A DNA stretch of 64,000 nt from the NCBI RefSeq assembly GCF_037975245.1, contig NC_092563.1, positions 29,787,960 to 29,851,959 of the forward strand. The letters run 5' to 3'. The DNA comes from Apostichopus japonicus (taxonomy: Eukaryota > Echinodermata > Holothuroidea > Aspidochirotida > Stichopodidae). Below the pieces are notes generated by a model. The model ran no database searches. It was not told the DNA's origin and was given only the letters and a program-made list of their open reading frames with translations. The position numbers and the translations under genes are program-made. Of the stretch, positions 1 to 64,000 are shown piece by piece (within the stretch, counting starts at the first letter, position 1; every line of letters begins with the position of its first letter).

Positions 1-3000
1 CCTTGCAAGAAGCCTTGACTATAAGACCTTGCAACATGTGAAAAAGGGTGACAATAGAACTCAGCCTTGTTCACATTTGAGAATGCAAGAGGGGACCTGA
101 TACCCTGCACAGACGATCAACATTGTAGAGTTGATGCTTTTGGGGAGGATATCATGATCCCGCAAGTGCAATCAAGATTGTGGTGTGAATTAGTTCACTG
201 TGAACACACTGGACATAATCAAGCAACCCAACTGATCTCTGGTTACTCTTCCTTGCTACTCTGGCATAAAACACAAACTTTCGTGAGTCTAAAGGAGGGA
301 GCAATTTACTAACTATAATTTAGCTAATTGATAAACAATCCTCTTGACCCTTCTTCGTGCTTTCATCATCTGCTTAAGTTGGATGTTGATCTGCCCCCCC
401 GCCCACCCCCCAGCTCTCTGACGTGTCCAGAGTTGGCTTTCTTATCTGTACTCGAGTTGGAACAAGATCCAAATCTCTCTTGCGTTCTGAAATGTGAACA
501 AGGTTGATGCAACGAACCATGTTTTTGCCTTAATCTAATATTGTCTGATTTATCCTGCATGTTCCTTTCTTCTGGTTTACAGTACTACTATGTATCCCAT
601 TGTCCATTTGTTATAACTACCATTGAAAGTTTTCTACACCCCTTGAGACTTCAAAATAACAAAGTGAATAGATCAATCTCTATTGATAGCAAAGAGATAG
701 GCAGGTAAGGGCAGGGCCATGCAAAAGAAAAGGGTAAACAAAGTTAGGGAGAATCTCCACACAATTCGGTGAAATCACCTCTCTCTGACACTGGTCAATT
801 CTGGTACACACTATGTACAAATGAAGTGTTCAGGTCTTAGAGAATTAGCTTTTGAAGTTAAGAAGGAACGTTGCACTAAATTTGTACTAGGTGGATATAA
901 TTATCAACCTAGGAATGGGATATGTGATTTAGTACTATCAATTTGGGAACGAGATATGTGTATTAAAAATACCAATTGTGGTGGCCGGGATATGTATTTT
1001 TAATACTGTACTACCAATTTCATTGATTTTCAATTACTGCACAAATTAAGCCATGATATAGTACATACGTAGCTCTTAGACCTTGTTGTTTAAAACTCAA
1101 CAATTTTCTTTAGTCAGAGGTTCAAGTTTAAACTCCAATCTAAACACAACAACAAAAACACCTTCCAGCTCAGCATAGCCTCACCACACTCAGTGCAGGG
1201 TTCATGCAGACGACCATTTGAAGGGTATGAAGACTCGCGCAAAAAGAAACGTCTAATGCCGGTAATCTGACCTAGTTTTGAATGAGGTGTAACAGCAGTG
1301 TTAGACACCACCATCAATCCCAGAAAATACACACACGGCTTGCTACCATTGGTAATTAGACACTAGTGTACAGTCAGTAAATACAGCTGCTGTCAATACC
1401 CACAGCACAGTGTACAAACAATAGAGTGATGGACATCTCAGGTCCTGCTAAAGATAACAAGGTATCACGTTTCATTACTGTCTGCATTTTGTAGTGACAC
1501 AAACAAAACTTCACTTGAAAGCAACAGAAAGTTAACTTTTTCAGATGGCCGCATGTGGTTTGGGGCGAGTCTTCAAGGCCTTTAAATGTTAAGCAAGTTT
1601 ACATAGCAAACACAAACAAATACAATAGATTAAGTTTATCAACAGAAACAACATCAACAGAAACAACAGAAACTGATTCGGAGATACCAAGACATGTGTC
1701 TGCAATCTGATAAACACCAAGATTATCGATATCGTTCTTCAAATAACCTGTCATGACCTCTTTGACAGCTACTATTAAGTTGTGTATAATAACAACAAAC
1801 ACTAGTTGGCAAATTCCTCCTAAAATACTAATACACTCTGTGTCATACAGGTGGGACTTAACTTTTCGATTCCACTTGTTTCTACAGATGTACTCACACA
1901 ACTCACAATGATCCATCAAGGTTACCATAAATTAGAACAACCTAGAGGATTCCAAGAAGAATATTTACCAACGAACAAGAACACGAAATGCTCTTTAATG
2001 TGTATTCCAACACAAATGAATTATTTCAATATAATGGTGAAAGGACTTCCCTGAGGGTCATATATTTTTGGAGTGTAACGACTATTCATTGGTTCAACAT
2101 AGGTTGAAACTGTCCCATAAGGGATTTTGTCTATACAGCTATCAATCTTTGATAACAGAAGCAACAACAAACAGGTGCAGCAATAGTTGATCACGTACAG
2201 CAAACAACATATAGCACAGGTTTTAGCATGCTAATATTTATTGATGTTTTCAAAAGTATTTTCTTGGGGCAAGGGGGGGGTTGGGGGGCTTAATCTAAAC
2301 CACCAAATTATTCCCAGGTATTTGAGGTACAGTGTTAAACTTGACATTAATATCTTGCATACATGTCTTATATCCATAGGTAAAATGCCTGGTTGCTGAC
2401 AAAAAATGCTGTTTGAATGAGTGAACATATAAATAACCAAATGTCTTTGACTTTCTAGTTAATATGGGAGTGCTCGATCAAAAAGACCATCAACAAAATA
2501 CCATATCAATGGTAGCACCCAAAACACAAAATAATTTCACATTGAATTTGTCATGGTCTGGTGACATATCATGCTGGATCAAGCTGGGAAAGAAGAAAAG
2601 AACCTTCAAACATGCCTGATTACCTCATACTAAATTCACACCATGATCATGATAAATTTACAAGATTATTTGCACAAAACAGTGTATATTAGATTAACCC
2701 AGAACAAGACTAATCTGTATTGGCTTAAATTTGTTACTTTAACAGGATCATTCACATCTAGGTCTATTAGTTACATTGAAATAAAGAGTAAAATACTGTA
2801 AATGGCTAGGTCAAACAAGGGACTTCTTATACTGAGTTGGTAACAGCTTCCTGGTCATATACCTCATGTTACTTCCCAACAGAAATATTTCTTTTAATAC
2901 ATGTTCTGTTTTTATCTATGCACTTCAGGATAAGGCAAATTTGAAGAAGTATTTCTGGTTTTCCCATAGGCCTTACATTTTCTTTTTCCGCACAGCACAT

Positions 3001-4938
3001 TTGGTTGTTCGAAAAATGTAGCAAAATAACAATGACCTGTATATCACTGTAGGATGTACACTGTAGGATTTTACACTGTAGGATGTGCACCTGTAAATAC
3101 AGGGCAGATGTGTAGTTGGTGAATAGAACACCAGCTTTGGATGCTAGCAATTATCTTTTGACCTATTGGGGTTATTTATAGTTATAATGCAATTTGAATT
3201 TGATGTAAACATCTATATAGTCATTGGGCAGACAACCTCCACAGCTAATTTTGGTTGTCAAAACAGAAATTTGGTCCTCAGCTAGGACTATCATTGTATA
3301 TGGAAATATCTTATACATACATGTACAACAAATTCAAATTTGGGTGAGTTGATGAATGAAAACAAAGTTGTCCATTCCTTCCTTATTTTCTTATTTAATT
3401 TTGGTTTTGCATGCAATAAATCACACTTTGAACTATCAGTCATTTAAGGCATGATATGGCATGCAATTATACTGGAATATGACTCAAAAGGCCTACTACA
3501 AATAATACACTGAGTAGCACGTTGGATTTGGGACAAAATACAAAGTAATATAGCTGTCTTAACTACAACCAAGCTAGCTAGGAGATGAAAGTCATTTTCT
3601 AAAATTATCACATATAATGCTTTTCTTTTAAAGTTGAATTAATAAATATACATATATACTAGCATGGAACAATTATGATGCGATTCAGCTAAAAATTTGA
3701 CTTGCAAATTGTATCCTTGGCCAAACTCAGGTTAGGCCGATAAGAGAGGCGCTATCAGTATCACCCGAAGTAACAAAAGTATAGTGTGACTTAGGTCAAT
3801 GTAAGAGATGCATGTGCTTGGATCAAGCAGTACAATTAAGTTAAAAACCATCCTCAGAGTATTCAGAAGTCGAAGTCATTCGACATTTTAAGTATAACAT
3901 ATAGAGCACTTTTAAGAAGGCTGTTGTTTGATATACTTCATACATCAGTTTAATGTTTGGCATTTCTTAGCCTATGGTACAAAATCACACATTATGCTAA
4001 ATCAAAGATTATTAATTTTATATATGGGCAGGTCCTAAACCTAGATTAATAACTGGCCTCAGTGATGTGTTCAGAACACCATTTGTTATATTCACGAACA
4101 GTAGCCTACATACTTCAACAGTGCACTTAATTTATATGATCTAAAATGAATCATATTTTCGTGTTATTTCCTACTCTCTTGTTTTCGTCTCGCCATTTGC
4201 ATGTACAGACATAAAGCTAACCTATGTGTTTTGAATACAGCTATGTTGACCTACGGTACTGTCTCCTATGCAATAAAATGTCTAGGCCTGGTAATATAGT
4301 GAACATCTATACAATCAATAGAAACTTCTTCGCGTAACTAAGTTAGAGTTACACTACGCAAAGAGGGAACGTACTTCAGAGCATTTTGTCTTCACTTCAT
4401 GGCACTCTTTTTTCTTGCGTTTCTAATACTAGTTCTGCAGTCACTTGTTGAGTTCCCGGCTATGTGAACGTTGCTCTTTCGACACTCCGACTTGACAGAG
4501 AACTGTGTTTGGCAAAGTTCGTAAACATCTACCATACATCGAACTCACTGAGAGAGGTCCCGCAGGAAAGATCGAAAGGGTAACCTGGCTATGTTACGTA
4601 ATCATTCAAGTTGTGTGCTCTGTACGTACTATTCCGAAGATCATGTGGCGAAATCATGTGTCCCAAGGCTCAGGTGAATCAGCTAGTGACAAACCATTCA
4701 GTGTCTCGATCTTCGTGGTTGTGCACTTGAAAGATTCACAATGGACGAGAATAGTTAGTCACAATGGACAATGCATTGCAAGAACCTTTCGCCAAGGGAC
4801 AAAGTCGTTGAAGCATGTAATGGGGATTGAAGGTAGTTCCAAACATTCAAAACTATTGGCAATCATTCCGGAAGTCTCACCCCATTGATTGAAAGTACAT
4901 ACAGTATTTATATTATAGCCAATGTTATTACATTAACA
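1..4938. other. No gene recognised
   Basis: A/T-rich noncoding sequence with short C/G runs (395-410, 2270-2290) and a 14-bp motif repeated three times near 3050-3090 (actgtaggatgtaca). Apart from the weak stretch at 1108-1270 I see nothing. Confidence 0.6.
1108..1270 (+). other. Weak exon-like open stretch
   Basis: An acceptor-like caattttctttag at 1115 is followed by an open frame to TGA at 1270 with a basic end (CRRPFEGYEDSRKKKRLMP). It might be a last coding exon of something upstream of the window, but nothing else supports it. The opposite strand is also open here. Confidence 0.15.
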
Positions 4939-5780
4939 GGGACGTAGCCAGTATGTAGCACTGTAGGCCCGGGCCTACACTTTTTTGGGCCAAGTTATCT
5001 TTTTTTTTAAACACCCATAATTCAAATCCATAGAGCTTGCTGGACGAGTTTAAGATTCTAGACAGGAAAAACTAATGAAATGAACGTAGCAAGAATATGG
5101 CTAAATTAGGTAACCTATTCTTCTGTCATCTAAGCTGTCATTTCTATCGCGTGCCGTTTCATTCAACACTCTACCCGCGCAAAAGACAAAGATCCGATCT
5201 TGTCAGTTTTTTAACATCTAGTTAGGCTAAGAACCCGTTTACGCAGATAATATTTCAGTTGAGAAACATTCCACAGTCAAATAAGCCTATCGTTGATTAA
5301 CAGACTTTATAGAGCTGCAGCACTTTGTTGCCTGTTGTTGTCACGATCGGCGTTCCAAGTTCCAAAACAGCCTTTTCGATAAACATTTACTAGCTACAGT
5401 TGTATCAAAGACAATTACTGGCTATAGTTGTATCAAAGACATTTCTGGCCTATCTTTGTATCTACAAGTATCAGAAGTTGAAAAGTAAGACTACTCTTTA
5501 CATGTACCTTGCTAATTTTAAATACATTATGTAGTATTGAATTACGTACTATTTTAACTAGTTTGTGTTTTGGGTTTAAAAGTGATATTGAATGAGGTGT
5601 CTCAAGTTAGCAAGAGGCCAGTGGAACCAGAATGAACACTCGGGAAGGGCCGTTTCCGGCCATCTGGGGGGGGGGGGGTTGTTAAACCAAAACTTTTCTT
5701 GTACGCTCCGAGGCCAACCGATGGCGGGGCTCCGCTCAGATAGTCGTGCCTACAACTTTGAAAATCCTGGCTACGCCCTT
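4939..5780. mobile_element. hAT-like nonautonomous DNA transposon
   Basis: The left end gggacgtagccag and the inverted right end ctggctacgccctt form terminal inverted repeats. The flanks cattaaca and gattaaca agree at 7 of 8 bases, as expected for an 8-bp hAT target duplication. No transposase was recognised. The right part (5640-5750: ccggccatctgggggg, gctccgctcagatagt) resembles the element at 55841-56217. Confidence 0.7.
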
Positions 5781-5789
5781 GATTAACAT

Positions 5790-6855
5790 TGATAAAGTTA
5801 CACATCCAGACCACGGTCAAGGACTATTTACTGATGGGATCTTCGATTCAACATCAAGACCGTTTAGCACGTACCTTCCCTATCACTTCCCACAAAAAAC
5901 TTCGTATATATTTGTGCGTATTAACTGATTGATTGAGGGGTAAAACTTTCAACAATGGACATATGAACAATTTTCGGATACTTTATACGTCCGGTGTGGG
6001 TAATGACTCGCTATTCTCAATAGATCTCATTGCTTTTTGTCGAATCACAGACTGATTTGAAGTTGGTATCAGCTATCATGAGGAGTTCAAACGATATGAA
6101 TTTGGAGAAAATTGATTTTACGTCCGATAGTCCAGAAGCATAGAGAACTATATGAAAGACGCATATATCATATTTCGATTTCAATCCCAGATTTCAAGAT
6201 ATTCACCAATAAACTTTGTCAACTGCTTGGGAATGCTCATTTGAGGGAACTTTCATGGTGATCTTATGTTATTCCACGCCTAATTTTTGGTGTGACTTGA
6301 CTAGCACTAGCGTTTGTCTAATTTCTTGTACTACAACCTATATCAAAATTGGAACCTTACCTTTACGTGTAATTAACTTAGAGGATGGCGCTATCCCGTA
6401 ATAGAAAAATGCCCATGCATAACAGATACACGGATTTCCGATCTAGCTATTGTGGTTCATTCGGGGTGTTTGTAACTACTATTCACTGATTCGTGTGTAT
6501 TCTTATTAATTTTATGTATTTCAACTTTCAAGGGTAAACGTCTTTTAGCGATACAAAACGATAATCTTATATGACGCCCTCGAACATAATTTAAAACATA
6601 TAAACATTTAAATAACAGAGTAAACTAAGAATAAAATACAAAATAAAATCACAAGGAACACTGAAACAGAAGTACAAATATAGTAGATAAAACATATCAA
6701 GGCCTGGTATATACACCATTAAAAAACATCAGCAATCATTTCTTTAAAACTCGCAAGAGCGTAATTGGCAAGTTTTATCTTAGCTTAAGCTCATTCCATT
6801 ATTTTGCCGCTATAAGCATTTAAATATATTTCTATGGTATTCAGTATGCCCCTTG
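5790..6855. other. Nothing recognised
   Basis: Noncoding sequence between two hAT-like elements. No open frame, repeat or RNA gene stands out. Confidence 0.6.
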
Positions 6856-7409
6856 CAGTGGCGTAGCTATGGGGGGGGGGTCAGGAGGCACGTGCCCCAT
6901 GCACCGGGTTTGTGGGCGCTGAAATGGGAGAATGAGAACTTAAAAAATAAGAACTTTTAAGAAAAACATGACAAAATTTATGTTTGTCGTCAGGCATGAA
7001 TATTTTCCAGTTACGAATTACCGTAGAATATGAATGTTATTGTTTTTATTGGCAAATTTATAGATTGTGATTTCTTTTCAGTCCATTTCGACCGTTTTCT
7101 TTCCTTATTTATCCTGTTTTGTAATGAGAGCCTTACAACTTAGGATAATGGTAATGTTGTAAGTTGCGAACATCGTAATGCAGTTTCAATAGTAGAAAGA
7201 ACCTACTATCGATGAAAGACTAACTTATTCGGGTTTAAATAATGTTATTTAGACAGTTTACTTATTTTTGCAGTGCATGGTACGGTACGGATATGCTTAA
7301 AGCCTATACAACCAATATCAATTTATTTCACAATATTATAATTGTAATTGGGACTGGCGCAATTTTCTACTCTCGCACCCGGGCGCCAAACCCTCTAGCT
7401 ACGCCACTG
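6856..7409. mobile_element. hAT-like MITE with cagtggcgtagcta termini
   Basis: It begins cagtggcgtagctatggggg and ends ctctagctacgccactg, an inverted pair of about 14 bases. The flanks gccccttg and cccctttg match at 6 of 8 bases. The interior has no coding frame of note. Confidence 0.75.
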
Positions 7410-7659
7410 CCCCTTTGTAATGTAGAAATTCTTAGACGATGAGGATCCAAGCAAATTGTTATGGAATTCCATTATCGGGGTAAATCATTCTTTTAAGTAA
7501 GATGAGGTAAGATCATTTATAATTTTTGTATACTATTATCATTCTTTTTTGTTTCATATATCTATCAAAAGTTTTCCATCCTAATTTATCAAATAGCAAA
7601 GTAGATCTGTCATGGTAAGGAGCATATTTAAAATTATCCTTGCATCACTCTTCTGTAAC

Positions 7660-7830
7660 TTTCACATTACAATTCTTTCCGTGCTCCCATCATTGCACGC
7701 TCCCCATACGAGACAACAATAATCTGAAAATGGTTAAATATTTCCCTTATAGAATAAGTATGTGTAAAAGTAAGTTGGCCTGACGTTTCGATCCTAGCAG
7801 GATCTTCTTCAAAGGCTGAATGACAAGTAA
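7660..7830 (-). mobile_element. Possible Penelope-like retroelement 3' fragment
   Basis: The minus strand contains gaagaagatcctgctaggat followed by cgaaacgtcaggcc. That wording is typical of the region just after the coding part of Penelope-like elements in invertebrates. There is no coding sequence to confirm it. Confidence 0.35.
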
Positions 7831-10282
7831 CAGAAACACACACAGAATACAGACAAGTTAGTATAGAATACAATTGAAGTACCAGTATCTAAAAATGATT
7901 TTATTCTCCTAAGAAGGAGGTAAGGGTCGAATTTAATAGATTAACCGAAACATGAGGTATGTGATTCTTTTGAGAATTCTCAAAATGAATTCCAAATCTC
8001 ATATAAAGATATGAAAAGATGACCTGAACTGCGTCAGTGCATGAGGAGGGGGGGGGGGTACAATCCGGGGAAGGGGTAACTATCTACCTCCACTAGAGAA
8101 AATATCTTATAGATTTTTTTACGAAAATTCACCAATGATATATATGTAAACAAAAATTCAATAATTAACCTTGGACGGTAAAGATTGTAAGTTATGATAA
8201 TTGATAAGATAATTGATAAGATAATTGATAATTGATAAGATAATTGATAAAACTATACATGCACATGTCCAGGAACACATAAAACGCTTCTCTCTCGCAC
8301 CCACGCCCTCTTCATAACCCACTTACATAGAAGTAGCTGTCACAGGACACAGATACTTATCAGTCAAATCTTGATTTTTTTTTTCAGCGAGACTCTGCCA
8401 GTATTACTACTTTTAAAATCCGTTGATGTTTACTAATAATATCCACAAAATATTTGAAAAAGAACAATATATTTTTAGATGTTACTGATCAGTAACAGGA
8501 TTAAGTTCAATGAATATATATATTCATGACTTTTCATATACTTTATTTTATCAAAGATAATCCCGAAGGTGAAATATCTTTGATTTTATACGGGTATTTC
8601 TGATCTTGCATTGTAATATATCTGTATCGTTATTGGTTGTCACATTCGGCGAGCGCCAGAGAACATTAATCAGGCTGAAAATGCTAAAATTAACCAATTG
8701 AAACAAGAAATGGTGAAGTAATCGGTTGCAGTATGGCCAGTAACGACAGGTAAAATATATAAGTGTACTTTCCTGTGCAGATTTGTCTGTACATAGTGAG
8801 AAACAGCTTTTAGTTTTGTCATGTTTAATATCCCAGCTCAACTTAGGTCTCACGTGGTTAGGCTAATCTCAAACACGTACATGTACAAAAGATACATATG
8901 GTAGGATGAGACTGCAGTATGCTTAACGCATTTAGGCTTAGGATGGTTTAGCGGCGTCTTTTCCCACAATGCCCACGAGGCCGGAAGGCCTAGTAGTAGT
9001 ACTGGGAATGCTCTTACCTAGGTTCACTAACAAGGTTCCGAACGTATACCAAATGATACTAAGGGCTATGTTGGAAAGAAAAGACAAGATTGTATGGCCC
9101 TGTCATTTCAGCTTTAGTTTAACTGCATTTGCAGTCCACTAAATTAGAGCTCCGGGCAGGCCCCGACAAATACGGTGGCCAACTCGGCATTGTCAAGTAG
9201 AATATTTAGCTTTGGGGGATAGGAAATGCACTACAATTGACATTTTGGGGAGTTACTTGTGGATTAGTTGCAAAAAATTCCCAGTATCATAAAAGCAGTA
9301 CCTTGGCGAACCAAGTTAAAGTTGTAACTGATTATTGTCAGTGACCAATCTCAATGGGAATTAACTGTGTAAAAGGGTTCGCTATCTGTGCTGCACGTAC
9401 ATTAAGTAAGGGAATTTTTCATGTGCAGAGGTTGTTCCCGAGTGAAGTGGAAAAAAGTCTTTACCATACACACATAAAATCTTAAAACCACAAGCCCCTG
9501 TAATGACAGCCTTCTGTGAAATAATTATGATTTTTTTAAGGTGGATAGGCCTTAATATTCATCAGTATCACACCTAAATAAGGACCACATAATTGTTATG
9601 GTACACCCTAAATAACATCTGTGAAAATGTTATTGGATATGCATACTTTGGAAATATTGAAAATCAATGTAAAGTAAAACAAGTGCCTAGAGAAAATGCT
9701 CTTATAAAATACTGCAATTCTAACTGATTTAATTAAGCCCATTATGATGTAGAAAGTTCTACACGTATATATCTTGACGACACAAGAACACCCCTCTGAA
9801 AGGCCTACAGTAGTACTTGCTCACAAGGTTTATGAAACCCTGTCATAAGTTACCATCAACAGTTGACCAATGCAACTTTATTCATAAGTTTTATTCAAAG
9901 TTGTCCTTTTCCCCAACCACTATAGGCTAGTTTTACATAGGCCTAGTTTTGAATGTGAGTGTGTACTTGGAGTTTCTCCAAACAAACAAAATGAATGTGT
10001 CTGCTAGACACCAGTAATTTGAAGATTTGCATCACAGATGCAGAATCCTGTGTTCCTAACTCTGCTGAGCCTTTCCTAGTGAAATTGTATTTATTGCATA
10101 ATTACTTACTGGCATAAACAATGAGATAAATAATGTGCACATGCATACAACTACATGTATTTTAAATGATCAGCTCTCAATGGATAAGGGCATTACATGC
10201 AAAAATGGTATGACCACAATAACAAATTATGCAACATCTACACAATAACAAATGCAATAATATTTTCCATGTTGCTTTAAGG
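7831..10282. other. Upstream region of the NCOA5-like gene; no exon found
   Basis: The promoter and first noncoding exon are expected somewhere here or in 11102-11196. No CpG-rich block, TATA box or clear donor could be assigned. A short coiled-coil-like scrap (NINQAENAKINQLKQEMVK then stop) reads at 8664-8725 on the plus strand. Confidence 0.4.
8195..8250. repeat. gataattgataa short tandem repeat
   Basis: Five units of 8-12 bp (gataattgata). Confidence 0.85.
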
Positions 10283-11101
10283 CCAGGTTACTCAACCTGG
10301 GGTCCGCGGACCCCTAGGGGGTCCGTGAAATTTATTTGGGGGTCCGTGAGGGCAAAGAGGTCCGCAGGGGGTCCGTGAAAAAATAAGCCGAAGAGGTTCG
10401 TGAAAAATGGAATGAGAGATATAGTCGAAGGAAGAAGTATGTATGCCTCTAGAAATCTAGGCTAGGCTAGCCGTCAATACGTCTGACCCTGATGATCAGA
10501 CCGTATCGTCAGTAGTCGATAAATGTTGAATCATGCGTTCCCCCGATGAAAACAAGTAATATAGTTTCTCATTGGTATACATTCGGTGAGGTATGGTAAC
10601 ATGCCACCGAGTGTTGTGTACAACTTAACTGCACACTATACATCCTAATATGCAGAGCAATAACTATGATGTGTTGCTCACTGTTGACACAGCGAAGCGC
10701 GTAGTTAAAGAAAACCCATAATTCTCCTGACCTCATGCAGAATCAACCAGTTTGTATCTGACAACTCATCGCTTCCAAATTAAAATTTAATTGGGAAATA
10801 TATAATTTGAAAGTAAGAATTTCCAAGTAGGCCTATGCCTAGCAATACTTGCAGGTCTAAGAAAAATTGCATTCCAGGCCCAGAAAAATGCATTTCTAAA
10901 CATAAATTTACTTCAAAAAACACAAAATAAAACACCATTTCGCATCTAACCCTCAAATATTGCAAAAAAAAATAAAAAGGGGAGGGGGACACCCCCTCCC
11001 CTTATACCCCTCCCCCAGGCCGGCGGTCACTGTCCGGGGGTCCTCCAAACATTTCAGTTTATCTCAAGGGGTCCCTGGATAGAAAAAGGTTGAGAACCTA
11101 G
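10283..11101. mobile_element. hAT-like element (tactcaacctggggtccg termini)
   Basis: The left end ccaggttactcaacctgggg and right end aaaggttgagaacctag are inverted repeats. The 9 bases gctttaagg flank both sides (10274-10282 and 11102-11110), consistent with an 8-bp duplication plus one chance base. Several ggggtccgtg sub-repeats lie near the left end. It sits about 100 bases upstream of the NCOA5-like 5' exon. Confidence 0.8.
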
Positions 11102-11196
11102 GCTTTAAGGCATACATTGAGAAATCATTTTTGCAGTATTGTTGTTTTGGTCATAATGTTGTTATCTTATAAATATTCTTCTCTTGCTTGCGGCAG

Positions 11197-11343
11197 ATGA
11201 TTTCTTACCCAAACTGTTGATATCCAAGGACAGTAACTGGTGGCCCAGTTACACAAAGTTTAAGGTGACAGATTTGATGTGTTCAGAGATAAGAAGACTG
11301 GAAAGAAGGAACATTACTGAGCTCTTATAGAGCAACATTAATT
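11197..11343 (+). other. Likely 5' UTR of the NCOA5-like mRNA, containing an upstream open frame
   Basis: A good acceptor (ttctcttgcttgcggcag) ends at 11196. From 11199 an open frame of 43 codons runs to TAG at 11328-11330, with segments such as SNWWPSYTKF and SEIRRLERRN, and stops 13 bases before the NCOA5 ATG. There is also a short ATG frame at 11197. The frame may be the C-terminal exon of another product, a uORF, or chance. I do not recognise the peptide and found no convincing upstream exon. Confidence 0.4.
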
Positions 11344-11494
11344 ATGGCAGACAATGGACTGAAAAAAGATGATGATAATAAAAAGGGGAGCATACTTAAT
11401 ATGAGCTCCAGGATCTTTGTGGCCAATGTCCCCCCGGAAAAGATTACAAACAAGCAGATGAGAGAAAGGTTTGAGAAATATGGTAGAGTCTTAG
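11344..11494 (+). CDS. NCOA5: NCOA5-like exon 1 (start codon, RRM first half)
   Basis: Residues 1-50 plus one base. ATG at 11344 begins MADNGLKKDD; RNP2 (IFVANV) lies at 24-29. The donor is ttag|gtaagt at 11494. The exon probably extends 5' as untranslated sequence to an acceptor at 11196 (cttgcggcag). The start is the first ATG in the RRM frame. Confidence 0.85.
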
Positions 11495-14400
11495 GTAAGT
11501 AGAAGGGTGTCATATTGAATTGTTAAAGCTATGAGTGGTGCCTTCATGTTTTCATAAAATAGGTAAAATGGGAATGCAGCAAATTGGTTTGTTTGTGTAA
11601 TTTATTGCTGTATCTAAGGATTGCATATTATTTCATTAGTGAAATATTTACCTTATTCAGGCATATTGATGTCTCATTTGATTGTTTGATTTGGAGTTCG
11701 AGATTAAGTCCAAAAGATAAATTGTTACAAAATTGTCAAGAAATATTATCCACGGTTCTGTTGATATCATATGGAATAATGCAACACTCTCTCAATTCTT
11801 TCGTTAGGTGCAACCTACAAAGAATTAAGATTAAAAAAGCATGATATTTGGAGAAAGAAAAGAAATGTTTAGCCCACACGACTCTCCAGATCAGACTGGC
11901 ATTCTCCTTAAAGCACTGTACACATTTGTGTTAGCTAAGGCCTAGTGAAAGCAATCATTTAAAGCCATTCTTGATTATCATATATAGTTAACTACAGGCT
12001 TACAGTAGATCCTGCACCCAGGTGATGCAAAACATTTGTTACACTTCTCATATAAACATATTTACTTGATGAGGATCCATCAACCCCTCATCCAGACGAA
12101 GGTTGCACCAATGAAGCAACCCCACATGGCCCCCACCCATCCCCTCCCATTTACCCTTGTGGTATACTGTACCCTCTCTCTACCTACCCCCTCTCCACCT
12201 GACCATTTCTCTCCTCCATGGTTACCTGCATTGGTATTCAATGATGTTTCATGATGTTCTTATGCTTTCTCATTTCCAGATGTATACATTGGAAAGTCCT
12301 TTGCTTTTGTACAGTTTGATAATGCAGAAGATGCGGACACTGCCATTAAAGGAGAATCTGGTTCATTTATTGAGGAAAACAGGATAGGTATGTAGTCCAC
12401 TGCCATGATCTATCCCGTGTCTGATCAGTTTTCACAATTTATCATCTTACTTGATGCAAATTAAAGGTGTGTAATTATTACATGATTGAACTAAGCTGGA
12501 AGAAGAAACTAAAATCAGTAATATAATTATATGTACAGTTTGTAGTAGTTCCTCTAATCAGGTGTAGTGTGGACATTCTGTCATTTTGGGGCCATGTTGG
12601 ATTTAATTTTGTGGGTTTCTAGTACACTTCCTATGTTAAGGTGATGCTAGGACTATCAAGATGGAGACCATGACTATATCAGTTAGGGTCAGTTTTGCAA
12701 AGTTTTATTTCAAGTCGTACTTGTTTGTGGTTAGTTCTTTCGCACCAATATTTAAGGTTTTTTTCTGGTACAGTACTGAAAGTTGAATTAATGCTAAGGC
12801 TGTATAGATGGAAACTGCAATAACATTAATTAGACGATCTGCCTTACCATGGAGTTATGTAAGCTTACCCAACTCAATGCAACCAAGTGCTTAAAGTGAC
12901 AGTTTTTAACAATTTCATAATAACATCTTGTATAATTTGGCCTGCATCGAAGGCATCTCAGAGAATCATAATCTGTGGTGTTCATAATATGGCCAATAGT
13001 AAACACTCTCCAAATGGTCGCTGGTTTGGTCAATCACCACTATTTCGGCATTACCCACGGAAAGGATACTAGAAGCTTATATTTCAATTTTTGCCATGTT
13101 GTAGATTGCAGTGTAAGACTTGTCAGACCCATATCATAGTTAACATATTTGGATACTTCCTAACAACAAACTAAATAATTTCAAGCAAATACATAAACAA
13201 TGCTGTTCTAATTGCAATGAAAACATTTGCTGTTTTTCTCTCCCACCCGTCAAAGTATACCACACCAGAAAGGTTAAAGAAACTGTCTGGTTAGATGATT
13301 GTAAATGGATTATTAATTTGAAATTTGACAGTGTTATTTATCAATTGCAGGGAAAGTAAAAATTACTACCACTCAAATAATGCAAATTTATTCAGTACTG
13401 TTTAAATGCAGCACCATAAATACAAGTTGAAGTTTGTGAGGCAATGTTAAGCTGCCCAGAGGTTGAGTCTCTTCTGCTTAACATATTAGGGCAATTCTCT
13501 AGATGGAAACCACAACAACACTAAGTAGAATCCGTTTTGCAAAATTTTGTTTCAAATTTGAGAAATGTTTAGTAAAAATATGTTAGGTCATATGTTTTAG
13601 GTTCTGAGAGATGAAAATATTCTGTCATTTTGTTATCATTGAAATTGGAAGAGAATAAGCAAAATTGGGAAAGAACTGTACATTACTAACTAGTCAATCT
13701 TGTTGGATAATTTTTCATGTTGAATTGAATGTTCACATTGCAATTCGTTGAAATGAAGATAGACCAGTCAGTAACTAAGGCCCAAGTGCTAATAAAATGT
13801 GACATCTGAAGAGGAATACATATAAACTGTACAGTGACAAGAACATGCACAATTCAGAGACACCAATACCAATGGAAACAAGTTCTTACATTCAGCATCT
13901 GATGACAAGATCTCAAATCACTCTGTTAATTAGGCTCGACGTCATCTATAAATTTCAGTGAATTGTGGGAAACATTCATGCGTAGAATATTTGCAAGAAT
14001 GTACAAATACTTCTCTCTTGTTTCTCACTATAGAATGTTCTCTAGCAAGGAAACAGCCTCGAAGTGTCAGGCCACCTGAAGCAGGGAAAGGTGATAGCGG
14101 AGCATACAGAGGGTAAGCTTTTTGTTTTGGTGCAACAGCCAACTTAACACACGGCTCAGCTTGCAGGTGTGTTTGCATTGTTAGGTCTGTAGTCAGTCTT
14201 GACCACAAGATGTTCATTGTCAGTAATTTAGTACGGTAGCACAAATGCTTCGAACACTGTAGAAAGAAGATTGAAGTTAATAATCTGCAAGATTGATCTT
14301 AATCTCCAACAGTATTTGTATCTGTGAGGTTGGTTTTTTTAAACTTTTTTCATTTCTCTGGTATTTTGTAGTGGTCCATCGGGATATGGGTCATTGGGCA

Positions 14401-17400
14401 GAGGTCGTGAAAGGTCGCCGGTGAGAGGATTCGATGACAGGTTTGAGCAAAGGTGAGTAAGTATCTTGATGCCTGCCGTCACAAGTTTCTATCTATTTTG
14501 TACCCAAGATTCTCGTGTAACCTAACTTCACATAACATGGAATTCAGCTTTGACACACCTGTTATTTCAATGATTGTATGTTAGTTAGGCTAGTATTTTT
14601 CATAGCTCAGTAAACTTAATCACATGTATGCAATGGAAATGATGATTATGTTGGACCGCTTATTCCTGACTTGATAATAACATTTTGATAAGTAAGGCTG
14701 ACAATCTGCCTAAGTACTGTATGGGATTTATGTAAGCGTACCCAACTCAATGCAACAAAGTGCTTAAAGTGACAATTTCATTATAACATCTTGTATAATT
14801 TGGCCTGCATCGAAGGCATCTCAGAGAATCATAATCTGTGGTGTTCATAATATGGCCGATAGTAAACACTCTCCAAATGGTCGCTGGTTTGGTCAATCAC
14901 CACTATTTCGGCATTACCCACGGAAAGGATACTGGAAGCATATTTCAATTTCTGCCTTGTTGTAGATTGCAGTGTAAGACTTGTCAGACCCATATCATGG
15001 TTAACATATTTGGATACTTCCTAACAAACTAAATAATTTCAAGCAAATACATAAACAATGCTGTTCTAATTGCAATAAAAACACTTGCTGTTTTTCTCTC
15101 CCATCCGTCTAAGTATACCACACCAGAAAGGTTAAAGAAATTCTCTGGTTAGATGATTGTAAATGGATTATTAATTTGAAATTTGACAGTGTAATTTATC
15201 AATGGCAGGGGATGTGAAACTTACTACCACTCAAATAACGCAAATTTATTCAATACTGTTTAAATGCAGCACCAAAAATACAAGTTGAGGTTTGTGAGGC
15301 AATGTCCAGCTGCCCAGAGGTTGAGTCTCTTCTGCAATACATAATAGGGCAATTCTCCAAGTCTACCATTATTGTATCAATGTGATGTACAGAACTTGCC
15401 TATCATTGAGTGATGAAGTTATTTAGTTATTAAGTTAGTTTATTTTTATGAGTTATTAATTTAGTTATTTTGCATTGCCATTTACTTGTGTAATGCTTCC
15501 ACACCTTCATATGTGCAGTAACTTAAGAAATTCTGACAGCATGCAGCTATGTGATATCAAGTATGCAGCTATGCAGCTATGTGATATCAAGTGTCATTAA
15601 ATATTTGATTTATTGAAAATATCTTCAAAATTCTGATTTTCTCAGTGATGAGTTTAAATTGTTTTTCTGCAGAAGATACGATGACTTAGATCGGTACCCT
15701 CTTCGTGAGTTCAGAGATGATCCATACAGGAGAGATGATCCATTCTACAGGGAGTTAGCAGAGAGGGAAGCCTTCCTCAGGTTTGTAAATACCTTTCAAT
15801 TCTTCTTTAAGAATGAAGAAACATGACAAAAAAATCTACAAATTTGTTTTGATCCCTCCCCCACCCCACCCCCCCCCCACACTTACAAGTCCTAATAAAA
15901 ATGGTCATACTTGTTACAAGTGACACCCACCTCTGAAGTTTTCTCGAAACACATCAAGCTCCTTCTGTGTTACTTCTATTGAAAAAATAGGAACAAAGGT
16001 TGTGGGCCAATCTGAAAAAAAAAAAAGGTAAAGATCCATTGATGGTCCTTGGCATTATCATTATAAAAATATATTGGTTACTCTTACATCTGTGCTAGCT
16101 AATACCACTTTTACTTCAAATGTAATTTTGAAATCATGTTTGAATCTTGACTCGGTTGGTAAATGGTGTAAATGAAGTGGTGCAGTTGAACTGTTGTGAA
16201 AGTAGATATTGCTTATCTTAATGGGGTTAAGGTTTGTCTTAAAGATTATTCTTCTCAAAATGGCTAATTTATACTATAAAGTAGTCTTCGTCCTTCTTAT
16301 CCCTTCCCCTTCCCCTCTTTCCCCCTCCCCACAGGCAAGTTTGTAATGAAGCACAACAGGCCAATAGCAACACTTAGTCACTCATAGGCTGTAGTGCATT
16401 AAGTGGCTTTCATTAACACAGTAAAGAATTATAAATGAAAGCAATGCTGCATTATTTCTGTAAGTTTATGTAATTAAGTGTCTGTTTTCTTGGTTGTAGT
16501 GACTGTTTCTGCACTTCTTGAGTGGAAATGTAAATAACTTCAAGTTAATTTGCCTTAATTAGGGTGTTATGTTTGCCAATCTAGCATGTCTTCTTTTTAC
16601 CATTATTTTAGTGACAGAAACAAATCATTGCAGTAAGCAACGATTGATTACAAATTTTCTTCTACTGATGATGACAAACGTAAAGAAAAACTATTCTTCC
16701 TTTTGTTCCGTTCTAAAATATAGTAGGGGAAGTTAAAAACTACTGCCTTAAAGTCTTGATTTTGGGATGTACTGCCTAATACTAATTCCAGGCATACAAC
16801 ACGTTGCCAGCATATATACTCATAGACCTAGCCCAATTTGCTAATACAGTTCTGGACAATACAAGGGTGTGAATCAATTGATCAGCTGACTATACTTGAA
16901 TGGCTTGAAGTAATTACTTGAGAGACTTTGTAGAGGACATAGATGGATGTGTCAACAGCAAGTGCACCTAAGTTGACTTAAGTAAGGAAGATCGTCAAGT
17001 CCTTGTATCAGCTATTTGTCCTGACTTCCTTCAGTACATTGCAACATGATAGGCTCAGAGCTTGTACCCATGGCTGCTGTAATGTATGGCACTACATCTA
17101 CCTACAGGTTTGTATGGATCCTGACATGAACCTAAAGGAGTCATTGTTCCATGTCTCTCCTGGATTCAAAGACTTCTGGTCTTAAAAAGAAACTAAGTAT
17201 TTGGAAACTTTGGTTTAGCATTGTTACATGTCAGGGGCTCTTAAGTGAAGTTCCTACAAATTTGTTTCCATTTTATTTCATTGTGAACTGATAGTGCACG
17301 TTTGCATGGATCTGTCTTGCTGTGTAGAGTTTATTGAAAATAAAACATTGTCACTGACAGTTGCAAGAAGGTGGTAGGGCCAAGGAGACGAGAGATTTAG

Positions 17401-20400
17401 ATCGGTAACCAAGACATATTGTGCAGTATAACCTGCTTTACAGACGCATCTTTCTAAGTTTTTACACTCATCTTGCGTGCGAGTCAGGAAACCATTTTGA
17501 AGTAAGGAGTTGGATCTCTTGAGATATAACCCTTCTATCTTACTTTAGACTTTTGTGATATTTGGTCATGTTGACTCACCAAGCTTGGAAAATTTTCTGT
17601 GAATTTGAATCTGAAGATTTGACAGGCTTCTTGCGTTGAGGAGTACATATCATATTTTGTCTTCTGTACGATGCATCTGCTCTGTTCTTTATTCTTTTGC
17701 TTGATTGAAATGCTGCCCTCTAGTATTATAAGGGGAATCCAGGCATGCTTTCCTTGGTGTTGGTGATAACATTGATAGTAGTGTGAGGACCACCTTTCTT
17801 CCAAACCTTTTTGATCTGGTTTCATGCAATCTTCACCATGCATTTGTGAATGGTGGGCGACAGTGTTGCCTCAACATTAAACATGAAGTTTATGTGTTCC
17901 TATGGACTTCATCGATAGTGCGAAATAAAAGTTAGAAAAAGTTTGTTGCTGTGTTATTTTCACGAGGTTTGGTTATTTTGGTTTTGGACGTTTTCTCTCC
18001 CTTAAGTTTTTTGATTATCAACAGAGGATGCATTTGCGAGATCTTTGGATGTGGTGGCCTGGGCAAAGTTGGCACATTGTGGATTTCAACATGTGTGATC
18101 TGGATGCTTTTCATTCTTTCATCAGTAACCTGGAGAAGTCCGAAGACGATCCCCCCAGGCCACCACGTCCACGCACCCCAGAGTTCATAAGGGACATGGA
18201 GAGGAAGCATTTGGTTCATCGCCGTCAGTTAGAGGACAACGAAGCCTACCACTTTGAGAGAATGCGGGTATTGAAGGAGGAGCACACCCTCAAGATGGAG
18301 GTACTGGAATTGAAGAAAAAGTCATTGGAGTTAGAGATTTACAAGCAGAGCATGGATCCAGTCAATTACCAGCAAAAGAGTTTCTCTAGCATTGCAGACC
18401 CGAGACTGGCTTCATCATCTTATACCTACAATTCTCCCATGTCCAATGCGCCACCAGCCACCTCTCTGCTTCCAAGTAGCCAACCCTCCGGAAGGGGAAT
18501 GATGCCGTTGCTACCCCCGTCTTCTGCATCTGGGGGTTCTCCAGGTGTAATGAAAAGTGGACTATATGGGAGAGATCAAAGGCAGTAGTAAAAACAATTC
18601 CGGAAATATCAGCGGTGACATATTCAACTGGCATGCAGTAATTGCAATGGAAATGACAATATGGATACAAATCGTGATTGAGATATCTAAACTAGTCATC
18701 TAAGAAATGATTCAAGTTAGAGAAGAATCCTTTGTTCGGAGTCTGAGCAGTGTCGGGTATATGATGCAGGTTTCATGTCGGACTTGTAGAATAGAAGTAA
18801 TAACTTAAAATGTTTGGGATTTATGAAGCCACGTTCTTGGAAGTGAGTTAAGTGTTATCATTCATGATTGTTTTTACAAAGGATGTAAACATTTTAATTG
18901 AACTATATAAGGTAACTTTCCTCAGGTATGGATGTTCCAATTACACACACAAACAAACAGATAATTGACATTTTCTGGAAAAATTTCAGACTACTTCAGG
19001 AAACATGCTCACTGTTCCCAACAACGAGAAGGTTAGGTTATGGAAGTCACTATTTATGGCAGCAAGCCTGAATGCATTTTTACTCTTGATAAGGTGACAG
19101 CTGTTTTGTTTAAATCACCATGCATATTCATAAGCCTGTTGGCCTATCAGTGGACTTCTTCTAGTTCTAGTGCCAGTGTCATATGTTTGGTTGTTTCCTT
19201 TTACTATGTACATGGTACAAGAACAACATCTGTACTTCCAATAAGGAGTTTTCAAAGCTAACTTTTGTGAGCATCAATGGATATCAGGATAACTCAGATA
19301 CATGTGACAGCAGTTTTGTGCAACAAATTATTTTTAGTTAACCCATAGTGAGCTTCTGAGACCATCTTGCCATCATGCTACTCTCCCAGTATGTACTTTG
19401 ATTTTGTTTCCATCAGTCAGCCCTGATTGAAAAGCAGTCTGTCAGATTGCTTGACCTCCAGCTTTATTTCCATAGAATCCTGATGTAAGGTCACAGATGT
19501 TCAATAGGTTAATCAGTGTGATTGGTCAAAGCTTACTGGACTTTCTATCTAATTTATATGAAAGGGAAACATGTAAAATATATTTTGGCTAGAACAGCAT
19601 TGGAACCAGTGACCTGGTTCTAGTCATGTTTTAGTCACTTTGTTCAAGTCATGCTTTAGTCACCTGGTTTTAGTCACTTTGTTCTAGCCACCTGGTTCAA
19701 GTTATGTTCCAGCCAATTTTCTCTGTTCTTTTCCTTTGTTTGTAAATTCCCTGTCAGTTTTCCACTGTTCATTCATTTGTGCGATGAGTACAAAACAGAT
19801 TTGAGATTCAGAGTAGACTTAAATGTTGTAGGCAGTTACTGTCATTGGTTGTTCTCTGATCTAAGTTTACATATAATCCATATTTGCAAGGTTAGAATGG
19901 GAACCAGCCCGACAGTCCGCAGGCTTCCTGTCGCATGCTGTACACAAACGGAGGCCATGTTAGCAACTGCTAAGAGTGTGGTTTGAATCGAAGAATCCCA
20001 ATGTATGGTAACTTAATTGTCAATTTTACATGAGTGTCCTTTAGATAGTTTCTAGGAGAATGAAGTTTGAAATATGTTAAAACATTTTCATCACAGGAGA
20101 CGATAATTCTAACATCTGCCTGATGCACTTCATGGTACAGTTTACTGTTACCCTCTCTTGGGAGATTGCCTATAACACTTTTCAACTTACCTTTAAAATG
20201 TGAAGCATGTCCAAGGAACGAGCAATAGGGTCCGATTTCAATACGCAACAGAAGCCATTTTCTAGAGACCAACTCAAATGCTGTGTGTGTAGTATAGATC
20301 CGTCCTTTTCCTTGTCTCAAATTGACTTTGTTCTCTATAACTGTGCCGCCCTTCTGTTGAATCAGGTGCAGTTGTAACAGCCCTCTGTATTTCAGATAGT

Positions 20401-23400
20401 GAGTCAGATGTTCAGGATACACTCATTTCTACCAGATTGGGGCTGTTAAGACGCAGCCCCAGGGAGCAGCAAAAATACCCGCTGTGTAATTCCATGAATA
20501 CTAATAAGAAAGGAAGGCTGGATATAAGATATTGTTTGTCCATGATTATAGGGTTTTAGCTAAATCAGTGAAAGACTCTCAACCCTTAAAATTCAACAAG
20601 GGTGTGATTCATTGTTTTGCTTTTAGCTAAAAGTATAAGTAAAGCATAAACAGGTTCATGAGAATTAATACAAAGTAACAATGAAATACCACGCATATAC
20701 CAAACCATTGAAAAATATTCTATTGTAAGAAAGATAACTCACTTGGATAAATTTGTCCTTTATTTTCGTCGGCCACCTGTATCATGTTTTCATTGAAGAT
20801 GCTAGAATTCTGTTCTAATACAAAGTTACCCTGATACAGCACTCTAGATTCAACAAATTCTATTTCCATTGTAGGCCAGTCCTGAGAGCTAGAGGTCAAG
20901 TTCCTTTGTGACGGTGATTGTAAGGGATTTGCGTAGGTTAGGAATGAGGTGCTCTTATATTGTACCTAAGCTTTAAGTTGTAGAAGGAATGCATTCCATT
21001 AAAATTCAAGAGCTTTTACAATACATTGTTTAGTACACACAATATATGCATGATGCACTCAGTCTATAAAACCACCTTGAATCTTTCATGTAGACTCTAC
21101 CAACTGGATGATGAATAAATGTTACCTTTTCTTCTTTCTTTGTCATATGCTTTGTTTCAAATCGTTCTACTTGAAGCCTGTTTTTGGTTTGAGCTATTTC
21201 TCGATGAATCATCACTATGAGTCTTGTCACATGTGCTTGGCAAGAAATAAGCTGCCAGTTCTTTAGTTGTTGCTCCTGATTGACTCAAGTATTTGTTACT
21301 GATTATTTTCCTCCACCCGTGACCAGACTGTCTATAAATGTTGGTTTGCCCTTGAGGCTGTCATAGTCTCAGTTGTGTAGTAGCTATGATCATTTCAGTT
21401 ACTGCAGCTTGTCTGTTAATGTTGGTTTGTCCTTGAGACTCATAATATCTGTTATGTAGTAACTATGATTATTTCAGTTTACTGTGCAGTTAGTTACCCT
21501 TAGATCTGTACAAATCATTACTTTGTCATTTGTGAAATACTTTGTCACAAAATAACAACCATGATGAATTATTTTTCGTTGTCTTTATTTTTTACTTTGA
21601 TCTCAAGTGGTTACAAATCGTAATTTCATTGTCAACAAAGACTCAAATATATATCTTTCTCTAAAATGGAAGACTGAAGTTGTTAATTCTTTTATTCCTT
21701 TCTCGGAAACGGTCCCTCTGGCTCCTGTAATAACATGCAAAGATTATTACAGATGCATGTAATAGTGATATGCAATTGCACCATCTCCTCCCCACCCCTC
21801 CCCCCCCCATCTCTTCTTCCTCCCCAAGCAGCTAAGGAACAGCTACTAATACCTCAGTTTGGGAGTTACCAGGAATATGGTGTCCCTGATTTGTAATTTA
21901 CACAGTATAAATATCACAGAGCACTGAGAGCAATAAGTGCTTGAAGTTAAATCACTTTTCTCTATATTCATATATATTTGTTTGTCTGGTACAAGGACCT
22001 TTTAAAAAATTTGGTAACACACAAAAAGTTATAAATTTGCTCAACATGAAAATGTATGTGTACAGCCTTGGCTATTGACAGTGTGCAAGTCCAATTGGCA
22101 AAAGTAAAATATTTAACTTGACCTGGTGTATTTTGATATCATACTCTTGACAAGTAAGCAACCATCTATATGTATTACTTTTAACTTTTGAATATCTTGT
22201 AAGATGGATGATCTGCCTCTAGTGTAAGAGAGCAAGAGACAGAACAGTTCGATGTCCACCATACATTATCGACATATGTAGGAATGTTGATATTAATGTG
22301 ATATCAAATATTGGGAATCGCTTAAATCCAGTGTACAAGTACTTTCCTGGCAGTTGGCATCATCAGTATTGTGCCTTTAACTCTTGGAAATGGCAGTCCA
22401 ACTAGAACTTGAGACTGATTTATTTGCAACAGTGACCGTTTGTCAGCAGGGTTAGCTGACTATGCCTGCGTTCAACAGAAACGGCAGCGCAGTTTGTAGT
22501 GAAAAAAGTTGATTTTGAGACAAGGAAATGACTGATGCAACCCCCAACTCAGACATGAATCTAAACTGCATTTTTCAGATTCGTAGTTTAAGCTAAAAAG
22601 CAGCGCCATCTTGTAAGTTATTCAAAAATGAATATTTTATATTAGATGACATTTTGTTTACCTAGGATAACTCTCTCAACACTTGGACAATCTACTGGTC
22701 TTCCTAGCTTCAACCTGCTTTTATGCAAATGTAATGAAGTTTTAACATTGGACATGTGTCATTGAAGTTTATACAAATATGCATTGCCAAGAGGCCAGTT
22801 AGATTCAGGGAATAACTTGTTCAAATTTGAGCATTATTGAAGTTACATTCTGAAAGTTCTGTACTGTAGTTCTGTGTTCAAAACACCGTGTTTCTCCACA
22901 GTGTGTTTGCATTTGTGTCGCTTGCTTATTTTGCACAGTGTTTTGCTATTCGATGTCAGATACCCCCCCCCCCCCAAAAAAATATTTCTGACAGCTGAAA
23001 GAATGTCTTTTTTAATTTTACAGAAGAGAGAGGGAGCTACTGGAAAGAGACCTGCGTGACAGGGACCTGCGTGATCCCCTCTCAGTGAGGGATCCCCTCT
23101 CAATCAGAGATCCACTCCCACTCCGAGATCCTCTGGCCATCAGAGATCCACTGTCCATTCGGGATGCCAGAGAGCTCAGAGACTCTAGGGACATAAGAGA
23201 CGGGAGGGATATGCGGGGGGATCCAAGGGACATTAGAGACCCGCGGGATATCAGAGACGCAAGGGACGCGAGGGAATTCCGGGATGTTAGGGAACGAGAA
23301 TTAAGAGAGAGGGAATTAAGGGAGAGAGAACTCTATGAACGTCGGCCTGCACCGCCTGCTGTTCCTGATATCCGAGAACCTCCTGAGAAAGGACCTACGG

Positions 23401-26400
23401 ATGTGGAAATAGTAATTGCTAGTCGATCTCAGAAGTAAGTCAATATGATTAGCACAGGACATTCTGGGTTTATATACCTATGTCGTGCAGCTACTCCCTT
23501 TTGACCCTATCTCCACAAACTCGACATAAAATACTAGCTCCCTTCCCAGTACAAAAATGTTTAAACCTCTATGGTCTTGTACTGGTATAAGAAATCCTAT
23601 TAGCTAGGTGAGTGGGTAGGTGCATAAGTTTTACACTGGGTGTCTGGAGAACTTTGTCAGCAAGAGTTTGGCATTGTTTGTGTTCTGTTTATAATAAATA
23701 GAATAGAAATGATTGTTGTTATCTTGCAATAGGCTCTTGATTTCTGGATAAATTGAAATAGAATAGAAGATGTAATTGCAGTGTTTGAAGTGAATTAGTT
23801 GGGGGAAGAGTAGGGGGGGGGGGGTTGTTTGGTCAACCACACCTAATTCACTGAAAGGAATATTAATTAATCCTTCATAATGTGAATTTCATGTGTTTTA
23901 ACCTGTCTGCGGTTTGCTCTCTGTAAGAAAATCCCTACAAGTGAATAGACCTTTATAATAGATTTATGTCTCAAGAGGTGAGATTTTGATCCCTTCCTTG
24001 TTCTCTGCATCATTTACACAGGACGTACGCTGAGATGGTGGAGCGTAGAATCCGAGGTCTTAGAATGACTGTAGACTTCATGTATCTCAGTGCAGAGGTG
24101 ACACTAACCTCAGCTCTGGACAGTGCATCTCGTCGTGGCATTCTCTATGCTGTTGTTGTGACTCACCAACATGAAGTTCATCAGTCAATCACACTCAACA
24201 TCTTGTACGGCACCCCTCAAGGTACATCATTTGCTAACTCATGTTCTTACTGTTGTACTAACTTTTACTTAATCTTTTACATCTTCCAGTCACTCTCATC
24301 TCACTAATCCGTTTTCGTATTGCAATATGCTTGGCGGCGAGACTCGAGGGTAGAGTGCCCTGAGGATTTGAAGTTACCATGCGTATACAGATTGTCTCGG
24401 AATGCGTAATAGATTTAGCAAGATTCTCGTCAACGGCTACTTGGAAGCAGGGAATGTGATGGTAGATGGAACTGTTACATTAACCTGAAAAGTTTCATGT
24501 TAAGAAAAATGTAACCATAGATGAGAAGAGACCGGAGATTTAATATTGAATTGTAGGTGCATGTACATATGGATTGCGTTATTTCATTTCTAATGCCGTA
24601 GTTAATAAACATACTTTTCCTTCAAACTATTTATTTGATTGCTAAGTTTGTGATTGCTTCATCCATTAGTGTGTCTATCGTTCACTTTAAAATAAACATG
24701 AACAGCCAGAATGATTGTGGGAAATGCTTTGGCAGTTACGCAATTTGAGTTCTTCGAACCTGACAAGTGTATCGTACAATGAGCAGCAGGCACACCATTC
24801 AAAGCTGCTTAGCAATCATCACAAATTGCTGAAATAATTGTGCATAACCTTTCGCATATGCTCAACTTGAGTTCATAATTAATATAAATCTGGATTAATC
24901 AGATGGTATTGCACACTCAAGAACAGTGGGCAGGCTGGAATGTCATTATAACAAGGAACAGCCATTCTTCGTATCAAATCGCATCACTATCGGTACTACC
25001 GGTCTCTCTTTAATTAACCAGTAACATGAACGGTCGCACCAAATAAACTCTCTCGCAAATAGAGTTTTTCCATCAACGTGTTTGTTTTGGGTATACATTC
25101 ACCTTTCATTCATTATTTATCACGTATCGTAACCGTGACTGTGATAATCATTGTCAAACAACATTGTTGAACCCTCGTCAAAGTTCTCTTCACATAGAAC
25201 CCAACAAGAACAAACAGTTGTTGATTCGTTCTTAGCTATATTCTCTTGTGATGCTGGTGAGCTGTATACTTGCTGGTCGTGTCTTTCAGTTACAGCGTAA
25301 AACGCAACGCATCCAATGCTTACGAACTCGACCTTGTACGTATTTGTAGAGCCGATATTGAAATTTCATGTATGACTACCGAGGACAATATGAAATGAGT
25401 AAAATATGTCTGTGGTTTCGAGATTGTCATCGCAAAGCCACTCTCTCATCTCAAATTTGAACGATGCAAAGTTGGTTATAAATGGGTTTTCATTCCATTT
25501 TTTTCCTCTTCAAGTTTGCATCGAATTTGTTCTGATTGTTGTCAATCAAAACCTAGTACGTTACTGCTTGCATTATGGTACCACAGTTTCAAATGACACA
25601 AGCAACAGAAAGTCTGCTTATATGTGCAGATATGATAAAGTTGGAAACACAGTGTAGTTTCCTTTAAAGTTTATCACGGAAAGCAGAAAGAAGTCTTGTG
25701 ACTTTTACTGCTTCTACTTTTAACATGGGACGACCACAAACAAGATTTTGCAACCTTTCTTTATATGCGAATGAAGGTATACAGGTGTGCTAGCTTGGAA
25801 ATGTTGAAAGCCTGGTGAGCCTGTTTGATAGTCTAACTCAGTTGTCCATATATTGAGATTGCAAAGGATTTGTTGAGCTCTGCGTTTAATGAACTCATGT
25901 GAACAACATATTTCTTTCGGTGCAAAAGTTGCATTACGCACGGATCGAAACACAGTGTTTTATTCAAAATTTCTCTCGTATTTTCCTTTCCTTTCGTTAA
26001 CAAAGAAAAAACATGTCAAAGCGTCTTTCGTACTCTACGTCTCTCACCTTACATTTGCGTCAACGTAGATTGCATAATTGGAAAGCGTCTTTCGTAAAAT
26101 TTGAAGTAACTTTGGAATCCACAGAACGTCCCTTCACACAAAAAAGCAAATCGTCCCTGCAAACTGCCTTCGGGCTTAATGTAAAGTATTGTGCCAATCC
26201 CGTTCAGCAGACTGTTGATGTGTTACTTGTTTGGAGTAAGTCATAAATGTCAAAATGAGGTTGTTTACTCAATGTGCGATATTTAACTTGGCTTGATTTG
26301 AGCCTGATCTTATAACGAGATGTTTGTTATTGTTTGTTTAATTTCTTCTTCGATGTCTATTAGTACCAACCATTGAATATAGAGTCTTTGTATGTCTTGT

Positions 26401-28124
26401 ACCTGTTTGGATTAAGCTGTCTCAAGAGGGCGGTATAAGATCGTCTTACATTGCTGTAATAAGAAATTTTCCACATTGTGTAAAGGATGTGCAATGTGCG
26501 AGTACATTCCATCTAACCACATTGTGAAAATAATGTTAAATGAGATGGAATGCATTTTTTGGGGGGATGTTAATTTAGTAATTGGATGTATGACAAAAGT
26601 TTTTGTTTGATTAATTGTCTAATAAAAGTTTTTCAAGAATGAAATATTCTTGAAATCTGAAGTTGGGTGAAAATTAGTGACAGGCAAAAACAAAAGAGTG
26701 AACAGCCTTGTAAGTTATCTCCTTGTAGAACTTGCTGTATAGAGATGTGAAGAACTTGAACACTTTTGATTAAGTATTATTACGATAGTTACTTGTCAGA
26801 TGTGGTCAGCAGTTACATGTGGTAAGTAAGGTTTTTCTATTTCCGTCATCTTTACTTAATAGGAAAGGCCCTGTTTATATCCTCCCAAGTTGAACTTCGG
26901 TACAGTTTCACTTACACGCAAACTTCTGTTTTTTTCTCCTTCATTCTTGTTCAGAGCACCGCAACATGCCGCTCGACGATGCGCTGGCTTTCATTGGTCG
27001 AAACTTTGATCGTTATATCCAAGATATGCGAGAGAGAAGAGAGCGAGGTCCTTCAACTGGACCCAAGTCTAGGAGATCTATTTCCCCATCACAAATTCCC
27101 CCTCCTGCTTCAAGCATGGATTTGACACTGCCACAGTTGTTAAATCTCCTTGCAGAAGGCAGGCAGTTAACTGTACCAGAAATCGATCGTGTTGTTGATT
27201 TCTTACAACGTATGCGTGAAACCCTAGGGAGGGAAGCAGGTGTCCCTCCAACAGCTGGTAAGTTTAAGTTCAGCTGTCAGAAATACAGTAATGTTTGGTT
27301 TCTTATTTTAAGAGCTATGTATAACCCTGATGAGGGGCATCTTTATTCCATGATATTTAAGCTTTCTCCTTCCACTCTCTGCTCTACCCGAAGCTGTAGT
27401 GGTCCTCGTATACTCAGTCATGTGAACTGAAGTTGAGTATCAATTACATTGAATCCGCCAGGAAACTTGATTGAAGTCAGTTAAAAACGCTTTGTAACAA
27501 AATGGTTAATTACCCACCAAAATACACGATGCACTTGGTCCTCAGGGTGGGTGAAGGGTGGCTGTATATTCATATCGGGGTGGTTATAGTCCTTCTTTTC
27601 ATCGGAAACAATTTGAACCATGTTTGAAATGACTGTAGATAGATGGTAGGTAGACCACCCACAAGGTGGTAAACACAGATAGGGAGGCATGTACTTTAAT
27701 TTCATGAAAACCCCAGCCTTAATCTGACAAGAAATATGTAACTACAAGGGAGTTAATAATTAATACATTTTCTTCTGTTTCAGCTCTGCCTCAAAACGCA
27801 GAAATCAAGCCAGCCCAAGTTTCGGATTCAGCATTGCAGGCAAAGATTCTTAGCATTTTTAGTGCTGGTGCTGGGACCTCTGCAGTGGTGACACCCCCCT
27901 CCATGACACTGGCAGCCGCTAGTGCAGCGTCAGGCTTGCTTGGAAAAGCTCCTAACCCTGTACCTGTGGGAATGAGTCCAGTTATGCCCCAAGGCCAATC
28001 CTTGGCTGCCATCCAACAGGCAGTGGCCATAGCACAGCAGCCTGCCATGGCTAGATCAGTAGCAGCTAGTATGGCAGCTATGACACAGCTGAATGCTGCT
28101 AACAGAGTCAACCATCAAGTGATG

Positions 28125-28156
<32 letters not shown>

Positions 28157-29207
28157 ACAACAGCAGCAGCATCAGCAGCAACAACAGCAGCATCAGCAGC
28201 AACAACAGCAGCAACAGCAGCAGCAGCTACAACAACAGCAACATCAACAGCAGCAACAAAGAATACAGCCACCTCCCGCCAGTCAAGCTAAACCACCAGT
28301 GTCTGCAGCTGCTGCCCTCAACTTGAATAATCCCAACATCCAAAAGGCTCTTGATGACCTCATTCAGAATGGGCCGAATCTTTTGAAGAACCTGACTGGG
28401 CTACCGAAGTTGCAAGGTGTCAACTTGGCTGCTCTGTCTCATGCCACGGCTATGACAGCGTCCCTTCGTACATCCCAGGGAGGCACCGGAGCTCGACCCC
28501 CCATATCAGCAGCTCAGCCGCCATTGCCTACGAGCAGTCCACATGGTGTGTCAGCAGGTCAGCCTCCATTGCCCCCAGCTAATTCTCAGAATATGGGACA
28601 CCCTAAACCAACACTACCTGCAACAACTGCAAAACCAAGGCAGCCTGGGCCAACAACATACCAACAACAGGGCCTACGGCCCATGGCAGCAGCTAGTGTC
28701 CAACAACAAATGCTCCAGAGACAACAGCAACTGCAGCAGACACAACTACAACAGAGACAGTTGCAGCAGCAGCAAGTTTCACAAGCACCGGCACAACAGC
28801 AACACCACCAGCAGATGGTTCAGACTCAACAGCAGCGACAGCAGCAGCAGGCTCGACAGCTGCAACAGCAACAGTTGCCCCAGGCTCAGCAGCAGCAGCA
28901 ACAGTTGTCACCAGCTCAACAGCATAGGCAGTTGCAACAGCAACCAAGTCAACAACAGCAGACACCCCCCACACAGCAACGACAGTTGCACATGCAACAG
29001 CAGCAGCAACAAACCCAGCAGCAGCAACGTCCGACTCAGCAGTCACCACCGGCACGACAGACCCCTCAGCGGCACTATCAGCAGCCACAACAGCAGCCAC
29101 CATCTCAGCAGCCAGCACCATCTCAGCAGCAGCAACCACAACAACCACAGCAACGTGCAAGAACACCAGGATGGCAAGCACAACAAATGAGTTCTGGTTA
29201 CTACTAA
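11344..29207 (+). CDS. NCOA5: NCOA5-like coactivator with N-terminal RRM (9 coding exons)
   Basis: Joined exons: 11344-11494, 12280-12387, 14034-14112, 14372-14452, 15673-15780, 23024-23434, 24022-24221, 26955-27257, 27784-29207. They total 2865 nt, 954 codons plus stop, with every junction GT-AG and in phase. Domain order: RRM at about residues 21-95 (RNP2 IFVANV 24-29, RNP1 KSFAFVQF 56-63); Arg/Ser/Asp-rich stretch 100-175; RD/RE dipeptide repeats 177-280 (RDPLSIRD, RDIRDPRD); anticodon-binding-like alpha/beta domain 300-400 ending in GTPQEHRNMP; LxxLL motif LLNLL 441-445; Gln-rich tail 595-950. The RD repeats, the GTPQEHRNMP signature and the LxxLL followed by AEGRQLT match NCOA5, a nuclear coregulator of oestrogen-receptor-type signalling. 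An RRM in front is not what I remember for vertebrate NCOA5 (about 580 residues). Function is by homology. A role in transcription or RNA processing in the nucleus is inferred from the RRM and the RD-rich region. Confidence 0.9.
12280..12387 (+). CDS. NCOA5: NCOA5-like exon 2 (RRM second half)
   Basis: Residues 51-86. It carries RNP1 KSFAFVQF followed by DNAEDADTAIKGE, the usual RRM beta-3/alpha-2 segment. Acceptor catttccag, donor gatag|gtatgt. Phase 1 on both sides. Confidence 0.92.
   Translation: MYTLESPLLLYSLIMQKMRTLPLKENLVHLLRKTG
12840..13500 (+). repeat. Copy 1 of a ~650-bp segment duplicated between NCOA5-like introns
   Basis: tatgtaagcttacccaactc through gggcaattctctag. It is about 90% or more identical by eye to 14725-15360, same orientation, with small indels. 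It lies in intron 2. No terminal repeats or coding frame were recognised. Confidence 0.9.
14034..14112 (+). CDS. NCOA5: NCOA5-like exon 3 (end of RRM, linker)
   Basis: Residues 87-112. ECSLARKQPRSVRPPE closes the RRM beta-4 strand and enters a basic linker. Acceptor ctcactatag, donor agagg|gtaagc. Confidence 0.88.
14372..14452 (+). CDS. NCOA5: NCOA5-like exon 4 (RG/RS-rich)
   Basis: Residues 113-139. It reads LGRGRERSPVRGFDDRF, an Arg/Gly/Ser-rich segment. Acceptor tattttgtag, donor caaag|gtgagt. Confidence 0.88.
14725..15360 (+). repeat. Copy 2 of the ~650-bp duplicated segment
   Basis: It begins tatgtaagcgtacccaactc and ends gggcaattctccaag, in intron 4. Shared landmarks include ggcctgcatcgaaggcatct and ggcattacccacggaaagga. 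Confidence 0.9.
15673..15780 (+). CDS. NCOA5: NCOA5-like exon 5 (DRY/RDDP-rich)
   Basis: Residues 140-175. RYDDLDRYPLREFRDDPYRR is an Arg/Asp-rich low-complexity stretch similar to that in NCOA5. Acceptor tttttctgcag, donor ctcag|gtttgt. A 7.2-kb intron follows. Confidence 0.88.
15781..18027. other. NCOA5-like intron 5, first part
   Basis: Noncoding. C-runs at 15857-15885 and 16300-16330. No element recognised. Confidence 0.6.
18028..18588 (+). CDS. Unidentified 186-codon open frame inside NCOA5-like intron 5
   Basis: ATG at 18028, TAG at 18586-18588, same strand as the host gene. A splice acceptor (gattatcaacag) lies just before it, so it may be a last exon, but its phase does not fit the upstream NCOA5-like exon. 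Residues 42-51 are Pro/Arg-rich (PPRPPRPRTP). Residues 53-110 are highly charged and probably a coiled coil (KEEHTLKMEVLELKKKSLEL). The C-terminal part is Ser/Pro/Gly-rich. Such charged helices are common at the end of Myb/SANT-type regulatory or transposase-derived proteins, but I see no DNA-binding domain here. It could be a nested gene, an alternative 3' exon, or a domesticated fragment. Confidence 0.5.
   Translation: MHLRDLWMWWPGQSWHIVDFNMCDLDAFHSFISNLEKSEDDPPRPPRPRTPEFIRDMERKHLVHRRQLEDNEAYHFERMRVLKEEHTLKMEVLELKKKSLELEIYKQSMDPVNYQQKSFSSIADPRLASSSYTYNSPMSNAPPATSLLPSSQPSGRGMMPLLPPSSASGGSPGVMKSGLYGRDQRQ
19970..20422 (-). other. 150-codon open frame, unidentified, antisense in NCOA5-like intron 5
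   Basis: ATG at 20422 to a stop at 19970. It includes KGRIYTTHTAFELVSRKW and DVRIIVSCDENVLTYFK. It has a mixed, protein-like composition and no low complexity. I recognise no family, splice pattern or promoter. It could be a chance frame or an old insertion. Confidence 0.2.
21330..21490. repeat. ~85-bp degenerate direct duplication in NCOA5-like intron 5
   Basis: ctgtctataaatgttggttt and cttgtctgttaatgttggtt each lead on to ccttgaggct or ccttgagact, tagtagctatgatcatttca and tagtaactatgattatttca. Confidence 0.75.
23024..23434 (+). CDS. NCOA5: NCOA5-like exon 6 (RD-repeat region)
   Basis: Residues 176-312. It has dense RDPLSIRD, RDIRDPRD and RERELRER repeats, then PEKGPTDVEIVIASRSQ, the first strand of the anticodon-binding-like domain. 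RD repeats are a hallmark of NCOA5. Acceptor ttttacag, donor agaa|gtaagt. Confidence 0.92.
24022..24221 (+). CDS. NCOA5: NCOA5-like exon 7 (anticodon-binding-like domain)
   Basis: Residues 313-379. It reads TYAEMVERRIRGLRMTVDF, then ILYAVVVTHQHEVHQSITLN and ILYGTPQ. This alternation of strands and helices and the H-Q-H/H-Q pattern is the class II tRNA-synthetase anticodon-binding-like fold known in NCOA5. Acceptor tttacacag, donor tcaag|gtacat. Confidence 0.93.
24222..26954. other. NCOA5-like intron 7
   Basis: 2.7 kb of noncoding sequence with no recognisable element. Open frames at 25406-25657 and 26013-26246 look like chance. Confidence 0.6.
26955..27257 (+). CDS. NCOA5: NCOA5-like exon 8 (EHRNMP signature, LxxLL)
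   Basis: Residues 380-480. It opens with EHRNMPLDDALAFIGRNFDR, nearly identical in layout to NCOA5, and holds overlapping LPQLL (438-442) and LLNLL (441-445) motifs in LPQLLNLLAEGRQLT. LxxLL is the nuclear-receptor-binding motif. Acceptor cttgttcag, donor agctg|gtaagt. Reading on past the donor gives a longer open frame, but that is intron. Confidence 0.93.
27784..29207 (+). CDS. NCOA5: NCOA5-like terminal exon (Gln-rich tail)
   Basis: Residues 481-954, with TAA at 29205-29207. It starts with LPQNAEIKPAQVSDSALQAK and has an Ala/Pro-rich part, a pure Q/H tract at 595-640, and an island without Q runs (IQKALDDLIQNGPNLLKNLT, about 660-690). A long Q/P-rich tail follows, ending SSGYY. The tail resembles a low-complexity activation or condensate-forming domain; that is inference. 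Acceptor tcttctgtttcag. Confidence 0.9.
28125..28260 (+). repeat. CAG/CAA repeat encoding a Q/H tract
   Basis: Mixed CAG and CAA codons with occasional CAT and CTA encode about 46 residues of Gln broken by His and Leu, inside the last NCOA5-like exon. Interruption by CAA and CAT should limit replication slippage. More Q-rich blocks continue to 29160. Confidence 0.95.
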
Positions 29208-29890
29208 ATGGTTACTACTAAATGTTAAATTAATCTGAACTTAACCTAATTGCATTGTAAATAGAATGTTTCAATGCAGCCTCCGTCTCAGCAACAGCAA
29301 TGTGCAAGAACACCAGGATGGCAAGGACAACAAAGGAGTTCTGGTTACTTCTAAATATTAAATTAATTTAAATTTCACTGTATTGTAAAAAGAATGTTTC
29401 CATGTAAGCTTTGATCAGTAATAAACCATTAAAAAAGTGGTTTTACTATAAGAGAGCATTTTAAGTTGATAGTAAGGGTCATGTAGCAGGAAATAAACAT
29501 GGTTGACATAATGTACAAATTTTCTGTAAAAACGGTGAATTTGGAACTCACTTGTTGACTGTAGTTAGACCATCGTTCACTGCTTGATACAAAATGTGAT
29601 GTTTAGCTATTATAGTTAAGCTAAGAACTTATTAATTGTTTAAATAATTAAGTGTTTTAATTGCTATAATGCTTAACCAATTTGTTGTAGATGTGTTTTG
29701 TAACCATTCCTATTAATTTTGAGAATGATTTTCATGAATAAAAGATGTAAGATGTAATCCAGATTGCTTTTAAGTAATAAAGAAAAACCACTTTCAGCCA
29801 ATGAGGATGTGAAATTTTGTTTTCTTTGTAATTCATATTATTGAGGTTTTAGTAGCAATGACTTTCAAATAAAGCATAATCGAAGGATTA
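29208..29890 (+). other. NCOA5-like 3' UTR with several poly(A) signals
   Basis: AATAAA occurs at 29420, 29492, 29737, 29776 and 29868. The last is followed by a GT-rich stretch near 29890, the expected place for cleavage. The 3' end is inferred from these signals only. Confidence 0.6.
29279..29396 (+). repeat. Duplicated copy of the NCOA5-like stop-codon region in its 3' UTR
   Basis: This stretch repeats the end of the coding sequence and the start of the 3' UTR (about 29100-29276). Both copies carry gtgcaagaacaccaggatgg, then aaatgagttctggttac or aaaggagttctggttac, a TAA codon, taaattaat and agaatgttt. The second copy lies after the stop and is not translated. It still has its own in-frame-looking GYF-stop. 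Confidence 0.85.
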
Positions 29891-30264
29891 GTGTTGTTTG
29901 TTAATTCTTTCCCATCATCCATTTCTGGTTAACTTTTACAGATATTGATGATATCACTAACAAAGATGAGAACAGGAGATAATAAAAATTGGTCTGGGAC
30001 CCGGGTTCAGGGGGTTCTGACTTCCTCCTTGTGGTTTTGTAATTAAAATTTCATGAGGTTTAATTCAAAGTATATGTGAACACTTGCAATGGTGAACACT
30101 TATGTTCATATGTGAACACTAGGTGGATGTGCAGATGTTGTAATTGCTGTATATAATAACAATCAGCAGTGACTTATTTTTTTAAATAATCAGTTATTTT
30201 TTTAAGCATCCACAAATGTGGGAACCATCCCCAAGGGTTTATGCATAACAACTTACACATCAGA

Positions 30265-30470
30265 TGGCTTTCAACATTTTAATTAAAATTTGGAATATTT
30301 TGAATTTAGAAAGTCATTTCAGATGGAAAACCCTAGATTGCTCTTGGATGAAAAACCCACCTTACTATGACCCAGCCGGGGATCGAACTCAGAACCTCTT
30401 GATTGCTAAGCCTCATTGCTTTAAATGCCACCCGCTTTATCTACTCGGCCACAGCACTGGTATGCTCTAT
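30265..30470 (-). mobile_element. tRNA-derived SINE
   Basis: The minus strand reads gtggccgagtagataaagcg (tRNA Ser/Leu-type A box) and, about 50 bases on, gttctgagttcgatccccgg (B box GTTCGATCC). A non-tRNA body follows. There is no acceptor-stem pairing as in a true tRNA gene. Confidence 0.65.
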
Positions 30471-32878
30471 GTAGCTTTCCCAGGAATGGATCCAAGGAGG
30501 AATTTAAAAGGAAGCTAACAATAGACAATTTGTCTTACCCTAGTGGGGAGGGGATTGTTAGTCAACCCCCCCCTGCTCCCCATACTCTATCTGTGACCCT
30601 TTTCATGGAGAGGATAGTGCGTGACCATTAAGACGGGGGGGGGGGGGAGCATGTCTCACAATTTCAGTTAACAAGGGGATAGTGTGTCTCCCTTTATGGT
30701 TCACCCCATACAGGGATAGGATAGTTTGCTGATATCAAATCATTTTACTGTTGTTAGTTCTTATAACTTTTATGTAATATTTACCTTGTTCACTTAGTTA
30801 TAATTTTTAAGTATTCCATCTGGATAGAAGTTAAGTGTTGAATTCTGGTCACAAGCTCTCTTGTAGCTAGTAAAGGGATGAGAGATTTATGAGTGGGCCA
30901 GTAAAGAAACTGTCTTCTAGAGAATGTATCACTCCTTTTAACTTTATACAGGGCCCAACCCCCCCCCCCACCCCCAAACAGTACCAGTTATCTTGACATT
31001 ATTTCTTGTACATTGGTATTTATCTTGAGTTGAATCTTCTGGTACTAGCCTATATAAGAAACGATATCGTCATATACAGAGACGTCCAGAGCCAGGTGGG
31101 ACCCTGTGGAAAAATATGCCACCTTCTCGAAGTCTTTTCTTTATGTATATTGTGAAGTGAGAACAAACTATTGTCATCCCATATTTTCCTGCCTCCCCCC
31201 CTCCTAATTGACCCTGGGCTGCAGTCCCTTTTCTTGTCAGGCCTGGTCATATACACTGAGAAGACCATTCTGGTGCTCTTACTGTCCCAAGAGATGCAGA
31301 TATTCATGTCCAGAGCTGTAACTGGTTTATTCTGTTTGTTGTTTATGGCCATTTATCCTTCATACCAATCATAGTTCAGATGAAGAAGACAGCATGGTAA
31401 ACCCAAGGATGTCAAGTAACAATATAAATAAGTAAGGGCTGAGCAATCGATTTGCTCTAAATCCCTGCTATTCATTCTGTTTTAACTTGATGACCCAATA
31501 CCTTCATCATCTTGTCGACCCTCCAAGGTTGTTGCCGGGGGGGGGGGAACAGGTCTAAGGAGAGGAGGTATATCCTTATAGGAAGTTTGTTTTATATTAT
31601 TACCACAGATATCAGCAGTTCATTTATTCTGGATGTATTTTAGCAACCCCTCAAATAACGAAATGTCTACAATCAGCCCTGATAAACTTTTCCTGATTTT
31701 GTGTTTTTCTTATTGTCTTGAAAGAAGGCACTGTATCAATAGATTTCAAACATGCAGAAATATCTTGTGTCAATTTCTTTTCTTTCTGGTGGAGATTTTA
31801 TTACTATTTCTGTTTCGTTTCTTTGTGTTTTGCTATTTATTTTTGTGATTACCGCACTGCATGACTATGCCCAAGCAAGTCAATATCATTTTTCTTTCAA
31901 TATTAGATAAAAATATTTCTTTAAATACACAACAGAGCTACTAGCAATTTGTGACTTTTGTGCCACCCTTCATTTAGCATAGGATGAAAACCATGATTAA
32001 TTGTTTTCTTGTTGTAAATCACAAATTGTTTTCACCTCTCCTTGTTTCTGAATGTCTTGCTGTTGAATCCAGCTGATGTAGTACCCCTCTGCTTTGTATC
32101 AATAAGTGTCAACACATACAGTGATAAATTGTGTTGTAGTGGTTTCTCTTTCATAAATTAAGAGTGATCTTAGTTTTGGTGTGTTTATTTCTGTTAATGT
32201 TTTTGTTTTGTCCATTCCCTCTCAGTATCACACATCCTTACTGTCTTGTTTGGTTTATGGTGGTTAGCTGGTATATGACCACAGCCTTTGGTTTTCCATT
32301 GAACGTTATGCAATTTAATATTTCACCATAATATCGGTTTTATTTGGTATATCATTTTCTTATACTTGGTGGGGTGCACATTGGCGGTCCATACAGCCAC
32401 CTCACCTTGGCCTGGAGGGAAAAATTTCAGTCCAAGGATTTTTGACAATTCAAGAGTATTTATTAGCATATCCCTTGCGATTATACCTGATTCTTGACCT
32501 AATTTATAGTCTAAATAAATATGACCCCGAGTACCCCATTTTGCAGGGAGGTGATCGCTTCATACACCCCAGGACCACACTACTTTCTCAAATGCTCCTA
32601 CCACTGGTCATCCATAAAGGTAGCTCCCCCACCTCAGTCAGTTGGGGACCACTGGTCATTCCATAAAGATAGATGTCCCCTAAATTTAGAATTTGTTCCC
32701 CTCCCCCATTCCATCTCCCCACCTTTAAAATCATGTGCATGCTACTGCTTATACTATTTTGTACTATATTGGTAATAGACTGTGCAAGTACTTTGCCTGT
32801 TAATTACCATTCCATGCTGCTAGTGGCATGTTCAGCTGCTATTAGTGTTTAAACCTAATATCATAGGTTTACCATGCC

Positions 32879-33180
32879 GATGGTCTTGCAGAGTCTTTAA
32901 TATGACCACATCATAGACTTGGAGATTTTCTAGGTGCAGATGGTCTTGCGGAGTCTTTAATATGACCACATCATAGACTTGGAGATTTTCTAGGTGCAGA
33001 TGGTCTTACGGAGTCTTTAATATGACCACATCATAGACTTGGAGATTTTCTAGGTGCAGATGGTCTTACGGAGTCTTTAATATGACCACATCATAGACTT
33101 GGAGATTCTCTAGGTTCAGATGTTCCAAGTTGCTGAGTTTTTCTGCGGAGTCTTTGCTATGACCACATCATCATCAGAGG
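32879..33180. repeat. 60-bp tandem repeat, four near-identical copies plus one diverged
   Basis: The unit begins gatggtcttgcggagtcttt and ends gattttctaggtgca. Copies at 32881, 32941, 33001 and 33061 differ at only a few bases. A diverged fifth runs from 33121 to about 33170. Confidence 0.95.
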
Positions 33181-34096
33181 ATACCTTGTGACAAGTTTCC
33201 AGATTTTGTAATGAGTCACAGCCTTGGCAGGACAAGATCCTGTATAATAGTAATGTTTGATGTTTGTTGAAAATTATACTTTCCAACAAACTAGTGCTTT
33301 GTGCTCAGAATGACTTACAATGTGGAAGAGGCCACTTTACAGATAATGTGACCAGAAAGCTCATTATTGCCGAAAAAATATGACAAAAAAATAGTCATGT
33401 AAACTGTAGAATAATTAATAATTTCAAGTTTACAGCCACCCACAGATCATGTTTTTTTATGAAATAACAAATGAATAAAATGAAGTAAGGTCTAATACAA
33501 GTCTCCTCAACTGTGATAGACTCAGCAAAATGTTCAGGGCATAAAAACATTGAGAAAAGTACTTTCTGTCAAAAGTGGAATATTATGGATAACATTTTTT
33601 GAAGTATCACAAAAGATGAAAACATCAATTACAAATTTAGGAACAATTTATTTTAAATCAGGGAATAAAATTGTTATTTAATTGTATGGTAACATCTTCT
33701 AATGGATCGAGTCTGTTGGTTTGACACAAGGAATTTTACAAGATGTCTTTTATTGTGGGAAGTCATAATGGAAAGTTAAGTTTAAGTTGAACAGACAAAT
33801 TGTACCCAAATTATTTACATTCTGAAAAAAGGTTGTTCTGGAGACTCTATGAATACTTTGTAGACATGGAGGCCAATCTTAAGTAAGTGATATATCATCT
33901 TGGCTAATTGGAAATTTATTCGCCCCCCCCCCCAGTCACTTTCTCACATCATTTCTTTATCCTATTGGATAAAATGCACTACATCCTCTTCCCCACCCTT
34001 CAAATACTGACATGTGTTGCTCTTTCATTTATAAAGCCTTTCAACCAGAAGACATATTTCTATCTATATTTTCATTAGTGCTTTTATATGTGAAGT

Positions 34097-34397
34097 CAGG
34101 GGGTAGGAGCCGGGGGCATGTGCCCCCCCCCCCCACTTTTTCGCAAATGGCAAATAAAATGTACCTCTTTGATGAAGGACTATCTTTTGGATATCTTAAG
34201 CCTTTGTTAATTTTAATATTTTATTTGAATTATTCACATGCACCATAATAGTATTGATAGCATACTAACACATCATCTATATTTAAGTGATATGGCCGGT
34301 GTGTATCGGTTTATAGCATATCAAGTGGTGGTTGTGGAATGAGAAAGTGCCCCTCTGATGTTGTGCCCCCCATTTTTGGAAGCTTCCTACCCCCCTG
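34097..34397. mobile_element. 301-bp hAT-like MITE with perfect 8-bp target duplication
   Basis: It starts cagggggtaggagcc and ends gcttcctacccccctg, inverted repeats. Both flanks are tgtgaagt (34089-34096 and 34398-34405), an exact 8-bp duplication. It is noncoding. Confidence 0.88.
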
Positions 34398-34976
34398 TGT
34401 GAAGTTCAACCACCTGTCTGGTATACTTGAAACATGCATGCATGCCCTGTCTTCGAATTGGTGCAATCACTTGTTGTCCTCTAAGATCAAATTATTTTAT
34501 TTCTTTAAATATTTTCCAATTTGTAAATAAAATAAAGTTGCAATCGCTTCTTATTATTAGTTGCTTTTTCATTTAGTTTTGTCTACAACAATTTCAAATA
34601 AATGAGACTTTTTATTTTTAATAAAGCCAGGCTATCAAGTATCAATGTAAAGCCGCATGATTACAGTTGTATGACAATGAGATGGGGTTACTTATCTCTT
34701 TCAATTAGGAGGCGCATCTGTCTGACACTTTTTTTTGTTCAAGCAGCCGGTACCCATAATAGTTGACACAACTTTGAGCAAACAATTATCCTAACACTAT
34801 CAGACCCTTGTTATAATGTCAATGAACCCTGCCAGGGGTAGCAGGAAGTTCTAGGAACAAACAAGTCCAAATAGCTCCAATGAAGTTTTGGAACAAGTTC
34901 CTCAACAAAATCAATAGAGCAGTTCTTACATATTACCCTTCACCAGTTAACCACAAGGAAATTTATTCTATGCTTA

Positions 34977-36711
34977 CTGCCCAGTATAGCCCTCACCCTA
35001 CAGCCCGGTATGGCCCTCACCGTACAGCCCGATATAGCCCTCACCCTACAGCCCAGTAAAGCCCTCATCTTACAGCCCAGTATAGCCCTCCTCTTGCTGT
35101 CTGGTATAGCCCTCACCCTACAGCCCAGTATAGCCCTCATCTTGCTGTCTGGTATAGCCCTCACCCTACAGCCCGGTAAAGCCCTCATCCTACAGCCCGG
35201 TATAGCCCTCACCCTACAGCCCGATATAGCCCTCACCCTACAGCCCGGTATAGCCCTCACCCTACAGCCCAGTATAGCCCTCACCATACAGCCCGTTCTC
35301 ACCCTCAAACCTGGTATAGCCCTCACCCTCAAGCCCGGTATAGCCCTCACCCTCAAGCCCGGTATAGCCCTCACCCTACAGCCCGGTATAGCCCTCACCC
35401 TCAAGCCTGGTATAGCCTTCACCCTATAGCCCTCACCCTACAGCCAGGTATAGCCCTCACCCTACAGCCCAGTATAGCCCTCATCTTGCTGTCTGGTATA
35501 GCCCTCACCCTACAGCCCGGTAAAGCCCTCATTCTACAGCCCGGTATAGCCCTCACCCTACAGCCCGATATAGCCCTCACCCTACAGCCCGATATAGCCC
35601 TTACCCTACAGCCTGTTATAGCCCTCACCCTACAGCCCGGTATAGCCCTCACCCTACAGCCCGGTATAGCCCTCACCATACAGCCTGTTATAGCCCTCAC
35701 CCTACAGCCCGGTATAGCCCTCACCCTACAGCCCGGTATAGCCCTCACCCTACAGCCTGTTATAGCCCTCACCCTACAGCCCGGTATAGCCCTCACCCTA
35801 CAGCCCGGTATAGCCCTCACCATACAGCCCGTTCTCACCCTCAAACCCGGTATAGCCCTCACCCTACAGCCCGGTATGGCCCTCACCGTACAGCCCGATA
35901 TAGCCCTCACCCTACAGCCCAGTAAAGCCCTCATCTTACAGCCCAGTATAGCCCTCCTCTTGCTGTCTGGTATAGCCCTCACCCTACAGCCCAGTATAGC
36001 CCTCATCTTGCTGTCTGGTATAGCCCTCACCCTACAGCCCGGTAAAGCCCTCATCCTACAGCCCGGTATAGCCCTCACCCTACAGCCCGATATAGCCCTC
36101 ACCCTACAGCCCGGTATAGCCCTCACCCTACAGCCCAGTATAGCCCTCACCATACAGCCCGTTCTCACCCTCAAACCTGGTATAGCCCTCACCCTCAAGC
36201 CCGGTATAGCCCTCACCCTCAAGCCCGGTATAGCCCTCACCCTACAGCCCGGTATAGCCCTCACCCTCAAGCCTGGTATAGCCCTCACCCTACAGCCAGG
36301 TAGAGCCCTCACCCTACAGCCCAGTATAGCCCTCATCTTGCTGTCTGGAATAGCCCTCACCCTACAGCCCGGTAAAGCCCTCATCCTACAGCCCGGTATA
36401 GCCCTCATCCTACAGCCCGGTATAACCCTTACCCTACAGCCCGATATAGCCCTCACCCTACAGCCCGGTATAGCCCTCACCCTACAGCCCTCACCCTACA
36501 GCCCGGTCTCACCCTCAAGCCCAGTATAGCCCTCACCCTCAAGCCCGGTATAGCCCTCACCCTACAGCCCGGTATAGCCTTCACCGTATAACCCTCACCC
36601 TACAGCCCGGTACAGCCCTCACCCTACAGCCCGGTACAGCCCTCACCCTACAGCCCTGTATAGCCCTCACCCTACAGCCCGGTATAGCCCTCACCATACA
36701 GCCCAGTCTAT
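34977..36711. repeat. 24-bp minisatellite, about 72 units
   Basis: Consensus tatagccctcaccctacagc plus ccgg. Variants include tatggccctcaccgtacag, ctcctcttgctgtctgg and shortened gttctcaccctcaaacc. A block at about 34994-35430 recurs at 35860-36300 (offset 866 bp), so the array also has a higher-order duplication. Because 24 is a multiple of 3 and the unit lacks stops in some frames, long open frames appear on both strands: (G)IALTLQP forward, RVRAIPGC reverse. These are not convincing genes. Confidence 0.95.
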
Positions 36712-39039
36712 TTCAGTCTATTATGAGGTGATCCAGGGCATGTGAGTTTCTCTTCAACTGTAGGGAATGTCATTGCATTGGTTCCATACAGGATGGAGAT
36801 GAAATACACAAACCATATAAAAATTCACAAATTAAGACATTGTGTCAGCGCTGTTCTGATGTTAAAATATTTATTTTTAACGTAAATGCTGTGATGACAT
36901 AATTCTTACATTTTGAATCTGAGTGTGTACAACATAATAAATTCCAGTTGCAGCCATAAAATAACCTTTTCTCTATATAAACAGTCAAAATGACATACAG
37001 TTTCTTATAACAATGTTTATGAAATTAATGTAAAAATTTGTAACACAAAAATACATCTTAAAGAGCAAACTATATATTTATAAAAATTTCTTGCAGAAAA
37101 TAAAATGAAAACTCCATACTTGCAGTCAATCCCAGCTTTAAATCTTAAACCATGCACTCCACTCCCCCCCCCCCCCCATCCCCTATATCACACCTCCTTC
37201 TGAAGGGACTTTGTTATTGACAAATTGGTATTTTACTTCAAACCAACTAAGTGAGTAAGAATAGTCTTCTATTCCGCCATGGTTGCTATGCGGCTTACTT
37301 AATCCTAAATGATCATACTGTAGAGTTGCAGTTACATATGTACAAAGATGCCTTTAAATTCAAATGAAAAGTATTCTGGTAAGATTAATATTTTCACTGA
37401 GTATTTATGCATAATGCTGAAAGAGAGTAGCTATTGCATGCAAAATTATGTTTAGTGAGGAAAATAAATATGCAGCTTTACTTGAAAGAACATTTTGAGT
37501 ATCATAACATCTTTCTCTTTGCTATGACTGTTGGAATGATTTTAATACACTGTTTAATGTCTCTCTTAGTTCCATCTTAGAGTCGGGCCATTGAGGTGCA
37601 GCTTTTATCAATAACCTTATCAGAATTCCCCCCACTTTCAACAAAAAACAGCTGTAGTTAATATTTTGCAAAATACTGCAGATTAAGATTTGCCATGTTT
37701 GAATCTTATTTAAATCCACCCAGATTGAAGTTGTCATGGCAACTGTTCTGTGAACATTTACTTTTTACTTGTATTACTAGTTGCCCGCACTTAACATCAA
37801 CCTGTCATATATTAATTTGGACAGAGATAAAGTAATGTGTACATCTTCCACCCCAGTTATTAAAAGGCTAGCATGTTTTTCAAAGAATCGGGGCTGCATA
37901 GTCATGTAAAACATAGAAACGTAAAACATAGAAACATGTACAAAATGTTACCATTAAGGAAAATTCTGTATATTTTGAAGAAAAAAAATATTTGGAATGG
38001 ATGCATCATTCTGCAAGATACGATTCTACCAAATTTAAACATTGCTCACATTTCAAAAGATGGAATTAGGAAGGCTGTAGAGCAGAAGGCTGAGATTGTA
38101 AATTTCTAAAATTAAATTTAATATTATATTACAGTTAATACATTTGGTTCATCAACACATGGAATATTTGGAATTTGTGAGGCTTGTGTTACTTTTCTAA
38201 GCAAGGAAAATGCTTGTTTGTAAAAAAGAAAGTAAAAAAAAAGCTGATTGCATTTTGTCAAATTGGATCATGATTTGTTGGAAACTTGACCTACACCAAA
38301 AGGGAATGACTTAATGATGTAACTAATGTGTGAACTCCAGGGAACAACTTAAGTTGTCACCTGCTTTTATACAACCTTTAGAAAGCTTGATATATTTTAC
38401 AAGTTTAGAGTATAAATGCTATCCCTAAACGTACAGCTGAAGTATGGTTAATTAGCAGTATACAGTCTTCCTGCTTTACATACGCATCAAGTGATAACTG
38501 TCTCCTACTTGAGATCAGGCAAAATGGAAATATTAATTCTGTCCATGCAACATCCTTCAGTAACTAGTAACACATATATAAACCATTCCAGTGACTACTT
38601 CTTGGGCCAGCATGAAAATCAACAACATGTATTGCATTTCAAACCCAGTGGAATAGAATGCCCAAATAAAACCCAGATGATCTAGCCAATTAAAAGAAAA
38701 AGGAATTAACAGTTCTGTAACTATTTACATGTAGACTCTATGTGCACCTATAGGACCTATATAGTAAAACTGTATGTGTATTGTTAATGTAATTAGTTCT
38801 ACACCTACTCATTGTTGCATAGACAGTGAAATTTTCGTTTCTCAGTCAAACATGGATTTTGATTGAGCCCTGGCATGACTGTGGCCTCAGCAAGGATGCC
38901 AGCCAGCATGGGTCTTCCTTTCCCTACCCCATCCTAAACTGGAATGTGGCTGTTTCAATAGCAAAACATAGCTATTTTATGCATGTTAAACTATATACAT
39001 TTAGGATAACAAATACTTCCATGTTTTCCTTGGCATGTA
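36712..39039. other. Intergenic, downstream of ELMO
   Basis: A/T-rich, with a C-run at 37163-37178. It may contain the ELMO 3' UTR and poly(A) site, but I could not place them. Confidence 0.6.
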
Positions 39040-39390
39040 CTCTAAAAGCAGGACACCCTTTAGCCACAAGTAAATTACACACACACACTTATGCTGCCCA
39101 ATACCGCCTACCCACACACACACTTGTGTTACCCAATTCCCCATACCCCCACACACACTTGTGTTGCCCAATTCCCCACACACACACACTTGTATTGCCC
39201 AATTCCCCACACACACACACTTGTATTGCCCAATTCCCCACACGCACACACCTGTTTTGCCCAATTTCCCATACCCTTGCTTCCCTGCCTCCTGTCCAGT
39301 CCCTCCCCCCCCCCACTTAATCCCTACTTACCCCCATGCCCTCCTCTCAGTCCCCCTTCTCCACCCAATGCTTAATTGGTCCTAATCCTT
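39040..39390. repeat. Short-unit C/A-rich repeat related to the 107-bp array
   Basis: Units of about 35-40 bp read cacacacacttgtattgccc plus aattcccca, five or six times, followed by a stretch like the 107-bp unit. The lead-in ccacaagtaaattacacaca resembles ttacaagtaaatttcgcaca at 41187, so the two loci share ancestry. It is downstream of the ELMO stop codon. Confidence 0.8.
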
Positions 39391-39479
39391 GCCTACTATA
39401 CATTGTTTTGCTGACAAGCCCTGGTTGTCCTCTATATTTCATCTACATATTTTCTCATCCTATCGATGGGTCTGACTTT

Positions 39480-39674
39480 TCAGTCAGTACAAAAGTTGAA
39501 GTCTTCTGGTGGTTCTGGTACAACAGGAGCGATGTGAGGAATGACAAGGTTAGCAGTGTCCAATAGGTGTATGCTGACCTCTATTCCTAATAGATATTCC
39601 AGATCTGACTTGGCTTTATTGCTGCTCATTTCTCTCCCTAAGAGAATGTCAAAACCATCAATCCACATCTCCAT
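39480..39674 (-). CDS. ELMO: ELMO terminal exon (PH end, PxxP tail)
   Basis: MEMWIDGFDILLGREMSSNK, then DLEYLLGIEVSIHLLD, ending in IAPVVPEPPEDFNFCTD and TGA. It matches CIWTDGLNALLGKDM...LLSMEIKLRLLDLEN and the Pro-rich tail that binds the DOCK SH3 domain. Acceptor ttttgtttcag. No canonical poly(A) signal was seen close downstream on the minus strand. Confidence 0.95.
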   Translation of the reverse strand: MEMWIDGFDILLGREMSSNKAKSDLEYLLGIEVSIHLLDTANLVIPHIAPVVPEPPEDFNFCTD

Positions 39675-42600
39675 CTGAAACAAAATCAAGTCACTTACAA
39701 TTTGAAACACAGTGAGAGGATTTAATAAGGTATATAAATTTGATTAGATTTGAAGATGGAGTAGTAACTTTCTTCCAAACCTGACACATCTTATTATTCT
39801 CAAAAGTATAGAATGAACCAGTTTTTAATAAGTGGCATCACTGCCATCATCTTCACCATCATCACAATTATCATCATGTCTTTAATCACCACAATTCCAC
39901 CAATGCAATCATAGTCAACAACATTATTATGCACAAATGTATTTAAACCTTTAAACTGTTAATCATGAAGTAAATTTTCATCAACAAAATTAGTTTGTGT
40001 GATGCAAAATAGTAGTGCCTTTTTTATCTATTCGATATTCCTGAATTATCCCGAAAATGGAAACCATTTTCGGTGCTAAAAAAATCTCATCAGCGGAAAT
40101 AATGTCACTCATTAGTTGCTCAGTTTTGTACTACTAATACAATAGGTTGTTGTTCTCTCTTCTTTGTGTTTGCCTTGAGGGCTCTTCATTATCAACATGA
40201 GACCCTATAGTATTCCAGTACTTTGAAATTTACTTGCAAACAATACAAACCAGTAATCCTGTGCTTATTGTAATTGTATATGCCACAATAATCCATTTGG
40301 TGGGATATAAACTGTGCATGACTTTAATGCACATGTCACAGCATTAGGAAGGCATAATTTACCGAAGGTCAGTCACATGGTTGAGAGATCAATTGGTTTG
40401 AAGGATGTGTTGCCAGGCAACTTGGATGCTAAAAGCATCACAATCATTACTACAACTTGGAAATACATTGAAATCATTGTATTTAAAATGCTAATAATTG
40501 GCAGCCGACAGACTTCATATATATAAATGAATGAATATTTGTGATTACGTTAGTAAAGTATTCAAAAGATTCTACTTACACCTTCAAAAGTTTCTGAACT
40601 TAGCTCGATCTTTGTATTGTTGATCATGGAAATTGTAAATAAATGCTGCAGAAGAACAAAAATGATTACATGTCAACATCAGCTAGAAATTATGACATGT
40701 CATTTATATATGGTTTGGCTCTGAAATGATGTGATATCTTAATAACTTTGTTGCAAACAACCATCTTATGTAAAGAATACTCCATGACCCCCTTACAATC
40801 TCCAAAACAAATAATACAAATTATTAATATTTACATTGATGGGATAAACTTTTAAGTTTTGTTACCCACAATGGACTGCATTGGGAAGTCTGTGGTTGAG
40901 AGAATGACTTAAATTCGCTGGACACATACATTGAACATCTACACCACTGTTACAATGTGCAGCAGGGTGGGGGGAGGGGTCTACTTGCTTCATTTATGAA
41001 GAGAACTTTGCAGTCACCCAGGGTAGATTGTAGCCTCTGCACAAAACCAGATGGTATAGTTTTTGACTTTCATTAACCTGATTTCGGAGGTTTGCTGAAG
41101 TTCCAAGCAACATTAAAGGAATTCACAGATTCACTGAAAACTTCATGTTTAACGCCATGTGCTCTTCATGCAAGAAGCTCTTTAGTTACAAGTAAATTTC
41201 GCACACATTGCATTGCCCAATTCTCTACAATCACTCCCCTGCCTCCTTCTGTACCCACCCCCTCTTATTCCCAACCTACCTGCCCTCCTACCTCACCTAC
41301 CTTTCAGTCCCCCTCTTCCACCCAATGCTTAATTACTCCTCTGTCACCTAATAAACAGTAGTCACCCCCTCTTATTCTCAACCTACCTGCCCTCCTACCT
41401 CACCTACCTTCAGTCCCCCTCTTCCACCCAATGCTTATTACTCCTCTGTCACCTAGAAACAGTAGTCACCCCCCCCCTCTTATTCCCAACCTACCTGCCC
41501 TCCTACCTCACCTACCTTTCAGTCCCCTTCTTCCACCCAATGCTTAATTACTCATCTGTCACCTAGTAAACAGTAGTCACCCCCCCTCTTATTCCCAACC
41601 TACCTGCCCTCCTACCTTTCAGTCCCCCTCTTCCACCCAATGCTTAATTACTCATCTGTCACCTAGTAAACAGTAGTCACCCCCCCCCCCCTCTTATTCC
41701 CAACCTACCTGCCCTCCTACCTCACCTACCTTTCAGTCCCCCTCTTCCACCCAATGCTTAATTACTCATCTGTCACCTAGTAAACAGTAGTCACCCCCCC
41801 CCCCTCTTATTCCCAACCTACCTGCCCTCCTATCTCACCTACCTTTCAGTCCCCCTCTTCCACCCAATGCTTAATTACTCCTCTGTCACCTAGTAAACAG
41901 TAGTCACCCCCTCTTATTCCCAACCTACCTGCCCTCCTACCTCACCAACCTTTCAGTCCCCCTCTTCCACCCAATGCTTAACTACTCCTCTGTCACCTAG
42001 TAAACAGTAGTCACCTTTCTTCAATTCTTTACTAACCTTGTGATGTGGTCTATTTCCTGTTGTTTGGTATTTGCCAGCAGCTACCTCTGCAATATCTATC
42101 ACCTGAACTGTAACCAAAGTAACAATCACAAGTAGTAAGCACATGAGGAGTATCAAAGTTGAAGGACATCCTACAAAGACTAAGGTGTCGAAATTTTAGG
42201 AATATTCTTTTCTTCATTTCTTTTTCAATCTTGTAAATATTGTTTGTCATGACTGGAAGTTTGGTTTTATTGCTTCACATAGTTGTCAAACATCATTTGT
42301 TTTGAGAGTAATACAGATCACTAACAACATTTTGTGTTCAAGTATTAATGTAAAAATAAACACTAAATATTAATACAACCGAATAACGTGATTTGCTCTA
42401 ATCTCCAGTCTTCTTACACCGAGACTAACTGTGATCATGACAGCGTTAATACATCTAGGGAGGTATCAGGTGACCCTTCAACAGGAATAGATACTACACA
42501 TGAGACTACATATGGTTCTTTTACTATGTATTATATACTACATTACAACACATACATTTACTATGTATCATACTACATTACTAAACATGATACTTATATT

Positions 42601-45600
42601 ACTATGTATAATATACGACATGATTACACATTATACTTTTACTATGTAACATACTTTAGGCTATACTATATTACTACACATGATACTTTTACTATGTATC
42701 ATATACAACATTACTACACATGATACTTTTACTATGTATCTATATACTACATTACTACACATGATACTTATATTACTATGTATCATATACAACATAACTA
42801 CACATGATACTTTTACTATGTATCATATACAACATTACTACACATGATACTTTTACTATGTATCCATATACTACATTACTACACATGATACTTATAATAC
42901 TATGTATCATATACTACATTACTACACATGATACTTTTACTATGTATCATACTATAGGCTATACTATATTACTACACATGATACTTTTACTATGTATCAT
43001 ATACAACATTACTACACATGATACTTTTACTATGTATCATATACTACATGACTACACATGATACTTATATTACTATGTATCATATACTATATTACTACAC
43101 ATGATACTTTTACTATGTATCATACTATAGGCTATACTATATTACTACACATGATACTTTTACTATGTATCATATACAACATTACTACACATGATACTTT
43201 TACTATGTATCTATATACTACATTACTACACATGATACTTATATTACTATGTAACATATAGAACATAACTACACATGATACTTATATTACTATGTATCAT
43301 ATACTACATGACTACACATGATACTACACATGATCGCAGTTAACGGCTGGAACTTTGCAACTCCTTTGTGATCAGTTAAATATATGATGCCTATTGTTAT
43401 TTGCAGCATATTAATGCTTTTGTACAGTATTTTCAGCAATTACACTAATGGCAAATACATTTATGGAGTGTGGGAGGGTTTTATATATTAATGGATATAC
43501 ATTGCATCATCATATAAGCAACAAAGGGAATATGTATGACTTGACTTGCTACAAATCTGACTAATTAATTATTCATTCATGAATATGCATTGTACCATCA
43601 TAAATAACAAATAGACTATGACTTGACTTTCCACAAGTCTTATAAATTATTCATGAATATGTATGCTTACTCTTTTCCTTCAGGGTCTCAATCGATGGAA
43701 TGCTGGTGCTATCCCTATAGTCACCGTAATGCAGAACCTTGTGATTTCTCGAAAGCTGGAAGTATTGTGTTGGCTTACCTGAGGATTTAGTAAGTAAATG
43801 TGAACGTTAGGTTTTAAATTTATGCATAATACTGACCATTTCAAACTGCAGTAGGACAAGTCTATAAGTTAACTCATGCCAATCGCTCGGTAAAATCTTT
43901 GCAGGGAAAATAGCAAACTTGGAAAATAGCTGACATAAACGATCAACACTGTTAGCCATGTCAAACCCTGTAGAATGCAGGCGCTCTGTTTTCTTTCAGT
44001 TATATTTAAGTATAACGTATTGACAGCTGTGAGGTTATCATTATACAAAAAAGTTCCTTGCAGCAACCACAAGCTACTGTTTGCATTATAAGACCTCTAG
44101 ACAGACCTATAATATATTTAATGTTCATGAATCTATGATCAGAAAATGGTGATAAGTTTAGCCCCCCCCCCCAATTTTTTTTTATAAATCAAGTTTTGAG
44201 GATCAAAAAAGGAAAGAATAGGTTATCGTGCACATGTTATCTGAAATGTAACAACTAGCTTCATATGATTAGTAGCCACATATGATTGCCCTTTGTCTAT
44301 TTCAAGTCTGTATTCAAATATCGAACACAGCTCACAGTTCAAACTGGAATATATCATCACCATCAAGGTTTACTTGATTTTTCTGTGATTCAGCAGATTA
44401 TGGACATAAGAAATTGAACAGAAAATAGCAAATTTTTCACTTTTAGGAAAAGCCCTTGACCAACCACTTACCAGCATCACTTGAATGACACCCAATTAGA
44501 GGGAACTACAAAGTCTTGGTGTTCTTCTGGTGGACCACTAAATATGGTGATCCAGGTTCAAACCCTGGCAAGACTAAACTATGAATCCTAACTTGGGTGG
44601 CATTGTAAGTGACTGCAACAAACATGTGTAATAAACAAGCACATACACCCCCCCCCTGCCCCATAGGAGAAATTAAAACACAAGGCGAGACTTTATCCAG
44701 TTTCAGAGCATATTTATCTTACATGCACAATGTCATGCTGCTCTTGAATAGTCTCAGCTCTTGCGCGATTGCTTTTTTTTTCTCTTCTATGTTATTTTTT
44801 GGTTTATTTTAAAGAGTTGCTCTTTAAGCTACTGCTGTCTAGTTTGTGTATATTTACTACATTCGGCTTTTATAGCTTTGCTTCTTTTTTTAATTCAAAG
44901 TACAGCTGCCCTGCATTTGGTCGATATATTACATATCTTATTTTCTACAGACATATCCCAAATGGGAAATTTCCTCTGCTTCTTTCTTTCATGCCATAAA
45001 TTATCAGAAGAAAATAATGAAAGCTTGAAATCTGCTGCTTATAACTTTTAATGGACCATCCCTTTATCTCATATATCCAGTTTCCATAATGAAGTGATGC
45101 CAGATGTCTAATTTGTTTCATTACTTTAAGCTAGTGTTACCACATTTTGTTGGTAATAAAGAAGGACACTATTTGATGTCCTGGTGAGAAGTCTAAGGAC
45201 AAGGGAATGTCCACCTGAATTAAAATGATTTTGAAAGGTGTCTACAAACAAAATGGTGCCATATTTGTAGCCTTATACAGGTTCCTGCACCCTTTGGTGA
45301 CCAAAATTTCATGATCCAATCCAAAAATTTAATTACTCTTTCATGCAAGAAAAATATATCCTAGCAACTAATCATAATTACTTTAGGTCCACAAGAAACA
45401 CAATTTGCTGGAATCCCATTTGTAGAAATTCATGGCAATTTCAAGTTGATTATATTGTGCTCTAGCCTATGCAAATTTTCACTGCGTTGCCATGACTTCA
45501 TGCACTCTTGTGTTCTCATGCATTGAGACAAGTTAGGTACGGAATTGCCAGCGTCTGTTGTTAGTACAGTGCCTCACTACACACTATCCATGCTGTCACA

Positions 45601-48600
45601 TGTAAGAACATGTACGCAGCGTTTGTGCAAACTTGTGCGCCAACACTGCCAATAATAATGGGACTGCCAGCATTACAGCCATATATATCCTAAAAAATCT
45701 AGGTTAGACGTGATATATTTAGACCTGCAGAAGGCATTTGACACGGTACCTCATAGAAGACTGTTAACAAAAATCAGGGCACATAGAATAGATATCATAT
45801 TGAACTGGATTGAGGAATGGCTACGATATTGGAAGCAGCGAGTAGGTTTGAATGGGAAAGAATCCAGATGGACGGAGGTGACCCGCTCGGCGGTACAAGG
45901 GTCACTATTAGGACCTGTTTGTTCCACAATGTACATGAATGACTTACAGATAGGTGCAGTCAGACGTAAGTCCGCAGATGACACACAAGTAATAAGCCCA
46001 ATAACAAATGAGAGAGGGCAGTATAACAGCTACAGCAAGATTTAGACATGTTGATGATAATGAACCAAAAAGTGGCGAACGATATTTAATGTTGGGAAAT
46101 GTTCGGTATTGATTGCATTTTGGAGATGGTAATCCAAAATTCAAATATGAAATGGGAGGAAAGGATTTGAAAGAACAGCAGACAGGAAAAGGATTTATGA
46201 GTGTATGTGAAATACATCAAAGAGATTCAGTAGGCAGTGTGCCGAATTGACAAAGAAAGCCAATAGAGTTATTGGCATTATAATAATAATAATAAATGAG
46301 ACTTATATAGCCCCAAATCAGTAGACAAAAGTCACTGCTCAAGGCGCTTTACAAAGAATGCAAATTAATTATCAAAGGGAACTTTACCAATTTTGATGGC
46401 AAGTTGTATTGAACCTGTACAAGTCCCTTGTAAGGCCACTCCTGGATTATTGCATACAGGTTTGGAAGCCATATTGAAACTAGAAAGCCAGTTGGCTTTG
46501 TGAATTCCTTGCCATACAATTTGCTCAAAATTACAAATAACTATCTGACTCACTAATGTAGAGCAAGGGAGTTAAAGTTGTCCAAGAATTAAGTGAGAAC
46601 CAGAAAAAAATTCTGATAATTTCAGCTCTTATTTGTAGCACTCCCTTTGTGGGCATCAACCTTTTAATCAACTGGTAAAGATTTTACATAAAAATTTTTT
46701 ATCCAAAACGTTTCAATATCCAGAAAGAACAGTCTTCTTATTGTGAAATATAGAAACATAGATGTATGAATAAAATCAACTCTGCCTCTGTGCAATCATC
46801 CCTTAAATAATTGTTATTAATTAATGAGAGCTCTACCCCCCCCCCCCCACATTGTTTAGACACTGTGAAATATTTCACTACTTATGCCACGCAAAAGTCA
46901 TCTAGTATAAATCATAGAGAAAATGACCAATTTTGAGTCCATTTGAGATAACCTGTTGACCCCTTTAAAGCCAAATTTTTCCACAATTTTAGATAACCTT
47001 GAAGCTCAGAGGTTTAAAGTTGACAAGGGCCTGTTGATTGTGTTAAAGTGAATGTGTTAAAATATTATCAACAAACTTGAAGCAGATTTCATATCCTGGA
47101 TGACTTTATGTTTTGTTGAAGATTTATAGAGCTCCTTTGCCTCACTAAACTGAACTGAATTTTGACCAAACTATAAAAATCATAGCATTGGAGAAGTCAC
47201 AGGTTAATTGTAACTTTAAGTTTGAGCTACCATGTATTAAAGGTTTTCAGACTTTGACAACTGTTGACCTCAGTTGACCTTTGACCTCTACCAATTCCAA
47301 TAGGATTCTGGCACTCACCAAGCTGGATCCACCTACAAGTATGAAGTTCAAGAAAGATGTACCACTTGAGTTATCATTTTTACAAGATTTTCAGATTTGG
47401 CCTAAATGTTGACCACAAATGACCTTTGATCTCCACCAATTTCAATACGGTTCTTGCTGGTTCAAGCTTGATCTGCATACCAAGTATTAAGTTCAACAAA
47501 GATGTAGTTTTTGAGTTTTACAAAGTTTTCAGATTTTGACCTCTGTTTACCCCAAATGACCATTGAACTTGACAGAAAGGAGTATGGTTCTTGTGCTCAA
47601 TAAGACAGATCCACATACTACGTATTAAATTAATCCACCTTGAACTTTTTGAGTTACGGTGTTTACAAGCGTCACACCATCGCATCGCATAGAATCCTTC
47701 TGCCTCCGACAAAGAGGATATTAGCTTAATAGGAGTACAACACAGAATGATGAGACAAATAAAATAGTAGCAATGGAAAGCAAAGTCTTTGAGGAGAGAA
47801 TTAAGGCTGATGACAAATTGAACGATTAGAAATAAAGGAGGAAACTATATTCAACTGTGTTTGGAAAATATAGAAGAGACTATATCAGAGAATGTAGTAA
47901 CAGCCCCAACACTCAACATATTTAAGAACAGGCTGATGGAACGCAGGATCAATAGACCTGCTATTCCTCAGAGCCATTCTCTCCGGCACTCTTCTGAGCC
48001 CCCCTCCCCCCCCCATCCACTTCCCTCTCTCTTCCTTCTCCTGCAAAGACATGAACTGTTGGAAATTGAAATGGTTGACATCTTTCTCTGACTTACTGCT
48101 GCAAATTTATGGAGAAGTTTTTAACAACAAATTTGTACTAAAAGTTGTACATTTGATCGTTGACCCTGTGACCTCAGTTGCCGTGGTAAATACCTCATGC
48201 TATTTATCCTCGAAGTAGGAATCGAAAGAGAAAGTCAAAGTGGTTCTAAACTGCTTTCAGACAGTTGCGTGGTATAATTCTTGGGGTTGGCTGGCTGGAA
48301 GGGGAATAGGCTAAAAAACTTGGATATTCTGCTCTTTCTCACGTTTCTGGTTACGTGAGAAAGATAAGGCGTGTGATACTGCCCAATACCGAAATGCGCC
48401 CTCCACCACAACTCGGTCGATCATGGATATGCGTGAGATAAAAAGATGGAACAACTTGTACTGAAATTTTTCATGACAAGCAGACGACTCATGGTAAGAA
48501 GTGTGAGTATGTTTTGAAACTGATAGAAGAAAAGTTAAATTGGAGTGACAGCAAAGTGAACACAAAGAAGATAGAATACCTCCTGACTTCTTGAAGCTGG

Positions 48601-51600
48601 AAGAGTCTATGAGACAAGGCAATCAATAAAACTTTCTCACATTCTTCATAAATTAACCAAAAAAGTTGTAAAGACAAAGATAGAAATATGTGGCTAGAGC
48701 GGGATTTGAAGCAGTGACCCCAGGATTTGAAACTCAACACAAAGCTCACAACACAAAACTCAACACCCTCTACCCGAGTGACCAATTAAGCATGTAGTTG
48801 TTGGCAATTCCTATAAAGCCATCTCTTTGATTGCGAGGAGGGGGGGGGGGGGGAAGGGTGACAGTCCAAAGCCAAAGTACATCTGAAGTCACTGGTTCAA
48901 AAACTATTCTAGCCAAAAACCTCTTTAAAGTTCCTCATCAGTTTTGAGTTGTTTATTTACATAAAAATCAATGTAGAATAGTGAAACAGCATTTAAATAT
49001 TGTAAGCAACAGGTAATTGCCCTGATATTCCTTCACTACCATGACTTGGGTTTTGATTGGCTGAATGAAGCAGAGATAAAAGCAATGTGAGTGTCGATTC
49101 ACAGGACAAACAGACAAGCAAACAGACAAACAGAAAACACCACAAGAGAAAGTGGGAGAGGTAGGGAGTGCTCTGGTCCCTCTCGCAACCAATGAGGCTG
49201 CTGAAAATGGCAAATCAAGTTAGTGGGTAAATCCCCATAAATGAAAAATTCTGGTTACCCACTGCTGGAAAAAAAACCACATCCTTTTCACCATAGAGCC
49301 AACACCACACTCAAACACACAAATGCATGGAATCTTTCATATTGGTGAATGTGAGTTTTCATTTATCTAACTTAGGACCATCAAGAGATCCCATATGTTC
49401 CTTCCTTTCCCTTCTTCTTAACATTACTCCCCACCCCCCCCCCCCCCCCTGTAGCCTAACCTGGCTATGAGCCTGCCCTCACTCCCTCCCTATTATAGAT
49501 AAAATACAGGTTTGTTAGATCTTTATCTGCATATCTGACCATCACAATGACTCAATTAGGTTATCAGCTCAATTAGTAGACATCAAAGGGCTACAAGGTG
49601 CGCCTAAATTAAAATTATAAGCCACTCAGCTACAATTTAAACTGTTTCTGTTTCTTCTGCCTTACACCTCCAAACACCACCACCCCCTCCCATTTCCTTT
49701 CTGAGTTTACTTCTTGTTAGAATTATCTTGACAATATTATCATTCTCTTACCTTTCATTGATCTGTTAGATAGCTTTCCACCCTTGACCATAAAGTTAAG
49801 TCTCTGTTGTTTTATCAACTCCATCACATCTGCTGTTAACTGCTGTTTGAGATCTCTACAATGGAAGGGGTAAAAAATTAAAAATTTAGAGTTTGCAAGG
49901 GTACTTGGTTTCATTAAGCACAGCTTATAATTTCATTTTCATTTCATTTGTTTGTTTCTTCACAACATAAATACAGAGAAGTTAGCTAAGTGACAGAACA
50001 TATCAACAACACGGAAAATTGTGAAAGGAAGCACTCCAAAAAACCCAGACGGCTTGTCTAATAGAGCGCTCCCATAAGTAATAAAGAGAACAATACAAGA
50101 AAACAGTAACACTTATATCCACCCACACACCAATCAATAATGATTAGTAGTAGTGATCTATTATAAACTTAAGGTTTACATTACATTAAGCTATGGCAGG
50201 TTTTTACATAAGGGCACCCTTAGTTCAACTGGCTTAAGCTAACTGAAACTGTAGTCTGCCAATTTGGAATATCTCCCTGGTGACGATAGGGGATTTCCCG
50301 GTTGATTATCGTCATTGGGCGCTTCATGGCGTACTTTTCATTGGTGACTTGATTGATGAAAACGGACATTTTCTTTGATTCACTTTATTGAGAAGTATCC
50401 CATCAAGACCAATTTTTTGGAATATCATGGCCTTATTCGGTCTGTAAAAACCAGGCTGCGAAGTATTAAAGATGCCTGTAATGTTCAGTATCTTTTTGTG
50501 GCCCTGTTAATAGTTTCATAAATATACTATGGAATATGGGTAGTTTTGATTGTAAATATGTTTACAATCATTGGCTGTATTCTTCATACCGCCCGTGTAA
50601 ATCTTACCTCAAATGGACAGAATCGTTCAGTATTACTAGTGCGGATTGGGCCTTGCATTGTACAGTCCCTTTTAACTCTAGTAGTGATAATTACATTCGC
50701 TGGTTTCAGTATCGTATTCTTCATAGAATCATCCCGACAAATTATTATTTGCAAAAGATTGGTATTGTTGCATCAAATATGTGCACTTTTTGCCTTCTTA
50801 ATCTCAAACCAATAGAACATTTGTTTTATCATTGTGATTTTGTTCAGAGAATTTGGAATTTCTTTGAAAACCTTTTCATTAATGTTGATATTAAAATTCA
50901 TTTGGATATTTCTGAAGTTTTGTTTGGGGGCGATTTTTCATGTGTCCTCAATTCAATGCTCATTTTGATAAAATGTTACATTTTTAGTTGTAAGAAAATC
51001 AAGATTCTTCCCACAGTGATTGGCACTGTGAAATATCTGAAGGTTATTTTATGATACAAAAAATGATTTTCAGAAGAATATGGATGAGTTGGTATGGGAG
51101 AAGTATTGGCTCCCTTGGGTACATTGACTTCAATCGTGAGAGTTTCGTTTATTATTATTATTATTATTATTATTGTGAGATGACTATTCTTTTCACTTAT
51201 TGAATTCATCCTTTATTGTGTATTGTATGATTTTCAAGAGCAATAAAAAAAATCATAAAAAAAAAAACTGGGTTACAGCATAAATTGTATCACAGCACAT
51301 TTACTAGTTGTTGTAGCTTAGAATATAATTCTACCCTCATTAATGGCCGACTTTACCTTCACTCAGAACAGGTGAAAGTGTAACTGCAGGTGAATAAAGT
51401 TATGTCGGTTATTTTCATCAAAGCTAACTCAAATCAGCTTTCACCACTGGACTGCAAAAACAATCCATAGCAGTTGAGTTATGGCAAGTTGAAGCATACA
51501 TCACACTTACAAAACAGATGGAGCTTGGCTGTTATTGTCATCAAGACTAACTCGTCTCAACTTTCTCAGCTCCTTGATGTTTGCATAGGCGAAGCGGGTC

Positions 51601-54093
51601 TGAACTTGCTGCCAAAAAGAATCCATGGATGCTGGCTTGAGAGCCAAGGCCTCCGTAATCTGTTCTTTTACCACGCTCATTACCTTTTGACGAAAACAAA
51701 ATGTGTGATAACCATAGTTAAACTGTCTTCTTCTTCTGAATATGAATACAATAGGTGTAACTCTCTTTGGCCCCTAGGAGGGGGGGGGGTCCTTCAGGGA
51801 AGGCCTTTCAGAGACAGGTTAATGTTTGAGAAAATGATTTCTTTGAGTGCCTAAGTACAAGACATAATAAGCTTACATACCTTATATAGCTAAGCTGTAT
51901 GTATGTACAGCTGAGGTTATACTGTGCCTAAGCACAAGACATAATGAGCTTACATACCTTATATAGCTAAGCTGTATGTATGTATGGCTGAGGTTATACT
52001 GTGCCTAAGTACAAGACATAATAAGCTTACATACCTTATATAGCTAAGCTGTATGTATGTATGGATGAGGTTATACAGTGCCTAAGTACAAGACATAATA
52101 AGCCTACATACTTTATATAGCTAAGCTGTGTGTATGTACAGCTGAGGTTATACTATGCCTATGTACAAGACATAATAAGCTTACTTACCTTATATAGCTA
52201 AGCTGTATGTATGTACAGCTGAGGTTATACAGTGCCTATGTACAAGACATAATAAGCCTACATACCTAATATAGCTAAGCTGTATGTATGTATGGCTGAG
52301 GACATAAAAAGCTTACATACCTTATATAGCTAAGCTGTATGTATGTACGGCTGAGGTTATACAGTGCCTATGTACAAGACATAATAAGCCTACATACCTA
52401 ATATAGCTAAGCTGTATGTATGTATGGCTGAGGATATAATAAGCTTACATACCTTGGGAAAGTCAACATGACAAGCCTTCATTTCTTTCCAGGTCTTGTG
52501 GAATAGTTTGATACAGTGACAGAAGAATTCCTCAAAACTGTCTTCCATAGCAAAGAACATTGGATGATAGCTTGTGCTCACAGTATCAGCTAGAGAAAAT
52601 ATAACACAAATATTGGACTTATAGTATAGTATACTCTATAGTATACTCAGCAAAGATTTCTACTGGTGTATGATGCCTTATGACAGTTTGATGTAATATA
52701 TAAGTAGTGTCTTATATGTAAAATGAAGCTAGGGCTGGAATCATGTATAGACTGGAATTGGGGTTAGTTTTGCAGTAGCTAGGGGCTGGAATAATGTAAG
52801 GTGGGAGTGGGGTTAGTTTTACAGTAGCTAGGGGCTGACACCAGTGATAGAATGATTAGTTATGGTTTACTTCTTGATGTCAACAAATATAATTGTTCAA
52901 TTTCCAGTGTGTGTTCCCTTTGTTTGTGCGTTCTTTTGTTCACTAAAAGAACCTGTTACACTGAAGAAAATTTCAACCAAATTTGATATTTTTTTTTTAT
53001 ATTATTTCATTTTTGTTTTAGAGTTTTGTTTCCTTTCACCAATTTCTCTCCAGTATATGTATATATTTATTATATTCAAATGGGAAACATTCTATAAGCA
53101 TTGCACTTCTTTTTTTCTCCTTTTCCATGCATTTGTATAGCTTAATTATTGTATATAAATTATCATGATGAATTTTTTTCTTCTTCTTTGTACCTGTCAC
53201 TCTAGATTGTATTGTTTATCAAAATATTAGTTTATACTTTGTTAAACATTCATGGACTGTACACAATAGCTGGAAATAAATTGTTGTCTTTGTCATTGTC
53301 ATAAAGGAACTTAGGCAAGCAAATGTGGATCGCTTACGTTCGTCTCCAATGTTCAGAATATTGCAGAGGGCTTCGGTGAGAGAGATGCATGCCTGGGCAA
53401 ATGGACATTGGTACTCTTCGCCTCGACCAAGATTATCATGGACCATCTGAAGCAGGTAAGGCGAAAGAAAAAGAAATTAAATTTTATCCATTTTATCGAT
53501 AAGTTTTCGACCGGTGATGGGAAAAAAGGGGTTTCAAGACCATTGTTCATTTATTTAAATCCAGAAGCTTCAATCAAGGTGGTTTCAATGGTGATAATCC
53601 TAGTAAATTAATAACAAAATGTGGCTTTAAAGACACTTTCTCATTTGTGAGGTATTTTTCTTTGTTAGGGCAAAATTGCTTTCCTGTAGTGAAAAATCCT
53701 GGGGAAGGAACCTGTTGTCAAGTTACTGCCTTAGTCGTTGGATTATTTTACAGTGACATCATGTTCTTACCTGCGTGTAATTCTCTGTGTGTTGATTGGA
53801 GAGATGGGACCAACACTGTAGCCCTAAGACGCCTGGTGGTGTGGCCTCAAAGTCCTTGGCAGGGTCTGACGGGTCCTGTAGGTTTAATCAAGGAGTCCTT
53901 GTATTGCTCTATTATCAGAATGCTGAGTATAATGTTTAATCAAGGAGTCCTTGTATTGCTCTATTATGAGAATGCTGAGTGAAATGTTTACTCAAATGTT
54001 CCTCTCAAATTGTTTACAACAACTATTAGAACCTAAACAGAATAGAAAATTTAGCTGAAGTAGTTCTTTCAGAAACTTATTCGAACACATGCC

Positions 54094-54151
<58 letters not shown>

Positions 54152-54738
54152 ACATTGCTCAGAAGAAAATTGTTCTATCATAATACAAAATAATCATGCA
54201 ATATCAAATCACATTTGTTATTTATTTAATCCTACAAATGAAAATTGTGTACTGTAAAATCCTATACAGAGCAACAACACCAATAGCTACTTAAGGACAA
54301 ATAAATAATATTAACAAAATGGTAAACAATCCATAATGATTTTATTTTGCTATTCCTTTTTTAATTGGGGGGGGGGGTTGTTGCGGACAGAACTTCAACA
54401 ATTAATCAATGATAATTTCAGAAGTTTGGATATAATTACAGTAAATCCCAGCTTCTTGAAATCATCTGTGTGCATCATTGGTCTCTTGTTTTCTGCGTCG
54501 GCTGCAAAAGCGTTCTTCCTCAGATTGAGAATCATTTCCTGATGAAGCTGTGATTGAGGAATGTCGCAAGAATATCAAAATATCATTTTAATATAGACTT
54601 GGAAAGTGAAACAGAGTCCTGGGAATTGACTATAACTTCTGAAACTTACTTAAAAATCTAGCCAATTTAACCAACTGCAATATTTTACTCGCTGTGCTCT
54701 TTGTTTTCATATAAAAGATTCCATGAAATGTATAGTGC

Positions 54739-54786
<48 letters not shown>

Positions 54787-57700
54787 TAGAATAATCTTCT
54801 CCGTGGCAACCATGGATATTTAAAACCAACTGATGATGTGTTCTTTCCTGGATTCCAAATTACACATGTTGATTTAAGGGTGCTGCAGCTCATTGATAGG
54901 CTGAATTAAAAAACAAGTAAATTGATACATACTTTGCTTCCTCTGAACAGTACATGCTTCATGTGTGCAATGGAACAATGAGGCACTACTTTCATTTAAA
55001 TTAATCATAGCTACATATAACCTCTCCTCATTGGAATGGACACCTACTTCGTCATTTTGGTCCACCTTCATCATCCGCTTATGTTGCAACAAATTAAGGT
55101 ACAGCTGTTGGAACACATAGAGGTTGTGAGCCATTTCATTTGAGATTAAGGCAGCTCGTACCACTTTCTGTTCGGGGTAAAAATTACAAATTATTATCAA
55201 TTAATTAACAACACAAATATTTCAACATTTAACTATTAGGTTCACTATTTTCATCAAGTAACCACATTCCCCCCCCCCCTCACCCCATGAAATAAGTACA
55301 TTTGCATCGCAAAACATGTTTATGAAGACAGCAGTTCAACACAAGGTATAGTGTAATGTGCTGTATTTACCTATGGAGGTCACGAACCATATTACCTAGG
55401 TTACCTATATATGCACTTTACTTCACTGGCCCACTCATGCACCATCGTCGTAGACAAACAACGGACATCTCTACAGTGTCATACTATAACAGAGATTACT
55501 GGTTTATGTTTCACAGAAATTTATCCAGTCTTACACAGATTTTCAGTTTCAAATGCTTTTTGTAGAATGGTAAATGAAACAGTAATGTAACAAGAGTAAA
55601 TAGGGTGAAAATGTGCATACTCTTAATTCAAAACTCTGTTTCTTAACATACTCCTAGTTTGTGTTGATTACCAAAAAACAGAAAAAAATCAAACCTCGTG
55701 AATCACGACTCTGAGCTCCCTGGAAGCAATGCTTTCTTCAAATCTCTGTGAATGGGACAAAGGTAAGACTTTTATTACACATGAATACTGATGTATTAAC
55801 AACAGCAGCATAATCAGAGAATTGTCAATGAGGGTAGAGGCAGTGGCAGAGCGTCCATACAGTCAGGAGGGGGGGGCGAATGCCCCCCCTGACGGACTCA
55901 AACGGACTGCTGGCGCCCTTTTCAGCTCTTTACCACTTTTTATTTATTCACGATTATTGACTTTTTTATTGCGCTCTCATCTACATATTGACATTTGTCA
56001 CATTTTGTTGGTGTAATTTGGCGATGAAACCTATTTATTCTGCAAATTAGCCAGGCCCGGAAAGGGTCATTTCCGGCGATCTAGGGAGTATCTTTACTCA
56101 AAAAAGTTTCTGTATGCTACGCGCCAACCTGTGGTGGCGCTCCGCTTAGATAGTGTCGAAAGCGCCCCTACTGACCATTCTCGCCCCTCCTGACCAATAC
56201 CCCTAGCTCCACCACAGGGTAGAGGGGCACATCGACAGGAAGAGTTGGGGCATGAGTTATGTCTATTTACATGAATGTATCACTTGTCTTTATATCATCA
56301 ATTTATTGCTTCACCTTCTTCTTTTCTGCAGTTGCTTTCAAACACAGAGCGTTGATGAGACCTAGACATTCTTGGCGAACGCCATCATCAGGGCTAGATA
56401 TAAAAAAATAAGACAAAAACAATAAGATGAGAACAAATGTACGAACAGTAAGATGACCACATATGAGCAGAAAGTGTAAAATGTGAATAATAACAGTAAT
56501 AATAATAATAATGGTGATTTATCACATGCACAAATCCACCTGGAAGGGTGCTCAAGGCGTGAATGACATTGGGGCACAGTCCCGCCCACATGAAGTGTGA
56601 GAAAATCAAAGTATGACTCCTTTCAAGTTCTGTTTAAAATATGATTATTACCCAACCGTGAAGCTTGGAATGTAATGAGTTTGATCAATAAACCCACAAT
56701 TGAAAAAGTTTGTCTAAAAAACATCTTTTTTTAAGAAGAGATGAAATATTTGAAGAAAGCTTGGCATCAGTCAGTTTTTGCATAACGCAATGCTGACTCT
56801 TACTGCAGAGTGAAATGAACACACACCCAGTGGGCAGTATCAATTCACAGCAGGCTTGGCGAGACATTCCTTCACTTATCATTGATCAAACTAAGACATT
56901 TTACAAGCTTTCTATTCACTCATCGGTCCTTCCCTTAGTGAGTGACTAACATTATTTGATTCCGGCACATTTGTCGAAGAGATACCTGATGCTACAACAA
57001 TAATATTTACATTGAAGGTCAAAACCGCACCGATTAAAATGGAAACCGGGTTTTTTATATATATTTTTTTTCCAACCATAAACAGGTAAGGAATTGCTAC
57101 CCTTCCTGGATCTAATAACAACTTTGCACTACAAGCTTTGCTTAAGATAACAAAATCATCTAAGGAACAAAGTTTATGGCCTATGAGTGCTTACATAGCC
57201 CTGTAGTATTTGCATAGAGTGCATAAATCCTAGGTTATGTATACAGAGTTATAAGTAACTTTTATGTTCATGTTAATTTCAGCCAGTTATTGTTCCTACT
57301 AAATGAAAGCAAAACTGAAAATAAAAGAGATCATAAAACATCTGAAAGGTGGACTTTTTCAGCTCTCTTTACTATGTTATGAATAATAAAAACAAATGTA
57401 AGGAACTTATTTACATAGTTCCACCCGTATCATTTCCCTCACCTCCCCAACCCCCCCCCCATCCACCCTCCCTGTCCAAACCTGTCATAAACACTATCAC
57501 AATATATTTAATCTATTAACACTCTCCTATTTCAAGCAACTGTCTCTACAATGCAACCACTATCTTTGGCTTCCCATAGCTATATCAAACAGTAATCATT
57601 TACTATGCAGAAATATTATTTACTTTTTTATTTTTTCTTAGCATAAGAGTGCATTACGGCAGGGTGGGTTTGCCAGGTCTGGGGCAACCTCCCATTATTT

Positions 57701-60700
57701 TTTCCTAAGTAGCTCCCTTCTCTCTTTTAAAGCTTCCAAATGTTTGTACTTCTTGTCTTCTAAGTTGCTCGATTGTCTGTTTTTCCCAATCAAAAAAAGA
57801 AGTTCCAATTAACCTGCGGGAGCTGTGCCTTGCACGGCTTGAACAGGACTTTCACTCTGACCACGTATGCAGAACTATACAAACATAACTTTGTGGTTAT
57901 TCACAGACAAGACAACACCTGATAGTACACAGTTCCTGCAGACAATATCCTATTAGTTAGCCTAACCTATAAAATAGTTTATAAAGACAAGATACCAGGA
58001 AAGAGTTGTTATTCTTAGCCTGTGACCTTGTTCTCTCTGCCCCATAATATATCAAAATGACTTACACATGCAAAGAGCATTGGACTAACCAATATCAAAA
58101 CATCAATGATAATACATATGATAATGTGAATACTTATAAAACCAAAAGCACACTAAATTTCCTAATGCTAATAACATTGTACCTCCTTCCATATCATGCT
58201 TTATGCACTCCTACTGACAGTATGAACAGTTCCTAACCTGTTCTCTGATAGAAACATGATGTTGGTACTGCTCATACTGACAGTACGAGTGCTTTAAAGA
58301 GAGGCAATGAAGGAAGGTACAGTACTGGGTGACTTACTTGTCTAAATATGGTCGTAGGGAAGACAGAGTAACTTCATTGGTAACAGTAACATAATGGTCA
58401 GGACTGCAAAAGTAAAGAAAGAAAAATATTTTAAAAGAACAGAGTGGAATGGACAATAATGATTTTGTTTTTAATTCAAAAGACATTTACAATGCTATAT
58501 ATCTATGCTAAATGTGGACCGTAGTTTCACTTTTTCAAAGTATTTTGTATAGTGCAGGCATAGCGAGGATTCAACATTGCAACATCTCATTATGTATTTT
58601 GATTTACAACTGAACACCTAATTTATGTGAATCTTTCACATGTTTTCATATAAACCTCATTTAGCAATTCTGAGAGCTCAACAGGTACTTCACACAAAAG
58701 ACATACTTTATATGAAAACTATGTTTCCTGATGGTTTGCATAACTTTCCATTTCATCATCTTCACTCATGTTACAAATCCTACTAGTTAAGAAGCCACGC
58801 ACTGGTTAAGTTTGATATCTTATACCAGGGAGTTCCATAACAACACCCTGCTTATACGTAATGACTGTGGAACAACAACTGTTACTGCTGTATTAATAGT
58901 CATTAAACTTTATGAAAAGTATACGTGTTGCTCAAACTTACTGAAGCTGACATATTTCACTTCATTTTCATTTATTTATATATTTTTCCACAACAACATA
59001 CAATATAAACATATATTGATTAATCTACATATATAGCATGCATATTGGTGTAAGCTAGTGTTATAAGCAGCTTCATGACTAGAACACCTCCCATGCATGA
59101 AGGGAAGAGGCACTAGAAAATGAAAACGTTTAGCGGTTAAGATACAAAGACGTTTCCATAGTGTTGTAAGCCAAACATGTTAATATTGATAAACTTGTGC
59201 ACGCCAAAATGAAGAGGATTATCTATAGACTAATGCAGTAACATATAAAGGAAGGTACCAGGAACCAGTAATCATGTTGACAGAGTTTAACAAAATGGAG
59301 TTTAAACAGGAGTTATAAATGTTATGCACTGAAGGATGCCACCTAACATCCCTGTGCCATGAATACTGTATAGCCCTATGATCTGACAACAATCTAAATG
59401 TGGTGATTCTTGCTGAACAATTATCTGTTTTTATCAAAGATAACAAATCAAAGGCACTCATCACCGTGGTTGTAAACTGTACTGAGTTTTCCCATTTATT
59501 TCAAAGACCCATACTGCAAGAAGTGGTAAGTATAAATATATTATGGTCAAGCAATGTACAAAAATCAGTGGATAATGGCATATACATGCAGCCGAACTAA
59601 TTAACAGCTTATATCAGTCCTACACACACAAAACAGTGTGTTTTGAAGTATAAGGGAGTTACACCACAGGGAAACCAGAAGGGAAAAACAGTGACTATAC
59701 AAGACAAAGTGTCTTTGACTGGAACAACACTTTATTTAAAAACCAGGAAGTGTTACATGGGAAAAGAAAATACAACAGATGTACAACAATGTACAAGGAA
59801 GCAGGTCTAAATCATCTAGTAATTCCCACTTGTTTTTGTCACTGTTTTGGGGATCATTATTTAATACCTGCAGCTGATTATAATAAGTAGCAGATTTAAC
59901 TATTTGAGATAAAGAAAGCAACAGAGAAAGAGTTTCAAGACAACTTTTATTGAGTCAGTTTCTTGACTGGTTGAAGCAAGTAGAAGAAGAACAGTGACAT
60001 GTAAACTATATAGACAGCAATAATATTTATGCTATATTGTTTGTTTTATGAAATATACTTAAGCCAGAAACTATTGAAAATTATGTAAACTTGAAAATAA
60101 TAGGGACAATGAAATATAAGAAAGCAACTGAAAGGAATCTTTATTGTTTGATCAAGGAACAAAAACCTTACTCAGTTTTGGAAAAATGACAAAATTAACC
60201 TACACAATAACTTAATCAGCAATTTAAGTTAGTACGGGCTCAGCCTAACCACTTAACCTAACACCTAACAGGTGTGAGCAAGGAAGTACAGTAAACAGCT
60301 TGGATGGCATAAATTTAGTACGGGCTCAGCCTAACCACTTAACCTAACACCTAACAGGTGTGAACAAGGAAGTACAGTAAACAGCTTGGATGGCATCAAT
60401 GTATTCATGTGTGATAGCCTTCCCTTTTGGCATTTCAATGCATGCCTGTATAAGATACATGAATATATATAGGTTGTGAAGGAATAGCCAAACTAGAGAC
60501 ACAAATTAATTCATGGGCATAAAACCAAACTGCCCCAGCCTGTTTAACAAAAATTCTTTAATGACAAGCCTGTTTGCTACTTTTAGTTTATCTATATAGT
60601 ATACAGTTAATGGTTATTATGCTACTAGCCTTGTTCATCACTAACTTGAGCTAACTTTATATACTACTGTACTTTACTACTGATTGATCGATTGATTGTT

Positions 60701-63127
60701 ACTACTGTGCATTTGTGAGCATCTTGCCATAAACTGAAAATCAAACTTGCTCTGGCTATGTCCTCCAAAGTGAACATGTTTAATCAGTTTCTTTCAACAT
60801 TTGACAATTTGGAGGGAGATGACAGTTGCGAGGTGCATGGGGGGGTGAGGGGGTGAGGTGGTGGTGGTGGTGGTGGTGGTGGTGGGTGATTGAAGAATCA
60901 GCATCATGATTATTCATGAGTTCATCACAACACATACCAGTATAGTTATTGATATCAGCATTAATACTTTTTTACTCACCAGTTCATGACAACAGATTCC
61001 AGAATGGCAAGTGCTACCTGAGTAACTTTGGCATTTGCTGGGCCTACGAAGAAAGCAATCTAATGAAGAAAAAACCAGTGAAAGAGAGAGCACAATTTAG
61101 CATAACAGCTTGACATCATATACGGAATTTGTTAAAGCTAACCAGAATATTTATACTTTCCTGTAATTGAACAGTACAGCACCAGAAATAACCTGCAATC
61201 AGGAACCCTAGAAATATTTGCCAAACCCCAATAGAATTCATAAATGATACTTTCACTGGTTTGAGAACCTGAAATGTAGCAAATTGCTGGAGCAATACTA
61301 GATAATGAATGACTGATTTTCAGATCCTAATGCCATCTGCTTCTTGTCAAACATCATGACTGGTATTCATATTCACATGTCTATATGAACTGATAATTAT
61401 ACACAGATAGCTAGGCTGTGTATATTGTATGATTAAATATGATAGGCTTAACTATTCTGGCTATACAACTGAGTGATAATTGTATGTACAATTACTCCAA
61501 AGACCATAATGCAAAATTTTCGACTGAAAACAAGATAGTCCTTTTTTTACCTTGACAGACAATATGTTAACATAAGTTTGGGGCTTACATTGAAGTAGTA
61601 TAAAAAACTAATGTTATTAAACACCTAAACTGTGATTCACTTGGTCAATGCTTTGCTTGAGATGTGTTGATGGGTTGAACATGAGTTAGAGAGAAGCTGA
61701 GCTCTATATAGAGCATGTCTTACCACCAAATGGAGTAATATATGTACAATGAAGTTTCATTTTTGTTTTACTTTTACCTTTTTCAAGACAGCAGGTGTCA
61801 GGGTGGTGCTTGGTATTTGTTTGTTCTTCATCAGGGCTTGAACCCCTGTTAGAAGGCAACATAGTTCCTGACCTTTTCTGAAGGAACAATTAATATGTAC
61901 ATTATCATTTACATTGTATCCCACAAAAGAAGAATATGTTTTGTGTAGATACTTTTATTACACAGCTATTCTACAAAAAAAAATTCAGTTCTTGAAATAA
62001 GCAAAATTTTGAGTGAGAACAAAAGAATTATAAAACTCAGCAATATTTTCAAAGGCAGAAAACAATTGAAAGTATTTTAAAAGCAAAGCTGTGGCATATT
62101 TCTTGTTCTGATTATTAAATGGCAAAATGAACTTCCATTGGAGTTTGACATATATGTACTACAATGGTCTGAAAGTACAAACTGTTAACCCAAAACCAAA
62201 ATTTAATAACTGGACATTTATAATTATTAAAAACTGATGCATCTTGACTTTCTACTGCATTTTTCATAGCAAAATGATCATGTGATATCATGAACCATGT
62301 CATAAATACTGGAATTTTCTTTACAAAAATTAATATGCTTAAATTTGTCCCTTACTTATTTCAAATAATATTAACAAATTTAGCTCTACCAGACACAAGT
62401 TGAACGATTTCACTATTTTCATTTGTTGTTTTTCCTTTTTTTTAACTGAGTAAGTCAAGGACCATTGCTTCCGATTTCTGTTTTAGTTTTATGTTCTTTT
62501 TCAATGAAGCAGCATTTTAAGTCAATAGTGGGTGAAATTTTTAATTATTCCATCCAAAATAAATTTAATTTATGTACCATAAATTAAAATGCCACTTGTC
62601 AACTCAAATAATGAAGGAAAAAAGTATAAAGCATTTTGTAGGTTTCCAATTTTTATTTGCATGAGATTAAGATTAATATAAACACTGAGCAAAAACAAAT
62701 TTTTAGGATCAAGTCATATTCATTCATTCATTAACTAATTATTTAATTTCACTGGGAGACCCCCCAAAAAATAAGCAGGATGTCTTTGTTTGATTAATTG
62801 CAATCTTGTTTTGAGAAAAATGGTTAGGTTTGGTGAAACTGTTGAACAAACTCAGCCTGCCCCTTTATTTACAGTCAAGAACAAGTCTAACTATAATTTT
62901 TTTTTTAAAAAGCACAAAAATGAAGCCAGAAAGTATGAGTTTATCATTTGTTCTTACTCTTTTCCTTCCTCTACTCTTGACATCAAATACTCCACTCCTT
63001 CTAACTTGACAAACTCGGCCCCAAAAGTTGCATCTTTGGCAGAAACAGAGAGCTTGGCCAATGCCTCGTTCCGATGTCCTGCACTTGCAGACTTGAGGGC
63101 GCTGTACACTTCCTTGGCTTCTTTCCA
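39480..63127 (-). CDS. ELMO: ELMO/CED-12 engulfment and cell motility protein (17 exons, 5' part outside window)
   Basis: Exons in transcript order: 63127-62958, 61877-61778, 61059-60980, 58403-58338, 56393-56315, 55745-55695, 55167-55048, 54538-54440, 53875-53771, 53446-53338, 52589-52453, 51683-51511, 49855-49752, 43778-43671, 42107-42037, 40645-40580, 39674-39480. The sum is 1833 nt, 610 codons plus stop, all GT-AG and in phase. The protein matches ELMO throughout: SNEMAHNLYVFQQL, DDFKKLGFT, HPMFF followed by SFEEFFC and [30 protein letters not shown], and a C-terminal PxxP tail (PVVPEPPED). ELMO binds DOCK1-type proteins and RhoG to activate Rac in engulfment and migration. The Ras-binding-like N-terminus (about 85 residues in human ELMO1) must lie beyond 64000. 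I cannot tell which vertebrate paralogue is closest. Confidence 0.93.
40580..40645 (-). CDS. ELMO: ELMO exon p (PH domain)
   Basis: HLFTISMINNTKIELSSETF, then EG, equivalent to LAFSILYDSNCQLNFIAPDK. Acceptor ttcttctgcag, donor aaggt|gtaagt, phase 0 both sides. Confidence 0.85.
41230..42015. repeat. 107-bp C-rich minisatellite, about 7 copies, in ELMO intron o-p
   Basis: The unit contains tcttattcccaacctacctg, ccctcttccacccaatgctt and cagtagtcac with a variable C-run. Its edge is about 22 bases from the ELMO exon o donor at 42037. A diverged relative lies at 39270-39380 near the terminal exon (ccttctccacccaatgctta). Confidence 0.93.
42037..42107 (-). CDS. ELMO: ELMO exon o (PH domain)
   Basis: QVIDIAEVAAGKYQTTGNRP, then HHK, matching [20 protein letters not shown]. 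Acceptor ttggttacag; an AG five bases later would break the phase. Donor cacaag|gttagt. A 107-bp tandem array starts about 22 bases into the intron. Confidence 0.85.
42480..43340. repeat. 40-43-bp A/T-rich minisatellite, about 20 units, in ELMO intron n-o
   Basis: The core acatgatacttttactatgt followed by atcatatacaacattactac repeats with small variants (tatatactac, acttatattactatg). Stop-poor frames arise on the plus strand as a side effect. Confidence 0.95.
43671..43778 (-). CDS. ELMO: ELMO exon n (PH domain)
   Basis: [20 protein letters not shown], then STSIPSIETLKEK, matching [20 protein letters not shown]. Here the FWY of human ELMO1 is TQY. Acceptor aaatcctcag, donor aaaaga|gtaagc. Confidence 0.94.
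43800..45689. other. ELMO intron m-n, proximal part
   Basis: Noncoding apart from the possible SINE at 44530. C-runs at 44162 and 44648. Confidence 0.6.
44530..44600 (+). mobile_element. Possible SINE with B box
   Basis: gatccaggttcaaaccctgg is a good RNA polymerase III B box (GGTTCAAACCC). No matching A box or acceptor stem can be folded from the preceding 70 bases, so a tRNA gene is unlikely. Confidence 0.35.
45690..46500 (+). mobile_element. LINE reverse-transcriptase fragment (CR1/L2-like)
   Basis: Open frame 45710-46045 carries RT motifs: DLQKAFDTVPHRRLL, a degenerate GSLLGPVCSTMYMNDL (normally VPQGSVLGPLLF.IYINDL) and SADDTQ (normally FADDT). A later in-frame scrap at 46408-46470 reads LYKSLVRPLLDYCIQVWKPY. 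It is broken by stops and by an insertion at about 46277-46370. A dead copy in an ELMO intron. Confidence 0.85.
46277..46370. mobile_element. SINE-like piece with (aat)n head inside the LINE
   Basis: (ata)n is followed by aatgagacttatatagcccc and gctcaaggcgctttacaaag. This wording is shared by a dispersed repeat in many marine invertebrates. A diverged relative is at 56495-56560 (aataataataatggtgattt, ggtgctcaaggcgtg). It interrupts the RT-derived sequence. Confidence 0.5.
47225..47650. repeat. Three degenerate tandem copies with tgacctttgacct core
   Basis: Near 47262-47330, 47395-47490 and 47520-47640 the same order recurs: ttcagattttgacc, gacctttgacctccacc, aat-caataggattct, then gatccacctacaagtatgaa. 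Unit about 135 bp. This block separates the LINE RT fragment from its 3' end. Confidence 0.6.
47740..47970 (+). mobile_element. LINE 3' coding end fragment
   Basis: On the plus strand FEERIKADDKLND, and 47905-47945 gives ISENVVTAPTLNIFKNRL. This is the usual C-terminal LPENVVNAPTLNTFKNRLD of CR1/L2-like RT proteins. It probably belongs to the same insertion as 45690-46500. Confidence 0.65.
48690..48795 (-). mobile_element. Degenerate tRNA-derived SINE
   Basis: The minus strand has ttggtcactcgggtagaggg (A-box-like) and gcttcaaatcccgctctagc (B-box-like). The region between is expanded by ttgtgttgagttt repeats. Confidence 0.4.
49752..49855 (-). CDS. ELMO: ELMO exon m (enters PH domain)
   Basis: [20 protein letters not shown], then FMVKGGKLSNRSMK, matching [20 protein letters not shown]. 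Acceptor cattgtag, donor gaaag|gtaaga. Confidence 0.95.
50270..51275 (+). mobile_element. 5'-truncated L1/Tx1-like LINE 3' end
   Basis: Open frame 50536-51054 contains WFQYRILHRIIPTNYYLQK, then CTFCLLNLKPIEHLFYHC, the zinc-knuckle (CxxC...HxxxxC) at the end of L1-like ORF2. Upstream, frame-broken pieces (ENGHF, IFWNIMALFGL) continue the protein. The copy ends with (att)n, aataaaaaaaatcat and an A-run near 51270. It lies in ELMO intron between exons l and m, antisense to ELMO. Confidence 0.8.
51511..51683 (-). CDS. ELMO: ELMO exon l
   Basis: VMSVVKEQITEALALKPASM, then DSFWQQVQTRFAYANIKELR, and QAPSV at the end. It matches VMQVVKEQVMRALTTKPSSL. The acceptor gtcaaaag has a poor pyrimidine tract. 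The donor tgtttt|gtaagt is strong and gives the phase required by the next exon. Confidence 0.9.
51853..52452. repeat. 77-bp tandem array ending at the ELMO exon k donor
   Basis: The unit contains tacaagacataataagctta, cataccttatatagctaagc and tgtatgtatgtacagctgag. Eight copies run from about 51855 and end at the exon k/intron border (52453). On the minus strand the units starting 51871, 51948, 52024 and 52311 contain aaggtatgtaagctt, identical to the real splice donor. The unit at 52179 has aaggtaagtaagc. Units at 52102, 52257 and 52388 are degraded. Confidence 0.93.
52453..52589 (-). CDS. ELMO: ELMO exon k (ELMO domain core)
   Basis: SYHPMFFAMEDSFEEFFCHC, then [19 protein letters not shown], the best-conserved block of ELMO. 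Acceptor ttttctctag, donor cccaag|gtatgt. The intron side of this donor is the edge of a 77-bp tandem array that repeats the donor itself. Confidence 0.95.
52725..52840. repeat. 57-bp direct duplication
   Basis: gttagttttgcagtagctag and gttagttttacagtagctag each lead into gggctgga. Two copies, in the intron between ELMO exons j and k. Confidence 0.75.
53338..53446 (-). CDS. ELMO: ELMO exon j (ELMO domain)
   Basis: MVHDNLGRGEEYQCPFAQAC, then SLTEALCNILNIGDE, matching [22 protein letters not shown]. Acceptor ctgcttcag, donor cgaac|gtaagc. Confidence 0.93.
53771..53875 (-). CDS. ELMO: ELMO exon i (ELMO domain)
   Basis: DPSDPAKDFEATPPGVLGLQ, then CWSHLSNQHTENYTQ, matching [20 protein letters not shown]. 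Acceptor aaacctacag, donor cgcag|gtaaga. The intron just upstream carries a 51-bp duplication. Confidence 0.92.
53881..53985. repeat. 51-bp direct duplication at ELMO exon i acceptor
   Basis: tttaatcaaggagtccttgt, then attgctctattatcagaatg and ctgagtataatg, is present twice in tandem. The proximal copy includes the branch-point/acceptor region of exon i on the minus strand. Confidence 0.9.
54099..54147. repeat. (TA)n microsatellite
   Basis: About 24 TA units in the intron between ELMO exons h and i. A second, interrupted run is at 54740-54789, upstream of exon h in transcript order. Confidence 0.95.
54440..54538 (-). CDS. ELMO: ELMO exon h (start of ELMO domain)
   Basis: EMILNLRKNAFAADAE, then HTDDFKKLGFT, matching FELRRIAFDAE...TRDYKKLGF. 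Acceptor cttcatcag, donor ttact|gtaatt (weak at +4/+5). Confidence 0.92.
55048..55167 (-). CDS. ELMO: ELMO exon g
   Basis: VVRAALISNEMAHNLYVFQQ, then LYLNLLQHKRMMKVDQND. It is strongly ELMO-like (NNEMAHQLYVLQ...RMMTKMD). Donor gacgaa|gtaggt. The frame stays open for another 56 codons into the intron, but the next exon shows where splicing occurs. Confidence 0.93.
55695..55745 (-). CDS. ELMO: ELMO exon f (51 bp)
   Basis: Seventeen codons, RFEESIASRELRVVIHE, matching the helix RRQEMANILAQKQLRSIIL. Acceptor cattcacag, donor cacgag|gtttga. Confidence 0.88.
55841..56217. mobile_element. 377-bp hAT-like MITE with perfect 8-bp target duplication
   Basis: It starts cagtggcagagcg and ends ctagctccaccacag, roughly inverted. 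Both flanks read ggtagagg (55833-55840, 56218-56225). It lies in the ELMO intron between exons e and f. It shares internal sequence (tccggcgatct, gcgctccgcttagatagt) with 5640-5750. Confidence 0.88.
56315..56393 (-). CDS. ELMO: ELMO exon e
   Basis: GVRQECLGLINALCLKATAE matches the IQTYTIAVINALFLKA segment. Acceptor tatatctag, donor aagaag|gtgaag. Confidence 0.9.
56400..58337. other. ELMO intron d-e
   Basis: It contains an (aat)n/ctcaaggcg SINE-like scrap at 56495-56560 and a C-run at 57452. Otherwise nothing recognised. Confidence 0.6.
58338..58403 (-). CDS. ELMO: ELMO exon d
   Basis: PDHYVTVTNEVTLSSLRPYL matches the Y..V..EITIGQLIPHL segment. Acceptor acttttgcag, donor gacaa|gtaagt. Confidence 0.9.
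60228..60400. repeat. 86-bp direct duplication in ELMO intron c-d
   Basis: gtacgggctcagcctaacca, then cttaacctaacacctaacag and gtacagtaaacagcttggat, is present twice with one or two differences. Confidence 0.92.
60855..60885. repeat. (GGT)n microsatellite
   Basis: About nine GGT units after a G-rich lead, in ELMO intron c-d. Confidence 0.95.
60980..61059 (-). CDS. ELMO: ELMO exon c
   Basis: It reads IAFFVGPANAKVTQVALAIL then ESVVMN, matching IASFV...LAILESMVLN of ELMO1. Acceptor cttcattag, donor actg|gtgagt. Confidence 0.93.
61778..61877 (-). CDS. ELMO: ELMO exon b
   Basis: In the frame set by the previous exon it reads GQELCCLLTGVQALMKNKQI, then TTLTPAVLKK, the segment preceding IAxFV in ELMO. 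Acceptor ttccttcag, donor aaaag|gtaaaa. Confidence 0.88.
62958..63127 (-). CDS. ELMO: ELMO exon a (first exon visible; ARM-like region)
   Basis: Phase 0 start. It reads WKEAKEVYSALKSAS and GHRNEALAKLSVSAKDATF, then EFVKLEGVEYLMSRVEEGK. This aligns with the first ARM-like helices of ELMO (RDVTFAQEFINLDGISLL type). Acceptor cctctttacag, donor aaaaga|gtaaga. Confidence 0.9.
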
Positions 63128-63407
63128 CTGTAAAGAGGAAGAACAGTGAGTTATTTAATTCAGTGGGTGGACTAGTAAACCCAACAGTTTGTCTCCGATT
63201 TAACATAAGAACAGACAATAACTGGTTATTGTATTACAGAAACTGAAAATAGGGCCAAGTTTTATTTCATGTTTTAAATCAGGTATGCACTGTTAATATC
63301 CTTTGTTTTTAAAATAATTTTTCTACATATTTGTTTGCCTTGTTACGATGAAAGTTACACAAAGAACATCAGTTTAGTAGAATATATAGTATGTATGTGT
63401 GTATGTA

Positions 63408-63438
<31 letters not shown>

Positions 63439-64000
63439 GTGTATGTATGTATGTAAGTATGGGTGTATATATAATTGTACATAGTGTACTGTATATCCTT
63501 TAAAATAAAGGACAGTACTAGTCATAACACATTTAATGTGAATTCCAGGCATATTCCACTCTCTTTAAGTAGACTTTACCATATAAAATATACCAAAATG
63601 TTATCATTATTAGCAAAGATACTTCCACAAAAATTGTCCAGAGATGCATCAAACCTTCATCAAAATATGTAAAATTATACATTATCATGACTCTAGATAT
63701 ATGTAGGAATTCGAGAAATTTATTTGACAATGAGTAACATGTGTCTGTTCCAAACTCAAGTGAACCATTGCTAAAAACCATCCTGGATTCACAGCAACTA
63801 TGTAGGCTACATACGTACATAATTGATATCACTGAAAAAGCAGGAAATAACCCTGATGTGATATCATTGGACAGGTTGGCTGATGCATTACCTATTATTG
63901 TGAACCCATTCAACTAACTCTTACGAAAGGTCAAGTGAAACTGTTGGCTTTCATATGATCCAAATCTGATTTTAAAGTGGTTGGTTACGGTATCATTCTT
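63128..64000. other. ELMO intron upstream of exon a
   Basis: No ELMO exon for the N-terminal residues is visible, so the gene continues past 64000. A 58-codon plus-strand open run at 63740-63916 (LLKTILDSQQLCRLHTYIID, then DVISLDRLADALPIIVNPFN, stop) looks protein-like and could be a transposon scrap. Confidence 0.5.
63388..63460. repeat. (GT)n/(GTAT)n microsatellite
   Basis: Mixed GT and GTAT units. They create a His/Thr-repeat open frame on the minus strand that is not a gene. Confidence 0.95.

Follow-up and report, generated by a model that had tools for sequence, protein, structure and literature searches.

Tandem copies of an authentic 5′ splice site in an ELMO-like intron of Apostichopus japonicus and exon-edge arrays elsewhere in its genome

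In the genome of Apostichopus japonicus (671.6 Mb in 35 contigs), a tandem array abuts an exon of an ELMO-like gene, and the first-pass annotation of this DNA proposed that a 77-bp repeat ending exactly at the exon/intron boundary had amplified the exon's own 5′ splice site. This raises the questions of whether the copied sites are genuine copies of the donor, what they would mean for splicing, and how an array could come to include a donor. We addressed these questions in the 64,000-nt stretch that contains the gene (referred to as the window; GC content 37.7%) and in samples from the rest of the genome. Positions are those of the window unless a locus is given.

Copies of the exon k donor in the ELMO-like gene

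The exon adjoining the array, exon k (52453..52589, minus strand; 137 nt, ending in ..GACTTTCCCAAG), has an open frame that aligned to ELMO1. The peptide encoded by exon k together with the next exon (from 51683) resembles residues 445-536 of human ELMO1 (E = 7.5e-25) and matches the Pfam family ELMO_CED12 (E = 1.5e-08). Exon k is flanked by introns of 748 bp, measured from an upstream exon end identified by eye, and 769 bp; the latter extends over 51684..52452 on the minus strand in phase 0, starting with GTATGT and ending with AAAAG. With the junction marked by a slash, the exon k donor reads CCCAAG/GTATGTAAGC, i.e., AAG/GTATGTAAG at 52444..52455 (minus strand), and the bases directly after the exon are GTATGTAAGCTTATTAT. 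The array, a block duplication within it, and its donor sites with predicted U1 pairing energies are as follows:

51846..52455, minus strand: tandem array of 610 bp, comprising eight units and a 38-bp part unit; its first three bases are the exon end
52192..52455, minus strand: block duplication of 132 bp (55+77), 52455-52324 and 52323-52192, with 3/132 differences; begins at the donor
52444..52455, minus strand: authentic 5′ splice site, AAG/GTATGTAAG; predicted −8.4 kcal/mol
52389..52400, minus strand: copy 1 (+55), TAG/GTATGTAGG; predicted −8.3 kcal/mol
52312..52323, minus strand: copy 2 (+132), AAG/GTATGTAAG; predicted −8.4 kcal/mol
52257..52268, minus strand: copy 3 (+187), TAG/GTATGTAGG; predicted −8.3 kcal/mol
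52180..52191, minus strand: copy 4 (+264), AAG/GTAAGTAAG (GTAAGT); −12.2 kcal/mol, the best predicted U1 match
52103..52114, minus strand: copy 5 (+341), AAA/GTATGTAGG, weakened by loss of the G at −1; predicted −4.2 kcal/mol
52026..52037, minus strand: copy 6 (+418), AAG/GTATGTAAG; predicted −8.4 kcal/mol
51949..51960, minus strand: copy 7 (+495), AAG/GTATGTAAG; predicted −8.4 kcal/mol
51872..51883, minus strand: copy 8 (+572), AAG/GTATGTAAG; predicted −8.4 kcal/mol

The array is real and fills 79% of the 769-bp intron in addition to the last three bases of exon k, but its unit is not uniformly 77 bp. Cut at the donor, the units measure, in order, 55, 77, 55, 77, 77, 77, 77, and 77 bp, followed by the 38-bp part unit; the two 55-bp units lack 22 bp that are present in the six 77-bp units. 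The first unit holds the donor and the last three exonic bases (AAG) and supplies exon k's own donor. The array has a GC content of 35.4%, and TRF described imperfect tandem copies with 92% matches over 51847-52301. The units differ among themselves by 1 to 10 bases in a nested block structure. Because the exon-adjacent 132 bp and the next 132 bp differ at only three positions, the authentic donor is located inside a recent block duplication. The array is confined to the intron adjoining exon k, which itself is intact, and a genome-wide DNA search with the array, using a search that skips common words, gave matches only at its own place.

The nine donor sites have the G of their GT at 52452 (authentic), 52397, 52320, 52265, 52188, 52111, 52034, 51957, and 51880. 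Four of the eight copies are identical to the authentic donor over 12 nt, one is stronger, and three are altered; AAGGTATGTAAG is kept at 52320, 52034, 51957, and 51880, while AAGGTAAGTAAG is found at 52188 and TAGGTATGTAGG at 52397 and 52265. The proposal that the minus-strand unit repeats the real donor is borne out by homologous sites in all units, and its count of at least four intact sites agrees with ours, while the coordinates that it gave for these sites were off by 9-10 bases. The copy described as arguably stronger is that at +264, with −12.2 vs −8.4 kcal/mol in predicted U1 pairing. These predictions use an assumed U1 5′ end, and the splice-site scores use assumed donor weights. As sequence, a row of sites for U1 is present, one of them with a better predicted match than the authentic donor; a role of these sites as decoys is putative.

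On the intron side, the homology is not limited to 8-9 bases around the donor but spans whole units. On the exonic side, only the last three bases (AAG) are shared with the units; the 20 exonic bases before AAG match the unit at 5 of 20 positions against a background mean of 5.5. Variable columns make up 3/9 of the donor and 12/68 of the rest of the unit (P = 0.37). Because the donor columns vary about as often as the rest, we see no sign of selection keeping or removing the copies.

A second intron of the ELMO-like gene also contains an array (41253-42015, minus strand). A script called a donor AAG/GTGACT at the array edge at 42015; we rejected this call and read the real donor as AAG/GTTAGT, 22 bases upstream, with its G at 42036. 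The array begins at intron base 22, after an exon partly matched to the ELMO1 PH domain, and the bases between donor and array may represent a diverged unit. Joined to the preceding exon, this exon matched ELMO1 with E = 9e-06, with 13 residues of the exon covered, while its intron-extended peptide searched alone gave no ELMO match. The human ELMO1 PH sequence used for this comparison is presumed to be accurate. Elsewhere in the window, plus-strand open frames at 45659-46045 and 50482-51054 look, by eye, like fragments of a LINE reverse transcriptase and of its C-terminal end, and run antisense to the ELMO gene. At 34975-36704, a 24-bp array of ~72 units repeats a donor-like AGG/GTGAGG on the minus strand; the array-edge test described below flagged no exon at this array.

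Consequences and expected use of the copies

The first-pass annotation suggested that the copies could extend exon k or be tolerated by proximity rules. Use of the copy at +55 shifts the frame, and use of any of the seven further copies leaves an in-frame stop at +60. Any copy used alone would therefore cause a frameshift or an in-frame stop and make the full protein impossible, which ruled out the copies as backup donors that preserve the protein. The same check on arrays of other genes (see below) placed an in-frame stop ahead of each intact copy listed (11, 2, 7, 2, and 3 copies in five arrays); L008:1042 is without listed copies, and L048 was left out of this check.

Tolerance by proximity has support from published minigenes with introns over 250 nt. 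In PMC9225289, splicing of five minigenes that carried a pair of equal donors and introns of 365 nt was exclusively from the upstream donor, and among natural pairs of near-equal strength, the upstream site was favored in 60%. Over all natural pairs, ~60% favored the downstream site, and the stronger site was dominant in 86% of natural competitions (PMC9225289). The same study uses a limit of 250 nt for exon definition. Because exon k is 137 nt long and its introns of 748 and 769 bp exceed this limit, the first donor is expected, by analogy, to dominate, with leakage to +264 being possible. Two predictions count against a preference for the first donor: copy 4 pairs with U1 better than the authentic site does, and accessibility does not favor the latter.

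We also considered masking of the copies by hairpins. TACATACATAC, which is complementary to GTATGTA, precedes seven of the eight copies, and TACATACACAC precedes the eighth; this arm pairs with the donor in five of the eight folds computed locally. Folding of the pre-mRNA, however, predicts the same degree of pairing for the authentic donor as for the copies (predicted unpaired probability of the 9-mer, 0.0004-0.0009 for the authentic donor and 0.0000-0.0711 for the copies), and masking specific to the copies is thus not supported.

Origin of the array and exon-edge arrays in other genes

For the ELMO array, the most likely origin is a tandem duplication that spanned the exon edge and was kept without selection. 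We consider it probable that the array is an exon-edge-seeded minisatellite of the "exon stuttering" type, that its copies are unselected passengers, and that the exon-adjacent donor is still the working site; the first event at ELMO, the neutrality of the copies, and the preferential use of the first donor are what we infer. A tandem duplication with its left breakpoint at the last bases of exon k would have copied the donor together with the first part of the intron. Slippage or unequal exchange would then have extended the array to eight units and a part unit, some units would have lost 22 bp, and the 132-bp block would have been duplicated late. The donor next to the exon would have stayed the working site, and the copies could be bound by U1 but would mostly be ignored: with a short exon between long introns, the nearest donor would be paired across the exon.

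Seeding at ELMO is supported by analogy and parsimony. The ELMO donor and all units are homologous, and the donor marks the start of the block duplication. Because the unit adjoining the exon belongs to the 55-bp type, which is probably derived, the array would have turned over since its origin. Because AAG is also the donor consensus, ELMO alone cannot separate seeding from capture, i.e., from an older intronic minisatellite with a donor-like site that came to abut the exon by deletion, its first unit replacing the donor. Capture, which we regard as unlikely, would be in line with the fact that AAG alone is common to the exonic side and is required of any replacement donor, and with the unit adjoining exon k being of the rarer 55-bp type; it demands, however, a deletion whose ends were joined precisely at a functional site. 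The claim that the donor seeded the array can therefore not be proven from the three exonic bases at ELMO but gains from other arrays, which carry coding bases.

We sampled 20 stretches of ~10 kb (18 at round coordinates and two flanking the window). One of them held a gene with PF00839 repeats, which we take to be GLG1-like; its 10 exon matches, the total for the genome, fall within 21 kb. In three introns of this gene, an array is located at the donor (L008:1042, L008:5658, and L027:1678):

L008:1042-1304: array of 44-bp units; homology from intron position +3 only, the copies being without GT at the donor place
L008:5654-6130 (donor at 5658): array of 29-bp units with the donor in register
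L027:1667-2245 (donor at 1678): array with the 31-bp unit AATGTAGAGGC/GTAAGTATGCTTTATAGTTA, which includes 11 coding bases of the exon end and the donor

The exon at L008:5658 had no accepted family match and was assigned to the GLG1-like gene by position. The array at L008:1042 has no exonic base in common with its copies, as would be expected from capture. At L027, the array comprises 18.6 units according to TRF, and GT is in place in 14 of 16 further copies matched over 20 intronic bases. Two observations support the exon end at 1678: the following exon (from L008:5173) is in phase 0 with it, and a PF00839 match (E = 1.6e-10) starts within the five residues that precede this junction and extends into that exon, such that the 11 coding bases of the unit encode the start of this Pfam repeat. 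An alternative donor at 1650 (CAG/GTTGGA) scored 1.68 vs 1.61 for GGC/GTAAGT at 1678 with the assumed weights; we rejected it because joining it to the phase-0 next exon leads to an early stop and the Pfam repeat spans the 1678 junction. With coding bases of a conserved repeat inside the unit, the exon edge is the source of the array at L027.

As a further sample that depends less on arrays already known, we analyzed 60 of the 70 myosin-head matches in the genome with 300-400 bp per side; most of the ten left out are in long open frames. In this single-family sample, exon ends are predictions from the open reading frame and splice-site score, two of the 60 matches (L082 and L089) have no acceptor or exon model, and the donors of L053, L056, L066, and L091 score at or below 0. 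The modeled exons have a GC content of 44.9% and their flanks 36.2 and 35.4%. TRF placed 3 of the 60 donors (L032, L063, and L088) and 1 of the 58 placed acceptors (L086) inside arrays. In BLAST searches of the 58 modeled exons against their own flanks, six matches in four loci were above the best shuffled score, i.e., L048 and L063 on the donor side, L086 on the acceptor side, and L079, while in the distal control seven matches also passed, two of them owing to an overlap of L049 and L063. At L079, 24 nt of the exon (165-188 of 188) recur in the upstream flank (71-94) with 96% identity; this locus was left out of the count. Among the 60 matches, four donors (L032, L088, L048, and L063) and one acceptor (L086) are thus tandemly copied.

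At L063:478-919 and L048:489-783, 89 and 75 coding bases, respectively, are duplicated together with the donor and are 95-96% identical in the exonic part; both duplications look young. The exonic stretch copied is shorter at L032 (up to 7 nt) and L088 (~13 nt with mismatches). An acceptor-side counterpart is L086:1-375, in which the acceptor and 69 exon bases are tandemly triplicated in a 124-bp unit. L032, L088, and L063 lie within 16 kb (G000:C4:23.981-23.997 Mb), are collinear with the myosin profile, and probably belong to one myosin gene, six matches of which were sampled; the four donor cases are therefore not independent. Outside this gene, one donor and one acceptor are copied. These numbers are too small to establish an excess of donors over acceptors, and they leave the per-intron rate uncertain.

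The coding bases within the repeats at L027, L032, L088, L048, and L063 argue for seeding, and capture fails to explain these longer coding stretches in five arrays other than that at ELMO. The cases are found on contigs C3 (ELMO and GLG1-like), C4 (L032, L063, and L088), C13 (L048), and C19 (L086, acceptor), and clustering within a gene was seen three times, i.e., in the ELMO gene (two arrays), the GLG1-like gene (three), and the C4 myosin gene (three). Given this clustering, the positions of the duplications are not simply random, a point that weighs against the seeding explanation. In an edge test over 264 kb, 4 of 110 strand-specific array edges lay at an exon-like stretch with a donor vs an expectation of 0.8 or 1.4, depending on the version of the test; one (at a candidate exon) lay at an acceptor vs 1.2 expected. 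The window, whose choice was not blind, is part of these 264 kb, and the 200 kb of sampled stretches hold two of the four donor edges, both in L008; the script missed the array at L027:1667, which is also located in L008. A special attraction of arrays to donors was not shown by the edge test over 264 kb, and donor-grade motifs in array units were not clearly enriched (4/31 vs 2.1 expected). Tentatively, and with some doubt, we propose that tandem copying of exon edges recurs in this genome and commonly gives rise to intronic minisatellites, independently of GC content and mostly in particular genes, that donor copies outlast acceptor copies since exon definition ignores extra downstream donors, and that some genes carry rows of intact, unused donors in several introns.

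For neutral passengers, as in the seeding explanation, an alternative is that the donor row is kept as regulatory decoys that lower or tune ELMO output via stop-containing extended exons or slowed splicing. In its favor, all eight copies end or shift the frame, and, according to PMC5954066, the length of the human ABCA7 VNTR shows an inverse correlation with expression and a tight one with the skipping of exon 19. However, the donor columns are without extra conservation, a stop within some tens of intronic bases would be expected by chance, and similar arrays are present in unrelated genes, which makes this explanation improbable. An assembly artefact, i.e., misassembly or inflated copy number, is the least probable explanation: the array is known from a single assembly, but the 1 to 10 differences between units and the nested blocks are unlike a looped copy.

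Comparison with known systems

Intron gain by tandem duplication of an AGGT segment, in which the duplication reportedly creates a new intron, resembles the ELMO array in that tandem duplication copies splice-site sequence. Unlike in such intron gain, the ELMO intron pre-exists and its donor is multiplied.

In the VNTR in intron 18 of human ABCA7, as described in PMC5954066, a 25-bp array directly follows exon 18, and its first two bases are the donor GT. A copied donor one unit downstream is reported there to be in use, giving a frameshift and a stop. Two frameshifting isoforms are listed at 14 and 2 percent "respectively," which we read as cryptic acceptor and unit retention, in that order. 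As in ABCA7, the first unit of the ELMO array supplies the exon's own donor. In contrast to the ABCA7 array, with its 25-bp unit, C-rich region, variable copy number, and link to disease, the ELMO array has units of 77 and 55 bp, is AT-rich (35% GC), and is known from one assembly.

"Exon stuttering" in birds, as presented in PMC12954441, is the copying of exon edges with a splice donor or acceptor through introns, with length variation within a species as a further feature. It is reported mainly for GC-rich dot chromosomes, where 190 of 5,572 introns carry exon copies (46 of 236 introns lie elsewhere), and for GC-rich gerbil genes; the authors found no exon stuttering in other vertebrates and proposed the GC-rich setting as an association that is not strictly defining (PMC12954441). 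The open-licence literature searched contained the term only in that article, and for donor-containing minisatellites it yielded the ABCA7 and bird work, with no further case recognized. Like the imperfect tandem copies of tens to hundreds of bases in PMC12954441, the ELMO array consists of 77- and 55-bp units and is confined to the intron beside exon k, which is intact. The bird copies include part of the exon and the splice site, as do the arrays at L027, L048, L063, and L086, while at ELMO only the donor and 3 exonic nt are copied; the exonic parts of ELMO, L027, L032, and L088 (3-13 nt) are below the 20-187 bp of the PMC12954441 screen. Unlike the GC-rich setting in PMC12954441, the window (37.7% GC), the ELMO array (35.4%), and all sampled parts of the genome are AT-rich, and the cases lie on four contigs.

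The kind of array described here is already known from ABCA7 in man and exon stuttering in birds; the new element is that it occurs on four contigs of a genome that is AT-rich. Such a setting loosens the link proposed between exon stuttering and the GC-rich dot chromosomes of birds, and suggests a more general origin of intronic minisatellites, which can be counted genome-wide. With several near-identical donors lined up after a single exon, such introns are also a natural test of how the spliceosome selects one of several equivalent 5′ splice sites.
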